Below, piece after piece: positions 1-64,000 of a stretch of 64,000 nucleotides of DNA (position 1 is the stretch's first letter; each line of letters opens with the position of its first letter). The stretch comes from Gammaproteobacteria bacterium (lineage in GTDB: Bacteria; Pseudomonadota; Gammaproteobacteria; Arenicellales; JAJDZL01). The stretch is taken from positions 1-64,000 of the forward strand of contig JAJEHQ010000007.1 of the NCBI GenBank assembly GCA_022823625.1, in the 5' to 3' direction. The notes under the pieces are model-generated. The model was not told where the DNA came from, did no database searches, and saw only the letters and a program-made list of their open reading frames with translations. A program made the translations under genes and the position numbers.

Positions 1-3
1 CGT

Positions 4-25
4 AAAAAAACAGTTGCGTAGCAAC
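4..25 (-). terminator. Possible Rho-independent terminator of the FDH-accessory operon
   Basis: Read on the minus strand, a 5-bp stem (GTTGC/GCAAC, loop TAC) is followed by a T run (plus-strand A run at 4-10). It lies about 200 bp past the stop of the ferredoxin-like gene. The stem is short, so this is tentative. I see nothing else in 26-228 and no gene entering from the left edge. Confidence 0.35.
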
Positions 26-228
26 AAGGATATGCGCCTCCCAAAAGCGCGCAATTCCTGGTGTTTTTTATGGATTTATTAACAGGTTTATTTCCGCTCC
101 GTGGTTAATTTCAGACTCATTTTGCAATTGGAAAACACTGCGAATAAGTCACTTTTATTTCTAAATTGAATAGGTTGTCAAAAACTGGTTTACCTCGAAA
201 AAACCGTAGCAGAGAACCCACCAATCGT

Positions 229-1920
229 TCAGAGCTTATTGCGGGGAAATCCGCCCTCGGCTGCAAACATATCTTTCACCCGGCAGTCCTCACACATTTC
301 CAGTCGTTTAATCGCATCTTCATTCTTTGCAAACATTGAGTGGCTTTTGAGCTTTTCTTTCATCGTATTAAGCATGGCACTGGTTGCAAATGGTTTTCCG
401 CACATGATGCAATGAAAAGGAGAATCTTCATTCATTGTGCGAGAGCGCATGCGCTCATCGGTATTGAACAGGTATCTCGGGTTTAGTGATATCGAGCCCT
501 CTGGGCATGCAGTTTCACAGAGGCCGCATTGAACACAATTGTGCTCTATAAAACTCAACTTGGGTGATTCTCCACCTGATTCCAGAGCGGATGCCGGGCA
601 AACTGACACGCACCCCATGCACAGTGTGCAGGTATTCGTATCAACATTAACCTCACCGAACGGTGAATGTGACGGCATGACAGCTGTTTTCGGCTGCTGG
701 GGTGCATGATCGTACAAATGCTCAATCGCGGTCCGAATGTCGGTTCGTTTTATTCCCGCCGGCGCAAACGATGCAGGCTGAACCTGGAACAGTGCTGCAG
801 TGTCTGAATTCAGTTGATCAACAGAAAATGGTTCTTCCAGAAATTCAATGACTGGCTCAGATTGCCCCAGACTCTGCAAAAGCACATGCAATATTTCAAA
901 CTGCTCGCTCAATTCGCGCCGCATGGATTTGGGTGTTTCACTCGTCATCAATACTTTAATACTCGAAGCACCATAAGCCAACGCGCTCAGACAGATGTCC
1001 AAGCCCAGCGATCCCACCTCTTCAACTTCGACAGGTAAAAAGTTTTCTTTCATTAGATTGCTGTGTCGTTCAAGCAGTAGTGTGCCATTGGCTTTGTCGT
1101 AGAAAAGAAGTGTTGGATTCGTACCACCAGATTCTCTGTAAAAATGAAGCAGCTGTTTCAGAATTTCTTCGAGATTGTTTGATGGCGGATAAGCATAGGT
1201 TATTGCACCGGTAGGACACGCAGCGGCGCAAGACCCTCCGCCCTGGCACAGATGAGAGTTCACTTCAATCATGTCCGTCGCCGGTACAATGGCATCAGTT
1301 GGACAGGCATCGATACATCGAGTACAGGCTACGATACCGCTGCGACTGTGTGCGCAGATTTCGGGGTCGTAATTGAAAAACTTAGGTTTGTCAAAACTCC
1401 CGATCATTTCGGGAATCTCACTTAACGCACTCTTGATTTGAGATTTTCGGCTGGCATCTTTACCGATCCAATAGTAACCTGGTGGTGAGATTTCAGCTGC
1501 AATGGCCGGTTTGTCCGAAAACTCCATCACCATATCGAAGTGTCCAGATTCATGCCCTGCATACACGCCGAGATTCATGCGTCGTTCACCCGTTATGGAA
1601 ATCGCTTGAAAGGCGCCCAGGTAACCGGACAATTCGTACTCTTCTGCATAAAAATTGATCGGGTATTCGAACGACTCGTCCTCATCATCTGTTCTTTTAC
1701 TCGTGGTGAGCGTGTGACTCCTAACACCTGTTTCGGACAGATTAGTCTGAACTTTAGCAATTTCTTTTGCAGGGCCAACAATCAGCACACGTCCTGTTGA
1801 TGTGTAGCCAACAATCGATGTTGGAGAAACCTCAACTTCAACCGAGTTGATGGCTTGGCTGCGAGCCTTGCCATCTTGGGTCTCAGCAGGAAGAGCCGAT
1901 AAAAATTCGGAAAGATTCAT
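229..1920 (-). CDS. Multi-cluster 4Fe-4S ferredoxin-like protein of formate dehydrogenase loci
   Basis: A 563-residue soluble iron-sulfur protein. Two ferredoxin-type cysteine clusters lie near residues 187-235 (CTRCIDACP and CQGGGSCAAACP) and two more near 427-475 (CTLCMGCVSVCP and CVQCGLCETACP), so up to four 4Fe-4S clusters are possible. A C-terminal CxxC...CxxC pair (CIMC, CEDC) looks like a metal-binding knuckle. No signal peptide is visible, so it is probably cytoplasmic. It is followed upstream, on the same strand, by DUF3306 and DUF3305 genes and a divergent fdhD, a neighbourhood known from proteobacterial formate dehydrogenase clusters. An electron-transfer or maturation role for formate dehydrogenase is inferred from that context. 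The structural fdh genes are not in the window and may lie to the left. Confidence 0.8.
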   Translation of the reverse strand: MNLSEFLSALPAETQDGKARSQAINSVEVEVSPTSIVGYTSTGRVLIVGPAKEIAKVQTNLSETGVRSHTLTTSKRTDDEDESFEYPINFYAEEYELSGYLGAFQAISITGERRMNLGVYAGHESGHFDMVMEFSDKPAIAAEISPPGYYWIGKDASRKSQIKSALSEIPEMIGSFDKPKFFNYDPEICAHSRSGIVACTRCIDACPTDAIVPATDMIEVNSHLCQGGGSCAAACPTGAITYAYPPSNNLEEILKQLLHFYRESGGTNPTLLFYDKANGTLLLERHSNLMKENFLPVEVEEVGSLGLDICLSALAYGASSIKVLMTSETPKSMRRELSEQFEILHVLLQSLGQSEPVIEFLEEPFSVDQLNSDTAALFQVQPASFAPAGIKRTDIRTAIEHLYDHAPQQPKTAVMPSHSPFGEVNVDTNTCTLCMGCVSVCPASALESGGESPKLSFIEHNCVQCGLCETACPEGSISLNPRYLFNTDERMRSRTMNEDSPFHCIMCGKPFATSAMLNTMKEKLKSHSMFAKNEDAIKRLEMCEDCRVKDMFAAEGGFPRNKL

Positions 1921-1944
1921 AAGCAGAAATAAAGAGCGCTTGTT

Positions 1945-2550
1945 CTAGACGACGGGTTCGTCTGAATTCGATTCCTGTTCAGGGTTCTGAACGTCTTTGG
2001 CAGCAATATCATCATCTGATGGAAGAACTTCATCACTTGCAACAGAGGATTCCTCTTCCTCTGTTCGCTCGCTGTCTGATTCAATTGTTTCTGAAACTTC
2101 TCCTGATTCAGCTGCCTGCTGCCTTTTCAATGCTTCCTCCGCTTTCTTTCGTTCTTCATGAAATTTCATATCGGAGGTAACGATGTCGCCAAGCAGTTCA
2201 AAAGTCGTAAAGTCGTCATCATAGTCATTAAGTCCGTCAACAACATTGAAAGCAGGGGATTTGAACAGCTTGCGTAGGGCTAGCTTTCTTAATTTCTCAT
2301 CAACCTCCGGCGACATAAACAAGGAATAATCACTCTCTTCGCTAAGTGATTCAATTGGTGGCAATTCAACTGGTGCTTCATCTTCCTGTTCGGTCTGTTC
2401 CGTCTGTTCAATTTCTGCTGAAGCAATCGCTTCAGCATCTGAATCAGTTTCGGTTTCGGTTTGCTGATCTTGAATTTCAGTCGATGGCAACTCTTTCTCT
2501 GTTCCTTCGGCTTTTTGTTTAGACCAGCGATGAAGTAATGAATTTGACAT
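1945..2550 (-). CDS. DUF3306 domain protein, formate dehydrogenase-associated
   Basis: A 201-residue protein starting with the SLLHRWSKQK element typical of DUF3306 proteins. The N-terminal third (about 15-70) and the C-terminal third (about 145-201) are very rich in Glu, Asp, Ser and Thr and are probably disordered. A conserved middle part (about 75-135) carries the LRKLALRKLFKSPAFN region and an aspartate-rich LNDYDDDFT stretch. The biochemical role is not known. DUF3306 genes co-occur with DUF3305 and fdhD at formate dehydrogenase loci, and the arrangement here fits. The gene ends 24 bp before the ferredoxin-like gene on the same strand, so the two are probably co-transcribed. Confidence 0.75.
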   Translation of the reverse strand: MSNSLLHRWSKQKAEGTEKELPSTEIQDQQTETETDSDAEAIASAEIEQTEQTEQEDEAPVELPPIESLSEESDYSLFMSPEVDEKLRKLALRKLFKSPAFNVVDGLNDYDDDFTTFELLGDIVTSDMKFHEERKKAEEALKRQQAAESGEVSETIESDSERTEEEESSVASDEVLPSDDDIAAKDVQNPEQESNSDEPVV

Positions 2551-2689
2551 GAAATTAATAATCAGGTATTAAGGTTATGCATCAACGAAATTTATACTGT
2601 CGTCGAACATTCAAAAATCGTCATTAGATCAATACAGTTGTCTACTGCTAATGTTCAGCTGTATTCCTAGTATGCGAGCGCCTTACAAG

Positions 2690-3217
2690 TCAGTTAGTGG
2701 AAGGTGGTTGGTTTCTCAGTGATTCTTTATACCAGTCGCGGCGTTTTCGCTTTTTCTTTACTTGAGGAATGTAGTTGTTTACAACAAACTGCTCGGCTGA
2801 ATCTCGAATATCTGCTGGCAGAGGACCTGACAGAACCAGACTGTCGGTTTCCAAATGGGCACCGGCCTCATCCTGAGAAATGGTTACCAAATGGGGAATC
2901 GGTACCGCATCATCGTCCACTGCGTCAAGTTCACAAACAATAAAAGCATATGGCACATCTGATAGCAGGTTATACCAGTAACCCTCAGCCGCATCAACGT
3001 ACAATTTAATCTTCAGACCCTTCCACAGATACTGGGAGGTTTGCGTGGATTCGCGAATCGTGATTGGTCCCTCTAGAGAATCCGGTCCTTCTCTATCGGA
3101 GAGAATCGCAGCTACTTCCCACTCGTAGCTAATCCAAGACTTTACACGTTTTTCCTGCTTCTCCAGGACTACCGCAACCTTGAATTCCGGCAATTTCAAC
3201 TGAACCATAATCTGCAC
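2690..3217 (-). CDS. DUF3305 domain protein, formate dehydrogenase-associated
   Basis: A 175-residue protein matching the DUF3305 pattern: an N-terminal VAVVLEKQEKRVKSWISYEWEV segment, a central WKGLKIKLYVDAAEGYWYNL segment and a basic C-terminus (QVKKKRKRRDW). No signal peptide or membrane segment is seen. The function is unknown. It is the first gene of a minus-strand group (DUF3305, DUF3306, ferredoxin-like) and is divergent from fdhD, with 66 bp between the start codons that must hold both promoters. A TATAAT hexamer lies at 3243-3248 in that gap, reading towards fdhD. Confidence 0.75.
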   Translation of the reverse strand: MQIMVQLKLPEFKVAVVLEKQEKRVKSWISYEWEVAAILSDREGPDSLEGPITIRESTQTSQYLWKGLKIKLYVDAAEGYWYNLLSDVPYAFIVCELDAVDDDAVPIPHLVTISQDEAGAHLETDSLVLSGPLPADIRDSAEQFVVNNYIPQVKKKRKRRDWYKESLRNQPPSTN

Positions 3218-3283
3218 TTGAAGCGAGTTTAATCAAACTCAATATAATACAACTCAATCAGTCAATTATTTCCCTGCAAACAA

Positions 3284-4165
3284 ATGAGCGGTCAAAAAAC
3301 ATCTAAACTTGAGCCGTTACTTTCATCATCCGGCCTGCGACCCACCCATCCGGTAGAAGCAATCGATGAATTCGGCACAAAGCGCGACATGCGAGTGGCG
3401 GGAGAGTTTCCGCTAACGATCAAAGTGGATGATCGAGAGGTGGTAACGCTGATGACACTGGGTACTTACCCTGAGTTGTTGGCACTCGGCTACCTGCGCA
3501 ATCAGCGACTAGTGGAAAGCGTATATGACATCAAGTCCATTAAAGTTGATTGGGACCGGGAAACAGCATTTGTTGAAACTCACGCAGGTGAGGGGATCAT
3601 CGATTGGGAAAATAAGCTGTCCAAACGCACCGTGACAACTGGCTGCGGGCAAGGTACCGTTTTCAGTTGTACGCTGGATAAGATTTACGAAAATCCTTTG
3701 CCTAAAGCTTTCATCCGGCAATCAACCCTTTACGGCCTGCTCTCTAATATCGCAAAGTTCAACGAGATTTACAAACAGGCCGGTGCGGTACACGGCTGTG
3801 CGCTTTGCGAAAACACCAACATCGAAATTTTTGTTGAAGATGTCGGCCGACATAACGCAGCAGACACAATTGCTGGTCAGATGTGGATGGATGGCACATC
3901 TGGAGAAGGGAAAATCTTTTATACAACGGGTCGTTTGACTTCGGAAATTGTGATGAAGGTGGCTCACATGGGGATTCCCATTCTTTTGTCTCGTTCTGGT
4001 ATTACTTATATGGGTCTCGAGTTGGCGCAGGACCTGCGTGTGACGATGATTGCCAGGGCCAAGGGTCGGCACTTTCTCGTCTACAACGGTTCCGATACAG
4101 TCGAATACGATCAAGTGCCAGAGAGACGAGCCGCTGTCGCAAACCGTCAAGTTGCCGTCGGATAA
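3284..4165 (+). CDS. fdhD: FdhD, formate dehydrogenase sulfur carrier/sulfurtransferase
   Basis: FdhD moves sulfur from the cysteine desulfurase IscS to the molybdenum cofactor of formate dehydrogenase, which needs the sulfurated form. The 293 residues include the family region around TTGCGQG, with Cys121 where the E. coli CxxC motif (C121, C124) begins; the second position is Gly124 here. The later AVHGCALC and DVGRHNAADTIAG segments and the TTGRLTSEIVMK block are FdhD signatures. The gene is divergent from the DUF3305/DUF3306 genes and is followed 3 bp later by lpxK, so it may be transcribed together with the lipid A genes. The single-Cys motif is the only oddity; the family call is firm. 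Confidence 0.93.
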   Translation: MSGQKTSKLEPLLSSSGLRPTHPVEAIDEFGTKRDMRVAGEFPLTIKVDDREVVTLMTLGTYPELLALGYLRNQRLVESVYDIKSIKVDWDRETAFVETHAGEGIIDWENKLSKRTVTTGCGQGTVFSCTLDKIYENPLPKAFIRQSTLYGLLSNIAKFNEIYKQAGAVHGCALCENTNIEIFVEDVGRHNAADTIAGQMWMDGTSGEGKIFYTTGRLTSEIVMKVAHMGIPILLSRSGITYMGLELAQDLRVTMIARAKGRHFLVYNGSDTVEYDQVPERRAAVANRQVAVG

Positions 4166-4168
4166 CAT

Positions 4169-5170
4169 GTGAATCTAGACGATTTTTTCCGACAGGTCTG
4201 GAAAGACCGTAATCTTACTGCACTTGGATTTTGGCCGCTCAGTTTGCTGTACAGTACCGTCGTTGAGATTCGAAGATTCGGATATTCATGTGGATTGTTT
4301 GCAGTCGAACACTTTCAATTCCCGATCATCGTCATTGGTAATCTGACAGTCGGCGGGACCGGTAAAACACCATTAACCATATGGGCTGTCGAACATCTGA
4401 AAAATGCTGGCTACTCCCCCGGAGTAATCAGTCGAGGTTATGGTAGACGGCTCTCTGAGACTCACTTGGTCGGAGAAGACAGTACTCCAGATGTTGCCGG
4501 AGATGAACCTCTTGTCATTTGGCGACGTACTAATGTGCCAGTTGCAGTTGCCAGGCAAAGGTCTGATGCCATTCGTTTGCTGATCAAGGAAAAAGACTGC
4601 AATATTTTCATTAGCGATGATGGCTTGCAACACCTATCGATTGAATCAGATTTGAAAATAATGCTGATTGATGGAGAAGAGCGTTTTGGTAATGGTTTTT
4701 GTTTGCCTGCCGGACCGCTGCGCGAAAGTTCAAGACATGCGCATAGCGTCGACCTCAAACTTGTCAACGGTATAGGACAGACGAATGAATATTCAATGGA
4801 ATGTAAACTGACTGAAGCAGTGAACCTATTGAGCAATTCAAAAACGCGTACGCTTGAATCATTTGCTGGCGAATCCGTTTCAGCCATTGCAGGCATTCGA
4901 AATCCGAAGCGTTTCTTTAGTTTGCTGGCTGAACGGGGCATTCAATCCGAGAATTACTCATTTCCCGATCACCACGACTTCGACCGAGAGGAATTATCCG
5001 CGATTTTGACGACAGATGACATCGTATTAATGACCGAAAAAGATGCAGTGAAGTGTGCTCAATTTGCGTCTCCAAACTGGTGGTGTGTGAAACTTGAAGC
5101 TGTTCCTGAGGCTGCGTTTCAGAACACATTCTCCGATAGAGTTTCCGCGATTGTGAGATCTAATTTATGA
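4169..5170 (+). CDS. lpxK: Tetraacyldisaccharide 4'-kinase LpxK
   Basis: An inner-membrane-associated kinase that phosphorylates the 4' position of the lipid A disaccharide precursor. It has 333 residues, the usual length. The P-loop is at 62-67 (GGTGKT), preceded by the family segment PIIVIGNLTVG, and the later SDDGLQH and GNGFCLPAGPLRE blocks are LpxK hallmarks. The start is GTG, 3 bp after the fdhD stop. The last four bases overlap the kdsB start (ATGA), indicating translational coupling. The lpxK-kdsB-phosphatase order resembles that of Pseudomonas, but without the small ycaR gene between lpxK and kdsB. Confidence 0.95.
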   Translation: MNLDDFFRQVWKDRNLTALGFWPLSLLYSTVVEIRRFGYSCGLFAVEHFQFPIIVIGNLTVGGTGKTPLTIWAVEHLKNAGYSPGVISRGYGRRLSETHLVGEDSTPDVAGDEPLVIWRRTNVPVAVARQRSDAIRLLIKEKDCNIFISDDGLQHLSIESDLKIMLIDGEERFGNGFCLPAGPLRESSRHAHSVDLKLVNGIGQTNEYSMECKLTEAVNLLSNSKTRTLESFAGESVSAIAGIRNPKRFFSLLAERGIQSENYSFPDHHDFDREELSAILTTDDIVLMTEKDAVKCAQFASPNWWCVKLEAVPEAAFQNTFSDRVSAIVRSNL

Positions 5171-5934
5171 CTCCGAAAGTGCCTTTCGATGTGGTTATTC
5201 CTGCTCGATTTGCATCAGCCCGTTTTCCTGCCAAACTGCTTGCCGATATTTGCGGAAAAACGATGATCCAGCGAGTCGTGGAGTGTGCGATGTCAAGTTC
5301 TGCTGAGCAGGTTATTGTGGCGGTGGACGACGAGCGTATCGCAGATAACGTGAGGCTTACAACTTCAGCGACGGTGATTGCAACATCAGAGGATCACGCC
5401 TCAGGCACTGATCGTATTGCAGAGGCCGTTCAGAAGATGAAACTACCCGGTGAACGAATGATTGTTAATGTTCAGGGCGACGAACCCCTGATGCCTGGAG
5501 AACTCATTGATCAGGTGGTGACTGTTTTACAAACCGACTCACAGGCCGTAATCGGAACCGCAGCAGTTCCGATGAATCTTGATATACATGGAAACGACCC
5601 CAACCGCGTAAAGTGCATCATCGATCGTCATAATCGAGCACTTTATTTTTCTCGAAGCGTAATTCCGTATCGCACTAAAACAAACCAGGAAAACGCTCGT
5701 ACGGGTTTGCATCACATCGGAATTTATGCATACACTGTCGACTACCTGGTTCACAAACATGCCAGTCGAGATGTTTGCCCAGTAGAAAAAGAGGAAGGTC
5801 TGGAACAACTTCGCGCACTTTATCATGGCGACACCATCGCTGTACATATTGATGAAAATTATCGCGGAATAGGAGTTGACACTCAAGACGACTTGGACCT
5901 GGTTCGCAGCATCATCGAAACAGAACATTTCTAA
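5167..5934 (+). CDS. kdsB: 3-deoxy-manno-octulosonate cytidylyltransferase KdsB
   Basis: Activates Kdo with CTP to CMP-Kdo for transfer to lipid A. The 255 residues show the nucleotidyltransferase signatures: VIPARFASARFPAKLL at the N-terminus, the VQGDEPLMP block near residue 100, HIGIYAYT in the middle and a C-terminal GVDTQDDLD segment. It overlaps lpxK by 4 bp and is followed 23 bp later by a tyrosine phosphatase gene, so it belongs to a five-gene envelope operon running to nagZ. The length and all motifs are normal. Confidence 0.96.
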   Translation: MTPKVPFDVVIPARFASARFPAKLLADICGKTMIQRVVECAMSSSAEQVIVAVDDERIADNVRLTTSATVIATSEDHASGTDRIAEAVQKMKLPGERMIVNVQGDEPLMPGELIDQVVTVLQTDSQAVIGTAAVPMNLDIHGNDPNRVKCIIDRHNRALYFSRSVIPYRTKTNQENARTGLHHIGIYAYTVDYLVHKHASRDVCPVEKEEGLEQLRALYHGDTIAVHIDENYRGIGVDTQDDLDLVRSIIETEHF

Positions 5935-5957
5935 AAAAGGGGAGACACAACAGCATC

Positions 5958-6455
5958 ATGTCAGATCACCGAGAAGTTGGCGTACTATTTGTCTGCCTGG
6001 GTAATATTTGTCGCTCGCCCAGTGCAGAAGGCATATTCAGGCATTGTGTAGAAAATTCCAACCTGCAACTAAAGGTCAAAATTGATTCTGCTGGTACCGC
6101 AAATTACCATTCAGGCGACCCTCCCGATTCACGAGCGATCAGTGTGGCAGCCACTCGCGGAATTGATCTCAACAATTTGCGTGCTCGACAAGTCCGTCGT
6201 TCAGATTTTCAACAATTTGATTACATCATCGCAATGGACCGCCACAACTATTCCGACTTGATCTCGTTGGCACCACGGGATCATCGTTGCAGAATCCAAC
6301 TATTTTTAGACTTTACGGATAATTGGTCAGAACGTGAAATTCCTGACCCATACTATGGCGGGCCGCAGGGATTTGAACGGGCATTCGACATGATTACTGA
6401 TGCTTCAAATGGTCTCATAAAGGACATCAAGAAAAACTTCGAAATGATTGAATAA
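5958..6455 (+). CDS. Low-molecular-weight protein tyrosine phosphatase
   Basis: A 165-residue cytoplasmic phosphatase of the arsenate-reductase/LMW-PTP fold. The catalytic P-loop is C13-LGNIC-R19-S, and the general acid Asp130 lies in the DPYYGG segment near the C-terminus, as expected for active enzymes. Neighbours kdsB and the L,D-transpeptidase suggest a role in envelope or polysaccharide regulation, since homologues often act on tyrosine-phosphorylated polysaccharide kinases; that is inferred from context. An upstream purine-rich GGGGAG sits rather far (about 14 nt) from the ATG. The following gene starts 3 bp after the stop. Confidence 0.92.
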   Translation: MSDHREVGVLFVCLGNICRSPSAEGIFRHCVENSNLQLKVKIDSAGTANYHSGDPPDSRAISVAATRGIDLNNLRARQVRRSDFQQFDYIIAMDRHNYSDLISLAPRDHRCRIQLFLDFTDNWSEREIPDPYYGGPQGFERAFDMITDASNGLIKDIKKNFEMIE

Positions 6456-6458
6456 TCA

Positions 6459-6953
6459 ATGTATATCGAGGTCAATCTAAAGAATCAGAAATTGACTGCA
6501 GTCGATAACAACGGCTGTGTAGTCATGGATACTTTGGTCTCAACAGCTCGCAACGGACCTGGAGAGATTGAAAACAGTTTCTGCACACCACGAGGCTGGC
6601 ACAAGATTCAAGCGAAAATCGGTAAAGGCGAGCCGGAAAATTCAGTATTTCGCGGACGAAGGACAACAGGGGAGATCTACACTCCGGAAATGAAGCAGCA
6701 ATTTCCAGAACGCGACGACTGGATTTTGACACGTATCATGTGGCTAAGCGGTCTTGAACCGGGGAAAAATCGACATGGAAATGTCGATACCATGAGACGT
6801 TTCATCTACATTCACGGTTGTCCGGATGATGATCCCATGGGAATAGAAGGCTCGGCTGGCTGTATCAAAATGCGCAATCGAGACGTGATGGAACTGTTTG
6901 ATCAGGTCGAACCTGGTACATTGGTATACATCACCGAAGGGAAGGACAAGTGA
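6459..6953 (+). CDS. YkuD-type L,D-transpeptidase
   Basis: A small (164-residue) L,D-transpeptidase domain protein. The YkuD motif is visible: His119-Gly at IYIHGCPDDDP, then 13 residues later the catalytic SAGC135IKM segment, where Cys135 is the nucleophile. It would cross-link peptidoglycan or attach lipoproteins to it. There is no clear signal peptide at the annotated ATG, which is unusual for an enzyme acting outside the membrane, although many short YbiS-like homologues in this position also lack one. It sits between the phosphatase and nagZ and overlaps the nagZ start by 4 bp (GTGA). Confidence 0.88.
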   Translation: MYIEVNLKNQKLTAVDNNGCVVMDTLVSTARNGPGEIENSFCTPRGWHKIQAKIGKGEPENSVFRGRRTTGEIYTPEMKQQFPERDDWILTRIMWLSGLEPGKNRHGNVDTMRRFIYIHGCPDDDPMGIEGSAGCIKMRNRDVMELFDQVEPGTLVYITEGKDK

Positions 6954-7975
6954 CTGAAGATTCAAATTCGAAACTTGGCCCAATTTTCACATCGGTCTCG
7001 GGCGTCGAACTTAGCTCTGAAGATCGCGAACGGCTCCAAAGCGAAGCCGTCGGTGGCGTGGTACTCTTTGCCAATAACTGTGAATCTGCAGAGCAGGTTG
7101 GTCATCTCAGTAAAGAAATTCACGAGCTCAGAACGCCTTCCCTGATTATTGCCATCGACCAGGAGGGCGGCCGAGTGCAAAGACTGAAGAATGGTGTAAC
7201 TGAGATTCCACCGCAGCAACTGTTTGGCGCTCTCTATGACAAAGAGATCGATCGAGGTTATGATGCCGCTGAGATAGCAGGTTATTTGATGGCAAGCGAG
7301 CTTAGAGCCCTTGATGTTGACATCAGTTTTTCACCGGTTTTGGACGTTGCTACAGTTGAATCTGATGTCATCGGAAACCGTTCGTTTCACAGCGACCCCC
7401 ATTCTGTCGCAATTCTCGCTGATTCATGGACACGCGGCATGCAAAAGGCAGGTATGAAAGCAGTAGGAAAGCATTTCCCAGGGCACGGCGGAGTCGCTGC
7501 AGATTCTCACATCGAAGTTCCGGAAGATAGCCGAACTATTGAGCAACTCCTGAATTGCGACCTGATCCCTTACCGACGACTGGGGGAGCGCCTGTCAGCG
7601 GTAATGACGGCACACGTACTCTACAAAGAAGTTACCACAGCCATTCCAACTTATTCGTCATTTTGGCTGGAACATGTGCTACGGGAAATATTGGCGTTTT
7701 ATGGACCCGTTTTTAGTGATGATTTATCAATGAGTGGCGCTGCTGAAGCCGGGGATATGGAAACGCGAGTAATGACCGCATTAATGAGTGGTTGTGATTT
7801 TGCGTTGATCTGTCAAAGCAGTGTTGAAACTGATAAAGCGATAGATGCCTTGCTCCAAAACAGAGAACTCTGGAAAGAACCGGGATGGCAGTTGGATCAC
7901 TTGCGCCCGGAAGAAGGTGAGAAATCTGACGAAATTGAGCAGATTAAAGAATACTTTTTTGAACTGATATCTTGA
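6950..7975 (+). CDS. nagZ: Beta-N-acetylhexosaminidase NagZ (peptidoglycan recycling)
   Basis: A cytoplasmic GH3 enzyme that removes N-acetylglucosamine from anhydro-muropeptides during wall recycling. Its 341 residues are normal for NagZ. The signature KHFPGHG...DSH is near residue 173 and carries the His/Asp dyad. The catalytic Asp lies in FSDDLSMSG near residue 256. DQEGGRVQRL near residue 73 is also typical. The GTG start overlaps the L,D-transpeptidase stop, and GGGAAGGA just upstream fits a ribosome binding site. It is the last gene of the lpxK-nagZ operon and converges on efp. Confidence 0.95.
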   Translation: MTEDSNSKLGPIFTSVSGVELSSEDRERLQSEAVGGVVLFANNCESAEQVGHLSKEIHELRTPSLIIAIDQEGGRVQRLKNGVTEIPPQQLFGALYDKEIDRGYDAAEIAGYLMASELRALDVDISFSPVLDVATVESDVIGNRSFHSDPHSVAILADSWTRGMQKAGMKAVGKHFPGHGGVAADSHIEVPEDSRTIEQLLNCDLIPYRRLGERLSAVMTAHVLYKEVTTAIPTYSSFWLEHVLREILAFYGPVFSDDLSMSGAAEAGDMETRVMTALMSGCDFALICQSSVETDKAIDALLQNRELWKEPGWQLDHLRPEEGEKSDEIEQIKEYFFELIS

Positions 7976-8086
7976 CTTTGAAGATCACTGGATCTCACGC
8001 ATTAATATTATTTTCCATCAGCTAGTTGTCTATCGTATCTGAGCCAATTCATCAATAACTTTATCAAGCACTAATACAATTGGCTG

Positions 8087-8650
8087 TTAATTTGCACGTT
8101 CAATATAAGCGCCTGAATCAGTATTGACTCTTACTGAATCTCCAGCATTAAGAAATGTTGGTACATTGACTCGAAGACCAGTCGAAAGGGTGGCCGGCTT
8201 ACTTCCTCCCGCGGCTGTCTGACCTTTGATTGCAGCGTCTGTCTCAATAATTTCCAGAACAACACTCTCTGGCAACTCAACACCAATTGGCGCTCCGTTA
8301 TAAAGATTGATCTGAACCTCAAGATCGGGAATCAGGTACTCGATTTGATCGCTCAAGTCTTCCGCTGTCAGTTCTATCTGCTCATAATTCTCGATATCCA
8401 TGAACGTGTAAATATCACCATCACTGTAGAGGTACTGCATTTTCCTGAAATCAACATGCGCTTTTTCTAACTTGTCTTCCGATCTAAAGCGATCGTTTCG
8501 TTTGGTTCCAGCAGATACATCCTTAATTTCAAGTTGCACGAAAGCGCCACCTTTTCCAGGCTTCACGTGAGTTTTCCTGAGGATTTTCCAAAGCGACCCA
8601 TCAAGTTCGATCAGATTTCCAACTTTGGCTTCAAATGCAGAAATTTTCAT
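8087..8650 (-). CDS. efp: Elongation factor P
   Basis: A translation factor that relieves ribosome stalling at polyproline stretches. At 187 residues it is full length, with the three beta-barrel domains expected. The loop carrying the modified lysine reads VKPGK33GG, the Lys-type site used by EpmA/EpmB. No epmA or epmB is in the window. It is divergent from uvrC and convergent with nagZ, so it is a single-gene unit. Confidence 0.97.
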   Translation of the reverse strand: MKISAFEAKVGNLIELDGSLWKILRKTHVKPGKGGAFVQLEIKDVSAGTKRNDRFRSEDKLEKAHVDFRKMQYLYSDGDIYTFMDIENYEQIELTAEDLSDQIEYLIPDLEVQINLYNGAPIGVELPESVVLEIIETDAAIKGQTAAGGSKPATLSTGLRVNVPTFLNAGDSVRVNTDSGAYIERAN

Positions 8651-8697
8651 TGTTCAAGAATCCTATTGAGTGGTTTAATTGACTGCTGTGCCAATTA

Positions 8698-8730
8698 GTG
8701 AATCACTTAATATACAGGATTAGGTGATTC
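8698..8730. promoter_or_regulatory. Inverted repeat in the efp/uvrC divergent promoter region
   Basis: GAATCAC (8700-8706) and GTGATTC (8724-8730) form a 7-bp inverted repeat with a 17-bp spacer, and the left arm lies inside the small palindrome GTGAATCAC. It sits 16 bp before the uvrC ATG in the 95-bp gap shared by the two divergent genes. It could be an operator or an mRNA hairpin over the uvrC leader. I cannot name a binding protein. Confidence 0.3.
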
Positions 8731-8745
8731 GAGTAACTCTGTTGG

Positions 8746-10569
8746 ATGGATACAGTGCTTGGAGGGGAGAATTTCAGTATTCGGGACTACCTGAGAGGTA
8801 TTCCGACCTCCAGTGGGGTGTACATCATGAAAAATACAGATGGCACTCCTCTATACATCGGTAAGGCCAGGAATCTTCGCAGTCGTTTACGTTCCTACTT
8901 TCGCCCGTCTGGACTTTCGCATCGTATTCACACTGTGATGCAGCAGGTAGAGTTCATAGAAACAATCATCACAAAATCAGAAACAGAGGCTTTGCTTCTT
9001 GAAAATAATCTCATAAAAGAAAACAAACCTTTTTACAACATCAATTTAAAGGACGACAAAAGCTATCCATACATCAGGCTACATGACCAGCATGAGTTTC
9101 CCAAGCTAAGTTTTTATCGGGGAAACAGGAAAGAACCAGGCCGCTATTTTGGGCCATTCAGCAGTGCATCGGCGGTGCGTGATACATTGTCTCAAATCCA
9201 GAAAGTCTTCCCAATCCGACAATGTAGAGATTCCTTTTTTCAGCATCGCTCGCGCCCCTGTCTTCAATATCAAATCGATCGATGTACAGCACCCTGTGTT
9301 GGATTGATTGATCGGGAAGCGTATATGGAAGATGTCGAACAGGTCGTCTATTTTCTGACAGGGAAAAGTCAGGATCTTAACCAGTCGCTAATGGAAAAAA
9401 TGGAGGCTGCCGCATCTAAACTCGAATTCGAGCAGGCTGCCAACTACCGGGATCGAATCAGTGCCATTCAGAGACTTCGGGAAATTCAATCTGTCGAGGG
9501 TGGCACTACAGATTTCGACGTGATCGCAGCGGTGTATCTGAATGGTATTTTATGTGTTCAGTTGGTTATTTTCAGAAGTGGAAGGAATATTGATTACAAG
9601 ACATTGTTCCCTAGTATTAAAGTAGAAATGGACTTGAGCGAAGTGTTGGGGGAATTTATTCCACGGTACTATCTGGAGAGGGAAGTTCCTTCAACGGTAC
9701 TCATCAATCATCCGATTAAAGATGCAGAGATTATTGAAAATGTTCTTCGCGAACAAACCGGTAAAAAGGTTACGGTCCGAAATCCGGTTCGAGGCAAAAA
9801 ATTGAATCTGATTGAATTGGCCAGAAACAATGCACTCAATGCAATTTACCAGCGCCAGAATCAACATGACGCCATGCAACAGCGTATGGTTTCACTTGTT
9901 GAAAGTTTAAAATTAGATGACGTTCCAGAGCGAATCGAATGTTTTGACATTAGTCATCTTGCCGGTGAAAAGACAGTGGCTTCGTGCGTAGTATTCGACC
10001 GCAACGGGCCAGTCAAGTCGGAATACCGCACTCTGAACATCGCTGATGTTGGTGCTGCTGATGATTATGCAGCAATTCAGCAAGCCTTGACCCGCCGTCT
10101 TCGAAAAGTTAAAGACGGTAATGGTAAACTTCCTGACATCGTTTTGATTGATGGTGGAAAAGGTCAGTTAAGCGCTGCCCTGGAAGTCATGGATGAATTA
10201 CAAGTTGCCAATGTCTGTTTACTGGCGATATCTAAGGGCAAAGAGAGAAAAGCAGGGAACGAGCAGTATTGGGGAGTCAAATCCAAATCACCCATTAAAA
10301 TGCAGTCTGATGCGAAACTGCTCTTGCAGCACATTCGAGATGAGGCGCATCGATTTGCTATAACCGGTCATCGTGGACGAAGGGATAAATCAAGAAGACA
10401 ATCGATTCTTGAGGGGATTCCTGGTGTGGGTCCACGTCGTCGATCTGCATTACTGAAACAGTTCGGTGGCATGCAGGGATTGCACCGTGCAAGTACCGAA
10501 GATATCAGTCAAGTGCCTGGTATCAGTACATTGCTAGCTGAAAAAATATACTTTGAGCTACACGGATAA
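8746..10569 (+). CDS. uvrC: Excinuclease ABC subunit C
   Basis: UvrC makes both incisions in nucleotide excision repair after UvrAB loads it at the lesion. The 607 residues hold the N-terminal GIY-YIG nuclease (SSGVYIMKN...LYIGKARNLRSRLRSYF, about 20-50), a UVR motif near 225 (KLEFEQAANYRDRI), the RNase H-like nuclease with CFDISH and VLIDGGKGQL, and the C-terminal tandem HhH (GIPGVGPRRRSALL). The ATG used precedes the conserved FSIRDYL segment by about 11 residues. pgsA follows 10 bp downstream, the gene pair found in E. coli. Confidence 0.96.
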   Translation: MDTVLGGENFSIRDYLRGIPTSSGVYIMKNTDGTPLYIGKARNLRSRLRSYFRPSGLSHRIHTVMQQVEFIETIITKSETEALLLENNLIKENKPFYNINLKDDKSYPYIRLHDQHEFPKLSFYRGNRKEPGRYFGPFSSASAVRDTLSQIQKVFPIRQCRDSFFQHRSRPCLQYQIDRCTAPCVGLIDREAYMEDVEQVVYFLTGKSQDLNQSLMEKMEAAASKLEFEQAANYRDRISAIQRLREIQSVEGGTTDFDVIAAVYLNGILCVQLVIFRSGRNIDYKTLFPSIKVEMDLSEVLGEFIPRYYLEREVPSTVLINHPIKDAEIIENVLREQTGKKVTVRNPVRGKKLNLIELARNNALNAIYQRQNQHDAMQQRMVSLVESLKLDDVPERIECFDISHLAGEKTVASCVVFDRNGPVKSEYRTLNIADVGAADDYAAIQQALTRRLRKVKDGNGKLPDIVLIDGGKGQLSAALEVMDELQVANVCLLAISKGKERKAGNEQYWGVKSKSPIKMQSDAKLLLQHIRDEAHRFAITGHRGRRDKSRRQSILEGIPGVGPRRRSALLKQFGGMQGLHRASTEDISQVPGISTLLAEKIYFELHG

Positions 10570-10579
10570 GACTTAAGAC

Positions 10580-11164
10580 GTGCCTTTAACAATTCCCAAT
10601 CTACTGACACTGGCGCGAATTGCCACGATACCCATATTCGTGGTTGTTTACTTGTTCCAGCCCGATCATGGCCGGTTTGCAACAGCGATCTTTCTTGCTG
10701 CAGCAATTACTGACTGGCTTGACGGTTATCTTGCGAGAAGAATGGGTGTAGAATCAGCGTTTGGTGCATTTCTGGATCCGGTGGCAGACAAACTAATCGT
10801 CTGCACAGCACTGGTTTTACTGGTTTCGGACGACTTCATTACCAGTAGCGTTTTTTCGAAACCCGCTTTCATCATTGCAGTCCTAATCATAGTAGGGCGC
10901 GAGGTCAGTGTGGCCGGACTACGTGAGTGGATGGCAGAAACTGGCAATCGTGCAAGCATTGCTTCAAATATTCTGGCGAAAATCAAAACCTTTGCCCAGA
11001 TGGCAGCGATCGTGTTGCTGCTTTATGCACTGCCCATAGCTGACTACCCAACTCTGCTAATTGGTGAAATTCTGCTATACATTGCCACAGCTATGACCGT
11101 CTGGTCAATGATTATCTACCTTAGAATTGCTTGGCCAGCATTAGCGGACAGAGGCAACAGTTGA
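10580..11164 (+). CDS. pgsA: CDP-diacylglycerol-glycerol-3-phosphate 3-phosphatidyltransferase
   Basis: An inner-membrane enzyme making phosphatidylglycerophosphate, the first committed step to phosphatidylglycerol and cardiolipin. The 194 residues carry the CDP-alcohol phosphotransferase motif D-x2-D-G-x2-A-R-x8-G-x3-D-x3-D at 45-70 (DWLDGYLARR...FLDPVAD), and four or so hydrophobic segments are visible. It follows uvrC by 10 bp and is followed by three tRNA genes in the same order as in E. coli (glyW-cysT-leuZ). Confidence 0.96.
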   Translation: MPLTIPNLLTLARIATIPIFVVVYLFQPDHGRFATAIFLAAAITDWLDGYLARRMGVESAFGAFLDPVADKLIVCTALVLLVSDDFITSSVFSKPAFIIAVLIIVGREVSVAGLREWMAETGNRASIASNILAKIKTFAQMAAIVLLLYALPIADYPTLLIGEILLYIATAMTVWSMIIYLRIAWPALADRGNS

Positions 11165-11194
11165 AACCGAATAAAAATTGCACTAAATTTCACA

Positions 11195-11226
11195 TTGACA
11201 TCAATTGCAAATGGTTCTGCGATAAA
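11195..11226 (+). promoter_or_regulatory. Possible promoter of the tRNA-Gly-Cys-Leu operon
   Basis: A perfect TTGACA (11195-11200) is followed after a long spacer of 20 bp by TGC-GATAAA, an extended -10-like element ending at 11226. It lies 22 bp before tRNA-Gly. The spacer is longer than the ideal 17 bp, so this is tentative; the tRNAs could also be read through from uvrC-pgsA. Confidence 0.35.
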
Positions 11227-11248
11227 ATTTTTGAGTTGTCAAATCGAA

Positions 11249-11324
11249 GCGGGAATAGCTCAGCTGGTAGAGCGCAACCTTGCCAAGGTTGAGGTCGCGA
11301 GTTCGAACCTCGTTTCCCGCTCCA
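11249..11324 (+). tRNA. tRNA-Gly(GCC)
   Basis: A 76-nt cloverleaf with encoded CCA. The acceptor stem is GCGGGAA/TTCCCGC, the D-arm TAGCTCAGCTGGTAGAGC, the anticodon loop reads GCC in TTGCCAA, and the T-arm contains GTTCGAACC. It is the first tRNA of the trio downstream of pgsA. Confidence 0.97.
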
Positions 11325-11382
11325 TATTTCTTCAAATTACCAAAGTCGAAGAAAACCAAAATCAGATTTATCGCCAATCCGT

Positions 11383-11456
11383 GGCCGGGTGGCAGAGGGG
11401 TTATGCAGCGGCCTGCAAAGCCGTCTACGCCGGTTCGAATCCGACCCCGGCCTCCA
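11383..11456 (+). tRNA. tRNA-Cys(GCA)
   Basis: A 74-nt cloverleaf with encoded CCA. The acceptor stem is GGCCGGG/CCCGGCC, the anticodon loop CTGCAAA gives GCA, and the T-loop is GGTTCGAATCC. It is the second gene of the conserved Gly-Cys-Leu array. Confidence 0.97.
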
Positions 11457-11490
11457 ATTATCAACTATTGTCTGAGAACTTGTGTCCGAA

Positions 11491-11577
11491 GCCCGGGTGG
11501 CGAAATTGGCAGACGCAAGGGACTTAAAATCCCTCGGGAGAAATCCCGTGCCGGTTCGAGTCCGGCCCCGGGCACCA
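11491..11577 (+). tRNA. tRNA-Leu(TAA)
   Basis: An 87-nt class II tRNA with a long variable arm (CTCGGGAGAAATCCCG region) and encoded CCA. The acceptor stem is GCCCGGG/CCCGGGC, and the anticodon loop CTTAAAA gives TAA. It is the last gene of the trio, and the 1 kb after it is filled with gene remnants. Confidence 0.97.
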
Positions 11578-11838
11578 TTTGACATCTTCGACAACGTGTA
11601 AAGATATCCTGTAAAAACAATCAGATGAAAGTCGAACTCTGGTGTGCCGTGGAATGGAGCTTTACTCTATTGGGTGCGATATATCGTGAGGAATGACAGA
11701 TCAAAGCTCTTTCGATTTCCACTGACTGCTGGCTCACCCAAAAGGCGGGAATTTCAACGGTAATTCTTGGGAAGACTAGCATCCTGCAATAGCCACTAGT
11801 AAATTTGTCGAGAGCCCGCCAATCTCTTGTAGATTACA

Positions 11839-12315
11839 CTAGGGGACAAGTGTTGTTGTTCCGCACCTCTGGGGTTGATTACCGCCGTAGACGACTATTG
11901 CATGATTCACTCTATCTGTTGTAGAAAGAATTCTTTCTACTCGTCTGCAACTCTTGATCACACTGGGCATTGCAGTCATAGAGAATTTTGCTTCAACAAG
12001 TGATAGCCCGTTTGGGTGTTCAATAACCAGATCAGCCTCTGCACCATTTTGGTCGCGAAAAAACGATAACCCGCCAGATTCTCCGCGATTCGTTCTTCTT
12101 TTCAAAAATTCTGAAACTACCCACGTTTCGAATATAAAACCGCGAATTGGATGTGCAATAAGTTGTTCAGGTGTGTGAATTCCAAGCAACCAGCAGACAA
12201 GTCCACTATCGTAATAATGAAGTTTAGGATTCTTTACTAGCCTTTTTCTGATATTTGAACGAAACGCTGGCAGTGGAAAAGTAACAAAACTGGTTTCGAG
12301 AATATTGACAATCTA
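11839..12315 (-). pseudogene. C-terminal remnant of a DUF4143-type AAA ATPase
   Basis: The open reading on the minus strand encodes only the DUF4143 half of these ATPases. From the upstream in-frame stop near 12316 it reads through ILETSFVTFPLPAF, then the family hallmark KLHYYDSGLVCWLLGI, then IRGFIFETWVVSEF and FRDQNGAEADLVIE, and ends normally with a C-terminal VVYGG segment. The N-terminal P-loop ATPase domain is missing: the space upstream to the LOG gene holds no P-loop. No good start codon exists before the first hallmark; TTG at 12189 would leave only 116 residues. I read it as a 5'-truncated gene near a tRNA cluster. Confidence 0.75.
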
Positions 12316-12498
12316 TTCAAATTAAGACAATTCAAAATCATTTTTTGAATTAACTTAGTTTCGTTGCTTGTGAACCAAACATTAAATTGCTTAGCTCATC
12401 GCTTTCGCTACCGGCTGAATCTGTTGTGTATTGTGCGAGAGTCGGCTGGACAGAATATGCAGGTTTGTTTTTTCGCTCTAGGATGAGAAAAATCTTGC

Positions 12499-12580
12499 CT
12501 AGACAGAGCCTTTTACCCCGCCGCCATCAATAGTGAAATCCGTAGCCTGAACCCAATCATTTACCGATACTCTCAAAATT
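12499..12580 (-). pseudogene. Scrap of a short-chain dehydrogenase 3' end
   Basis: On the minus strand about 26 codons read VNDWVQATDFTIDGGG and then VKGSV before a TAG. The TDFTIDGG part looks like the C-terminal VTGxxxxVDGG segment of short-chain dehydrogenases. A TGA lies immediately upstream in frame, and nothing of the Rossmann fold remains. It is too short to be certain. With the DUF4143 remnant next door it suggests decayed, imported DNA in the otherwise gene-free 12316-12654. Confidence 0.35.
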
Positions 12581-12654
12581 CAACCTGAATGTCAACTCAG
12601 AACGATCTGAAAGAGCGAATTATGTCCACCACTCACATATTCATATAAGCTTGA

Positions 12655-13227
12655 TCAGTGGGGAAATACGCCTACATGCTGATAGGATGTGCTTGCAACA
12701 CAAACTGAATGAATGAGTGCTTCGACATCTTCTTCAACAATCAGGGAGTCAATCCAGTTAATTGGTATAAACCCTTCATTGCTCTGAAAATTCAGCAATT
12801 CCATTAACTTGTCATAGTATTTGCAAGTATTCAAAAGACCAATGGGCTTGTTGTGATATTTCAAAATATTCCATGTGAGTGCGGTAAAGAACTCTTCCAG
12901 GGTTCCGACTCCACCCGGAATTGCAACAAAGCCATCTGACAATTCGAACATCAGATTCTCACGTTCCTCGAGTGTATCAACATAGCGAAGATCTGGGATA
13001 AAGTCCGCTGCAATTTCGAGTTGAGCGATGCGATGAGGGATGACGCCAATGACTTCGCCACCTGCCTCAACAGTCGCGCGTGCAACTTCTCCCATGAGTC
13101 CAACCGATGCACCACCATATACCAAGCCGATGTTGTCTCTAGCAAGACACTGTCCAAAATAAATTGCAGCATCAGCGTACTCTGGCCGAACACCTTTATT
13201 GGAACCTAAAAATACGCAAATTCTCAT
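12655..13227 (-). CDS. LOG family protein (cytokinin riboside 5'-monophosphate phosphoribohydrolase type)
   Basis: A 190-residue Rossmann-fold protein of the LOG/TIGR00730 family, whose members remove ribose-5-phosphate from N6-substituted adenine nucleotides or AMP. The signature PGGVGTLEE is at 104-112, and VYGGASVGLMGEVA at 37-50 is the second family block. I place the start at 13227 rather than the longer 13278 because AGGAGG lies 9 nt before this ATG and the family begins with RICVFLGS. The bacterial substrate is usually unknown; a nucleotide salvage role is inferred. Confidence 0.88.
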   Translation of the reverse strand: MRICVFLGSNKGVRPEYADAAIYFGQCLARDNIGLVYGGASVGLMGEVARATVEAGGEVIGVIPHRIAQLEIAADFIPDLRYVDTLEERENLMFELSDGFVAIPGGVGTLEEFFTALTWNILKYHNKPIGLLNTCKYYDKLMELLNFQSNEGFIPINWIDSLIVEEDVEALIHSVCVASTSYQHVGVFPH

Positions 13228-13415
13228 GTATCCGTGCCTCCTAATGTCAGCAGGAATAGAAAGGGAAATATCAATCAAGAGATAAGATGTGTCCCGAGAA
13301 GATCGGGTTTGAATGTATCATTATATGAACTGCAAGCATCAACGAAATAGGGGATCTGTTGTCATTGGAACGTCATTGGCAATCAGTTCCTTTTTCTTAT
13401 TATTGAACGAATCGA

Positions 13416-14015
13416 ATGGCGAATCCTACAAAAAATATAGAAAAAACTTATGTGACAGCTGAAGCACTGTTTGAAGATTCCTGCAAGCTTGCGGCCAGTG
13501 TCCTAAAAAGTGGTTTTCGACCGAATTGGCTGGTCGCACTGTGGCGAGGTGGCACACCAGTTGGAATCACCATACAAGAACTTCTCGCGTACTACGGTGT
13601 TGAAACCGATCATATCGCAATTCGAACGTCATTCTACGAAGGGATTGACAAGCGAAAGGGCAAAATTCGGATTCACGAAATCGGATACCTAATTGATAAT
13701 ATTAACAAAGAAGATTCTCTGCTGATCGTTGACGATATATTCGACACAGGACTGACCATTGAAGTACTGATTTCCGAGATTCGCAGACGTGCAAAAAGAA
13801 ATACGCCTGATCAAATCCGTGTGGCCGCAGCGTGGTTCAAGCCAGAAAAAAATCGCACGGATCGAATCCCTGATTACTATGTCAATGCAACAGACAAGTG
13901 GATTGTGTTTCCTCATGAACTGTTGGGCCTTCAATTTGAAGAAATTCGGCAAAACAAACCCTACATAGCCAATGTCATGAACGATTTGGAAATGGAAACT
14001 GACTTTTCTTCCTAA
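13416..14015 (+). CDS. Phosphoribosyltransferase-family protein (hypoxanthine PRTase-like)
   Basis: A 199-residue type I phosphoribosyltransferase fold. The PRPP-binding motif LLIVDDIFDTGLT is at 102-114, and VALWRGGTPVG near 40-50 is the N-terminal loop. This resembles the purine-salvage-like group often annotated as hypoxanthine phosphoribosyltransferase, but the base specificity cannot be read from the sequence. It ends 47 bp before the SuyA-like gene on the same strand, so it might share a transcript with the sulfonate cluster. No link to that pathway is known, and it may equally pair functionally with the LOG nucleotide hydrolase next door. Confidence 0.8.
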   Translation: MANPTKNIEKTYVTAEALFEDSCKLAASVLKSGFRPNWLVALWRGGTPVGITIQELLAYYGVETDHIAIRTSFYEGIDKRKGKIRIHEIGYLIDNINKEDSLLIVDDIFDTGLTIEVLISEIRRRAKRNTPDQIRVAAAWFKPEKNRTDRIPDYYVNATDKWIVFPHELLGLQFEEIRQNKPYIANVMNDLEMETDFSS

Positions 14016-14062
14016 TTTGATAATTTGATTTTAAATTTAACAACCTCTATTAAATCTCTGAT

Positions 14063-14371
14063 ATGACAAACAATAAAGCACCTGAATTTCCACCTGACTT
14101 TTTGGTCCATGACGATGTCGACTCTGTTGGAGTCATCGTTGTCGAAAAATTAACTGCAGGACAAACATTGACAGGCTGGGTGATTGATACAGATGAAACA
14201 ATAACCGTCGATGCGATAGACGATATTCCCCTTGGTCACAAGATTGCACTGACTGATCTGACCGATGGCGATAAAGTCATCAAGTATGGCTTTCCAATCG
14301 GCCGCACTGTCGCATCAATTTCGAAAGGTGGTCATGTACATGTTCACAATACAAAAACGGAAAAATGGTAA
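14063..14371 (+). CDS. suyA: UxaA-family small subunit, probable (2R)-sulfolactate sulfo-lyase alpha (SuyA-like)
   Basis: A 102-residue SAF-domain protein ([17 protein letters not shown] at about 28-44, GHKIALTDL at about 60-68, [23 protein letters not shown] at the end). SAF small subunits pair with UxaA-type large subunits in altronate/galactarate dehydratases and in SuyAB, which splits (R)-sulfolactate into pyruvate and sulfite. The small and large parts are encoded separately here, as in Paracoccus SuyAB, and the downstream HpsN-type dehydrogenase and ComC-like dehydrogenase favour sulfolactate over a sugar acid. The family is certain; the substrate is inferred from context. It overlaps the next gene by 7 bp. 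Confidence 0.72.
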
Positions 14372-15543
14372 TGACTGAGTCAAAGCAAATATTCGGATAC
14401 CGAAGAGAAAATGGACGCGTAGGTATTCGCAACCATGTCATCATTCTACCCTTGGATGATTTGTCCAATGCAGCAAGCGAAGCCGTCGCCAACAACATTA
14501 AAGGAACACTCGCATTACCACATCACTACGGACGCTTGCAGTTTGGCGAAGATTTGGAATTGCATTTTCGCACTTTGATTGGTACCGGTAGCAATCCAAA
14601 CGTTGCCGCATGCGTTGTCATTGGTATTGAGCCAGGCTGGACGAAACGAGTGGTTGACGGTATTGCCAGAACCGGCAAACCAGTGACTGGATTTTCAATT
14701 GAACAGCAAGGCGATATAGCGACTATCGCTGCTGCATCAAGAACCGCTAAAGAATATCTGCATTGGGCCTCTGAAATTAGACGCGATCCTTGCGGAATCG
14801 AAGACCTTTGGATTTCTCATAAGTGCGGTGAATCTGACACAACATCTGGAATCGGTGCGAATCCAACTGTCGGTAATCTGATTGATAAATTAGACCCCTT
14901 GGGCGCTACCAACTGTTTTGGTGAAACATCTGAACTGACAGGTGCGGAACTTCTCTGCAAAGATCGTGCCGCAACACCTGAAATTGGTGAAAAATTCTAC
15001 GCAACTTGGAAAGCATATATGGATGAGGTTATTGAACCGCACAAAACCAACGATCTGTCTGAAAGCCAACCGACTAAGGGGAACATCGAAGGTGGTTTGA
15101 CAACCATTGAGGAGAAGGCCTTAGGCAATCTCCAAAAAATTGGAAAGCACACATCTTACATTGATGTCCTTAAACCTGCAGAGGAACCTAAGAGTGGGCC
15201 TGGACTGTATTTTATGGACACATCGTCAGCCGCAGCGGAATGTGTTACTCTCCAAGCGGCTGCTGGTTTCGTTGTTCATGTTTTTCCGACCGGACAAGGT
15301 AACATCATTGGACATCCGATCGAGCCTGTTATCAAGCTTACTGCAAATCCGCGGACTGTTCGTACTATGGGTGAGCATGTTGACTTGGATGTTTCGGGCA
15401 TTCTACGTCGAGAATTGACTATGGATGAAGCTGGAGACCTGTTGATTGACATGACCATTCGAACGTGTAATGGTCGATTGACGGCAGCAGAAGCACTAGG
15501 ACATCGAGAGTTTGTAATGACAAAACTCTATCGAAGCGCATAG
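14365..15543 (+). CDS. suyB: UxaA-family large subunit, probable (2R)-sulfolactate sulfo-lyase beta (SuyB-like)
   Basis: A 392-residue UxaA/GarD-type lyase large subunit. Family blocks are [22 protein letters not shown] at the N-terminus, the [22 protein letters not shown] region near 151-172, and [23 protein letters not shown] near 309-331. These enzymes use Fe2+ to eliminate the group beside a hydroxyl; for SuyB this releases sulfite. It forms a complex with the preceding small subunit, whose stop overlaps this start (the second ATG at 14371 is an alternative start). Altronate dehydratase is the main alternative, but no uronate genes are nearby. Confidence 0.72.
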
Positions 15544-15587
15544 CCCTGGTTAGATAACAATGATTTATAGAAGCCGAATCAATTTAA

Positions 15588-17676
<2,089 letters not shown>

Positions 17677-17690
17677 ATTTTGAACAAGTT

Positions 17691-18680
17691 ATGAAAGCAC
17701 TTGTATATATAGCTCCAAACTCCATAGAATTTCGTCCTGAACCGTCTCCTTCTCTGCTCCCAGGTGATTCTTTAGTTAAAGTCGAGGCGGTGGGAATCTG
17801 TGGTTCGGATTTACATGCATATCTAGGCCATGACAGCAGACGAGTACCACCTTTGATTTTAGGGCATGAAGTCTGCGGTACTGTCATCGAAGGGTCCAGT
17901 AAAGGAAAGCAGGTTGTCGTCAATCCCTTGATTACTTGTGGAGAGTGTAACGACTGCCTGAATGGTTTGACAAATTTGTGCCTGGACCGCAAATTAATTG
18001 GTATGAATCGACCCGGCGCTTTTGCCGAACAGTTCGGAATTCCTGCAAAAAATCTAGTTGAAGTTCCCAACGGCGGTAATTCTGTAAAACTGGCTCTCGC
18101 AGAACCTGCAGCAGTATCTTTACACGCTGTAAGACTTGTTGAACGAATAGCCATGCGTCCCTTATCGGAAGGAAATGCTCTCGTTATCGGTGGTGGTGCG
18201 GTTGGTTTGCTATGTGCGATTATTCTGCGTGATTATGGCTGCAAGTCCATAGTGCTTTCTGAAACCAACGAACAGCGACTTAAAGTCATTGAATCTACCG
18301 GTGTCTGCGAGGTTATAAATCCAACAACAGACAACATTGCGAAAAACCATTTTGATGCCGTATTTGATGCAGTCGGTATTTCATTAACCCGTCAAACGTC
18401 AATTCGTGCTGTAAAACCCGGAGGCGCAATCATGCACATCGGCTTGGGTGATGCATCCGGAGAAATGGACGTCAGAAAAATGACGCTTTCGGAAATAACC
18501 TTTATCGGAACCTACACATACACTGCTTTGGATTTTCGTGTTGCTGTCCACAAGATCGCCAAAGGTGATTATGGGGCGCTCGACTGGGTGGATGAACGTC
18601 CTTTGGCTGATGGTTCTCAAGCATTTAGAGAATTAGTTCAAGGGAAGGTTGCTTCTCCAAAGATTATTCTGCGTCCCTGA
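17691..18680 (+). CDS. Zinc-dependent alcohol dehydrogenase, candidate HpsP-like
   Basis: A 329-residue medium-chain dehydrogenase. Catalytic Zn ligands Cys37 and His59-Glu60 are in GICGSD and LGHE; structural Zn cysteines are 83, 86, 89 and 97. The Rossmann motif ALVIGGGAVGLL follows near residue 165, and the acidic residue after it (SETNEQR) favours NAD. It begins 14 bp after the SDR gene. Together with that SDR it may racemise DHPS enantiomers (as HpsO/HpsP) so that HpsN can act; that assignment rests on gene context only. Confidence 0.65.
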   Translation: MKALVYIAPNSIEFRPEPSPSLLPGDSLVKVEAVGICGSDLHAYLGHDSRRVPPLILGHEVCGTVIEGSSKGKQVVVNPLITCGECNDCLNGLTNLCLDRKLIGMNRPGAFAEQFGIPAKNLVEVPNGGNSVKLALAEPAAVSLHAVRLVERIAMRPLSEGNALVIGGGAVGLLCAIILRDYGCKSIVLSETNEQRLKVIESTGVCEVINPTTDNIAKNHFDAVFDAVGISLTRQTSIRAVKPGGAIMHIGLGDASGEMDVRKMTLSEITFIGTYTYTALDFRVAVHKIAKGDYGALDWVDERPLADGSQAFRELVQGKVASPKIILRP

Positions 18681-18688
18681 CAAGTGGT

Positions 18689-19705
18689 TTGAATTCAAAG
18701 GTACGAATTTCCTTTGAGTCTGCGCAGCACCTTGCTCACAAGGCACTCGTTGCACAAGGCGCTGATGATCTAGTTGCCGCTAGTGTAGCATCAGCACTAG
18801 TATTAGCCGACGCCGATGGACAGACCGGACATGGGCTGTCGAGAATTCCTTCCTATATTGATCAGATGCACTGCCAAAAGGTCGATGGGATGGCTCTTCC
18901 ATTCATTCAAAATAAATCTCATCAGAGTATCGAAATTGATGCAAATGGAGGATTCGCCTACCCGGCTATCAGTCTGGCTGTGGAAGAACTTCTGGCCGCC
19001 TGTAGAGAGCGCGGGGGTATTGTCATGGCAGGCATAGTCGGATCACATCACTGTGGAGTCGCAGGCCATCCAGTGGAAAAACTCGCTCAGGACGGATTTC
19101 TTGGACTTATGCTGGCTAACACACCTAAAGCGATACATGCTTTTGGGGGTGCAAAACCAATATTTGGAACCAATCCTATCGCGTTCGCCTGTCCCAGGAA
19201 ATTACATGATCCGATCGTGCTGGATCTATCTCTTTCGATCGCAGCGCGAGGAAAAATTGTGCAATCCGCAGGGCAGGGGAGTAATATTCCAGATGACTGG
19301 GGAGTAGATGAACAGGGCCAACCTACCACAGATCCTAAAGAAGTTCTGAAAGGTAGCCTGAATGCAATAGGAGGAACGAAAGGGATGGCACTGGCACTAA
19401 TGGTTGAAATACTAGCCGGCGCTTTTGTCAATAGTCACTTTGGTTTTCAGGCATCTTCATTTTTTGATCGAGAGGGTGGTCCACCTCGAGTCGGTCAACT
19501 CCTAATTTGCATGAATCCACTTGAATTCAATCCAGAATTTTTCAAGCAGATTGAAACTTTAGTGGAAAAAATCCGCGAAGAGCAACCGGCTCGATTACCT
19601 GGTTCAAAACGTTTTGCGAACAGAAAAGCAGCAGAGCATTCTGGATTGGATTATTCGGAAGCGTTGATTAATACGATAGAACTTTTAGCACAAATCAGTC
19701 GTTAG
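18689..19705 (+). CDS. ComC-like malate/L-lactate/sulfolactate dehydrogenase
   Basis: A 338-residue member of the Ldh2/MDH2/ComC family of NAD(P)-dependent 2-hydroxyacid dehydrogenases. Family blocks are ADADGQTGHGLSRIPSY near 33-49, GIVGSHHCGVAGHPVE near 116-131, and GTNPIAFACPR near 162-172. ComC reduces sulfopyruvate to (R)-sulfolactate. In the SuyAB context this enzyme would move sulfolactate between enantiomers or to sulfopyruvate; a SlcC-type partner is not visible. The start is TTG, 8 bp after the stop of the alcohol dehydrogenase gene. It ends the cluster and converges on the methyltransferase-like gene 5 bp away. Confidence 0.72.
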   Translation: MNSKVRISFESAQHLAHKALVAQGADDLVAASVASALVLADADGQTGHGLSRIPSYIDQMHCQKVDGMALPFIQNKSHQSIEIDANGGFAYPAISLAVEELLAACRERGGIVMAGIVGSHHCGVAGHPVEKLAQDGFLGLMLANTPKAIHAFGGAKPIFGTNPIAFACPRKLHDPIVLDLSLSIAARGKIVQSAGQGSNIPDDWGVDEQGQPTTDPKEVLKGSLNAIGGTKGMALALMVEILAGAFVNSHFGFQASSFFDREGGPPRVGQLLICMNPLEFNPEFFKQIETLVEKIREEQPARLPGSKRFANRKAAEHSGLDYSEALINTIELLAQISR

Positions 19706-19710
19706 AACTT

Positions 19711-20481
19711 CTATCGAAAAATACCAGTTAGATGATTAGCCGGAACAATATTGGGGTCAGGTGGATCAACTAACTCATAGAATTCCAAAGCAATTTCAAG
19801 GATTCCATTCTCCGTTGCAAGCATACGATGAGGTCTGAAACAAGGCATTAGGCTGACAACAGACTGCGTTGTAGTAATATGGGTTGGAGTGGTATCAAAT
19901 GTTTTGAACTGATACTCGATGAGATCAGGGAATTCGAGAGTAAATTCTCCAGGCATGCTCGGCATTTTTTCTGTCAACCACACAAAAGAGTAAATTAATG
20001 CGCCTTTTTTGCACATCGGACTTAGCATGGCCATGATGTCAATGATATGTTTTCTGTCCAAGTAATTAAACATATCCCAAACCAGAATTAAATTTAAGTG
20101 CTGAGATCCTTTGTAGTTTTTTAGGGAAGGTAGTGCATTCAAGAACTGATCAGCTGCCCAGGTGCCACTTTCCTTCGTCTGACGCTCATTGAGCGCAAGC
20201 AAGGTGGAACGAAGATTAGATGAAGCAAAGTAGATGTAGTTGAATTCAGAAAAATAGTTAATAACACTTGGGTCGGCTGGCGCAAAGTCCAGAATTCCGA
20301 GTGTATCATCAAATTCTCGAGAAAAATACTCGGAAATAACTTTAATACCAACAGAACTGAAGCGAATTCGATCTCCAACACGGTGGGGCGAATTGAAATT
20401 CAATACGTTAAAGGACACTTTCTGAACCAACACCAGTTGTGGTGGTAAGGAAGTCTGAGAATTCGGTACGTTGAAAAGCAT
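19711..20481 (-). CDS. Uncharacterised protein with a methyltransferase-like Rossmann core
   Basis: A 256-residue soluble protein I cannot name. The centre looks like a class I SAM-dependent methyltransferase with a degenerate motif I (GILDFAPADPSVINYF instead of a glycine-rich loop), a strand ending in NYIYFASS, and a motif IV-like LNLILVWDMFNYLDRKHI followed by MLSPMCKKGALIYSF. Methyl transfer is therefore possible but not proven. It is 118 bp downstream of the bactofilin gene on the same strand, close to the dif site. Its ATG lies inside a 9-bp inverted repeat that continues into the leader, so its translation may be controlled. Confidence 0.55.
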   Translation of the reverse strand: MLFNVPNSQTSLPPQLVLVQKVSFNVLNFNSPHRVGDRIRFSSVGIKVISEYFSREFDDTLGILDFAPADPSVINYFSEFNYIYFASSNLRSTLLALNERQTKESGTWAADQFLNALPSLKNYKGSQHLNLILVWDMFNYLDRKHIIDIMAMLSPMCKKGALIYSFVWLTEKMPSMPGEFTLEFPDLIEYQFKTFDTTPTHITTTQSVVSLMPCFRPHRMLATENGILEIALEFYELVDPPDPNIVPANHLTGIFR

Positions 20482-20517
20482 CCATCGAGTGTAATTCTAT
20501 CGCACAACCGATGGATG
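20479..20517. promoter_or_regulatory. 9-bp inverted repeat across the start of the methyltransferase-like gene
   Basis: CATCCATCG (20479-20487) and CGATGGATG (20509-20517) are perfect inverted repeats separated by 21 bp. The left arm contains the start codon of the minus-strand gene, so in the mRNA the start would be paired with the leader. It may be an operator or a translation-controlling hairpin. The protein or ligand is unknown. Confidence 0.35.
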
Positions 20518-20539
20518 ACCTCTTTCATCGCATGGGATT

Positions 20540-20559
20540 CAGGCTTCAGTGCAAGCCTG
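20540..20559 (-). terminator. Strong hairpin between bactofilin and methyltransferase-like genes
   Basis: CAGGCTT/AAGCCTG form a 7-bp stem with a 6-nt loop, 41 bp past the bactofilin stop. It lacks a U-tract on the minus strand, so it may be a processing or mRNA-stabilising hairpin rather than a true terminator. Confidence 0.35.
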
Positions 20560-20599
20560 TCTCACTCAATTTATTAAATATTATGAAATGATAGAAATT

Positions 20600-21190
20600 T
20601 TATTTACTCGCAACCTGGCTGGGTACAGCAGGTCTCGAAGGCTTGGTCTGCGAGGTTGAGGCTGAAGCTTCAGCAGATTTTGTCTTTCTCTCCCTCAACA
20701 TTTCTACAGAACCATTAAACGTGGACCCTTTATCGAGGATCACATTAGCAGCATGAATGTCACCTTCCACGCTACCTGTCGAAACTAAATGTAAAGTGTC
20801 ATTAGCCGTTGCGTTGCCAACAAGTTTCCCATGAATTGTGATGTTTTTCGCACTGACAGTAGCCTCGGCGTGCCCGGTTTCTTCAATTATTACAACGTTT
20901 TTGTTTGCTTCAATTGAACCTTTAAATTTACCGTAAACCCTGATGTCTGATTGACCGGATATTTCCCCTTTTAGCGTAGTCTGAGCGCTAATGATCGTCG
21001 GTTCAACTGAAGCAAGCTCGCTTCTCGCTACAGCACTGGTTCTGTCAAGGGCCGTGTAACCAGCACTTCGGGCTTCTTTTTCTGGTTTTTCAGTTTTCGC
21101 AGGAATGGATTGCCGCATTGATTCTACTTGCGATGGTACGCTTGGTGCAGTCTGTGGTTGTTGTGATGAAGGATTATCTTTTTTCCACAT
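20600..21190 (-). CDS. Bactofilin (polymer-forming cytoskeletal protein)
   Basis: A 196-residue bactofilin. Bactofilins self-assemble into nucleotide-free filaments at the membrane and organise cell-wall or stalk/polarity proteins. The beta-helical core spans about residues 60-160 and shows the repeating hydrophobic pattern with glycines (TTLKGEISGQSDIRVYGKFKGSI, then HGKLVGNATANDTLHLV, then GSVEGDIHAANVILDKGSTFNGSV). The Pro/Ser/Lys-rich tails before and after it are probably disordered. The neighbouring dif site places it at the probable terminus, but a role there is not implied. Confidence 0.9.
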   Translation of the reverse strand: MWKKDNPSSQQPQTAPSVPSQVESMRQSIPAKTEKPEKEARSAGYTALDRTSAVARSELASVEPTIISAQTTLKGEISGQSDIRVYGKFKGSIEANKNVVIIEETGHAEATVSAKNITIHGKLVGNATANDTLHLVSTGSVEGDIHAANVILDKGSTFNGSVEMLRERKTKSAEASASTSQTKPSRPAVPSQVASK

Positions 21191-21602
21191 AATTAAGACC
21201 TCAATTGGAAAGATTTACTCGGCAAGCACAACAGGAATAGAACAATTATTCAAGTGCAAATATTCGATAGTTCAATTATATGACAGCGTCCTATGGGCAA
21301 GTATTTTTAATAAACGAGGCAATGATCATATTGGATGGTTTCAAAAGTCAATTCTGTCAAATTGACGGTTATCAACTGGAAAGGGGAACAATTGAGGGCA
21401 TTACATTTCTAACTTAAATTTTAAATGAAAAACAACACATAAAGAATTGTTGTAGCATTATTTATAAGTTAAGTGCCAAAACTTATTGCTGAACGAATCA
21501 CATGAACGCCGGAAATAGGAACAACAGTATCACAGGTACTGGAACCTTATCCTGTCTCTCCACCACTATTATTCTTCAAATGTCAATCCGGAGATAATAG
21601 AA

Positions 21603-21630
21603 ATATAACATAATATACATTATACGAAGT
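21603..21630 (-). other. dif: dif site (XerCD chromosome-dimer resolution site)
   Basis: On the minus strand the 28 bp starting at 21630 read an 11-bp XerC-type arm (ACTTCGTATAA), a 6-bp centre (TGTATA) and an 11-bp XerD-type arm (TTATGTTATAT). Compared by eye with the E. coli dif sequence known to me, 23 of 28 positions agree, including an uninterrupted run of 18 over the inner XerC arm, centre and inner XerD arm. It lies in a 687-bp gene-free interval. Gene direction changes on either side as expected for a terminus. XerC and XerD would act here, directed by FtsK. Confidence 0.85.
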
Positions 21631-21877
21631 TGTATCCACATCCATTTCACATGAACTAACCAACTCCATTTCGGAACAATTCCCTACTCTGTCAGTTGCT
21701 GTCGTATAGGAAATTTGGGCTGCTGACGATGGAAACAGCAGAAAGTAAAATATAGAGTGGTAAAAATTATTATGGACTTCGCTAACTCAGTAAGCAAATT
21801 GTCTGTTCTAAGTTGAACAAAAAAGTATTGCTGTCGTTTGAATTGAATTCCGTAGTTCACATTGATGGAGATTTCAA

Positions 21878-22363
21878 TTGGTAATCTTAACAATTCTTCT
21901 CTTGCCAATCTGTTTGTTAGTCGTTTGGTTGGTCATTGGTGGCCGAGGAAAAGATAGTGGAGTTGGTGGATTTTTGTCCTGTCGCAGAATTTCCGGACTC
22001 GATGGTAGCGATTATTTGATTCGTCGCTATTTGCTACCAAGAAACAAGATTCTGAATATTTACCTGCATAGATTTTTGGGAAGCGATGATGATCGCGCCC
22101 TTCATGACCATCCCTGGTATTCGATTAGCTGTGTGCTAAAAGGTCGTTTAATTGAACATCGCCCCGATGGTTCGACTAGGGAAATTCGTCGAGGAAAGAT
22201 TGCGATTCGCAATCCAAGATTCCAACATCGGATTGAATTACCTGACGGTGAAACCGCTACTACACTTTTTATTACCGGTCCTGTGGTTCGAACTTGGGGG
22301 TTTGTCTGCCCGCAAGGATGGATTTCCTGGAGCGAATATGGCAATAAAGGGGGTTGTGACTAG
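21878..22363 (+). CDS. Cupin-like hypothetical protein with an N-terminal membrane helix
   Basis: A 161-residue protein. Residues 2-21 form a hydrophobic helix that could anchor it in the membrane. The rest has a small cupin-like core: YLHRFLGSDDDRALHDHPW with two close histidines, a glycine after the expected turn, then HRIELPDGETATTLFITGP and a Trp-rich end (TWGFVCPQGWISW). Similar proteins occur in bacteria and in phages; the function is unknown. The start is TTG at 21878 with GGAG 7 nt upstream; no ATG in frame is available because a TGA lies just upstream. It is next to the dif site. Confidence 0.65.
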   Translation: MVILTILLLPICLLVVWLVIGGRGKDSGVGGFLSCRRISGLDGSDYLIRRYLLPRNKILNIYLHRFLGSDDDRALHDHPWYSISCVLKGRLIEHRPDGSTREIRRGKIAIRNPRFQHRIELPDGETATTLFITGPVVRTWGFVCPQGWISWSEYGNKGGCD

Positions 22364-22466
22364 TCAAATTCAACGATCTGCAAACGTATGATTGTTAATA
22401 TCACTCTTGGTAATTCTTTGAATTCAGTCTGCATCGTTAATGCGCGATTCGTGAATCTTTACTGAT

Positions 22467-22533
22467 AAATTACCTTCGCAAATTGGATTTATACCAATTC
22501 TACGAATTGCCAACTTTGAAACTGGTGATTGAA
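22467..22533 (+). repeat. Left copy of an imperfect direct repeat flanking the tcmP pair
   Basis: AAATTACCT at 22467 and GAATTGCCAACTTTGAAA at 22504 recur with nearly the same internal spacing at 24339 and 24376. The middle third differs. The two copies bracket the TcmP and three-Cys genes, as element ends or att-like sites might. No integrase is nearby and the DNA is AT-rich, so this is tentative. Confidence 0.35.
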
Positions 22534-22572
22534 TTTTCGAACTAGATGCACCATCACACATGGACAATAAGA

Positions 22573-22586
22573 GATCCTTAGGGATC
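22573..22586 (+). other. Small hairpin in the cupin-tcmP gap
   Basis: GATCC-TTAG-GGATC forms a 5-bp stem with a tetraloop, followed by AATTATT. It could be a weak terminator for the cupin-like gene about 210 bp upstream. The rest of the 388-bp gap (22364-22751) shows only the repeat described separately. Confidence 0.25.
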
Positions 22587-22751
22587 AATTATTGCAGTAA
22601 ATACAATGAATTACAAGTTATTACTTGGTTAATTGAATTACTTTGGCAATCACCTTTTCACCAACAACAAATCGATTAACTAATTTCATAACATTGAGAC
22701 CCTTTTTGTTCAAGTGATACTAACATTAGAGATTAGTAAATAAGGCCTGAA

Positions 22752-23600
22752 ATGACGACTGATTCTAGCCAGTTTGGCGGAAAATGGACAAAAGAAAAAC
22801 TGAAAATTCTTGAAAATTATCTTGATTCATATACCACTGCATTAAAGAATCAGAGTTTTGACCTTGTGTACATTGACGCATTCGCAGGTGATGGTTTCAT
22901 AAATACAGTTAGTGACGCGGAGTCAGATACGAAAGAATTTTTGGAAGGTTCAGTACTACGGGCACTAAAAATTAACGACAAACCTTTCGACCAACTTGTT
23001 CTCATTGAAAAGAACCCTCATCGTATAGAACGATTGGAAACATTGGTTGAAGAATATTCGAATCATAGAGATGTCAAAATTGAACAAGCTGATGCAAATG
23101 ACTATCTATCAACATGTGGCAAATTCTTAAGAGGCAAACGCGGCGTACTATTTCTAGACCCATTTAGTACAGAGGTTAGCTGGCAAACATTAGAGAAGAT
23201 AGCAGGGTACGAATCGCTTGATACATGGCTACTATTTCCCGTTAGTGCAATTTCTCGCATGTTACCAAGAGAAAAAAGACCGGACGAAATAAGTGAAAAT
23301 TTGGTTGAATGTTTGAACAAAGTCTACGGAGATGAAAGCTGGCGGGAACTTTATACTGAAAGTCCTCAACAAACTCTATTTGGCGAACCTGGATACGAGC
23401 GAAATCCAGGTATAGACGGACTAGTTCGAATTTACAAGGAAAAGCTTAGATCTTTACTTGGTAGAAGATTTCTTGAAAAGCATCGAGATTTGAAGAACTC
23501 AAAAAATTCCACGCTGTTTGCGTTTATGTTTTTTGTAGGGAATCAAAAAGGTATTAGTCTAGCAGGGAAAATCGCTAATCATATATTAGACGAGATTTAA
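22752..23600 (+). CDS. tcmP: Three-Cys-motif partner protein TcmP
   Basis: A 282-residue protein of the TcmP family, always encoded beside a three-Cys-motif (phage Gp37/Gp68-like) protein. Visible features are [13 protein letters not shown] at 36-48, a methyltransferase-like strand and loop, [14 protein letters not shown] near 83-96, the VLFLDPF block at 132-138, and [12 protein letters not shown] near 164-175. This pattern suggests a Rossmann fold related to DNA/RNA methyltransferases, but no reaction is established. The downstream partner starts 2 bp after the stop. The pair sits between dif and tatD in AT-rich DNA and looks acquired. Confidence 0.88.
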
Positions 23601-23602
23601 CA

Positions 23603-24322
23603 ATGACGACAAATTCCTCAATAGAGTGGACACAGGTTACTTGGAATCCAGTTACTGGATGTACAAAAATCAGTCATGGCTGCAAAAATTGTTATGCTGA
23701 ACGAATGTCTCGTCGCCTAAAAGCAATGGGAGCGAAGAAGTATAGCAATTCGTTTTCTGTCACAATTCATGAATCTGTGCTTGATGAACCAATGAAATGG
23801 TCCAAGCCTCGTTTGATCTTCGTTAATTCTATGTCCGACTTGTTTCATGAATCTGTTCCTGTATGGTTTATTGAGTCCGTGTTTGAAGTCATGAATCGGG
23901 CTTCTCAGCACACATTTCAAATTCTTACCAAGAGACCAACTCGGGTTGTTGAAATGAACGAAAAATTAAACTGGTTACCAAATGTTTGGTTTGGCGTAAG
24001 TATCGAGTCCGAAAGATGGATTGAACGACTGGACTTGCTAAAGAACTTGGATGCACACACAAAATTTCTCTCACTTGAACCTTTGTTAGGACCATTGCCT
24101 AACTTACAGTTAGAAGGAGTTGATTGGGTCATTGTGGGAGGAGAATCTGGGCCAAAGGCTAGACCTATCAAGGCCGAGTGGGTAAGAGAAATACGAGACA
24201 ACTGTGTAAGTCACAATGTACCATTTTTTTTCAAACAATGGGGTGGAGTCTTCAAGAAACAGGCGGGACGTTTGTTGGATAATCGAACATGGGATGAGAT
24301 GCCAGAGGTACATTCTAGTTAA
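23603..24322 (+). CDS. Three-Cys-motif protein, phage Gp37/Gp68 family (DUF5131)
   Basis: A 239-residue protein with Cys20-x6-Cys27-x2-Cys30 in [17 protein letters not shown], a cluster of the kind that binds 4Fe-4S in radical SAM-like enzymes. Other family blocks are [16 protein letters not shown] near 67-82, [11 protein letters not shown] near 106-116, VWFGVSIES near 128-136 and [15 protein letters not shown] near 175-189. The first family members were described in phages. The function is unknown; pairing with TcmP suggests a two-component modification or repair system for nucleic acid or nucleotide. It begins 2 bp after tcmP. Confidence 0.88.
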
Positions 24323-24338
24323 CGTGATACGCGGAATC

Positions 24339-24404
24339 AAATTACCTCTATAGGTAATCAGCCCTGAAAATTTTGGAATTTGCCAACTTTCAAAGTGATT
24401 AAAA
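24339..24404 (+). repeat. Right copy of an imperfect direct repeat flanking the tcmP pair
   Basis: AAATTACCT at 24339 and GAATTTGCCAACTTTCAAAG at 24376 match the copy at 22467-22533 in order and spacing. The left end also forms a hairpin (ATTACCT-CTAT-AGGTAAT, 24341-24358) just past the stop of the three-Cys gene, which could aid termination although no T run follows. Confidence 0.35.
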
Positions 24405-24510
24405 GTAACTATCACAGTTCTTGTGAATTCGCCGCTAGACTTGACAGAACAGTGGATTTGGAAAAGTGTCCAATCCAACTACAAACCCACAATTGACGAT
24501 TTCGCTGCAG

Positions 24511-25296
24511 CTAATAAACGCGGTTCAATTTTCGAATCTGAAACAAGTCAAGAAAATTGTTCGTTGTATTCTCCGCAAGGTTTTCCAGACTGATTCCCCT
24601 TAACTCTGCCAAAAATTCTGCCGTGTGACGCACATAGGCAGGTTGATTTTCTTTACCGCGCTTCGGGACCGGCGCCAAGTATGGAGCATCAGTTTCTATG
24701 AGCAATTTATCCATTGGAATTTTCTTCGCAACTTCCGCCAAGTCCTTAGCATTCTTAAAGGTAACAATTCCGGAGAATGAGATATAGAACCCTTCATTAA
24801 GCGCTGCTTTAGCCATTTCGTAGTCGCCAGTAAAGCAGTGCATCACTCCGCCCGCTTCCCTTGCCTGGTTATCCCGCATTATCGAAATTGTGTCTTCCGG
24901 TGCATTACGACTATGAACAATTATTGGTTTCTTTACGATACGTGCAGCTTCAATATGCCGTGCAAATCGGTCTCGTTGCCAATCCAGTTCACCAGAACTT
25001 CGATAGTAGTCCAATCCGGTTTCGCCAATGGCAACAACCCTGTCATCCATTCCGAGATCAACCAGCCTCTGGATACTTGGATCTTCACCATCGGTTTCGT
25101 TAGGATGCACACCAACTGATGGATAGATGTTTTCATGTGCATCACTCAGTTCCAGTATTTGCGGATAATCTTCTAGATTGACTGCAACACACAGCATGTA
25201 CTTTACGTCCATCTGCTGTGCCAGATCCAGCACAGAATCAAACTTTTCCCATAGTTGGGGGAAATTGATGTGGCAATGACTATCTGCTAGTTCCAT
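24511..25296 (-). CDS. tatD: TatD-family metal-dependent DNase
   Basis: A 261-residue TIM-barrel metallohydrolase of the TatD/YcfH family, deoxyribonucleases thought to act in DNA repair or degradation. Metal ligands are visible in DSHCHIN (residues 5-11), GETGLDYY near 96-103, PIIVHSRNA near 129-137, MHCFTGD near 156-162 and ETDAPYLAP near 206-214. It is the last gene of the plsX-to-tatD run, 17 bp after holB, matching the E. coli position of ycfH. Confidence 0.93.
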   Translation of the reverse strand: MELADSHCHINFPQLWEKFDSVLDLAQQMDVKYMLCVAVNLEDYPQILELSDAHENIYPSVGVHPNETDGEDPSIQRLVDLGMDDRVVAIGETGLDYYRSSGELDWQRDRFARHIEAARIVKKPIIVHSRNAPEDTISIMRDNQAREAGGVMHCFTGDYEMAKAALNEGFYISFSGIVTFKNAKDLAEVAKKIPMDKLLIETDAPYLAPVPKRGKENQPAYVRHTAEFLAELRGISLENLAENTTNNFLDLFQIRKLNRVY

Positions 25297-25313
25297 AAAT
25301 GAATGTTCCTGAC

Positions 25314-26372
25314 TCAGCGTACACAGTTGTCGATTGCAATCAATGCATCTTCAACAGCCAACGTTTTGTCCAACCCCCCTGCCCTTATTTGATTTCTCAA
25401 CAATCCAATATGATCATAGATTAGAAACAACTTTCTTTGGTCTGTACGCAACGCAATCTCACTAAGCAACGTATCCCCTTTTTGGTTTCTTTCTCTGACT
25501 ACCGCAACCTCGCGGATCAACTTGCTGACCAGTCGAAGCAATTCATCCAAACATTCTGCTTCTCCGAGTTGAATACCCAACTCAATAAGTTCAAACAAAT
25601 CTCTCTGTTTGTGTCGCTGCAATTGTTTCAGGACCGTGGAAACGAATGCTGTTGAACGTAAGATTTCATCATTCTGTAATTGTTGCAATCCAACAATAGG
25701 TCCCTTTCCACATTGTTGAATTGCGCTGATCTGCTGTGGACGCAATTTCAGTTGCATTAACCATTGCTCAATCTGCTCTGATTCTGGAACTGGCAACAAT
25801 AATTTCTGGCAGCGACTGGTAATAGTAGGCAGCAAATTCTGCGTGCTCTGCGCGATTAATACCAGAAAGGTGTTTGGTGCCGGTTCTTCAAGAACTTTCA
25901 ACAGAGAATTCGCACCCGCATTTGTCATGGAATCGACCGGGTCAATGACAAAAACCTTGTTCACAGATAAGTGAGGCTTTACATTTGCGCTTTCGATCAA
26001 TGCTCTAATTTGATCGATAACAATTGTTGAGCGGGGATTTTTGCGTTTAGCACGAGAGGATTGATCATCCAGATATCGATCAGCATAACTGACTAACACC
26101 GAATCCATACTTTCGAGTTTGGTTTCAGAAGTCAGCACGTGCAAATCCGGGTGTGTGCCTGAACTGAATAGTCGACAATTTCTGCATTCCCCACATGGTG
26201 ATTTTTCTTCACCTTCACATAACAATGCTACCGCGAGTCTAGTCGCGAAACGAAGTTTCCCAATACCTTCTGTTCCCGTAAACAGAATCGCATGGGGCAG
26301 TCTACCTAATGATTCAACGACGCGCTCCCAGGCCTTGATCTGCCATGGATACAGTTCAAGATAGTTAGCCAT
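25314..26372 (-). CDS. holB: DNA polymerase III subunit delta prime
   Basis: A clamp-loader subunit that helps place the sliding clamp on primed DNA. The 352 residues show the AAA+ fold with LFTGTEGIGKLRFATRLA near 30-47, a zinc module CGECRNC near 60-66, and sensor-type blocks VFVIDPVDSMTNAGANSLLKVLEEP and TITSRC. It overlaps tmk by 8 bp and is followed by tatD, the normal E. coli order. Confidence 0.92.
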   Translation of the reverse strand: MANYLELYPWQIKAWERVVESLGRLPHAILFTGTEGIGKLRFATRLAVALLCEGEEKSPCGECRNCRLFSSGTHPDLHVLTSETKLESMDSVLVSYADRYLDDQSSRAKRKNPRSTIVIDQIRALIESANVKPHLSVNKVFVIDPVDSMTNAGANSLLKVLEEPAPNTFLVLIAQSTQNLLPTITSRCQKLLLPVPESEQIEQWLMQLKLRPQQISAIQQCGKGPIVGLQQLQNDEILRSTAFVSTVLKQLQRHKQRDLFELIELGIQLGEAECLDELLRLVSKLIREVAVVRERNQKGDTLLSEIALRTDQRKLFLIYDHIGLLRNQIRAGGLDKTLAVEDALIAIDNCVR

Positions 26373-27012
26373 GAGATTGATTTATAAAATCTTTGATGTA
26401 ACGCTGAGAAATGTCTTTAACTTCATTAACATCAAGAGTAGCATCAATGCATTTGATACGTTCTGGATGAAGAGAATGTAATCTAATGAATGCATTCCGC
26501 ACTCGATTGTGAAATTCATCTGTTTCTTTCTCAAACCGGTCCGGCGAATCAATCTGTCTAACTCGTTGCTGGGCAGTTTTGATGTCGGCATCAAACAACA
26601 ATGTGAGGTCTGGCCGAAATTCACCTTGAACCCATTGTTCAATCTGTGCAATCCTGTCAAAAGGCAATTCTCTCCCGCCTCCCTGGTATGCATAGGTTGA
26701 ATCGGTGAAACGATCACAGACTACCCAACGCCCTGCTTCAATATTCGGCAATATAAGTTGTTCCAGATGCTGAGAACGTGCGGCAAACATAAGCAGCACT
26801 TCAGCATTCGAAAGAATTTCGCTGTCTCTGGACAACACTAATTTGCGTAACTTTTCACCGATTGGTGTTCCGCCAACCTCGCGCGTAGTTACCACTTCAA
26901 ACCCAGCTTCTTGAATGGTTGAGACGACTGCCTCTGTTGCAACAGATTTGCCCGCACCATCCAGACCTTCCAAAGTGATGAATTTTCCTTGCATGCTCTG
27001 CTGGTCTGTCAT
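26365..27012 (-). CDS. tmk: Thymidylate kinase
   Basis: Phosphorylates dTMP to dTDP. The P-loop is LEGLDGAGKS, the DR motif DRFTDSTYAYQGGGRELP, and the lid region lies near RQIDSPDRFEKE. The start is not clear: ATG 27012, ATG 26994 and TTG 27057 are all in frame, and none has a good ribosome binding site. I take 27012, just outside the mltG coding region. The protein is then 215 residues. It lies between mltG and holB as in E. coli. Confidence 0.93.
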   Translation of the reverse strand: MTDQQSMQGKFITLEGLDGAGKSVATEAVVSTIQEAGFEVVTTREVGGTPIGEKLRKLVLSRDSEILSNAEVLLMFAARSQHLEQLILPNIEAGRWVVCDRFTDSTYAYQGGGRELPFDRIAQIEQWVQGEFRPDLTLLFDADIKTAQQRVRQIDSPDRFEKETDEFHNRVRNAFIRLHSLHPERIKCIDATLDVNEVKDISQRYIKDFINQSHG

Positions 27013-27037
27013 CTGTTCGGTTTGATGATTCTGAAAG

Positions 27038-28063
27038 TCAGCCTTGCTTTTCAACAATGCTACGGTAAATTCGAACAGCTTTAAGATGTTCGTCTATCGT
27101 ATTGGAAAATTGATGTGTTCCGTCACCACGAGAGACAAAATACAAATAACTGGTCTTTGCCGGACGGGCTGCGGCTTGAATGGCGGCTAACCCGGGCATC
27201 GCAATAGGAGTTGGCGGAAAACCGGAACGAGTATAGGTGTTGTACGGCGTATCCCGATCTAACTCGGATCTTTTGAGCGGCCCGTCAATTCCACCCAATC
27301 CATAAATCACGGTCGGGTCCATCTGCAGGCGCATACCCTTATTCAAGCGATTTACAATCACACCCGCAATAATTGGATATTCCTCGTCAACACTTGACTC
27401 TTTCTGAATTATTGATGCGGCAATCAGACACTCGTAGGCTGTTTCGTATGGTAAATCTGGATTTCGATTTGCCCACTCCCGCTCCAAAATCTCTTTCATC
27501 TGAGTATGAGCTCTTTGTAATATTGACAAATCAGTTTGCCCTGCGTTGAAGTTATAGGTATCCGGAAAAAACCAACCCTCAGGATGTTGTTCCAATATGC
27601 CAAGACGTTCCAGAATGGAATCAGCATCAACCTCTGCAAGTGTCTGCTTTAAATTTGCCTTGTTGCTCAGTTCAGCCAGAAACTCCCTGAAAGTCCAACC
27701 CTCAATGAACTGAATTTGATGATCGATTGACTTTCCTTCTACGATTTTCGACAATACCTGCAGAAGATTCAAATCTGGCTGAAATTGATACTCACCAGCC
27801 TTTAAAGAACGTTCAAATTGTCCCGTGCGCGCCACCCAAACCAACAATTCTGGGTTTGTCAGGTGACCGTTTTCGTGCAACATGTTCGCTAAGTCGGTTG
27901 CGTTTGCACCAGATTCGAACACATAAACCTGATCCACTGGTATGTTGAGTGGACGTGTAATCAGGTATGCTGCATAAGTAACCGTAGCAAACGCGAAAAG
28001 AGAAATGATAGCGACGAAAATTGGCCACGAACGTCGCTTACGAGATTTTCTTTTGACTGCCAC
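27038..28063 (-). CDS. mltG: Endolytic transglycosylase MltG
   Basis: An inner-membrane lytic transglycosylase that cuts nascent glycan strands and limits their length. One membrane helix follows the basic N-terminus (KRKSRKRRSWPIFVAIISLF, about 4-33), then a LysM-like region and the YceG catalytic domain with AASIIQKESS near 215 and the IIAGVIVNRLNKGMRLQMDPTVIYGLG block near 230-256. The 341 residues are normal. pabC, found between fabF and mltG in E. coli, is absent here. Confidence 0.94.
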   Translation of the reverse strand: MAVKRKSRKRRSWPIFVAIISLFAFATVTYAAYLITRPLNIPVDQVYVFESGANATDLANMLHENGHLTNPELLVWVARTGQFERSLKAGEYQFQPDLNLLQVLSKIVEGKSIDHQIQFIEGWTFREFLAELSNKANLKQTLAEVDADSILERLGILEQHPEGWFFPDTYNFNAGQTDLSILQRAHTQMKEILEREWANRNPDLPYETAYECLIAASIIQKESSVDEEYPIIAGVIVNRLNKGMRLQMDPTVIYGLGGIDGPLKRSELDRDTPYNTYTRSGFPPTPIAMPGLAAIQAAARPAKTSYLYFVSRGDGTHQFSNTIDEHLKAVRIYRSIVEKQG

Positions 28064-28132
28064 GTTTGAAATCAGTCAGGAAATTATTGTGTCGAGTCGA
28101 CAGAAAATTAGCTGTTACTTTCAGATGATAAT

Positions 28133-29374
28133 CTAACTGAATTTTCTGAATGCAAGTGACCCGTTTGTTCCACCAAATCCAAAGGAATTTGACAACGCAC
28201 CACCAATTTTTGTATCGCGTGCCGTGTGAGGTACATAATCAAGATCACATTGTGGATCAGGATCATCAAGATTTATCGTTGGAGGTGCTACTTGATGATA
28301 AATTGCCAGTACTGTGTGAATTGCTTCAACTCCTCCTGCTGCACCCAACAAATGTCCGACCATTGATTTTGAAGAGCTTACTGCGAGATTGAATGCATGG
28401 TCACCGAACAGCTTTTTGACCGCCATAGTTTCCGCAATGTCCCCCTGTGGTGTTGAAGTACCATGCGCGTTGATATAGTCAATTTCATCAGTGTTAGTTC
28501 TACCGCTTCTTAAGGCATTGGTCATACATCTAACCGCGCCGTTCCCATCCGGTGATGGTGCAGTGACATGGTGAGCGTCTCCACTCATTCCAAAGCCCGT
28601 CAATTCTGCGTAGATCCTGGCACCTCGACGCTTGGCACTCTCCAGTTCTTCAAGTACCAGAATACCAGCACCTTCTCCGATAACAAATCCATCGCGGCCC
28701 AAGTCCCACGGCCGACTAGCTGCTTCAGGGTCATCATTCCTTCGACTGAGTGCACGCGCGTTGGCAAATCCCGCGACCGATGTTGGTGTAATAGCTGCTT
28801 CCGTTCCGCCGGCAACCATTGCGTCTGCATCGCCAAATTGAATCAGTCGCGCAGCTTCTCCAATAGCGTGTGTTCCTGTCGTGCATGCAGTGGTTACCGC
28901 AATGTTTGGCCCTCTCAAACCATAGCTGATAGAGATATTGCCAGCCGCCATGTTAATGATTGACATGGGGATGTAAAACGGAGAAATTCGTCGTACCCCG
29001 TGCTCGTGTTTTTGTATGGTTGTGGCTTCAATCGTCGTAACTCCTCCGATACCTGCACCAACATAAACACCAACCAGATCCAAGTCAATATTGGAATCTA
29101 ACAGACCAGAATCCTTGATTGCTTCACCGGCAGCACACATGCTAAACTGAATGAACCGGTCCATTCTCCTGGCTTCCTTAGCCGATATGTGATCACTTGG
29201 ATCGAAATTGTCGACTTCTCCGGCAATTGTGACTGGAAATCCAGTCGTGTCAAACAAGGTGATGCTGCCCAATCCACTCTTCCCCGCGATCAAGTTCTCC
29301 CAATTCTCGGGAACTCCACAACCAATGGGCGAGATAGCACCAAGGCCAGTAATTACTACACGACGGCCTTCCAT
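28133..29374 (-). CDS. fabF: 3-oxoacyl-ACP synthase II
   Basis: Elongating condensing enzyme of type II fatty-acid synthesis. It has 413 residues, with the catalytic Cys164 in TTACTTGTHA, His in NAHGTSTPQGD and the second His in SMVGHLLGAAGG. It follows acpP by 87 bp on the same strand and precedes mltG by 69 bp. The FabF subtype rather than FabB is supported by length and by the acpP-fabF order. Confidence 0.96.
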   Translation of the reverse strand: MEGRRVVITGLGAISPIGCGVPENWENLIAGKSGLGSITLFDTTGFPVTIAGEVDNFDPSDHISAKEARRMDRFIQFSMCAAGEAIKDSGLLDSNIDLDLVGVYVGAGIGGVTTIEATTIQKHEHGVRRISPFYIPMSIINMAAGNISISYGLRGPNIAVTTACTTGTHAIGEAARLIQFGDADAMVAGGTEAAITPTSVAGFANARALSRRNDDPEAASRPWDLGRDGFVIGEGAGILVLEELESAKRRGARIYAELTGFGMSGDAHHVTAPSPDGNGAVRCMTNALRSGRTNTDEIDYINAHGTSTPQGDIAETMAVKKLFGDHAFNLAVSSSKSMVGHLLGAAGGVEAIHTVLAIYHQVAPPTINLDDPDPQCDLDYVPHTARDTKIGGALSNSFGFGGTNGSLAFRKFS

Positions 29375-29461
29375 TGGCTAATCAGTGACGGGGAAGAAAT
29401 TTTGGAGTGTGTATCGAAATGATGACTTCAATTGATTTCGCTTAAACCACCATCAAGAGGC

Positions 29462-29725
29462 TCATCCTTTGAAGTTCGCTTCAATGAAATCCACAGCTGA
29501 ACCGACAGTGGTTATGCTTTCCTGTATATCGTCTGGAATATCCAGGTCGAATTCCTGTTCTAGTTCCATCACGAGCTCTACGGTATCTAGCGAATCCGCA
29601 TGTAAATCATCGGTAAATGACGTGTCTCGAGTGACTACAGGAGGGGGATTTGTGTTTTCACACAACTTTTCGATTACAAGTTGAATGACTCGTTGTTCAA
29701 TTGTTTCCTGACCGCTGCCGTCCAT
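29462..29725 (-). CDS. acpP: Acyl carrier protein
   Basis: An 87-residue ACP carrying acyl chains on phosphopantetheine attached at Ser45 in DSLDTVELVMELEQEF. It is slightly longer than the usual 77-80 residues because of an N-terminal extension (MDGSGQETIEQRV); a shorter start in frame is not available. A possible own promoter lies in the gap behind fabG, as expected for this highly expressed gene. Confidence 0.95.
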   Translation of the reverse strand: MDGSGQETIEQRVIQLVIEKLCENTNPPPVVTRDTSFTDDLHADSLDTVELVMELEQEFDLDIPDDIQESITTVGSAVDFIEANFKG

Positions 29726-29788
29726 TAATGATTACCTCCGAGAAAGTAAGATTAATTGAAAAATGGTAACACTAACCAAAATAAAAAT

Positions 29789-29818
29789 TGTATATCGAAT
29801 TGCTGAATCTATTATCAA
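29789..29818 (-). promoter_or_regulatory. Probable acpP promoter
   Basis: On the minus strand TTGATA (29818-29813) and TATACA (29794-29789) are separated by 18 bp, with the -10 element about 65 bp before the acpP start. The match is moderate and its place in the fabG-acpP gap fits. Confidence 0.4.
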
Positions 29819-29821
29819 TGT

Positions 29822-30571
29822 TCAGTGTCGAATCATACCGCCATCAACAAAAATTGTCGAGCCGGTAATATAAGAGCTTTGCGATGATGCAAGAAAAACT
29901 ACAGCATTGGCGACTTCCTCGGGTTGCCCCATCCGTCCCAATGGGATATTGCTAAGTAAATTATCGCGTACCTTCTCATCAAGTACGTTGGTCATGTCTG
30001 TGTCAATGAACCCAGGCACAACCATATTTACGGTGACATTTCGGGTAGCAATTTCCATAGCGAGGGACTTTGAAAAACCCAGAATTGCAGACTTTGAAGC
30101 TGAGTAGTGTGCCTGTCCAACATTACCAATGTGTCCAACAACGGAAGAAACATTGATAATTCTTCCGTATCGCTGCCTCATCATTCCTCGCATAAACGTC
30201 TTACACATTCTGTATACAGAGTTGAGATTTGTCTCGATAATCTCTTCCCACTCTGCGTCTTTAATCCGCATCACCAAGTTGTTTCGAGAAATACCAGCGT
30301 TATTGACCAGAACACTCACGGCACCATATTTTTCTTGAATCTTCGTCTGGAGTTCGACAATAGAATCGACGTCGTTGACATCCAGACGCATCCCCTCACC
30401 CGACGCTCCTGACGTTTTCAGATATTCGGTAATTTGAGTCGCCCCGCTGTCAGTTGTCCCCGTGCCAATTACTACACCACTCTCGGCCGCAAAAGACTCA
30501 GCCACAGCGCGACCAATCCCTCGAGTCGCACCAGTAACCAAACAAATTTTGTCAGACAGTAGATCAGTCAT
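29822..30571 (-). CDS. fabG: 3-oxoacyl-ACP reductase
   Basis: NADPH-dependent reductase of fatty-acid elongation, an SDR of 249 residues. It has GATRGIG near residue 14, the NAG block [10 protein letters not shown], the catalytic Ser/Tyr/Lys in [21 protein letters not shown], and [15 protein letters not shown]. It begins 1 bp after fabH; fabD, normally between them, is missing. Confidence 0.95.
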
Positions 30572-30572
30572 T

Positions 30573-31541
30573 CTAGAATGTCAAAAATGCGGAACCCCAA
30601 GTAAATCCGCCACCAAATCCTTCGATCAAAATAGTATCGCCAGTTTTTATTCGCCCATCTCGAACGGCTGTATCCAATGCCAGCGGAATTGAGGCAGCCG
30701 AAGTATTTCCATGCTGATTTATTGTAACGATTACTTTCTCCATCGGTATACCCAATCGTTTGGCAGTCGCAGTAATAATTCGAGTGTTTGCCTGATGAGG
30801 AATCATCCAGTCAACCTGATCAACAGCTGCTTCGTTGGCCTCAAGTGCTTCGACTGCAATTTGTTCCATACATTTGACAGCAATTTTGAACACCTCACCA
30901 CCCTGCATCTGTGTATAGGCGGAACCGTTAATTACCTGGTCGAAATTTCGCGAAACGCCTACTGGTACACTCAATAAGTCTTTGTATGCACCGTTAGCGC
31001 GCAAGTGTGTGGAATGGATACCGGGCGTACCCGAAGCCTCCAATACAACAACACCCGCACCATCTCCAAATAGTACACATGTAGTGCGATCTGTCCAATC
31101 GATGATTCGGGAGAAGGTTTCTGCGCCAATCACCAATGCCCGATTTGCACAATTGGTACGAATAAATTTATCGGCGATATCAATGGCATATAAAAATCCG
31201 GCACATACTGCCTGCACATCAAACGCAGGTGAATTGCGGATACCCAGACGCTCCTGCAATATGCAGGCGGTACTGGGAAATACTTGGTCCGCCGTGGTTG
31301 TAGCTACAACGATTAGATCAATGTCAGTGGCATCAAAGCGACCTGATTCCATTGCAGCATAAACTGCCTGTTCCGCCAGGTCGCAAGTTGTTTCATCAGA
31401 ATGAGCGATGTGCCGTTGTTCGATGCCAGTTCTTGAATAGATCCAATCATGACTGGTGTCAACCATTTTTGCAAGGTCATAGTTGGTGACGACACCGGTC
31501 GGTAAATAGCTTCCAGTTGCAATGATTTTTGAGAAACTCAC
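30573..31541 (-). CDS. fabH: 3-oxoacyl-ACP synthase III
   Basis: Starts fatty-acid synthesis by condensing acetyl-CoA with malonyl-ACP. It has 322 residues, with catalytic Cys113 in [12 protein letters not shown], His in [11 protein letters not shown] and Asn in [11 protein letters not shown]. It overlaps plsX by 4 bp and is followed directly by fabG. Confidence 0.96.
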
Positions 31542-32554
31542 AAGGAACTCGCAGCAAGAATAGAAATCTGTTCATTTATTCTTGCAGGCACTTTATTTTT
31601 AACTTCATTCACCGCTTTACGCAATGCATGTTGAAATGCCAGCTGATCTGCCGCTCCGTGGCTTTTGATGACTGAACCAGTCAATCCGATTAGTGCTGCA
31701 CCGTTATACACCCGTGGATCGATTCTTTTTTTTGTGCGTCTGAATGCCGGTCGGGCAGCCAACGCTACCAACTTACTCATAATACTTTTCTCAAATTCTT
31801 CACGTAAGGTACTCTGAATAAAGTTCGAAACTCCTGCACCGGTCTTAATGACCACGTTGCCAGAAAATCCGTCACAAACGATCACATTCACATCACCGGA
31901 AAAAATTCTATCACCTTCTATGTATCCCTGATAATTTAGTTCACTTGCCTCAAACAGTGCAGCAGCATCCTTGATCGTTTGATTACCTTTAATCGCTTCA
32001 ATTCCGATATTCAATAACGCAACTTTTGGCTTGTCAATACCCTCCATGTATTTGACGAATGTAGCACCCATAACTCCAAATTGAAACAGCACCTGAGCCG
32101 AACACTCAACATTTGCACCTAGATCCAGAATGTTGACGAATCCGTCGACAGTTGGAATCTGTCCAATAATGGCGGGACGATGAATTCCCGGCAGGGGTCG
32201 CAGAATAACGTGAGCAATTGCGGTTAGCGCACCTGTGTTTCCGGCGCTGACGCAGGCACTGGCTGAACCCGATTTGACAAGATCCATCGCGACGCGCATT
32301 GAGGAGTCTCTCTTTCTGCGGAGTGCGAAGGTTGGTGAGTCATCCATCGCAACTGTTTCGGAAGCGTGATGAATTATGATACGAGAGGAGTCTGGATGGC
32401 TGTGCTGGTCAATCAGCGGTTCGAGTTGTTCCTGATCTCCAACCAGCACAAACTGCAAGTCATTGACGTCGGACAGCGCAGCTATGGTGGCAGGCACTGT
32501 AACTTGCGGCCCGAAATCCCCGCCCATCGCATCGACCGCAATGGAATTTACCAT
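31538..32554 (-). CDS. plsX: Phosphate acyltransferase PlsX
   Basis: Converts acyl-ACP to acyl-phosphate for phospholipid synthesis. It has 338 residues, with the N-terminal [17 protein letters not shown] block and [23 protein letters not shown] near 108-130. It lies between rpmF (67 bp upstream) and fabH (4-bp overlap), the conserved order. Confidence 0.96.
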
Positions 32555-32621
32555 GTTAAATCAACCAGCCTCGTTGAGGCGGATATTGAATCAAATTACC
32601 AGCGGGATTTAAGCTGGGTTA

Positions 32622-32816
32622 CTATTCGTCCTCGTCCGAGATCAGTTCTTCTGGCAAAACTCGCTTGCCACGATAATAACCGTCATTGGAAACATGGTGA
32701 CGCCTGTGCAATTCACCAGTCTCTGGTTCAATCGACAGAGTTGGCTTGCTAAGTGCGTGATGTGAGCGACGCATATTACGCATTGATTTGGACTTTTTTC
32801 TTTGTTGTACGGCCAC
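32622..32816 (-). CDS. rpmF: Ribosomal protein L32
   Basis: A 64-residue L32 with the N-terminal [22 protein letters not shown] typical of the family and a C-terminal YRGKRVL. It is the first gene of the plsX-fab operon. The DUF177 (yceD) gene usually just upstream is not present: 32817-33204 contains no matching frame. Confidence 0.96.
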
Positions 32817-33154
32817 TTTGTTTCCTCAAACTAATGGTTGTAGTGAACTACTCTTCCGGTATTCTTGAATTTTGTTGGTTTCTGGCTCGAATCCAGTATT
32901 TGATATTGTTTCAGACTGCTGTCAATGTGACTGAATTCCGACAATACACTGTAATCAGCCAAACTTATTTTCGAGCAGGGAATTTCATACAATATTGATG
33001 AAACTCCTTGGCAGAGCATTTAAGGCACCACGGAAAATCCCCCCTTTACCGATGCAATTACCCTACCTGCCTGCATCCCTTACAAGTTCTTGTAATGTAA
33101 ATCGAAGCAGCTTTGAAATACGAACATTATAAAGCAAAACAGGAGGCATACATT

Positions 33155-33208
33155 TTGAGCAAATTAGCAAGCTGGCACTCTAAACTTGTGTGTCATTTTG
33201 ACAAGTGA
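33155..33208 (+). CDS. Possible 17-codon leader ORF upstream of maf
   Basis: TTG at 33155 lies 8 nt after a perfect AGGAGG (33141-33146) and opens a 17-residue frame (MSKLASWHSKLVCHFDK) whose TGA overlaps the GTG start at 33205 of the maf frame. The strong ribosome binding site has no other start within reach. It may be a coupled leader peptide or simply the true binding site for something else. It is too short to judge by similarity. Confidence 0.3.
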   Translation: MSKLASWHSKLVCHFDK

Positions 33209-33831
33209 GAAAAAGTCTAATGATCAATCATGTAACGGACAGAAATTCGCACAACACTCAAATAGTGCTTGCATCATCATCCGAGGCCCGCCGAAAAGTG
33301 TTGGAAAAACTCGAAATTCCGTTCGAGGTATTCAAACCGAGCGTCGATGAGTCACCTAAATCAGGGGAATCACCGCAGCAGTTGGTTAAGCGCTTATCTG
33401 TTGAAAAGGCCTGCGCTGCAACTGACCGCTATCCTAATCACCTGGTAATCGGTTCAGATCAAGTCGCGGTTGTTGATGAACAAATTCTCGGTAAGCCAGC
33501 AAATCGAGAGTGCGCTGTTTCTCAACTCGAACTCATGTCAAGAAAAGAAGTAGTACTACTGACGGGATTAGCGCTGATCAATACAGGAACAGGTAAGGTG
33601 CAGTCAGACATTATCCCCTACCGTGTCGAATTTCGAAATTTAACACGCACGATGATAGAGAATTACATTGATAAAGATGAACCTTACGATTGTGGCGGAA
33701 GTTTGCGTTCAGAAGGTCTGGGAATTGTGCTGTTAAAGCGATTTGATGGAACCGACCCAAACGCCTTGTTGGGACTCCCTCTCATCCGCCTTATTGACAT
33801 GTTGGCAAGTGAAGGAGTTTCAATTCTATAG
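33205..33831 (+). CDS. Maf family nucleotide pyrophosphatase
   Basis: A house-cleaning pyrophosphatase that hydrolyses non-canonical nucleotides such as m7GTP (YceF type) or dTTP/UTP (YhdE type). The family start is IVLASSSEARRKVLEKLEIPFEV; other blocks are SVEKACAA, VIGSDQVAVVDEQILGKP and YDCGGSLRSEGLG. The position divergent from rpmF-plsX matches E. coli yceF. The protein may begin at ATG 33220 instead of GTG 33205. Confidence 0.92.
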   Translation: MRKSLMINHVTDRNSHNTQIVLASSSEARRKVLEKLEIPFEVFKPSVDESPKSGESPQQLVKRLSVEKACAATDRYPNHLVIGSDQVAVVDEQILGKPANRECAVSQLELMSRKEVVLLTGLALINTGTGKVQSDIIPYRVEFRNLTRTMIENYIDKDEPYDCGGSLRSEGLGIVLLKRFDGTDPNALLGLPLIRLIDMLASEGVSIL

Positions 33832-33843
33832 TAAACAAAAGTA

Positions 33844-34224
33844 CTAGGACTTCTCAGTATGATCGATTTCGAACCGTTCGTCATCCAGAACGACCATTGA
33901 GTCGACTTCTTTTACCGAAATAGCAATGAGTGAAGCGCCATAACAAGGGCCATTCACACAGACGCCGGTATTCGGTTCATAAAGTGCACCGTGATTGCTA
34001 CAGATCAGATATTCACCAGAGGTATCGAAATATTCAGCATCATCCCAGTCCAATTCCAGCATCATGTGAGCACATCGATTCAAATATGCATAAATGGAAC
34101 CTTCAAAACGAACCACGAAAGCTGGCACGGGCTGTGAACCGACCGTTAAATTGAACTTGACTCCGGTACCTCCGGATTTGAGATCGTCTGAATTACAGAT
34201 CATATGAATATTATTTGAATTCAT
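33844..34224 (-). CDS. Rieske [2Fe-2S] domain protein
   Basis: A 126-residue single-domain Rieske protein. Cluster ligands are Cys51-x-His53 (NRCAH) and Cys75-x2-His78 (CSNHGALYEP), with the usual GALYEPNTGVCVNGPC end of the box. It resembles the small ferredoxin components of oxygenases or reductases, but no partner is nearby. It overlaps the rluC gene by 4 bp, so it is co-transcribed with it; the meaning of this pairing is unknown. Confidence 0.88.
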   Translation of the reverse strand: MNSNNIHMICNSDDLKSGGTGVKFNLTVGSQPVPAFVVRFEGSIYAYLNRCAHMMLELDWDDAEYFDTSGEYLICSNHGALYEPNTGVCVNGPCYGASLIAISVKEVDSMVVLDDERFEIDHTEKS

Positions 34225-35192
34225 TCGAATACTTCCTCTTGACTACTCAGTTGCTTGATGACTGTTGAAAGGTCGGGGGGCAATTCCGACTCAAACATTA
34301 CCTGCTGTTTGCTGATTGGGTGAATGATCGAAACTCTGCTTGCATGCAAAAACATACGTTTTAATCCTATGGCCTGCATTTGGCGATTAAAGTCACGGTC
34401 GCCATATTTTCTGTCACCGGCAATGGGCTGTCCGATGTGTAATGCATGCTGACGTGCCTGATGTGTTTTGCCTGTAAGGAGTTCGATGCTCACCAATACA
34501 CAACTGCGGAAATTGCGAACCGAAGAAAAATAACTCACTGCAGCGGCGGCAGATTGGCGTTTCCCCAAGTTCGTTGAGTGATTGAACGGTGCTGTTTCAA
34601 CGCACCTTTCTGATGGATCATCCCATCTGTCTTTGAGCAACGCTAGATAGCGTTTACTAAATGAATGCGAAAATACCTCCCGACGCCATTGGGCCTGAAG
34701 AAATCTTAGTGTGCGGCTATTTTTAGCTAGAATCAAAACCCCAGATGTATCTTTGTCCAGTCGATGCACGAGTTCGATACCTGGCTCATTCTTTCGCATC
34801 ATTTTCATTGCTTCAATCAGTCCGAAATTGTGTCGGGTGCCAGAGTGCACAGCAATGCCAGCAGGTTTGTCGAGAACAATCAGACATTCATCTTCAAACA
34901 GAACTTGCCGTATCGCACTTTTTAACTTCGGACTGATTTCACCGACAACTTCCTTTTTCCGTGTAACTACTGGTGGCACCCTCACCCGATCACCCGACTT
35001 AAGTCGCCGACCAGCTTTAGCTCTTCCACTGTTCACTCGTACTTGTCCCGTTCGAATGAGATTGTAAATATGGCTGTGTGGCACACCCTGCAATATGCTG
35101 ATCAGAAAATTGTCCAACCGACGATTTTCGGAGTCCGCATCAATCTCGATCAGATTGACGGACGCGTAGTTGGACTTTCGGCTCTGAGGCAT
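34221..35192 (-). CDS. rluC: 23S rRNA pseudouridine synthase RluC
   Basis: Makes pseudouridines in 23S rRNA (955, 2504 and 2580 in E. coli). The 323 residues hold an S4 domain (about 22-75, LDNFLISILQGVPHSHIYNLIRTGQVRVN) and the RluA-type catalytic domain with Asp146 in VHRLDKDTSG, SFSKRYLAL and GKTHQARQHALHIGQPIAGDRKYGD. It is divergent from rne, as in E. coli, which separates it from RluD. Confidence 0.93.
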   Translation of the reverse strand: MPQSRKSNYASVNLIEIDADSENRRLDNFLISILQGVPHSHIYNLIRTGQVRVNSGRAKAGRRLKSGDRVRVPPVVTRKKEVVGEISPKLKSAIRQVLFEDECLIVLDKPAGIAVHSGTRHNFGLIEAMKMMRKNEPGIELVHRLDKDTSGVLILAKNSRTLRFLQAQWRREVFSHSFSKRYLALLKDRWDDPSERCVETAPFNHSTNLGKRQSAAAAVSYFSSVRNFRSCVLVSIELLTGKTHQARQHALHIGQPIAGDRKYGDRDFNRQMQAIGLKRMFLHASRVSIIHPISKQQVMFESELPPDLSTVIKQLSSQEEVFE

Positions 35193-35321
35193 TTTTTAAA
35201 ATTCAGAAAGTTAGAACTTGAAGATTTCCACTATCTCAATATATGTTGAATTTACCGGTTGCTAAGGTGCTTTCTTCTTCTCCCGAATTATCATGGCCAG
35301 AGAATCCATCAAAGTTCCTTG

Positions 35322-35327
35322 TATAAT
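35322..35327 (+). promoter_or_regulatory. Candidate -10 element for rne
   Basis: A TATAAT hexamer lies 312 bp before the rne ATG, which would leave a long 5' leader; the E. coli rne leader is also long (about 360 nt) and used for feedback control. There is no good -35. The 447-bp gap between rluC and rne shows no gene. Confidence 0.3.
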
Positions 35328-35639
35328 GTCATGTGCAAATAGGACGAGAACAACCCTTAGATTCTAATCAATCGCTTTTGGGGTTGATTTTGCAATGGGT
35401 CGCGCAAGTAGCGTAGTCCTTTCAGAATTAATATGAACAAATTCAAAGGTGTACTTTGGGTGTCGCAGGCTTTTCCAGCTGACACTGACGAGTACTTCTT
35501 CCACAATAAAAATAATGGCGCACTGCACTTAAGATGAAGTCAATTCTGATGATTCGAATTTTTTCCAGTTTGGCTTTCCCCGTCACACCCAAGAGAACGG
35601 TGAACCTTCACGCTGCGGTGCCATTCGAGGAATTTTTTA

Positions 35640-37718
35640 ATGAAACGCATGTTATTCAACGCGACTCACCCAGAGGAGTTGCGGGTTGCCATCGTCGATG
35701 GCCAAACTCTGGTTGATCTCGATATAGAATTTTTAAATAGCGAAAGTAAACGAGGAAATATATACAAGGGTACGGTTACCAAAGTAGAGCCCAGTCTTGA
35801 GGCAGTATTTGTAGACTACGGCGCACAGCGTCAGGGCTTTCTTTCGCTTAAAGATATTTCGAGAAAATACTTCTCCAGCAATTACACTGCGTCAACCCCT
35901 ATGGCGCAAGTCAAGGTTCAGGACGTCATTGAGGTAGGCACCGAAATGATCGTCCAGGTCGAAAAAAATGAAAGAGGTAGCAAGGGCGCAGCGCTGACTA
36001 CTTTCATTAGTCTCGCTGGACGATGTCTTGTCTTTCTACCAAACAATCCCCGCGGCGGTGGCATCTCCCGGCAAGTGGAGGGATCCAGCCGCCACGAACT
36101 TAAGGAAGTACTCAGCAAACTTGAAGTTCCTGACGGGCACTCAATTATTGCTCGCACAGCTGGAATAGGTCAGAATGTTGACAGTTTCAAAGCGGATCTG
36201 AATTACCTGATCAATCTATGGAATGCGATTGAAACCACTGTCGAACAGAACAAATCCCCAATGCTGATTTATCAGGAAAGCAGTCTGATCGTACGGACCC
36301 TGAGAGATTACCTTCGGGATGATGTCAAGCAGATTCTCATTGATGACCACGAACTCTTCGTGAAGACAAAGCGTTTCGTCAAAGATGTCATGCCATCTGC
36401 AAAGGTTCAGGTTGAGCATTACAGTGGTACGATCCCCCTATTCTCAAAATATCAGATCGAACATCAAATTAAAAACGCGTTTGAAAGAGATGTCAGCCTT
36501 CCGAACGGTGGCGTTATCGTCATTGAACAAACCGAAGCCATGGTAACAATTGATGTCAATTCAGCACGTTCAACGAAAGGTGCTGATATTGAGGAAACTG
36601 CCGTACAAACCAACCTTGAAGCTGTCGACCAGATCTCCAAACAATTACGGGTTAGAGATATCGGCGGATTGATTGTCATCGATTTCATCGATATGAACTC
36701 TCCTCGCAATCGAAGGAAAATCGAAAAACATTTTGCTGAGGCAGTGGAATCAGATCGGGCACGAACCCGAATCGGCAAAATATCACAATTCGGACTGTTG
36801 GAACTATCCAGACAACGGTTGCGCTCATCGATTGAAGAGTCCAGTCATGAGAAATGCCCTCGCTGTAAAGGACGAGGATTTATTCGAAGTGTCACCTCTA
36901 CGGCGCTGGATACCTTGCGATTCATCGAGGAAGAGTCAAGAAAGGAAAGCACTGAATTGATTCATGCGCATCTGCCTGTCGATGTTGCCACCTTCTTAGT
37001 CAACGAAAAACGGCACGAACTTAATACACTTGAATCACGAACCGGAACTCGAGTGTTCATTATCCCCACTCGATCTTTACTCATACCTGATCAACGCATC
37101 ATTCGATTTACTGCAGCTGAAATCGAGGAGAATGACAAAGTCAGCTACACACTTGAGAATTCCAACGGCAATCCAGAAATCTATAACATTATCAGGTCTG
37201 GGAGCAATGTCCAGCAAGCAGCAGTGAGTCAGGAAAACCTTAGGCTGGAATCCAACTTGTCACAAAAGCGATCCACACCTTGGCTGAAGAAAGCTGTCAG
37301 TTCGATATTTGGTCGTGAAGAGGATGTAGTTGTGGAACAACCTAGACCGGAAATGGATGAAACTAAACCAATAAAGAAACGAAAAGGTAGCAAGAAGCAG
37401 ACTCGAACCACTGAAAAGAAAGGCCATCGTTCTAAACAAACCAAAGTCAAATCTCAAACCAGCCCAGTAGAAAAACCTGCAGGTCAGTCGAAAAAGAGCA
37501 CATCGAACAGACGCCGGAAACGCCCATCAGGGAACTCAATCTACTACCCTGACCCGAATTCAAACTCTGGACAGTCGGAACAGATTGCAACAGGTAACTC
37601 GAATGGCTCAGTCAGAAAGAAGTCAAGCGGCAACACATCAAAACGACCAACCCGACCTCGCAGGCGATCGTCTAAATCCGACAAGGATGTAGCGCGAATA
37701 GATTCAGGCACTGATTAA
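35640..37718 (+). CDS. rne: Ribonuclease E (short form)
   Basis: The endoribonuclease that starts mRNA decay and processes tRNA and 9S rRNA. The catalytic half (about 1-500) is complete: S1 domain (GNIYKGTVTKVEPSLEAVFVDYG), the magnesium region TIDVNSAR...IVIDFIDM, and the Zn-link Cys406-x2-Cys409 in CPRCKGRG. At 692 residues it is much shorter than the 1061 of E. coli. The C-terminal 150 residues are rich in Lys, Arg, Ser and Thr (KPIKKRKGSKKQTRTTEKK) and disordered; a degradosome scaffold is therefore reduced. RNase G is less likely because of this tail and the rluC neighbour. Confidence 0.93.
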   Translation: MKRMLFNATHPEELRVAIVDGQTLVDLDIEFLNSESKRGNIYKGTVTKVEPSLEAVFVDYGAQRQGFLSLKDISRKYFSSNYTASTPMAQVKVQDVIEVGTEMIVQVEKNERGSKGAALTTFISLAGRCLVFLPNNPRGGGISRQVEGSSRHELKEVLSKLEVPDGHSIIARTAGIGQNVDSFKADLNYLINLWNAIETTVEQNKSPMLIYQESSLIVRTLRDYLRDDVKQILIDDHELFVKTKRFVKDVMPSAKVQVEHYSGTIPLFSKYQIEHQIKNAFERDVSLPNGGVIVIEQTEAMVTIDVNSARSTKGADIEETAVQTNLEAVDQISKQLRVRDIGGLIVIDFIDMNSPRNRRKIEKHFAEAVESDRARTRIGKISQFGLLELSRQRLRSSIEESSHEKCPRCKGRGFIRSVTSTALDTLRFIEEESRKESTELIHAHLPVDVATFLVNEKRHELNTLESRTGTRVFIIPTRSLLIPDQRIIRFTAAEIEENDKVSYTLENSNGNPEIYNIIRSGSNVQQAAVSQENLRLESNLSQKRSTPWLKKAVSSIFGREEDVVVEQPRPEMDETKPIKKRKGSKKQTRTTEKKGHRSKQTKVKSQTSPVEKPAGQSKKSTSNRRRKRPSGNSIYYPDPNSNSGQSEQIATGNSNGSVRKKSSGNTSKRPTRPRRRSSKSDKDVARIDSGTD

Positions 37719-37734
37719 ATTGGAAAGCCAATTT
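37717..37734. terminator. Hairpin between convergent rne and exonuclease genes
   Basis: AAATTGG-AAAG-CCAATTT forms a 7-bp stem right after the rne stop. A T run follows only weakly, so the call as a terminator is moderate. Confidence 0.35.
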
Positions 37735-37769
37735 GAAGTACCAACATTCGAATTCTTTTAGGACTCGAC

Positions 37770-38555
37770 TTATCCGGCAGATTCGGTCCAGTTCTGTACA
37801 AATTCCGTAAAGTGTGCAGTATTCGAATCTGAAAGATATCTTCGTATCAGTGTAATTTCTTCGCTGTACTTTGTCTTCGATATGGCACCTCGAATCAGTT
37901 CAAACCTCAGAAAGATCAGGTACGTATTTAAGGCATCGATTTCGCAATAATCGCGTATCGCCTGAATCTGACCGTCAAGGTATGCATCAAATACATTAGC
38001 GCCTCCGATTCCTGATTTTCCGGGTAAGCCAATTAGCTTGGAAATCTCATCAAGCGGTGCAGACCCTCGCCCCTGGTAACGAGCCAATATATCCATGAGG
38101 TCAACATGCCGTTTGTGATAGCGACTTTGATAATTATTGAATCTGAACTCCCGGTCGAAATCACCCGTATCCCAAAACGGGACGCTGCGAATTTCATGAA
38201 TTAACGCACGGTATTGCAGAACCGGCAGATCGAAGCCATTTCCATTCCACGAAACCAAAGTCGGTTTTCTCTCTAATGCACGAAAAAACTCAGCGACCAA
38301 ATCTCTCTCACTTGACTCCAGATTACCAAGTGACTTTACTGTAAACGATTCTCGGTCCCAGCGAACAGCAACCGATATCGCCACCACCTTTTGCTGATGC
38401 AATGGTAGCATCGCCGCATCAGGGACCCTAATTCGACGCGCCGCCATCATTGCTTTGGCGGCATGCTCCTGGTTCAACCCTTCCAGGTCATACAACAATC
38501 CACCGCCATCAGTATCAGGAATTGTTTCGATATCAAATGCAACGACCATATTCAT
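37770..38555 (-). CDS. Predicted 3'-5' exonuclease related to PolB
   Basis: A 261-residue DEDD-type exonuclease. Exo I is DIET at residues 8-11, Exo II lies in SWNGNGFDLPVLQYRA near 98-113, and Exo III in YCEIDALNTYLIFLR near 202-216. This matches the family of stand-alone 3'-5' exonucleases related to family-B DNA polymerases. It overlaps recJ by 4 bp, so a DNA repair role alongside this single-strand exonuclease is likely. Confidence 0.87.
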   Translation of the reverse strand: MNMVVAFDIETIPDTDGGGLLYDLEGLNQEHAAKAMMAARRIRVPDAAMLPLHQQKVVAISVAVRWDRESFTVKSLGNLESSERDLVAEFFRALERKPTLVSWNGNGFDLPVLQYRALIHEIRSVPFWDTGDFDREFRFNNYQSRYHKRHVDLMDILARYQGRGSAPLDEISKLIGLPGKSGIGGANVFDAYLDGQIQAIRDYCEIDALNTYLIFLRFELIRGAISKTKYSEEITLIRRYLSDSNTAHFTEFVQNWTESAG

Positions 38556-40333
38556 GATTTCAACGCCTTGCCTGGAATTGTTCCCACCTTAGAAATATCG
38601 TCCGACATATATATCAGGTTCAATTGAGGCTTACGTGAACCTCTGAACTCATTGACTACCAGATGAAATGCACATCTATAACTTCTGTTTTCCGGTGGCT
38701 GAGAGTGATAATTAGAGTATCTAAAGAATATGCCTGCAACCATTTCGTTTGAATAGGGACTGCTTAGGCGAACGCTCAAATGGCCATCTTTTAACATTCT
38801 GTGGCTAACTACATTGAAAACCCCATCAAAAACTGGCTCTTCAAACTGCTGTCCCCAAGGACCTCCTGAACGGACTTCCTCTGCGGCCTCTAGCCCTAAA
38901 TCCCAGATTTCTCCATCTGATAGAATTTGATTTTCCCATTTTCTGTCGCCTAACTGGCGTGACAGTTCCTCCTGATACAGTGATTTAAATCGCTCAAGAT
39001 TTGTTTTCAGAAGTGTCATTCCAGCAGCCATTGCATGTCCACCATACTGAACGAAGATATCCGGTTCAATTGCTTCGATGCTTGCTAGAACGTCGCGCAG
39101 ATTAAGTCCTTGAACTGAACGACCTGAACCTCGAAGTTTTCCTTCACTATCTGGGGCGAAAATTACTGCGGGTTTACCGGTGTACTCCTTGACCCGCGAT
39201 GCAATCAGTCCGATAATTCCCTGATGCCAGTCAGTGTTGTAGAGGCAAACACCAGGCACGGATTCCGGAATTGAATTCAAGTTACTCCTGACTTCATCTT
39301 TGGCAGTTTGAACCATCTCGACTTCCATCGTCTTGCGTGTGATGTTAAGCCGTTCCAACGTTTTGACAACACTTCGCACCTCCTCTTCATCTGTACTGAC
39401 CAGGCATTTGATTCCATAACTGATATCATCAAGCCGCCCTGCTGCATTTAATTTTGGGCCGATGGTGAATGCGAGATCTTCCGACACAACATCTCCAATT
39501 CTTTTACCACTCTCTTCAAGCAGACACCTGATTCCATAGCGGGAACGGCCTCTGTTGATTAGCTTTAGGCCCTCCGAAATCAGAATACGATTGTTGTAAT
39601 CCAAAGGAACAACGTCAGCGATCGTCCCTACTGCAACCAGATCTAAATAATGGGCCATATTTGGTTCCGCAATGCCTTCAGATTCAAACCACTTTTCCTC
39701 TCTTAACTTTTTTCGAACAATGGACATAACGTACCAAATGACTCCAACACCCGCCAGGTTCTTGCTCCCAAACTGATCGCCAGGCAGTCGTGGATTGACA
39801 ATCGCATCTGCTTCTGGCAACTCCTCACCTGGCAAATGGTGATCAGTAATTACAACAGACATTCCGTACTCTCTCGCCAGTCGAACCCCGGGCAAACTGG
39901 TTATGCCGTTGTCAACAGTAATAACCAATTCGGGTTGTGCTTCTGCGAAACTTTTGACAAACTCTTCAGTCAGTCCATAACCAAACAGCTGTCTGTCGGG
40001 ACAAATGTAGCTCACTTTTCGAGCACCAAATGCGGTTAGTGCCAGATAGCCCAACGCTGAACCGGTTGCACCATCAGCGTCAAAATCTCCCGCAATTAGA
40101 ATTGGCGCATTCGCCTGGATGGCACTGACAATGATGTCAGAAGCTTCGTCAATATTTGACAGATTTGCAGGTGGCAGAAGATTATTGAGGGAATAGTCGA
40201 GCTGACAAGAATCTGAAATGTTCCGGTTTATATAGACTTGCTTGAGTACTGGATGAACATCAAGGTCATCAGATTTGACTGAAGGAGTTCGGCGAACCAA
40301 AGTGCGATTCAAAATGATCCTGTCATCACTCAT
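38552..40333 (-). CDS. recJ: Single-stranded-DNA-specific exonuclease RecJ
   Basis: A 5'-3' exonuclease in recombination and mismatch repair. It has 593 residues. Metal residues are visible in GDF83-D85 (AGDFDADGATG), TVDNG near 140, and DHH 164-166 (VITDHHLPG); the DHHA1 domain shows YGGHAMAAGMTL. It starts 8 bp after hom and overlaps the exonuclease gene. Confidence 0.94.
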   Translation of the reverse strand: MSDDRIILNRTLVRRTPSVKSDDLDVHPVLKQVYINRNISDSCQLDYSLNNLLPPANLSNIDEASDIIVSAIQANAPILIAGDFDADGATGSALGYLALTAFGARKVSYICPDRQLFGYGLTEEFVKSFAEAQPELVITVDNGITSLPGVRLAREYGMSVVITDHHLPGEELPEADAIVNPRLPGDQFGSKNLAGVGVIWYVMSIVRKKLREEKWFESEGIAEPNMAHYLDLVAVGTIADVVPLDYNNRILISEGLKLINRGRSRYGIRCLLEESGKRIGDVVSEDLAFTIGPKLNAAGRLDDISYGIKCLVSTDEEEVRSVVKTLERLNITRKTMEVEMVQTAKDEVRSNLNSIPESVPGVCLYNTDWHQGIIGLIASRVKEYTGKPAVIFAPDSEGKLRGSGRSVQGLNLRDVLASIEAIEPDIFVQYGGHAMAAGMTLLKTNLERFKSLYQEELSRQLGDRKWENQILSDGEIWDLGLEAAEEVRSGGPWGQQFEEPVFDGVFNVVSHRMLKDGHLSVRLSSPYSNEMVAGIFFRYSNYHSQPPENRSYRCAFHLVVNEFRGSRKPQLNLIYMSDDISKVGTIPGKALKS

Positions 40334-40341
40334 CTGCAGAC

Positions 40342-41655
40342 TTACGCTAATGCTTCGATACGAATTCGGTTTATTTCACCAATCACTGTATCAAGCACTT
40401 GCAATTCTTCCAATGCATTTTGCATATTCGCTTCCAAGGTTTCCTGAGTCACAATAACTACTGGCAAAACCTCTTCGTGATGTCCTGAACTCTTTTGTAA
40501 AATCGATTCAATGCTAATTTCATGATCACCAAGAATTCGAGTTACTTCCGCCAAAACACCAGCTTGATTCAGCGCACTCATTCTCAAATAATTTGCAGTC
40601 TCAGTCTGGTTAAATGGAATGATTGGTAGACTTTTCAGTTGATCGTACTGAAAACTCAAATGTGGAACGCTGGTGTTCACACTTCCATTCATGGCTCTGG
40701 CAACATCGACCAAATCAGCGATCACGGCAGAAGCAGTCGGCTCAGAACCAGCGCCAGGGCCATAGAATAGAGCCCTGCCAATAGCATCACCTGATACAGC
40801 CACAGCATTCATAACGCCATTCACATTAGCAAGCAGACGTTGTTTTGAAACTAATGAAGGATGTACCCTTATTTCAATTCCAGATTCAATTCTTCTGGCT
40901 ATGGCAAGGTGCTTGATCGTAAATCCCAGTTCATCGGCATAAACAATATCGTCATATGAAATCGTTGTGATTCCTTCACAGTGGATTGACTCCAATTTCT
41001 GAAGTGGAATACCGAATGCGATGGATGCAAGAATAACCAGTTTGTGCATCGCATCAATACCTTCGACATCAAAAGTTGGATCTGCTTCCGCATAACCTAA
41101 TTCTTGAGCTTTTTCTAATACATCATTGAAAGAACGCTTTAAATCTTTCATGTCTGAAAGAATATAGTTACACGTCCCATTGATTATTCCAACCAGTGAA
41201 CTGATGCGATTAGCTGCAAATCCCTCCCGCACTGCCTTGATGATGGGTATGCCACCACAAACCGAAGCTTCGAATGCAACTATCTTGTCTGACTTCTTTG
41301 CTGTCTCAAATAACTCATTGCCACGTAACGCAATGAGCTCCTTGTTTGCAGTCACAATATGCTTGCCATTGGCAAGTGCGCGATCAATGTATTCATAGGC
41401 CGGGCTTGTGCCACCCATTAACTCAATTACAATATCGATGTCAGGATTATCAATGACCGTAGACGGATTATCCGTAAAGTGCAATCCACTTGCGGTGGGA
41501 GTCCTAGGTTTACTCAAGTCTTTAACAACAACGTGAGAAACTTCAAACCTGCGCCCAATTCTGCGTTCAATCTCATCACAATTCCTGGTTAGCACAGACC
41601 AGGTTCCATAACCAACCGTGCCAAATCCCAACAAACCAATTCGAACAGGTGTCAT
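40342..41655 (-). CDS. hom: Homoserine dehydrogenase
   Basis: NAD(P)H-dependent reduction of aspartate semialdehyde to homoserine for threonine and methionine. The 437 residues have an N-terminal Rossmann motif (GLLGFGTVGYGTW), the catalytic region with VTANKELIALRG and AFEASVCGGIPIIKAVREG, GLGYAEADPTFDVEGIDAMHK-like residues near 205-225, and a C-terminal ACT domain (about 350-437) for threonine feedback. thrC, often next to it, is not present here. Confidence 0.95.
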   Translation of the reverse strand: MTPVRIGLLGFGTVGYGTWSVLTRNCDEIERRIGRRFEVSHVVVKDLSKPRTPTASGLHFTDNPSTVIDNPDIDIVIELMGGTSPAYEYIDRALANGKHIVTANKELIALRGNELFETAKKSDKIVAFEASVCGGIPIIKAVREGFAANRISSLVGIINGTCNYILSDMKDLKRSFNDVLEKAQELGYAEADPTFDVEGIDAMHKLVILASIAFGIPLQKLESIHCEGITTISYDDIVYADELGFTIKHLAIARRIESGIEIRVHPSLVSKQRLLANVNGVMNAVAVSGDAIGRALFYGPGAGSEPTASAVIADLVDVARAMNGSVNTSVPHLSFQYDQLKSLPIIPFNQTETANYLRMSALNQAGVLAEVTRILGDHEISIESILQKSSGHHEEVLPVVIVTQETLEANMQNALEELQVLDTVIGEINRIRIEALA

Positions 41656-41741
41656 TCTAAATATGCTCCACTTTCAAGCACTGAAAATATGAATAGAGAT
41701 TAAATATAGTGTCCGAAATAACCTTCAAGAGTCATTAGAAC

Positions 41742-42113
41742 ATGGAATTGCATAGGTCCGATTCAGCCGGCCTCAATCTGGTTAAATTGCTTGATTCCGG
41801 TGAATTCGTTGTGAACGAAGTATTGTATACACAGAGCATTATTGTAACGGTTGATAATGTGATCACGGACTGGTCGGCACAGAGTGTTGCGGACCTGAGC
41901 ACTGAACATTTCAGAATGTTTGCCCAATTTGATCCTGAAATACTTATTCTTGGAACCGGGAAAAATTTGCAATTCCCCGATCGCCGTTTTTTTGAACCAC
42001 TTGTGCAGCAAGGGTGTGGATACGAAGTGATGAATTCACGTTCCGCTTGTTCCACTTTTAATCTGCTGATCGGAGATGATCGTAAAGTCGTGGCTGCTTT
42101 ACTCAGCACCTAA
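41742..42113 (+). CDS. Mth938-like domain protein (DUF498)
   Basis: A 123-residue protein of the Mth938/AAMDC family, whose cellular role is not settled. Recognisable parts are VDNVITDWSAQSVADLSTEHF, FDPEILILGTGKNLQFP and GCGYEVMNSRSACSTFNLLIGDDRKVVAALL near the C-terminus. It lies alone on the plus strand, between the minus-strand genes hom and nlpD, and converges on nlpD. That is the place rpoS occupies next to nlpD in many gammaproteobacteria. Confidence 0.85.
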   Translation: MELHRSDSAGLNLVKLLDSGEFVVNEVLYTQSIIVTVDNVITDWSAQSVADLSTEHFRMFAQFDPEILILGTGKNLQFPDRRFFEPLVQQGCGYEVMNSRSACSTFNLLIGDDRKVVAALLST

Positions 42114-42142
42114 TCGATTCAAAACAATACGAAAATTAGCGA

Positions 42143-42901
42143 CTAGCCTGCAGACAGAAGCTTGAGTGGATCGACTGGTTTGCCAAATTGTCGAATCTCG
42201 AAGTGTAATTTCACCCGGTCTGCATCGGTACTGCCCATTTCCGCAATTTTCTGACCTTGCTGAACCGAATCCCCTTCATTTACCACAATTCGAGAGTTGT
42301 GCGCGTAGACACTTAGAAATTCTTCACTGTGTTTGACGATGATGATGCGGCCAAATCCAATTAATCCAGATCCTGCATAAACCACCCTTCCCGCCGCAGC
42401 AGCAGATACTGGAGTACCGTTTTCACCCGCAATGTGAATGCCATTCCTTTGGTGTTGTGCGGAGAATTGCGAGATAACCTCACCTTGCGTTGGCCATATC
42501 CATTTCGATGGGCTGCTTAAATTCTGGGTGGATACGACGATATTATTTGCAGGTATTGTTTTGGATTCAGCACCGGAAAACGTTGGTGAGTTTCTGTTCG
42601 GCGGGTATAGACGAATTTCCTGTCCGATTAAGATCGTATCGTCCTGATTCATATTGTTCCATCTAGCCACATCAGCAGTGTCGAAACCGGCTTCAAATGC
42701 AATTGAATAAAGATTGTCACCTGCCTTGACGATCGTAGTGCGCCCCTTGAAAGTGGTGAACGGTTCGGGCCGAATATCGGGATTCGAGTCATATACACTG
42801 ACACTAGATGGAGTGTCCGATGCACACGCTCCAATCAAGAGTGCGAGCAGTACGATGCTACCAGAAAAAAGTCTAATTGATGGTTGAATAAACAAAGACA
42901 A
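42143..42901 (-). CDS. nlpD: NlpD-like lipoprotein with LysM and degenerate M23 domain
   Basis: An outer-membrane lipoprotein that activates peptidoglycan amidases during cell separation. The lipobox LIGAC26 ends the signal peptide. LysM lies near 55-100 (TIVKAGDNLYSIAFEAGFDTADVARWN) and the M23 fold near 150-250. The metal-binding histidines are largely lost (GIHIAGENGTPV, LHFEIRQFG), as in NlpD/EnvC activators, so it is not a peptidase. It overlaps the end of the yqaA gene by 29 bp. Confidence 0.88.
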   Translation of the reverse strand: MSLFIQPSIRLFSGSIVLLALLIGACASDTPSSVSVYDSNPDIRPEPFTTFKGRTTIVKAGDNLYSIAFEAGFDTADVARWNNMNQDDTILIGQEIRLYPPNRNSPTFSGAESKTIPANNIVVSTQNLSSPSKWIWPTQGEVISQFSAQHQRNGIHIAGENGTPVSAAAAGRVVYAGSGLIGFGRIIIVKHSEEFLSVYAHNSRIVVNEGDSVQQGQKIAEMGSTDADRVKLHFEIRQFGKPVDPLKLLSAG

Positions 42902-43457
42902 GAACCAATAGCAAACTGAGTATCACCATTGCAGGTCCAGTATATCTTTTCATTATCTTATAAACCGCATCACCCAATAAATAACAGATGGCTGAGACAG
43001 CGTAGAACCGGGTGGCTCTGCCGATAATTGAACCTACCAGAAAAGGTATGACGGCCATCGCGAAAACTCCGGATGCAATGGTGAAGACTTTGTATGGAAT
43101 CGGTAAAAACCCAGACACCAATACGATCCATATTCCATAGTCTGCATACCACTCGGCCATCGATGAAAAATAACCATCAAGAGCATAAAACTCGATGACA
43201 CTACGGCCTACAGAGTCATAGAGAAACATACCGATCAGATAGCCAACCAACCCACCCAAGACTGAGGATAGTGTAGTCAAAAAGGCAAATCGCCAGGCAT
43301 GAGACTTCTTCGCCAGGGCCATCGGTATGAGAAGCATGTCAGGTGGAATCGGTACCAATACCGCTTCCGTAAAACTGACTCCCGCCAGATATGCCGGGGC
43401 GTGACGATGCGAAGCCAACTTCAACATCCGGTCATAAAACTGATCAATATTGAGCAT
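42873..43457 (-). CDS. YqaA-family VTT (DedA-like) membrane protein
   Basis: A 194-residue integral membrane protein with about five hydrophobic segments and the family-typical SFTEAVLVPIPPDMLLIPMALA and SGFLPIPYKVFTIASGVF re-entrant loops. Members are probable lipid scramblases or flippases in the inner membrane. The yqaA-nlpD pair occurs in Pseudomonas between pcm and rpoS; here both those neighbours are missing. Confidence 0.87.
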   Translation of the reverse strand: MLNIDQFYDRMLKLASHRHAPAYLAGVSFTEAVLVPIPPDMLLIPMALAKKSHAWRFAFLTTLSSVLGGLVGYLIGMFLYDSVGRSVIEFYALDGYFSSMAEWYADYGIWIVLVSGFLPIPYKVFTIASGVFAMAVIPFLVGSIIGRATRFYAVSAICYLLGDAVYKIMKRYTGPAMVILSLLLVLVFVYSTIN

Positions 43458-43493
43458 GTCGCTTGATCTGATGACTTCAATTCTTCTGAGAAT

Positions 43494-44627
43494 TTAGATT
43501 GGTTGAATTTGAGTGCCTGGAACCTGATTTGGAAAAAAGTCTTCACAAGTTCCCTCTCGGTGTACGTCTGCAGTTGCGCAGTGCAAACCTCCACCAAATG
43601 AATATGCATTGCGAAACGGGATGGGAATGACCTCATATCCCAATGAATCAAGTTGCTCCATTTGATTGACTTCCGTTGCTTCTACACAAACTGTTTTGTG
43701 ATCCAGCACTAGCACATTCATGGACAGCCAAACACTGGAATAACACAGGGGTGGAGGGCGATCATGCGCTGGCCAAGCTGCGTCAATAATCTCCCAGTCA
43801 TTTTCCGAAAATATTTTCCTTTGTTCCTGCGGTAGTGCTCGTTCTGGATTATTGATAATTAAACCCGGTCGCAATGGAACGAAGGTTGCATCAATGTGAA
43901 TTGGAGTCGGGTCAGTGGGAAAATTCACAGAGTGAATCCTGTGATTTGGAAAATGACGCTGTAGCCATTGCATGGCCCGTCGATTGGTGGTCAGACCATG
44001 TTGACAAAAAAGATCTTTACCCAGACGCAACACATCTGCCGCATCAAAGAGTGGCTCATGTTCGGTCGTAACAAAATCGCATTCTTTCGCTTTCTGAGCC
44101 AGATCTTCCTTGGTTATTCCGTCAAAATAGTCCAGTTGATAAGAATTATCTGTAAGCCGCGGCCGTGGAGCCTGTTCCCACCTAAAATTTGGGTCTTCAT
44201 CAAAATATTGCTGCATCAAGTTGTGGTATGCCAGATATTCCCAAAACCGACAGCGCATCATCATCGCTGCACTCAATATTTCACTTCCAACAGTAAGCAG
44301 CACATCCCGTGGCGGCATGCAGCCAAATAGAGTCTCTGTACTGAAATCAGGTGTATGGGCGCTCTGATTCCATTGAAAGGGGGTCGGTCGGTCGACGCGC
44401 ACACCTCGTGATTCCAGAACATTGGTAAAGTAATCCAATTCCTCGTTAGCTTTCTCAACGGTTTCTAAAGGACGAGGTCCCCACATACCCCACATGTCGC
44501 TGTTTTTTTCGATCTTTGCTTCAATCGCAGGTTCCCAACCGGGTATGCAGCAATGATCAGCGCGTCCGATAATTATGTGTTTCAACGGGTCAAAGTCATT
44601 CCATGAATTGACTGTTGTTACCGACAT
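43494..44627 (-). CDS. Glycine amidinotransferase-like protein (AGAT/GATM family)
   Basis: A 377-residue amidinotransferase. The catalytic Cys350 (GGGLHCATADVHREG), His244 (TPIHIDATFVPLRPG) and Asp195/Asp198 (PLFDAADVLRLGKD) match the arginine:glycine amidinotransferase triad. It would transfer the amidino group of arginine to an amine such as glycine, giving guanidinoacetate and ornithine; the acceptor cannot be read from the sequence. Bacterial members also make other guanidino compounds. It is downstream of no obvious partner and 8 bp further on the minus strand ends 36 bp before yqaA. Confidence 0.85.
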   Translation of the reverse strand: MSVTTVNSWNDFDPLKHIIIGRADHCCIPGWEPAIEAKIEKNSDMWGMWGPRPLETVEKANEELDYFTNVLESRGVRVDRPTPFQWNQSAHTPDFSTETLFGCMPPRDVLLTVGSEILSAAMMMRCRFWEYLAYHNLMQQYFDEDPNFRWEQAPRPRLTDNSYQLDYFDGITKEDLAQKAKECDFVTTEHEPLFDAADVLRLGKDLFCQHGLTTNRRAMQWLQRHFPNHRIHSVNFPTDPTPIHIDATFVPLRPGLIINNPERALPQEQRKIFSENDWEIIDAAWPAHDRPPPLCYSSVWLSMNVLVLDHKTVCVEATEVNQMEQLDSLGYEVIPIPFRNAYSFGGGLHCATADVHREGTCEDFFPNQVPGTQIQPI

Positions 44628-44676
44628 TTAAGTTACCTCGAAAAATAGTTGAGCAGAAACAAAAACGAATGACAAT

Positions 44677-44753
44677 TGGTCGGGGCGAGAGGATTTGAAC
44701 CTCCGGCCTCTTGCGCCCCATGCAAGTGCGCTACCAGACTGCGCTACGCCCCG
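44677..44753 (-). tRNA. tRNA-Pro(GGG)
   Basis: A 77-nt cloverleaf with encoded CCA on the minus strand. The acceptor stem is CGGGGCG/CGCCCCG, the anticodon loop ATGGGGC gives GGG, and the T-loop has GGTTCAAATCC. It follows merR and ihfA, the arrangement seen in Pseudomonas. Confidence 0.96.
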
Positions 44754-44765
44754 AAATTCAGTAAG

Positions 44766-45128
44766 TTAACTGGGAGAAAGAATATTCAACGCTTTATTCA
44801 ATTGGCCAACGGCTTCTTTAATCTCAGCTTGCATTTCGTCATTGTTCAACGAAGGTTCTCGCTTTCGATTCTTTAGCTGCTTGCGTGCACCACTGATTGT
44901 GAACTCCATGTTGTAGAGCAAATCGACGATGGTACCGACTAATTCAACCTCACGACGGGTGTAATAGCGACGTTTGCCGCGTCGACGAACTGGTTTCAAT
45001 TCCTCAAACTCCTGCTCCCAGTATCGCAACACGTGGGGCTCGATGGAGAAAAACTTACTAACTTCACCGATAGTGAAGTAGTGTTTATTTGGGATTTTTG
45101 GGGTCCCTACCAGATGATTACGCGCCAT
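44766..45128 (-). CDS. MerR-family transcriptional regulator
   Basis: A 120-residue MerR-type protein with the winged helix at about 15-80 ([28 protein letters not shown]) and a coiled-coil-like C-terminus. There are no metal-binding cysteines. It is the small regulator found next to ihfA and tRNA-Pro in many gammaproteobacteria; its target is unknown. Confidence 0.9.
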
Positions 45129-45150
45129 CCGTTAGTCCACAATAATCCGA

Positions 45151-45468
45151 CTAGTCTTGGGAGGTGTCGTCTGGTTGGTAGTTGACTGTCATTTCGCGAA
45201 GTTTATTGCTGGCTCGAAAGGTTACAACGGTTCGCTCTTTAATTTCCACATCAATGCCAGTCTTTGGATTGCGTCCTGGACGAGGTGATTTGTGCCTCAC
45301 GCTAAAACGTCCAAAACCCGACAGCTTAACATCTTCGTGACGCTCCAGCACACAACGAATCTCTTCAAAAAACTTTTCAACAAAATCTTTTGCTTCACGT
45401 TGGTTTAATCCGAGCGTGTTATTTATCTCATTAACAAGATCAGACTTGACAACTACAGATTTACTCAT
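45151..45468 (-). CDS. ihfA: Integration host factor subunit alpha
   Basis: A DNA-bending nucleoid protein, working as a heterodimer with IhfB. It has 105 residues, with the family segment FGRFSVRHKSPRPGRNPKTGIDVEI that contains the beta-arm with the intercalating proline. It starts 9 bp after pheT, as in E. coli. Confidence 0.95.
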   Translation of the reverse strand: MSKSVVVKSDLVNEINNTLGLNQREAKDFVEKFFEEIRCVLERHEDVKLSGFGRFSVRHKSPRPGRNPKTGIDVEIKERTVVTFRASNKLREMTVNYQPDDTSQD

Positions 45469-45477
45469 TGGTTAGGC

Positions 45478-47844
45478 CTATTCTCTCAAGGTCGCATCAA
45501 ATCTACGGTGTAACTCACTCAAAACCTGTTGCACACTGGATTCCACTTCAACATCAGTCAAAGTCCGTGTATTTGACCGAAATATCAATCTATAAGTCAC
45601 ACTCTTTAAGGTGTTTGCTGAATCAATGTCAAAATATACATCAAACAAAGACAAAGATTCGAGTGAATTTCCTGCAGACTGTTCAATTGCTTCAGTAACT
45701 TCAGCAACATTCTGAGTTGCTTTGATGACAAGTGATAAATCTCTGGAAACGGCTGGATAACGAGAGATCGTCTTATATGATGTAACACTTCGAGACAAAA
45801 TTACATCCAACACCATTTCAAATACATAGATAGCTTCTCTAGAATTCACTTCATCTAGTACATCAGGGTGAACCTGCCCGACAACTCCGATACTGTTTCC
45901 ATTGAGGTAAATGCTCGAAGAGCGACCTGGATGCAATCCATCAACGTGCTCTGACTTGAACTCCAACTGGTCTGAAATTCCGGTCAATTCGATCAATCTC
46001 TCAAGATCGCCCTTAAGGTCAAAAAAATCGACTTTTCGTTGCTGAACTCCCCATTGAGTAGGAGAGGCATTGCCGTAGATGAGTGCGCCTAATTTGTTTA
46101 TCTCACCGTTAGCTGGAAAAATTCTGCCTATTTCGTAAAGTCGAATACTCTCTTTGCCGCGACGGTAGTTTTCCAGAAAAGAGCCGATCAAACCTGGCCA
46201 AAGACTGGTCCGCATAACCGATAAATTTTCTGCAATTGGATTAGACAAGTAAAATCCATTTGCACTTGGCTGGATCTTTTGTTGCAACGCCGGATCAACA
46301 AAACTGTAAGTGATAGCTTCGTAGTATCCGAGTGAATGCAGCGTATCTCGAACAGAGGTCAGAGAAACGTGCTTCTCGCTCAGGTTTCGGTACATGCCAG
46401 GTTCAAAGTTCATTCGAGTAGGAACTTTGTCATATCCATAAACCCGTGCGACTTCCTCAACCTGATCATGCTCTTCAGTCAAATCAAAACGATAAGCGGG
46501 TGGTACGACATTCCATCCTGCTTCTACCGAAGTCACGGACTCGTTCACTGCATGCATCACAGATTCCACGGTCTCGTAATCAAGATCCAATCCCAATACA
46601 CGATTGACACGAGAGTGTCGAACAAGACATGGTTGTTTTGTCTCAACATGCTGATCAAATCTGATTTCCTGTGTAGGACCGGGAACCCCACCAGTAATTT
46701 CGAGAATCAATTCGGTTGCTCTCTCGATCGCTGCCCACTGTCCTGTGGGGTCTACTCCCCTTTCGAATCGATGAGATGCATCGGTGTGCATTCCAAATTT
46801 AGACACTGAGCGACGTATGGCGTGTGGAGAAAAGAATGCAGCTTCTAGCATAATGCTAGAAGTCTGTTCGCCAATTCCACTGAACTCGCCTCCCATTACG
46901 CCCGCTAAAGCAATCGGACCGTTGCGGTCTGTTATCATCAGCATGCCCGGACCAAGATCCAGTGATTCACCATCCAGCAGAACAAGCTTTTCACCTGCTC
47001 TTGAATGACGAACAATTATTTCTGAAGAATCAATAACTTCAGTATCAAATGCATGCATGGGCTGTCCCGTTTCCATCATGACGTAATTCGTAATGTCAAC
47101 GATGGGATGAATACTTCGAAGGCCTACTCTCTGCAACCTTTGTTTCATCCAATCTGGCGTCCCGGCATCGCTCTTAATGTTGTCGATCACCCTTCTGCAA
47201 AATACAGGGCAATCTTCCGGATTTTCAATTTGAACTGGAATGCCACGTCCTGACTGCGCTTCGATGTGTTTGAGATTTTGTGATTTGATTTGAGTGTTTG
47301 CAAGAATTGCAATTTCTCGTGCAACTCCCCGAATGCTCAAACAATCTGCTCGATTCGGTGTGAGTTCGAGATCAAGTACGAAGTCTTCCAAATTCAGATA
47401 CGCGTTGAGTGTCTGACCGACTGACGCTGTAGCATCCAATTCCAACAGTCCGCCAGTTGCGTCCCCCAATCCAAGCTCCGCAGCTGAGCACAGCATCCCG
47501 GCAGATTCTTCCGAATAGATTTCAACCTCTGCAATCGTTCTGTCGCCTACTTTACTACCGAGTAATGCCAAAGGGTACTTCCCGTTTGGCCGTACATTCG
47601 GTGCACCGCAGACTACCCGAACATCGGCATCCTGTCCGACATCAACACGACAGAGTGAAATGTGATTGGTTTCATCGATCAGGGTTGCTGACTTTACTTC
47701 CCCAACCACTATGCGATCATCGCATTGTGAAACCGGACTGATGGATTTAACTTCCAATCCAGCCATCGTTAAATGACTGGAAAGTTCCTCAACCGAATAG
47801 TCGAATGCAACACATTCTTTTAGCCATTGAATGTTAACCAACAT
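45478..47844 (-). CDS. pheT: Phenylalanine-tRNA ligase subunit beta
   Basis: The large subunit of the (alpha-beta)2 enzyme charging tRNA-Phe. It has 788 residues. Domains in order are the OB/EMAP-type tRNA-binding domain (about 39-150), B3/B4 (about 210-400, including the editing site), B5 (about 400-480), the catalytic-like module and the C-terminal FDX-ACB domain (about 695-788, SRYPAVSRDLSLVI). It lies between pheS and ihfA. Confidence 0.96.
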   Translation of the reverse strand: MLVNIQWLKECVAFDYSVEELSSHLTMAGLEVKSISPVSQCDDRIVVGEVKSATLIDETNHISLCRVDVGQDADVRVVCGAPNVRPNGKYPLALLGSKVGDRTIAEVEIYSEESAGMLCSAAELGLGDATGGLLELDATASVGQTLNAYLNLEDFVLDLELTPNRADCLSIRGVAREIAILANTQIKSQNLKHIEAQSGRGIPVQIENPEDCPVFCRRVIDNIKSDAGTPDWMKQRLQRVGLRSIHPIVDITNYVMMETGQPMHAFDTEVIDSSEIIVRHSRAGEKLVLLDGESLDLGPGMLMITDRNGPIALAGVMGGEFSGIGEQTSSIMLEAAFFSPHAIRRSVSKFGMHTDASHRFERGVDPTGQWAAIERATELILEITGGVPGPTQEIRFDQHVETKQPCLVRHSRVNRVLGLDLDYETVESVMHAVNESVTSVEAGWNVVPPAYRFDLTEEHDQVEEVARVYGYDKVPTRMNFEPGMYRNLSEKHVSLTSVRDTLHSLGYYEAITYSFVDPALQQKIQPSANGFYLSNPIAENLSVMRTSLWPGLIGSFLENYRRGKESIRLYEIGRIFPANGEINKLGALIYGNASPTQWGVQQRKVDFFDLKGDLERLIELTGISDQLEFKSEHVDGLHPGRSSSIYLNGNSIGVVGQVHPDVLDEVNSREAIYVFEMVLDVILSRSVTSYKTISRYPAVSRDLSLVIKATQNVAEVTEAIEQSAGNSLESLSLFDVYFDIDSANTLKSVTYRLIFRSNTRTLTDVEVESSVQQVLSELHRRFDATLRE

Positions 47845-47860
47845 GACAATGCATCTGTAT

Positions 47861-48898
47861 CTATTTGAACTGACTCAACATGTCAAGATCATTTTTGAAG
47901 AACAAACGAAGATCGTTTACACCGTATCGCAGCATCGTGAAACGTTCTACACCCAGGCCAAAGGCATAACCGACAAAGCGTTCTCCATCAATACCAACAT
48001 CTTTGTAGAGGGCTGGATGAACCATTCCGCAACCTAATACTTCAAGCCAACCACTTCTTTTGCAAACATTACAACCATCTCCGTGACAGAAAACACAACT
48101 GATATCAACCTCAGCCGACGGTTCTGTAAAGGGAAAGTATGAGGGTCGAAATCGAAGTTTAAGCTGCTGTTCGAAAAACTCTGAAACAAAATACTCAAGC
48201 ACCCCTTTGAGGTCCGCAAATGTTGTTGTTTCATCGACAACAAGGCCCTCCAGTTGGTGAAACATCGGCGTATGTGTGATATCAGAATCGCAACGATAGA
48301 CGCGCCCAGGTGCCACCACTCGAATTGGTGGCTTATGGGTTCCCATGTACCGAATCTGAACGGGTGAGGTGTGCGTTCGTAAAAGTCTACCGTCAGGGAA
48401 ATAAAATGTATCCTGCATGGCCCGAGCAGGATGGTTTTCAGGAATATTCAAAGCCTCGAAGTTGTGGTAATCATCTTCAATCTCAGGCCCTACAGCAATA
48501 TCAAAACCGATGCTGAGAAAAATCTCCTGCATGCGCATCAATGTTCTGGTTAGGGGATGAGGGCCACCACTAAAATTACGGCGACCTGGAAGTGTCACAT
48601 CAATTCTTTCTGACTCCAGACGCTTGGTGTGAACAATCTGGAGTAATGCTTGCCGCTTGGTCTTAAGCAGCTTTTCAATTACACTCCTGGCCGAGGTGAT
48701 AGCTTTACCAGCTATAGGGCGTTCTTCAACGGGTAGGGAACCAATTGACTTGAGTTGTGCCGTAATGACACCTTTCTTCCCGAGGTATGCAACACGAACG
48801 CTATCAAGTTCAGGCTCACTTTCAACTGCCTCAATTTCAGCAGTCGCGCGAGCAACGACATCATCAAGTGATTGAATTTCACTCATGTTCGCACTCAA
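47861..48898 (-). CDS. pheS: Phenylalanine-tRNA ligase subunit alpha
   Basis: The catalytic subunit. It has 345 residues, with the class II motifs: motif 1/2 regions ([80 protein letters not shown]) and motif 3 ([22 protein letters not shown]). A small Cys-rich insertion ([16 protein letters not shown]) is seen. It is 16 bp upstream of pheT. Confidence 0.96.
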
Positions 48899-48951
48899 CC
48901 GTAACGTGACCGTCTCGTGGAAAGACGCACTCAGTAGCGAAATCGAATCCG

Positions 48952-49311
48952 CTACTGGCTTAATTGAAACTTGGCTTTATCCGCCAGCAATGAAAATGCT
49001 TCTCGATCATTGACAGCAATTGATGCCAGCGATTTACGATCGAGTTCGATATTGGCGAGTTTGAGTCCTCGCATTAGAGTGCTATAGGTAAGTCCGCATT
49101 CACGTGCAGCAGCATTAATTCGAATGATCCACAGAGACCTGAAATCCCGCTTCTTGCGACGTCGGTCGCGATAGGCATACTGTCCAGCTTTCGTAACCGC
49201 CTGTTTGGCGACTCGAAATACATTTTTTCTCGCACCACGGTAGCCTTTGGCTTGTTTAAGTACTTTCTTGTGACGCGCCCTGGCGGTTACGCTGCGTTTT
49301 ACTCTTGGCAT
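48952..49311 (-). CDS. rplT: Ribosomal protein L20
   Basis: L20, 119 residues, with the basic N-terminus [23 protein letters not shown] and the C-terminal domain that also binds its own mRNA in E. coli. The start is set at ATG 49311, where the family begins; the longer frame upstream overlaps rpmI. It is 19 bp after rpmI and 53 bp before pheS. Confidence 0.97.
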
Positions 49312-49330
49312 GTTCTGAGGTCCTCTTCCA

Positions 49331-49528
49331 TCAAGCGTAGGGCAACATGTCTCGGACTCTGTTAGCATCCGAGGCGTGAACTAAACCTGGTTTTCTCAGT
49401 CCACGTTTTCGTTTGGTTGACTTCTTCGTCAAGATATGAGACGCGTGAGAATGTCCGCGTTTTAATTTCCCGGATCCGGTGGTTTTGAAGCGCTTCGCTG
49501 CGCTTCTTTTGGTTTTCATCTTTGGCAT
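49331..49528 (-). CDS. rpmI: Ribosomal protein L35
   Basis: L35, 65 residues: [20 protein letters not shown], then [26 protein letters not shown]. It lies between infC (31 bp upstream) and rplT, as in E. coli. Its expression is probably coupled to L20 feedback, but I did not identify the pseudoknot. Confidence 0.97.
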
Positions 49529-49559
49529 GATTACTATGGCAGTTTACATTTCCTGATTT

Positions 49560-50078
49560 TTATGGCTTCTGTGGAGCCAACAGCATGACCATTTGACGGC
49601 CTTCCATGACTGGTTCCTGTTCAACGACTGCGATGTCCGCAAGATCCTGCTCCACCCGACTGAGCATGCTACGGCCCAATTCAGGATGATTCATTTCCCG
49701 TCCTCGAAAACGAAGAGTAACTTTCGTTTTGTTGCCTGCCTGTAGAAACTTCTTCAAGCGTCCCAACTTAACATCATAGTCACCAACATCTGTGCCGGGT
49801 CGAAACTTGACCTCCTTAACAATAATCTGTTTTTGTCTGCGCTTGGCATGATGCTGTTTTTTGCTTGCAGCATAACGATACTTACCGTAATCCATCACAC
49901 GACAAACAGGGGGTTCAGCATTCGGTGCAATTTCAACCAAATCAAGCACAGCTTCCTCAGCGAATTCGAGCGCCTGAGCCAGACTGACGATTCCTACCTG
50001 CGTTCCTTCTTCATCGACCAAGCGTACGTTTTCGGCATCAATTTGAGAATTGATCCGATGTAATTTTTCAGTAGCCGT
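49560..50078 (-). CDS. infC: Translation initiation factor IF-3, with probable ACG start
   Basis: IF-3 prevents subunit joining and checks the initiator codon. The homologous N-terminus ([21 protein letters not shown]) extends beyond any AUG, GUG or UUG start (the first conventional one is at 50021), so the true start must be non-canonical. AGGAGG (50091-50086) stands exactly 7 nt before ACG at 50078, giving 172 residues. IF-3 discriminates against such codons, which is the known autoregulation of E. coli infC (AUU). The conserved body is intact ([34 protein letters not shown]...[13 protein letters not shown]). Confidence 0.9.
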
Positions 50079-50085
50079 ATCCAGT

Positions 50086-50091
50086 CCTCCT
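50086..50091 (-). promoter_or_regulatory. Ribosome binding site fixing the infC start
   Basis: A perfect AGGAGG on the minus strand, between the thrS stop and the infC ACG, with a 7-nt gap to ACG. It argues for the ACG rather than the downstream TTG as start. Confidence 0.7.
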
Positions 50092-50095
50092 AGTG

Positions 50096-52003
50096 TTAAT
50101 TCTCGGTACTACATTCTTCATTGATTAATGCAATGAATGACTCAATGGCATATGAACCCAAATCTTTACCGTCCTGAGTTCGTACCGAAACAGACTCTTC
50201 GTGTACCTCTCGATTCCCCACAACCAATAAATAGGGAATTTTTTGAAGCGTCTGCTCTCTAATTTTGAAGCCGATCTTTTCATTTCGTACATCTATTGCA
50301 GTACGAATACCGGCTTTTTCCAGTAAACGTTTTATTTTAACAGAATATTCAAATTGAGCTTCAGAAATATTCATGACAACTGCCTGAACTGGTGCAAGCC
50401 AAACTGGAAATTTTCCTGCATGTTCTTCAATCAGAATTCCAATGAAGCGTTCAAGTGAACCGAGAATTGCGCGATGAATCATTACCGGTGTTTTTTTCGA
50501 ACCATCAGCATCGATATATGTAGCTCCCAATCGACCTGGCATGGAGAAATCAAGCTGAATTGTGCCACATTGCCAGTCCCGTCCGATGCAGTCCTTGAGC
50601 ACGAAATCAATCTTTGGGCCGTAGAATGCCCCTTCCCCAGCATTAGTTTTGAAGGTCATGCCACGCTCATTCAAGACTTTTTCAAGTGCGCTTTCAGCCT
50701 TATCCCAAAGCTCATCAGCACCGACTCGTTTTTCCGGCCGAGTTGATAACCCGACTTGAACTTCTCTAAATCCAAAATGATCATAAAGACGCAGAGAGAT
50801 TTCAATCAGAGTATCAACCTCAGATTTAATCTGATCTTCGGTACAGAATACATGAGCATCGTCCTGAGTGAAGCGCCTCACTCGCAAAAGCCCATGTAAA
50901 GTGCCAGAAGGCTCATAGCGATGCACTACACCGAACTCTGAAAGTCGAAGCGGTAAATTCCGATAACTTCGAAGTCCCTGATTAAATACCTGAACATGTC
51001 CTGGACAATTCATGGGCTTAAGCGCATAGAACTTGTCCTCAATTTCTGTAGTGAACATGTTCTCTTTAAAGGTTTGCCAGTGTCCTGACTTTTCCCACAG
51101 CGATCGGTCAATTAGTTGTGGAGTATGGACTTCTGTATAGTCGTACTCTTTGAGCAAATCCCGGATATAGGACTCCACAAGTCGATATAAAGTCCATCCT
51201 TTCTCATGCCAAAAGACCATGCCTGGCGCTTCTTCCTGAAAGTGAAATAAATCGAGCTCAGTGCCCAAGCGACGGTGATCGCGTACTTTCGCCTGCTCCA
51301 GTCGGTCCAGATAATTCTCAAGTTGGGCTTTGGTAGTCCAGGCAGTTCCATAAATACGCTGAAGCATCTCATTGTTTGAGTCACCTCGCCAGTAGGCTCC
51401 AGCAAGTTTAGTCAGCTTGAAAGCATTGAGAAAACCGGTATGCGGAACGTGTGGCCCTCGACAGAGATCGACAAAATCGCCCTGTCGATAAAGAGAAATG
51501 ATTTCATCATCATCCAAATCTTCGATGATTCTTGCCTTGTACTCCTCTCCCATGTTGCGAAACATCGATACTGCCTCTTCCCTATCAACAACTTCTCGAC
51601 TGACTGGAAGTTTTTCTGAAGCGATTTCCTGCATGCAGTCCTCAATTTTGGCCAGATCATCCTCAGAGAATCCGGGTTCATAGGCAAAGTCATAGTAAAA
51701 CCCATCTTCAATGACAGGACCGATCGTAACTTGTGCTTCAGGAAAGAGCCGCTTGACTGCTTGCGCCAGCAAATGGGCACTTGAATGCCGAATTATTTCA
51801 AGCCCCGCATCGTCCTTACCCGTGATGATTCGAAGAGTTCCGTGCTCATCAATTGGGTAAGACGTATCGCACAGTTTTCCATTGAACTCACCGGCAATTG
51901 CTGCTTTTCGCAGACCTGCACCGATATCAGCGGCAACTCCGTCAATGGTTACACTGGATGCGTATTCTTTTTTTGAGCCATCAGGCAATGAAACAGTCGG
52001 CAT
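50096..52003 (-). CDS. thrS: Threonine-tRNA ligase
   Basis: 635 residues, the usual length. There is a TGS domain (1-60), an editing domain with [16 protein letters not shown] near 73-88 and the zinc-binding catalytic core including [28 protein letters not shown] near 332-360, class II motif 2 ([14 protein letters not shown]) and a C-terminal anticodon-binding domain. infC follows 17 bp later, as in E. coli. A hairpin-rich leader precedes it. Confidence 0.96.
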
Positions 52004-52039
52004 ACCTAACTATTTGAAACTGGTTGAAATTGGGAACTT

Positions 52040-52117
52040 GTGATGCCGAACGGCATCAAACTTCGGCTTCAATTGATGAAGAACCGCCATTATATGTTGT
52101 AGATGATTTAGACAATT
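52040..52117 (-). promoter_or_regulatory. thrS promoter and hairpin leader
   Basis: TATAAT (52094-52089) with a weak TTGTCT about 15 bp upstream lies near the thrS start. The transcript would then contain a CTTCA...TGAAG stem and a GATGCC-GTTC-GGCATC stem-loop (52041-52056) before the start codon. E. coli ThrRS represses its own mRNA through tRNA-like arms in its leader; a similar role is possible here but not shown. Confidence 0.4.
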
Positions 52118-52275
52118 TTCTAAATATTGGTATTTTGGGGTGTTGGATTGTCGTTGTTGAAAAATTTATGGTGTTTCGCACAGTAAAGTGCGCTGACGCA
52201 GCACTCTGAGCCGGTTGAATGAATGATATGCGCATCACATATTGATTCATTAGTTTCTGAGCATTTGTGAATTTG

Positions 52276-52693
52276 CTATTCGATACCAGTAAATGGATTA
52301 AGCAGTCGAACACTAGTATCCTTGAAATGAGAAATCTTTCTCGTAACCACACATAAAACATGAGTCAGCGCTATCACAGTAATTTGCTTGTCGCGTGAAT
52401 TCTAATGGTAAGGGACGCGCAAATCACCCCCACACTTACGCATCGAGTTTAGTGAAAGAAAGGAGGTGCTTGCTAAATTTTATGGTCTCTTCCTCAAGCT
52501 ATGTTTCAAGCAAGTCAACTGGATCACAATCACCTCGATACCGAATCATCTCAACGCTTCGTCTCAGTTCACCCATGGTCATGACGCTGAGATAGAGTTA
52601 CTGATACTTTTGTGACAAAAAATGCATGAACGCCAGAGTTGATTTACGACTTTTTCGAAACCCACTGACGACTTTGGTGTCAAGTAAATTCAC
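52276..52693 (-). pseudogene. Decayed FitB/VapC-type PIN-domain toxin
   Basis: Directly behind the FitA-like antitoxin gene, a GTG (52693) begins MNLLDTKVVSGFRKSRK, a VapC N-terminus in which DTN has become DTK. Four in-frame stops follow. The frame between stops still reads LYLSVMTMGELRRSVEMIRYRGD, then LEEETIKFSKHLLSF and VWG, and after frameshifts the end reads DTSVRLLNPFTGIE before TAG, a normal C-terminus of this family. The total of about 139 codons fits a full-length toxin. It is dead by multiple independent lesions. Confidence 0.88.
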
Positions 52694-52700
52694 AGTTCGA

Positions 52701-52913
52701 TTATTCGTCTTGTTTTGGTAAAAAATCGTCATCATCGCCCACTGGCGGGATCGACTGGATGACTTCAGCAAAACTCCTTTTTGGAGGCTCTGACAACGCA
52801 GCAGTCAATAAATTTCGATGTTCAGCTTCTGCACTAATGCCTTTCTGTTCAGCTCGTCGTTTTAAAGCCGATACAATTTCATCATCAATGTTTCTTACAA
52901 GTAAGCTTGCCAT
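52701..52913 (-). CDS. FitA-like ribbon-helix-helix antitoxin
   Basis: A 70-residue protein with the FitA/VapB pattern: an N-terminal ribbon and helices (MASLLVRNIDDEIVSALKRRAEQKGIS) and a C-terminal toxin-binding tail (FAEVIQSIPPVGDDDDF). Its family partner, a PIN-domain RNase toxin, is present only as a pseudogene immediately downstream. The frame is open and well preserved. It may act as an orphan DNA-binding protein, or be at an early stage of decay. Confidence 0.85.
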   Translation of the reverse strand: MASLLVRNIDDEIVSALKRRAEQKGISAEAEHRNLLTAALSEPPKRSFAEVIQSIPPVGDDDDFLPKQDE

Positions 52914-53329
52914 ATATACCTCTGCAGAAAATTAGTTGCGAGTCCAGCCGACTTTACACTGGCACGATGTAATCAATGGTATCTCTGTTGTGTTAATTTT
53001 TTCATATTTTTGCCTGCAAATTTACTTGCTCGTTAAGTAACTCTATGTGCTAAATGGTTAGAATATTAGAAGTTGCTGGCTTGTAGGAGTTATGAAATTC
53101 TGCTCAAAATTTAGGAAATTACATCATGAAGAAGCTTGAAATGAAATTCAGCAATTTGATGAATGACAACGCTGTGCAAATGCCACACTCCTTCAAGAAA
53201 TCACTAGTAATCAGATTCCAATAAACTTAGTCTGACATTCTTGATAAAAGTAACTCCCGCCGAAGAAAAAATAAATCAGTAAAGCTTCTTTATTTACGGC
53301 AAAGGCTGACTGCAACTGTGGATATCTAA

Positions 53330-54529
53330 TTGGACCAGAATGAATCAAATCGTGTATTGATTGTGGGTGGAGGTATCGGTGGTCTTGCCACTGCTCTAGG
53401 GCTTGCGCAAAAAGGCTTTCCTTCTCTGGTACTTGAAAAAGCATCCAAGTTTGGCGAAATTGGCGCTGGAATTCAGTTAGGACCCAATGCGTTTCACTCC
53501 TTTGATTTTCTTGGTGTCGGCGATGTCGCTCGAAACATGGCGATTTACATTGACAGCCTTCGACTAATGGACGCCCTTTCCGGTCGTGAAATCACCCGGA
53601 TTCCGCTGGATGGCGAATTCCGAAGTCGCTTCAAGAATCCGTACGCTGTCGTACATCGTGGTGATCTTCATGGTGTGTTTTTAAAAGCTTGCATTGACCA
53701 AGATCTGGTTGAATTACGGACTGACAGTCGGGTGACAGGCTACACTCAATCCGACCAACGAGTGTACGCCAATATAGAAGGGTCTGAACAAGTTTTTGGG
53801 TCCGCTCTTGTCGGCGCAGATGGTTTATGGTCCAACATTCGGGCACAATTGATCGGTGATGGCGCACCAAGAGTATCCGGGCACACCACTTATCGCTCTG
53901 TGATCCCGACTGAAAACATGCCGGCCGAGATACGCTGGAATGCGGCAACACTCTGGGCGGGTCCCAAGTGTCACATTGTTCACTATCCCTTATCGAGTTG
54001 GAACGCGTTTAATCTTGTCGTAACATTCCACAACGATGCACCGGAACCTGTTGCTGGCAAACCTGTGTCACATGAAGAAGTTCGACAGGGATTTGAGCAC
54101 ATCAACCCTATTGCGAACCAAATTATTGATCACGGCAGAGACTGGAGATTATGGGTTCTATGCGACCGCGAACCATCCGAAATTTGGGTTGATGGCCGGG
54201 TCACCTTACTCGGTGACGCCGCGCATCCAATGCTACAGTATTTTGCTCAAGGCGCATGCATGGCTCTGGAAGATGCAGTCTGTCTGGCAGATGAAATGGA
54301 GCGGCAGGAAGGTGAAGTTGAAATTGCCTTTGAGAACTACAAAAAAAGACGATATCTCCGAACTGCTAAGGTGCAGCTTATGTCGAGGCTCATTGGCGAT
54401 CACATCTATCACAGTTCCGGAGCTCATGCAGATTTACGTGATCGAATAATGGGCGCTAAATCGGAACACGATTGGTGCAACACGATAGCCTGGCTGTATG
54501 GCTCAAACGGACTTGAAGGAACTGTCTGA
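53330..54529 (+). CDS. FAD-dependent aromatic monooxygenase (3-hydroxybenzoate 6-hydroxylase-like)
   Basis: A 399-residue flavoprotein monooxygenase. The FAD dinucleotide motif is GGGIGGLATALGLAQKG near 13-29, followed by GAGIQLGPNAFHSFDFLG, the DG motif VGADGLWSNIRAQL near 161-174, and GD motif LLGDAAHPMLQYFAQGACMALEDA near 291-314. The pattern is that of 3-hydroxybenzoate 6-hydroxylases or salicylate hydroxylases, which add OH to an aromatic acid using NADH and O2. No gentisate pathway genes are near, so the substrate is uncertain. The start is TTG. Confidence 0.78.
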   Translation: MDQNESNRVLIVGGGIGGLATALGLAQKGFPSLVLEKASKFGEIGAGIQLGPNAFHSFDFLGVGDVARNMAIYIDSLRLMDALSGREITRIPLDGEFRSRFKNPYAVVHRGDLHGVFLKACIDQDLVELRTDSRVTGYTQSDQRVYANIEGSEQVFGSALVGADGLWSNIRAQLIGDGAPRVSGHTTYRSVIPTENMPAEIRWNAATLWAGPKCHIVHYPLSSWNAFNLVVTFHNDAPEPVAGKPVSHEEVRQGFEHINPIANQIIDHGRDWRLWVLCDREPSEIWVDGRVTLLGDAAHPMLQYFAQGACMALEDAVCLADEMERQEGEVEIAFENYKKRRYLRTAKVQLMSRLIGDHIYHSSGAHADLRDRIMGAKSEHDWCNTIAWLYGSNGLEGTV

Positions 54530-54771
54530 GTGTCTTGGCCTTACATAAAATTTGTAGTGTCAGGCATTCCGATTCTAACCGACCCGATTCAGAGGTCATG
54601 AGTTTGCATCGGTACAGGGGAATTTCATGCATTAACTCATCGAAAGGAATACTCATCCTTTCTTCTTTTGTAGCGACATAAAAATTTGTTCAAATTGTTC
54701 GTCGGCTTTATAACAGTTTGTAAATTCGCTTTACGTTCTGTATCAAGTGCACAATAACAGCCCCCTTCATT

Positions 54772-55170
54772 TTAGGAGTGTGTTGTTTCTCCCCTGTAGA
54801 TTAAATCATCGACTGCAACGTTCAAAACAATTGAAATCTGACAATACAGATTGAGCGAGCCAGGCTTTCGGTTGTTTTCAATTTGAGAAAGATAACTTTT
54901 CGACACACCGACACGATTGGCCAACGAATCCAGTGTAAAACCTCGACATTCTCGCCATGCTCGCAATGGCGACGTCCCATTCAATATGGAGTTTACCACT
55001 TCTCCAGGAACAGTTGTGCCTCCCTGATAGTCGATTATCGCTTGATCAACTGCGGAACGGTCTTCAACATCTTCCAACAACGAAATCATTTCAAGGTAAT
55101 CCTCTATAGGTAATACAACGTACTCTGGTTCTTCGCCTTTGTTGATAAATTGCACTTTCAACTCATTCAT
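54772..55170 (-). CDS. XRE-family antitoxin of a HigBA/RelE-type pair
   Basis: A 132-residue antitoxin with two parts. The N-terminal half (FINKGEEPEYVVLPIEDYLEMISLLEDVEDRSAVDQAI) looks like a Phd/toxin-binding segment and the C-terminal half (about 72-128) is an XRE helix-turn-helix (ECRGFTLDSLANRVGVSKSYLSQIENNRKP). It overlaps the toxin gene by 4 bp and follows it, the HigBA order. The HTH presumably represses the operon. Confidence 0.85.
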   Translation of the reverse strand: MNELKVQFINKGEEPEYVVLPIEDYLEMISLLEDVEDRSAVDQAIIDYQGGTTVPGEVVNSILNGTSPLRAWRECRGFTLDSLANRVGVSKSYLSQIENNRKPGSLNLYCQISIVLNVAVDDLIYRGETTHS

Positions 55171-55430
55171 CGCTTATACACCTGTCCTCTTTGGTCAATC
55201 TTAGCTACCAGAAGTAAATTTTGCTCTTTGTCCAAAGCATAGAAAACTCGCCAATCTCCTAACCTGAGCCGGAAAGAATTTTCTTGTCCTCGCAAACGAG
55301 TAACATTCGGATGCCGTTGATAGGGATCGGTTGCGATAATCTCTATTCTGTCGCGAATCTTACGTGCAAGTTTGAGCGGCATACGGACGAGTCTACGAGC
55401 AGCGTGCTTCTGATAGTGAACAGTATACAT
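55167..55430 (-). CDS. RelE/ParE-family toxin
   Basis: An 87-residue toxin with the RelE-like pattern: YTVHYQKHAARRLVRMP at the N-terminus, LRGQENSFRLRLGDWRVFYALDKEQNLLLVAKIDQRG at the C-terminus. The conserved R-L-R and R-V-F-Y segment is present, so the fold looks intact. It would cleave mRNA on the ribosome if it is RelE-type, or inhibit gyrase if ParE-type; the sequence alone does not decide. Toxin first, then antitoxin. Confidence 0.87.
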   Translation of the reverse strand: MYTVHYQKHAARRLVRMPLKLARKIRDRIEIIATDPYQRHPNVTRLRGQENSFRLRLGDWRVFYALDKEQNLLLVAKIDQRGQVYKR

Positions 55431-55729
55431 CTAATAAGTTTACTAATATTAAACATCAAAGTCAACTCTTGGTGATTTGCAATTCGAACTTGGAAAGAAC
55501 AACTGGAAACATCAGTGTTTACAAGATAGTGTAAATTTTTAGGCACGGCTGCAGTCGCGGTAGAAACGCATGTCGCCACACCCACTGATTGGGTAAGTTG
55601 GTTCAGACTGGCGCTGGAAGGGAAGATGGGTGGCCATACTACACAGCGCACACATCAATAGATACGGTCACCGCAGTCGACAAACCTGCCTATTCAGAAT
55701 TGCCTCATTGGAGTTCGGTTTCGCTATGA

Positions 55730-55804
55730 TGGTGGGCGCACCTGGGATTGAACCAGGGACCTCTTGCATGTCAAGCAAGTGCTCTCCCCCTGAGCTATGC
55801 GCCC
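55730..55804 (-). tRNA. tRNA-Val(GAC)
   Basis: A 75-nt cloverleaf with encoded CCA on the minus strand. The acceptor stem is GGGCGCA/TGCGCCC, anticodon loop TTGACAT gives GAC, and the T-loop is GGTTCAATCCC. It stands alone between the toxin-antitoxin pair and uvrB. Confidence 0.96.
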
Positions 55805-56038
55805 GCAAATCGAATTCGCTCTCAATCGGGAGAAAAATATAACACAATCAAATGGGAATTTGCGTCGATTAATCGAGACACTGCTACGTCAAAAAACTGA
55901 ACCAGTTCTGGTGTCTAAGTCGGTTACAAGTCAGATTCGTTCGGCATTGCACCGCATTCGAAATACTTAAACAAGTCACACTCAAGACCACTATGAATGC
56001 TAATTGAAAGTAGCCGTTAATCACTAATTTCACCCAAT

Positions 56039-58069
56039 TTACGATGCAGATAGAAATACCATCTCTTTCAGTTCCTTGATCTGGTCCCGCGTTCGGGCTG
56101 CCTGTTCGAATTCGAGATTAGCCGCGTACTTTTGCATTTGCCGCTCTAACTTCTTAAGTTCTCGTGCAACCTGCCCCTGATTTTGTAAGTCGATTTCGAC
56201 TGACAAACTTTCCGTTTCCTCAAATGAATCACGAGTTCGACCACCCTTTCGTCTTCTCTGATTTCCTCTTGCCTGGACACCATCAATAATGTCCTTGACT
56301 TCTTTCTCGATGGTTTCTGGAGATATACCATGAACCTCATTGTGGTGCAATTGCTTATCTCGGCGTCTATTGGTTTCGTCAATCGCGCTTCGCATGGATC
56401 TTGTAACTTCATCCGCATACAGAATGGCTCTACCATTGACATTTCTCGCAGTGCGCCCGATCGTCTGAATCAAAGAGCTTGATGAACGTAAAAATCCCTC
56501 CTTGTCTGCATCCAAAATCGCAACCAGCGAGACTTCAGGAATATCCAGTCCCTCGCGCAATAGATTGATACCCACTAGAACATCGAACACACCGGCGCGC
56601 AAGTCGCGAATGATTTCAACGCGTTCGACTGTATCAATATCAGAATGAAGATATCGAACTCTTACTGAGTGCTCACTCAAGTAATCTGTCAAGTCCTCCG
56701 CCATACGTTTGGTTAGCGTCGTAACCAGTACCCGTTCACTGATCAACGCCCTTTTCTGAATTTCAGACAAAAGATCGTCAACCTGAGTGTGAGCTGGGCG
56801 AATTTCGATGATCGGGTCCACGAGTCCGGTTGGACGAACAACCTGGTCAACAAACACAGGAGTTTTTTCCTGTTCATAGGGGCCTGGAGTTGCGGACATG
56901 AATATCAATTGCCTGACCCGTCGCTCGAACTCCTCAAACTGTAGCGGGCGATTGTCCATAGCAGAAGGAAGTCGAAAACCAAATTCAACCAAAGTTTCTT
57001 TACGCGATCGGTCGCCTCGATACATCGCTCGCAACTGAGGAATTGTCACGTGACTTTCATCAATAAACACCAACGATCCCTCAGGCAAGTAATCAATCAA
57101 TGTATCGGGTGCCTCCCCTGTATTTCGTTCCGACAAGTGCAGTGAATAATTTTCGATTCCAGCACAGTATCCAAGTTCCTTGATCATCTCAATGTCATAG
57201 TGTGTTCTCTGGGCTAGTCTTTGAGCCTCAACTAACTTATTTAAATTGGCCAACTCCTGAAGTCGTTGTTTAAGTTCCAGTTCTATACGACTGATAGCCT
57301 TGTCAAGTGTCTCTCGGGCAGTCACATAGTGAGTCTTAGGAAATACAGTGTAGCGAACAACCGAATTGAGCAATTCACCAGTCAAAGGATCGAACAGTGA
57401 CAGTCGTTCAATTTCATCACCGAATAGCTCCACACGAACCGCTGCTTTTGCTGAATCTGCCGGATAAATATCGATTACATCACCCCGCACACGGAAAGTT
57501 CCACGCCTTAAATCTGTGTCATTTCGGTTGTACTGCAATTCGGCCAACTGCCGGAGAATGGTACGCTGATCAACGATTGCACCAACCCTCAGGTGAAGAA
57601 TCATTTTGTTGTATTCATTTGGACTGCCTAGCCCGTAAATGGCTGAAACAGTGCCAACGATGATCGTATCGTTTCTGAGCAGTAGTGCATTGGTTGCAGA
57701 AAGCCGCATCTGGTCAATGTGATCGTTGATCGAAGCATCCTTTTCGATGTATGTATCTGAACTCGGTACATAAGCCTCTGGCTGATAGTAGTCGTAATAT
57801 GAAACGAAATACTCAACCGCGTTGCTCGGAAAGAAGTCGCGCAACTCTGAATAAAGCTGCGCAGCAAGAGTCTTGTTGTGAGCCAGCACCAAAGTCGGCC
57901 GTCGGGTGGAAGCAATCACGTTGGCCATTGTAAAGGTCTTACCGGTGCCTGTTGCACCGAGCAGGGTTTGGTAACGCTTACCTGCCTCAACGCCTTCAAC
58001 TATTTTTCGGATAGCTTCCGGTTGATCACCTGCTGGTTGATAATCCGATACTAGATTAAATTCTCTCAT
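56039..58069 (-). CDS. uvrB: Excinuclease ABC subunit B
   Basis: The damage-verifying helicase of nucleotide excision repair. From ATG 58069 it has 676 residues, close to the E. coli length; the longer frame from GTG 58102 lacks homology at its start. Visible are the Walker [17 protein letters not shown] near 33-48, the beta-hairpin [21 protein letters not shown] near 90-110, helicase motif [21 protein letters not shown], and the C-terminal UVR motif [15 protein letters not shown] that meets UvrC. No clear LexA box was found in the 394-bp upstream gap. Confidence 0.96.
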
Positions 58070-58535
58070 TTTGGTATTGATTGGTCGATATTCCCTGAAC
58101 ACAAAGCATACGAAAAACGGAAGCAGACCTGGTGTGAACTTAATACGATATCACTCAGAAAGAAGCATATTTTGTAGTTAACCGGTCCAGAAATCAAACA
58201 CAATTTCATCTGATCGACGTCTGCTCCAAGATTGGGCAAATTCCAAGTGTCTAGAAAGCAGTCCAACTATGTATCCGCTCATCGAAGCAGATTTACTGAA
58301 ATAATGTTAAACCATAGAATAACCTTATAAATCTTTGTAATCATACATCATATTTCGTTAGAATTAAGTCAGCAAAGCGACTTAACCGCTTCTTGCAGAT
58401 GAAGTTGCATCGCTAAGAATGAACTCAAGACTGTATATGATTCCAACTTTTTACAGTTGAAGATTCAACACTGCAAAATACAGTTGAGTTATACTTTTGA
58501 AACCCACTTACCAGCATCACGAGGCAGTTAATTTA

Positions 58536-59726
58536 GTGAGTTCAACACGTTTATCTTCACGCGTCAATGCGATAAAACCTTCAGCAACGATCGCGGTATC
58601 GACACTCGCACGCGAACTGCGGGCAGCTGGCCGAGATGTCATTGGTCTAGGTGCCGGTGAACCTGATTTCGATACCCCTGAAAATATCAAACAGGCGGCA
58701 ATCGAAGCAATGAACAAAGGCATGACAAAGTACACGCCTGCTGATGGTACGCCTGAATTGAAGTCTGCCATTGTTGATAAGTTTCAACGTGAAAATAACT
58801 TAAGCTACACACCTCAGAATATTGTCGTCTCAACTGGTGCAAAGCAAAGCCTGGTCAACTCTTTAACAGCTTTAATTGATGAAGGTGACGAAGTTCTGAT
58901 TGTCGCACCCTACTGGGTATCGTACCCTGATATGACACTACTTTGTGGTGGCAAGCCAGTAATTCTCGATACCAGCATCGAACAGGGCTTCAAACTACAT
59001 CCCGATCAGTTGCGACAGGCAATTAACAAACGAACCCGGCTGTTGATACTCAACTCTCCAAGCAATCCAACCGGTGTTTCTTATACAGAGAAAGAATTAC
59101 GAAATTTGACAGAAGTATTGCTTGAACATTCCGAAATTCACGTAGTTACTGATGACATTTACGAACATATTTTGTGGTCTGGAGAGCCCTTCTGCAATAT
59201 TGTCAACGCCTGTCCGGAACTGAAAGACCGAACGATTGTGGTGAATGGTGTCTCGAAGGCTTATGCGATGACCGGTTGGCGTATTGGTTTCGCGGCAGCT
59301 AGCGAGCAGTTGTCTGCAGCCATGCGAAAAATCCAATCTCAGACAACCTCAAATCCAAACTCTATTGCACAGGCGGCTGCAGTAGAAGCACTGAATGGAC
59401 CACAGGATTCAATAAAAATGATGAATGAGCACTTCAAAAGTCGTCATGACTTCATTGTCTCCAGTCTGAATGAAATCAAGGGGATGCATTGTCTGGCAGG
59501 TGATGGTGCATTTTACGCCTTTCCTGACTGCCGAGAGATCATTGAATCGACTGACGGTATCAATACTGATGTGGAATTATCACAATTCATTCTGAACGAA
59601 GGGGAAGTTGCTGTAGTGCCTGGCAGTGCATTTGGTGGCAACGGATATATCCGACTATCCTTCGCCACAGGAATGGATACCCTGCAAGAGGCTATGAGGA
59701 GACTAAAGAGGTTATTTGGCACTTAA
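58536..59726 (+). CDS. Pyridoxal-phosphate aspartate aminotransferase (class I)
   Basis: A class I aminotransferase of about 396 residues from the GTG at 58536 (GAGG 11 nt upstream); a longer frame from TTG 58497 is possible. Family blocks are GLGAGEPDFDTPENIK, SPSNPTGVSYTEKEL, the PLP lysine in VNGVSKAYAMTGWRIGF, and the C-terminal arginine in YIRLSFA. It transfers the amino group between aspartate and oxoglutarate. Next to uvrB in divergent orientation, as in Pseudomonas. Confidence 0.9.
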   Translation: MSSTRLSSRVNAIKPSATIAVSTLARELRAAGRDVIGLGAGEPDFDTPENIKQAAIEAMNKGMTKYTPADGTPELKSAIVDKFQRENNLSYTPQNIVVSTGAKQSLVNSLTALIDEGDEVLIVAPYWVSYPDMTLLCGGKPVILDTSIEQGFKLHPDQLRQAINKRTRLLILNSPSNPTGVSYTEKELRNLTEVLLEHSEIHVVTDDIYEHILWSGEPFCNIVNACPELKDRTIVVNGVSKAYAMTGWRIGFAAASEQLSAAMRKIQSQTTSNPNSIAQAAAVEALNGPQDSIKMMNEHFKSRHDFIVSSLNEIKGMHCLAGDGAFYAFPDCREIIESTDGINTDVELSQFILNEGEVAVVPGSAFGGNGYIRLSFATGMDTLQEAMRRLKRLFGT

Positions 59727-59762
59727 TTTCGCTAAATTGCCCAACACCTCATATCCTTTAAT

Positions 59763-59789
59763 ATTCCAGCTGGCTGGAATTATTTATTT
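59763..59789 (+). terminator. Rho-independent terminator of the aminotransferase gene
   Basis: ATTCCAG-CTGG-CTGGAAT forms a 7-bp stem with a tetraloop, followed by a T-rich TATTTATTT. It starts 37 bp after the stop codon. Confidence 0.7.
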
Positions 59790-59829
59790 GAAATTCAAAC
59801 TTAAATTCTTAATGAGGAACTATTGAACG

Positions 59830-60780
59830 ATGTTTGACCCAGAGTGGAGCGATGACGCAATTGTTGACTATCTTCGTAAGTTGAATTGCTGGTCAGGGGG
59901 CATTGAAGTTGAACCGCTTTTTGGCGGTCTTTGTAATCGAAGCTTTGTCGTGACAGACAGTAATAGTCGCGCAGTCGCTCGAATCGGCACCGATATCCTT
60001 GTGCACGGAATCATTCAAACCTCCGTTCGAGCTTCCATGATAGCAGCCGCAGATATTGGAGTCAGCCCTCAGATTCGTCACTCTGAACCGGGACTTGCTA
60101 TTGTTGAATTCATACCAGGCGGTTGTCTAAGAATGGAAGACATGGAGGCTCACCTAAAAAATTTGGAAAACATCGTCGAATTGCTAAAACAACTTCATCA
60201 GGGGTCAAGTCAAGTTCGTGGCTCCCTCACCTATTTTTGGCCATTTCAGGTCATACGCAACTACGTAGACGTTGGACAGAAAAAGGGGTCTCGCTTGGTG
60301 GATGTTCTACCAGAGATCATTCGAATCAATAATTTGATTGAATCAACAGTCGAACCTTACACACCCGTGTTCACCCATAACGACACTGTGCCACAGAATT
60401 TCATGTTTGATGACGAAAATAAAATTTGGCTGATCGACTGGGATTACGGTGGCTACGGGCACCCAATGTTTGACTTGGTGGGCGTCAGCTGTAATGCTGA
60501 TATGAGTGAAGAATCCGAGGCCGAGTTGTTTGAAATGTACTGCGGAACGGTTGATGATGCAACGCACCGGCAGTTGACTGCCTTTAAACTAGCACTGAAT
60601 CTTCGCGAGTATATGTGGGGAATGGTACAGGAAGTAACATCAGATCTTGACAGCGATAACGTCGCTGCATCAATGACTGACCTTTATCCAGACCAGGAAC
60701 CTGGTTATGTGGGCTATACCAACATGAACCGCACCCGCTTCGAATCGAATTGGGAGCGGTACCGGGAAATGTTCGAATAA
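59830..60780 (+). CDS. Choline kinase/APH-family phosphotransferase
   Basis: A 316-residue kinase of the choline/ethanolamine and aminoglycoside phosphotransferase fold. Brenner's motif is FTHNDTVPQNFMFDD near 183-197 (catalytic Asp, Asn), followed by the metal-binding IDWDYGGYG near 203-211. A Gly-rich N-lobe (FGGLCNRSF) resembles LicA-type choline kinases. The glycine-betaine/choline-type ABC transporter genes that follow support a choline substrate, but other small amino alcohols are possible. Confidence 0.78.
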   Translation: MFDPEWSDDAIVDYLRKLNCWSGGIEVEPLFGGLCNRSFVVTDSNSRAVARIGTDILVHGIIQTSVRASMIAAADIGVSPQIRHSEPGLAIVEFIPGGCLRMEDMEAHLKNLENIVELLKQLHQGSSQVRGSLTYFWPFQVIRNYVDVGQKKGSRLVDVLPEIIRINNLIESTVEPYTPVFTHNDTVPQNFMFDDENKIWLIDWDYGGYGHPMFDLVGVSCNADMSEESEAELFEMYCGTVDDATHRQLTAFKLALNLREYMWGMVQEVTSDLDSDNVAASMTDLYPDQEPGYVGYTNMNRTRFESNWERYREMFE

Positions 60781-60855
60781 TCATTGTTAGAAATAATTTG
60801 TAAGTTTTGGCATTAATTGGATAATGTGAACAGAGCAAATGAAGTTAGCTTGAAG

Positions 60856-60884
60856 TTGACAGGGAGTCATTTCATAGCTAAATT
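60856..60884 (+). promoter_or_regulatory. Candidate promoter P1 upstream of the binding-protein gene
   Basis: TTGACA (60856-60861), a 17-bp spacer, then TAAATT (60879-60884), 160 bp before the binding-protein start. The -35 is perfect, the -10 fair. Confidence 0.45.
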
Positions 60885-60971
60885 GCTATATTCTTCCAAA
60901 TTCGGCTAGATAAAGATTTCTGAAACTGCATGATCGATTCTCAAGTTAGTTCTTTTTCATCGAAAAATAGA

Positions 60972-61001
60972 TTGACAGAAAATTGTCATGCTGAATTTAA
61001 T
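60972..61001 (+). promoter_or_regulatory. Candidate promoter P2 with operator-like palindrome
   Basis: TTGACA (60972-60977), 18-bp spacer, TTTAAT (60996-61001), 43 bp before the binding-protein start. The -35 is part of an inverted repeat TGACA-N6-TGTCA (60973-60988) that reaches into the spacer, the right place for a repressor to block the polymerase. Confidence 0.5.
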
Positions 61002-61043
61002 TTTTGATTGTTTTGCTTGTAGAACAAATTGGAGGTATTTGAA

Positions 61044-61994
61044 ATGAGAAGATTACTACAAAGCGCAATTCTCGCAGGCACGGTTGCATTATTTACCTAT
61101 GCTCCCATTGCATCTGCAGAGGTCGAGTCTACTGACCCGATCAAAATCACCTGGCACGATTGGACTGGCCAGTTCATTACTGCAACGCTGGTTGGAGAAA
61201 TGTTGAAGTCAATGGGATACAACGTTGAGTTTGTACCCGCTGACTACATTGCCCAATTTGTCGGATTGGAGTCCGGTGATTTGCACGTTGCCGTAGAAAT
61301 TTGGGAAACAACAGGAAAGGATGCACTTGAGGCATCACTGGCCACCGGTAACACCGTCGATCTCGGAGAAACGGGAATGGACGCGATTGAAGAATGGTGG
61401 TATCCGCTGTACATGAAAGAAAAGTGCCCAGGACTACCGGACTGGACAGCACTTAACGACTGCGCTGAAGCGTTCTCCACCCCTGAGACTCATCCGAAAG
61501 GACGTTATCTCGGCGGCCCGGTTACATGGAGCGGCTACGATGATGAACGAGCCGAATCTTTAGGTTTGAACTACGAAGTCGTACATGCTGGAACTGACGC
61601 AGCGCTGTTCGGTGAAATTGAATCCGCTTATCAGCGTCAGGCCCCTATCCTGGCATGGGTCTATGCACCACACTGGGCACCTGCTAAATATGAAGGTGAG
61701 TGGGTCGAATTTCCTAGATATACGGATGAATGCTACAACGACCCTGCTTGGGGCAGTAATCCAGATATGGCTTATGACTGCGGAAAACCCAGAGGTTGGA
61801 TTAAAGCAGTTGGCTGGGCTGGTGGTGAAGATAAATGGCCGAAAGCCTATCAGGCCATTCGCAACTTCACAATTGATAATGCCACAATGGCTGCATTGAT
61901 CATCAAGGTTGATCTTGAAGGACAGTCCGTTGAAGATGTTGTTGCAGAATGGTTGGCTGAGAATGAATCGACCTGGAAAGCCTGGACAATGTAA
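61044..61994 (+). CDS. Glycine betaine/choline-type ABC transporter substrate-binding protein
   Basis: A periplasmic OpuAC/ProX-type receptor of 316 residues from ATG 61044, which has GGAGG 9 nt upstream (the apparent TTG start at 61029 overlaps this site). A signal peptide (MRRLLQSAILAGTVALFTYA, then cleavage after ASA near 25) is clear. The mature protein is rich in Trp, with ITWHDWTGQFITA, EWWYPLYM, WVYAPHWAP and GWIKAVGWAGGEDKWP giving an aromatic-box pattern for quaternary ammonium ligands. It precedes the ATPase and permease genes. Confidence 0.85.
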   Translation: MRRLLQSAILAGTVALFTYAPIASAEVESTDPIKITWHDWTGQFITATLVGEMLKSMGYNVEFVPADYIAQFVGLESGDLHVAVEIWETTGKDALEASLATGNTVDLGETGMDAIEEWWYPLYMKEKCPGLPDWTALNDCAEAFSTPETHPKGRYLGGPVTWSGYDDERAESLGLNYEVVHAGTDAALFGEIESAYQRQAPILAWVYAPHWAPAKYEGEWVEFPRYTDECYNDPAWGSNPDMAYDCGKPRGWIKAVGWAGGEDKWPKAYQAIRNFTIDNATMAALIIKVDLEGQSVEDVVAEWLAENESTWKAWTM

Positions 61995-62031
61995 TCGGGT
62001 ATATTTGGTTCAAGTAGATTGATTCTTTGAG

Positions 62032-62070
62032 CGCGCCGGTGTCTGAAGCAGACACTGGCGCGTTTTGTTT
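62032..62070 (+). terminator. Strong terminator between binding protein and ATPase genes
   Basis: A 14-bp stem (CGCGCCGGTGTCTG with CAGACACTGGCGCG, a single G-T pair, loop AAG) is followed by TTTTGTTT. It lies 38 bp after the binding-protein stop and 30 bp before the ATPase gene, so it should end most transcripts and leave the binding protein in excess over the membrane parts. Confidence 0.85.
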
Positions 62071-62099
62071 ATATCGCCTGAAAAAACAATTGATTTCTA

Positions 62100-63125
62100 A
62101 TGGACTCCAAACCTGATCCCATACTTTCCTGCTCTGAGGTGTGGAAATTGTTTGGCAGGAATGCTCAGCAATTCCTGAAAGAGAACAATAACGTCACCGA
62201 CGACATGCTGTCGGAAAATGGACTGATTGGTGCCGTTCGAGATGCAAGTATCGAAGTCGACGAGGGCGAGATATTTATCATCATGGGATTGTCGGGGTCT
62301 GGTAAATCAACCCTACTCCGCTGTCTCGCACGCTTGATCGAACCAACTTCTGGTCAAGTGATGTTTGAAGGCGAGAATCTGCTCAATCATTCTGAAAAAC
62401 AGATGATTCAAATTCGCCGACACAAGATGGGAATGGTGTTTCAACATTTTGCGCTGATGCCGCATTTAACCGTATTGGGCAATGTCGCATTTCCGTTGGA
62501 AGTTCAGGGTATCGACCGGTCTGAACGCGAAAATCGTGCGCTGGAGGTTATTGAACTCGTCGGCCTGCAGGGCCGGGAATCATACTACCCTCGGGAGCTG
62601 TCCGGCGGCCAACAACAGCGTGTCGGAATTGCCCGTTCGCTATCCGTAGAACCCAAAATCTGGTTTCTAGACGAACCCTTTTCTGCCCTTGATCCACTTA
62701 TTCGTCGAGAAATGCAAGATGAATTCTTGAGAATTCAGTCAGTGCTGAACAAGACAATTGTGTTTATCACTCATGACTTCAATGAAGCTGTAAGACTGGC
62801 AGACCGTATCGCCATCATGAAAGATGGTGCAATCATTCAAATCGGTACACCAGAAGAACTGGTGATCAATCCAGCCGACGATTACGTTGAGGAATTTACC
62901 AATGATCTGTCTAGGGCGAAGGTACTGTCTGCTAAAACTGTGATGTCTGAACCTGAACCAGACGCACAAGTTGGTGGCAGGGTTTCCAGTTCAGCCAAAA
63001 TTCAGGACCTGGCAGAAGAACTGATTAAATCCGAATTACCCTTCCATGTTGTCGACAAGAATGACAACGTCATTGGGAAACTGACGCGTGACGCAGTCGT
63101 TGATGTACTGGTTAAGCAACCGTAG
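62100..63125 (+). CDS. Glycine betaine/proline ABC transporter ATP-binding protein
   Basis: A ProV/OpuAA-type ATPase of 341 residues. Walker A is GLSGSGKST at 63-71, the signature is LSGGQQQRVGIARSL near 165-179, Walker B is WFLDEPFSALDP, and the H-loop is VFITHDFNEA. The C-terminal extension (about 280-341) is a short regulatory segment, too short for a full CBS pair. It drives uptake with the preceding binding protein and following permease. The C-terminal residue of the H-loop region and the length match the family. Confidence 0.9.
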   Translation: MDSKPDPILSCSEVWKLFGRNAQQFLKENNNVTDDMLSENGLIGAVRDASIEVDEGEIFIIMGLSGSGKSTLLRCLARLIEPTSGQVMFEGENLLNHSEKQMIQIRRHKMGMVFQHFALMPHLTVLGNVAFPLEVQGIDRSERENRALEVIELVGLQGRESYYPRELSGGQQQRVGIARSLSVEPKIWFLDEPFSALDPLIRREMQDEFLRIQSVLNKTIVFITHDFNEAVRLADRIAIMKDGAIIQIGTPEELVINPADDYVEEFTNDLSRAKVLSAKTVMSEPEPDAQVGGRVSSSAKIQDLAEELIKSELPFHVVDKNDNVIGKLTRDAVVDVLVKQP

Positions 63126-63146
63126 TCAACGTATTGACTGACTGAC

Positions 63147-64000
63147 ATGAACTCAACTGTCGGCCTGTCATCTCGACACAAATTTGCATATACATGGCCA
63201 CTTGCCTGGGGAGTGGCATTCGCAGTGGTCGCATTCATCTGGATAGGTGGCGATCTGTGGCAGTGGGCAGTCAAAGCACCCAAGGAATTAACCTGGAAAG
63301 TTGAAGCGCTGGGCAGTTGCACTAGTGTGCGATTATGCGTTACGGGTTTTTTCAAGTTCATGGTTAGCAATGAAGCCTATATATTCCCCTGGACATTTAA
63401 AGAATTTACCCGCTTTGTTGCAGCGTGTATTGAATTCCCCTACCAGATCATCCGTTCGTTTCTTGCATCCGGTTTTACGATTCCACTGAGCGGCGGCGAA
63501 TCTTGGCAGTCACCGCCTATTTCATGGCTCGGACTTACTGTTGTGCTGACTGCAGTGGCCTATCGTTTGAGGGACTGGAAGCTGGCTCTCATGGTTTTTC
63601 TATGCGTCGCTTACCTTGCTGTCTTTGGAAATTGGGAAAGCGCCGCTATCACATTGTCCTCGATTGCAGTCGCTGTACCAATTGGAATCGTATTTGGTGC
63701 GCTGATCGGAATTCTCGGTTATCGCTATGAAAAGTTCGAACGGGCGATTACGCCGATATTGGACCTGATGCAAACTGTTCCCATATTTGCCTACCTGGTT
63801 CCGGTGTTGTTTCTTTTTGGATTTGGACCGGTTTCAGCAGTTGCTGCCACGGTTATTTATGCCATGCCACCCATGGTTCGCATCACCATGCTGGCACTTA
63901 AGACGGTACCGTTAGAAATCAAGGAATTTGGCAAGATGGTCGGGTGCACCAAACGTCAAATGACCTGGCGCGTTTTGATTCCTGCTGCCGCACCTGGACT
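63147..64000 (+). CDS. Glycine betaine/proline ABC transporter permease (cut by window end)
   Basis: The frame from ATG 63147 is open to the end of the window (284 codons), so the gene is partial. It begins MNSTVGLSSRHKFAYTWPLA and shows several hydrophobic segments (AVVAFIWIGG, LMVFLCVAYLAVF, AVAVPIGIVFGALIGILG, FAYLVPVLFLFGFG) and a ProW-type EAA region at the right end (KEFGKMVGCTKRQMTWRVLIPAAAPG). It starts 21 bp after the ATPase gene. A long loop between the first and second helices is unlike shorter ProW homologues. A second permease or catabolic genes may follow outside. Confidence 0.85.
   Translation, partial: MNSTVGLSSRHKFAYTWPLAWGVAFAVVAFIWIGGDLWQWAVKAPKELTWKVEALGSCTSVRLCVTGFFKFMVSNEAYIFPWTFKEFTRFVAACIEFPYQIIRSFLASGFTIPLSGGESWQSPPISWLGLTVVLTAVAYRLRDWKLALMVFLCVAYLAVFGNWESAAITLSSIAVAVPIGIVFGALIGILGYRYEKFERAITPILDLMQTVPIFAYLVPVLFLFGFGPVSAVAATVIYAMPPMVRITMLALKTVPLEIKEFGKMVGCTKRQMTWRVLIPAAAPG

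Follow-up and report, generated by a model that had tools for sequence, protein, structure and literature searches.

The question that this locus raises is whether a 28-bp sequence at positions 21603-21630 (minus strand) of the window, the 64,000-nucleotide stretch of DNA analysed here, is the chromosomal dif site of its host, an uncultured gammaproteobacterium related to Arenicellales, and what the site says about the replication terminus and the genes around it. By its FabF, the host is nearest to gammaproteobacterial MAGs (97% and 86%), followed by Arenicellales and records labelled Acidiferrobacteraceae. Plasmids and phages can carry XerCD sites as well, and a genome need not be limited to one of them, so the uniqueness of this one needed testing.

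A single dif-like sequence in the genome

Read on the minus strand, positions 21603-21630 are ACTTCGTATAATGTATATTATGTTATAT, which divides into a XerC arm (ACTTCGTATAA, 21620-21630), a central hexamer (TGTATA, 21614-21619) and a XerD arm (TTATGTTATAT, 21603-21613). The preliminary description had reported 23 of 28 positions identical to E. coli dif with an unbroken run of 18, and both re-reading and pairwise comparison confirm these figures; identity to B. subtilis dif is 22 of 28. Compared with the gammaproteobacterial consensus, RNTKCGCATAATGTATATTATGTTAAAT, the site has two mismatches and keeps the 11-6-11 layout. It shares with the E. coli site its length of 28 bp, that same layout, the hexamer TGTATA and an intergenic position. 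The two differ in the XerC arm, which is GGTGCGCATAA in E. coli, and at the end of the XerD arm, which reads TATAT here and TAAAT in E. coli.

Matches at least this good are expected by chance about 0.005 times in 3.18 Mb and 0.0001 times in 64 kb, counting both strands, and the window contains one match to the gammaproteobacterial consensus compared with none in 100 shuffles. Across the whole assembly (3,175,915 bases) there is a single match at up to 3 mismatches, and still only one when any central hexamer is accepted and at most 2 mismatches are allowed; the reversed control pattern has no match genome-wide. On the 71,292-base contig that contains the window, the second-best PWM score belongs to the reverse complement of dif itself. 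The site is single-copy, as is required of a chromosomal dif, in an assembly that is 97% complete and consists of 44 contigs. One best match in the full genome is also what the preliminary description had predicted; its broader statement, that XerCD sites are unique per chromosome, is true of this genome but does not hold strictly, as a few assemblies show two.

The site is found in an AT-rich, gene-free stretch of 687 bp (21191-21877) between a bactofilin gene and a small cupin-like gene, just as first described, and scans of this gap found no Rfam family, no terminator-like site and no notable repeats or promoters. The bactofilin gene on the left (20600-21190, minus strand, PF04519) is also the left neighbour of dif in the genus and in several other families of the order, where identity is 25-53%. 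The cupin-like open reading frame on the right (21878-22363, plus strand, 161 aa, with a PF02311 match just under the cut-off) is found only within the genus.

The site lies in the terminus region

We find that the cumulative GC skew of the contig reaches its maximum at 24468, 2.8 kb from dif, with a mean skew of +0.030 to the left of the site and -0.026 to the right; the skew reversal that the preliminary description had proposed as a check is present at the site. The survey of Carnoy and Roten (2009; PMC2731167) found proteobacterial dif sites to be intergenic and AT-rich, with the XerD arm better conserved, and to lie near the cumulative-skew maximum at a median distance of 7.3 kb. The host site agrees in all these respects, with a distance of 2.8 kb from the maximum. 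The strand on which genes are encoded also turns near 24.4 kb, which confounds the skew of the contig with gene strand, and because the two turn together, skew alone would not settle where the terminus is. We also observe that skew and gene strand are positive again right of 59 kb (59072-71292 of the contig), possibly through a local inversion or import.

A second indicator is the orientation of the KOPS octamer GGGNAGGG. One copy to the left of dif (19271-19278, plus strand) points at it, as do four on the minus strand to the right (starting at 25377, 42385, 50630 and, beyond the window, 64813 of the contig), while one copy at 48731 points away. Five of six copies directed towards dif is not significant by itself (p 0.22). 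We can examine the same question in a congener, G004, whose genome is a single contig of 3,141,570 bases, using the 400 kb that surround dif and 20 additional samples. There, 24 of the 25 KOPS within 200 kb point at dif (all 11 to the left, 13 of the 14 to the right), and the polarity turns between -8.2 and +4.0 kb of the site. On one arm of this chromosome skew is predominantly positive, on the other predominantly negative; its sign changes near dif and near dnaA, and dnaA (at 2,105,091) is 45% of the circle away from dif. Gene order around dif is identical in G004 and in the host apart from insertions, and the terminus result therefore carries over by orthology; with the host genome in 44 contigs, it is through G004 that the position opposite the origin is demonstrated. 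The site thus has the properties expected of a chromosomal dif: the skew reverses there, it lies opposite the origin and, as seen in G004, KOPS point at it from both sides.

The preliminary description had taken the site as the marker of the replication terminus. The skew, the KOPS of G004 and the distance to dnaA uphold this for the terminus region; they do not extend it to the exact point at which forks meet. What dif marks is the convergence of FtsK translocation, which is near that point and not necessarily exactly at it.

Recombination proteins and probable function

Both xerC and xerD, which the preliminary description had suggested looking for, are present in the genome. XerC scores 348 bits (cut-off 335) and its gene adjoins dapF, XerD scores 350 bits (cut-off 330) and is encoded on a different contig from xerC, and an 819-aa frame encodes FtsK with its gamma domain (90 bits). 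The E. coli system has the same three components and, judging by the congener, the same KOPS polarity.

Most likely, the site serves XerC and XerD, controlled by FtsK, in resolving chromosome dimers. In this scheme, an odd number of crossovers would join two sister chromosomes into one circle, and KOPS octamers would lead FtsK at the septum to dif, where its gamma domain would activate XerD. XerC and XerD, bound to the two 11-bp arms, would then swap strands across the 6-bp centre and convert the dimer into two circles. We infer the binding, activation and strand exchange at this site from the XerC, XerD and FtsK families.

Conservation of the site among relatives

We surveyed 60 related genomes, most of them of the same order as the host, and find a match at up to 3 mismatches in 54, nearly always one per genome; the reversed pattern has no match in any of the 60. 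Two further relatives, G003 (of the same genus) and G025, keep the arms around a changed centre (GGTGCA and CATTGA, respectively), bringing the total to 56 of 60, and four relatives have no match by either pattern search. Centres among the relatives include TGTATA, TATATA, TCTATA, CATTGA and GGTGCA, among others, and the inner portions of both arms are nearly fixed across the aligned sites; the flanks have no pattern common to different families. The XerCD arms are bound by the recombinases, and the centre need only match between recombining partners; fixed arms and a variable centre are what this chemistry leads one to expect. In the host, the XerD arm ends in TATAT and not in the usual AAAT or AAGT, an ending common only to the sibling G005 (TAATAT).

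Two side observations belong here. Changed central hexamers with the arms kept (GGTGCA, CATTGA or CATAGA) occur at L187 (G003), L188 (G025), L080 and L083. Two dif-like sites in one assembly are seen in G057 (L219 and L220), G110, G115, G161 and G237, and in G115 the two share a contig, lie 29 kb apart and face opposite ways. Such pairs could stem from contamination, from a second replicon or from elements that use Xer.

The 28-mer is unique in the genome and its arms are conserved; XerC, XerD and FtsK-gamma are all encoded, skew reverses in the contig, and KOPS converge on the site in the congener. On this evidence we regard it as almost certainly a genuine chromosomal dif, situated in this bacterium's terminus region. 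As a dif, the site is ordinary, and the preliminary description had identified it correctly.

Other explanations for the site

Could the sequence instead be a plasmid-type or mobile-element Xer site, either a pdif or the attachment site of an element that uses XerCD? This possibility is raised by an AT-rich segment of 2.16 kb (22368-24523) that begins 0.7 kb from dif. By blastn, the segment measures 2156 bp in the host and is replaced by 131 bp in the sibling G005, with DNA identity between host and sibling of 86-91% on either side. It carries tcmP (22752-23600) and a DUF5131 gene (23603-24322), which together form a candidate defence pair listed by PADLOC as PDC-M41A/B. Insertions also occur at this place in G004, with 10.7 kb between the cupin gene and tatD and 7.3 kb between tatD and holB. 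More generally, mobility genes are reported to adjoin about one in four dif sites of Proteobacteria (PMC2731167). We considered that the segment might be an element integrated at dif (IMEX) and rejected this: the genome and the contig contain no second Xer site, and hence no attL/attR pair, so the segment was not integrated at dif. The gene order around dif is also unchanged in siblings that do not have the insert, and both skew and KOPS turn at the site. Finally, the operon next to the site is chromosomal and essential in E. coli. We therefore consider a mobile Xer site very improbable and retain the chromosomal dif.

A lox-type site, used by a Cre-like recombinase, is even less credible. The longest stretch in common with loxP of phage P1 (over 21603-21633) is 17 contiguous nucleotides, AACTTCGTATAATGTAT, but this agreement covers no more than the left arm and six of the spacer bases. 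The end of the spacer, the right arm and the recombinase differ: in place of an inverted loxP arm there is the XerD arm TTATGTTATAT, so that of the two 13-bp inverted arms that flank the 8-bp spacer of a loxP site only one is present. The TTCGTATAATGTAT form, moreover, is common among the natural dif sites of the order. A chance match, for which the AT-richness of the gap might speak, can be dismissed for practical purposes given the expectation of about 0.005 per genome and the orthologous position and sequence of the site in sibling genomes.

Linkage of dif to the fab-tmk-holB-ycfH operon

Now we consider the genes beyond the insert. An operon with the order ycfH/tatD, holB, tmk, mltG, fabF, fabG, fabD and fabH occupies 24511-32554 on the minus strand and is transcribed towards dif (the names tmk, mltG and fab are assigned by position and by similarity to the E. 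coli operon). Within the order, 46 genomes are informative in that they have at least 5 kb of sequence on the operon side. Counting from our table, the operon is linked to dif in 30 of these, drawn from 8 of 12 family labels, and in all 30 the XerC arm faces the operon, whose transcription runs towards dif. The tatD stop codon is just 45-140 bp from dif in several families, with bactofilin on the opposite side.

The same arrangement is seen outside the order. In a second sample of 40 genomes from other gammaproteobacterial families, chosen solely for having a dif match on a long contig, operon genes lie within 10 kb of dif in 14, always on the same side and strand. An all-against-all comparison of the open reading frames within 10 kb of dif in 51 genomes, in which genes were not chosen beforehand, returns as the most frequent neighbours holB (21 genomes), tmk (20), tatD (20), mltG (19), a PilZ protein (17) and fabF (14), on the same side and strand with one exception. 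Separately, the comparison shows a gene of about 380 aa resembling class V aminotransferases or cysteine desulfurases (a name that we give from reading the sequence) near dif in 12 of the 51 genomes (L161 and 11 other loci); it lies on the same side of dif as the operon but is encoded on the opposite strand.

The linkage can also be expressed as a distance along the chromosome. Among 14 one-contig genomes from other families (six of whose lengths are rounded), tmk is at a median of 3.7% of a half-chromosome from dif, compared with the 50% expected, and within 3% in 7 of the 14; the latter corresponds to p ~6e-8 if positions are uniform and genomes independent, an assumption of independence that relatives violate. 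In three of the 14 (G181, G207 and G168) tmk is on the other side of dif, still 10 kb away in G181.

In E. coli K-12, dif (1590750-1590777, minus strand) is about 435 kb from tmk-holB-ycfH, and the operon is on the opposite side relative to the orientation of dif. We rejected the idea that E. coli shares the operon's side of dif, as its site is on the minus strand. That the operon of E. coli is far from dif and mirrored may be why the linkage was overlooked: a search of the open-access literature found no published description of a bactofilin-dif, holB-dif or operon linkage, and the linkage across many related bacteria appears not to have been described before. Variable flanking nucleotides have been read as placing dif sites in different genetic environments (Carnoy and Roten, 2009; PMC2731167); at the level of genes, by contrast, we find the neighbourhood to be recurrent.

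Discussion

How should a recurrent gene order beside dif be understood? The interpretation that we lean towards, with some reserve, is that the gammaproteobacterial terminus ancestrally had dif linked to ycfH-(pilZ)-holB-tmk-mltG-(pabC)-fabF, with the XerC arm facing these genes, an arrangement that many families have retained and E. coli has lost. In its simplest form, an old gene order has presumably been kept because breaks beside dif would upset the polarity of KOPS and because the operon is essential and runs in the direction of replication; rearrangements that end beside dif would misorient KOPS or the operon and probably be lost for that reason. Late replication may possibly play a role for the operon genes.

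For the host, dif puts the window in the terminus region and fixes the replichore directions for the remaining annotation. Terminus regions are usually thought of as plastic, and a conserved linkage of dif to the operon would contrast with this. If the linkage holds in rooted sampling, the position of the terminus relative to some genes survives very long evolution. The linkage, if true, would also offer a gene landmark by which to locate dif when an assembly is fragmented, as well as a natural test of KOPS polarity as a limit on rearrangement; if it is indeed ancestral, the terminus itself has a fixed gene landmark.
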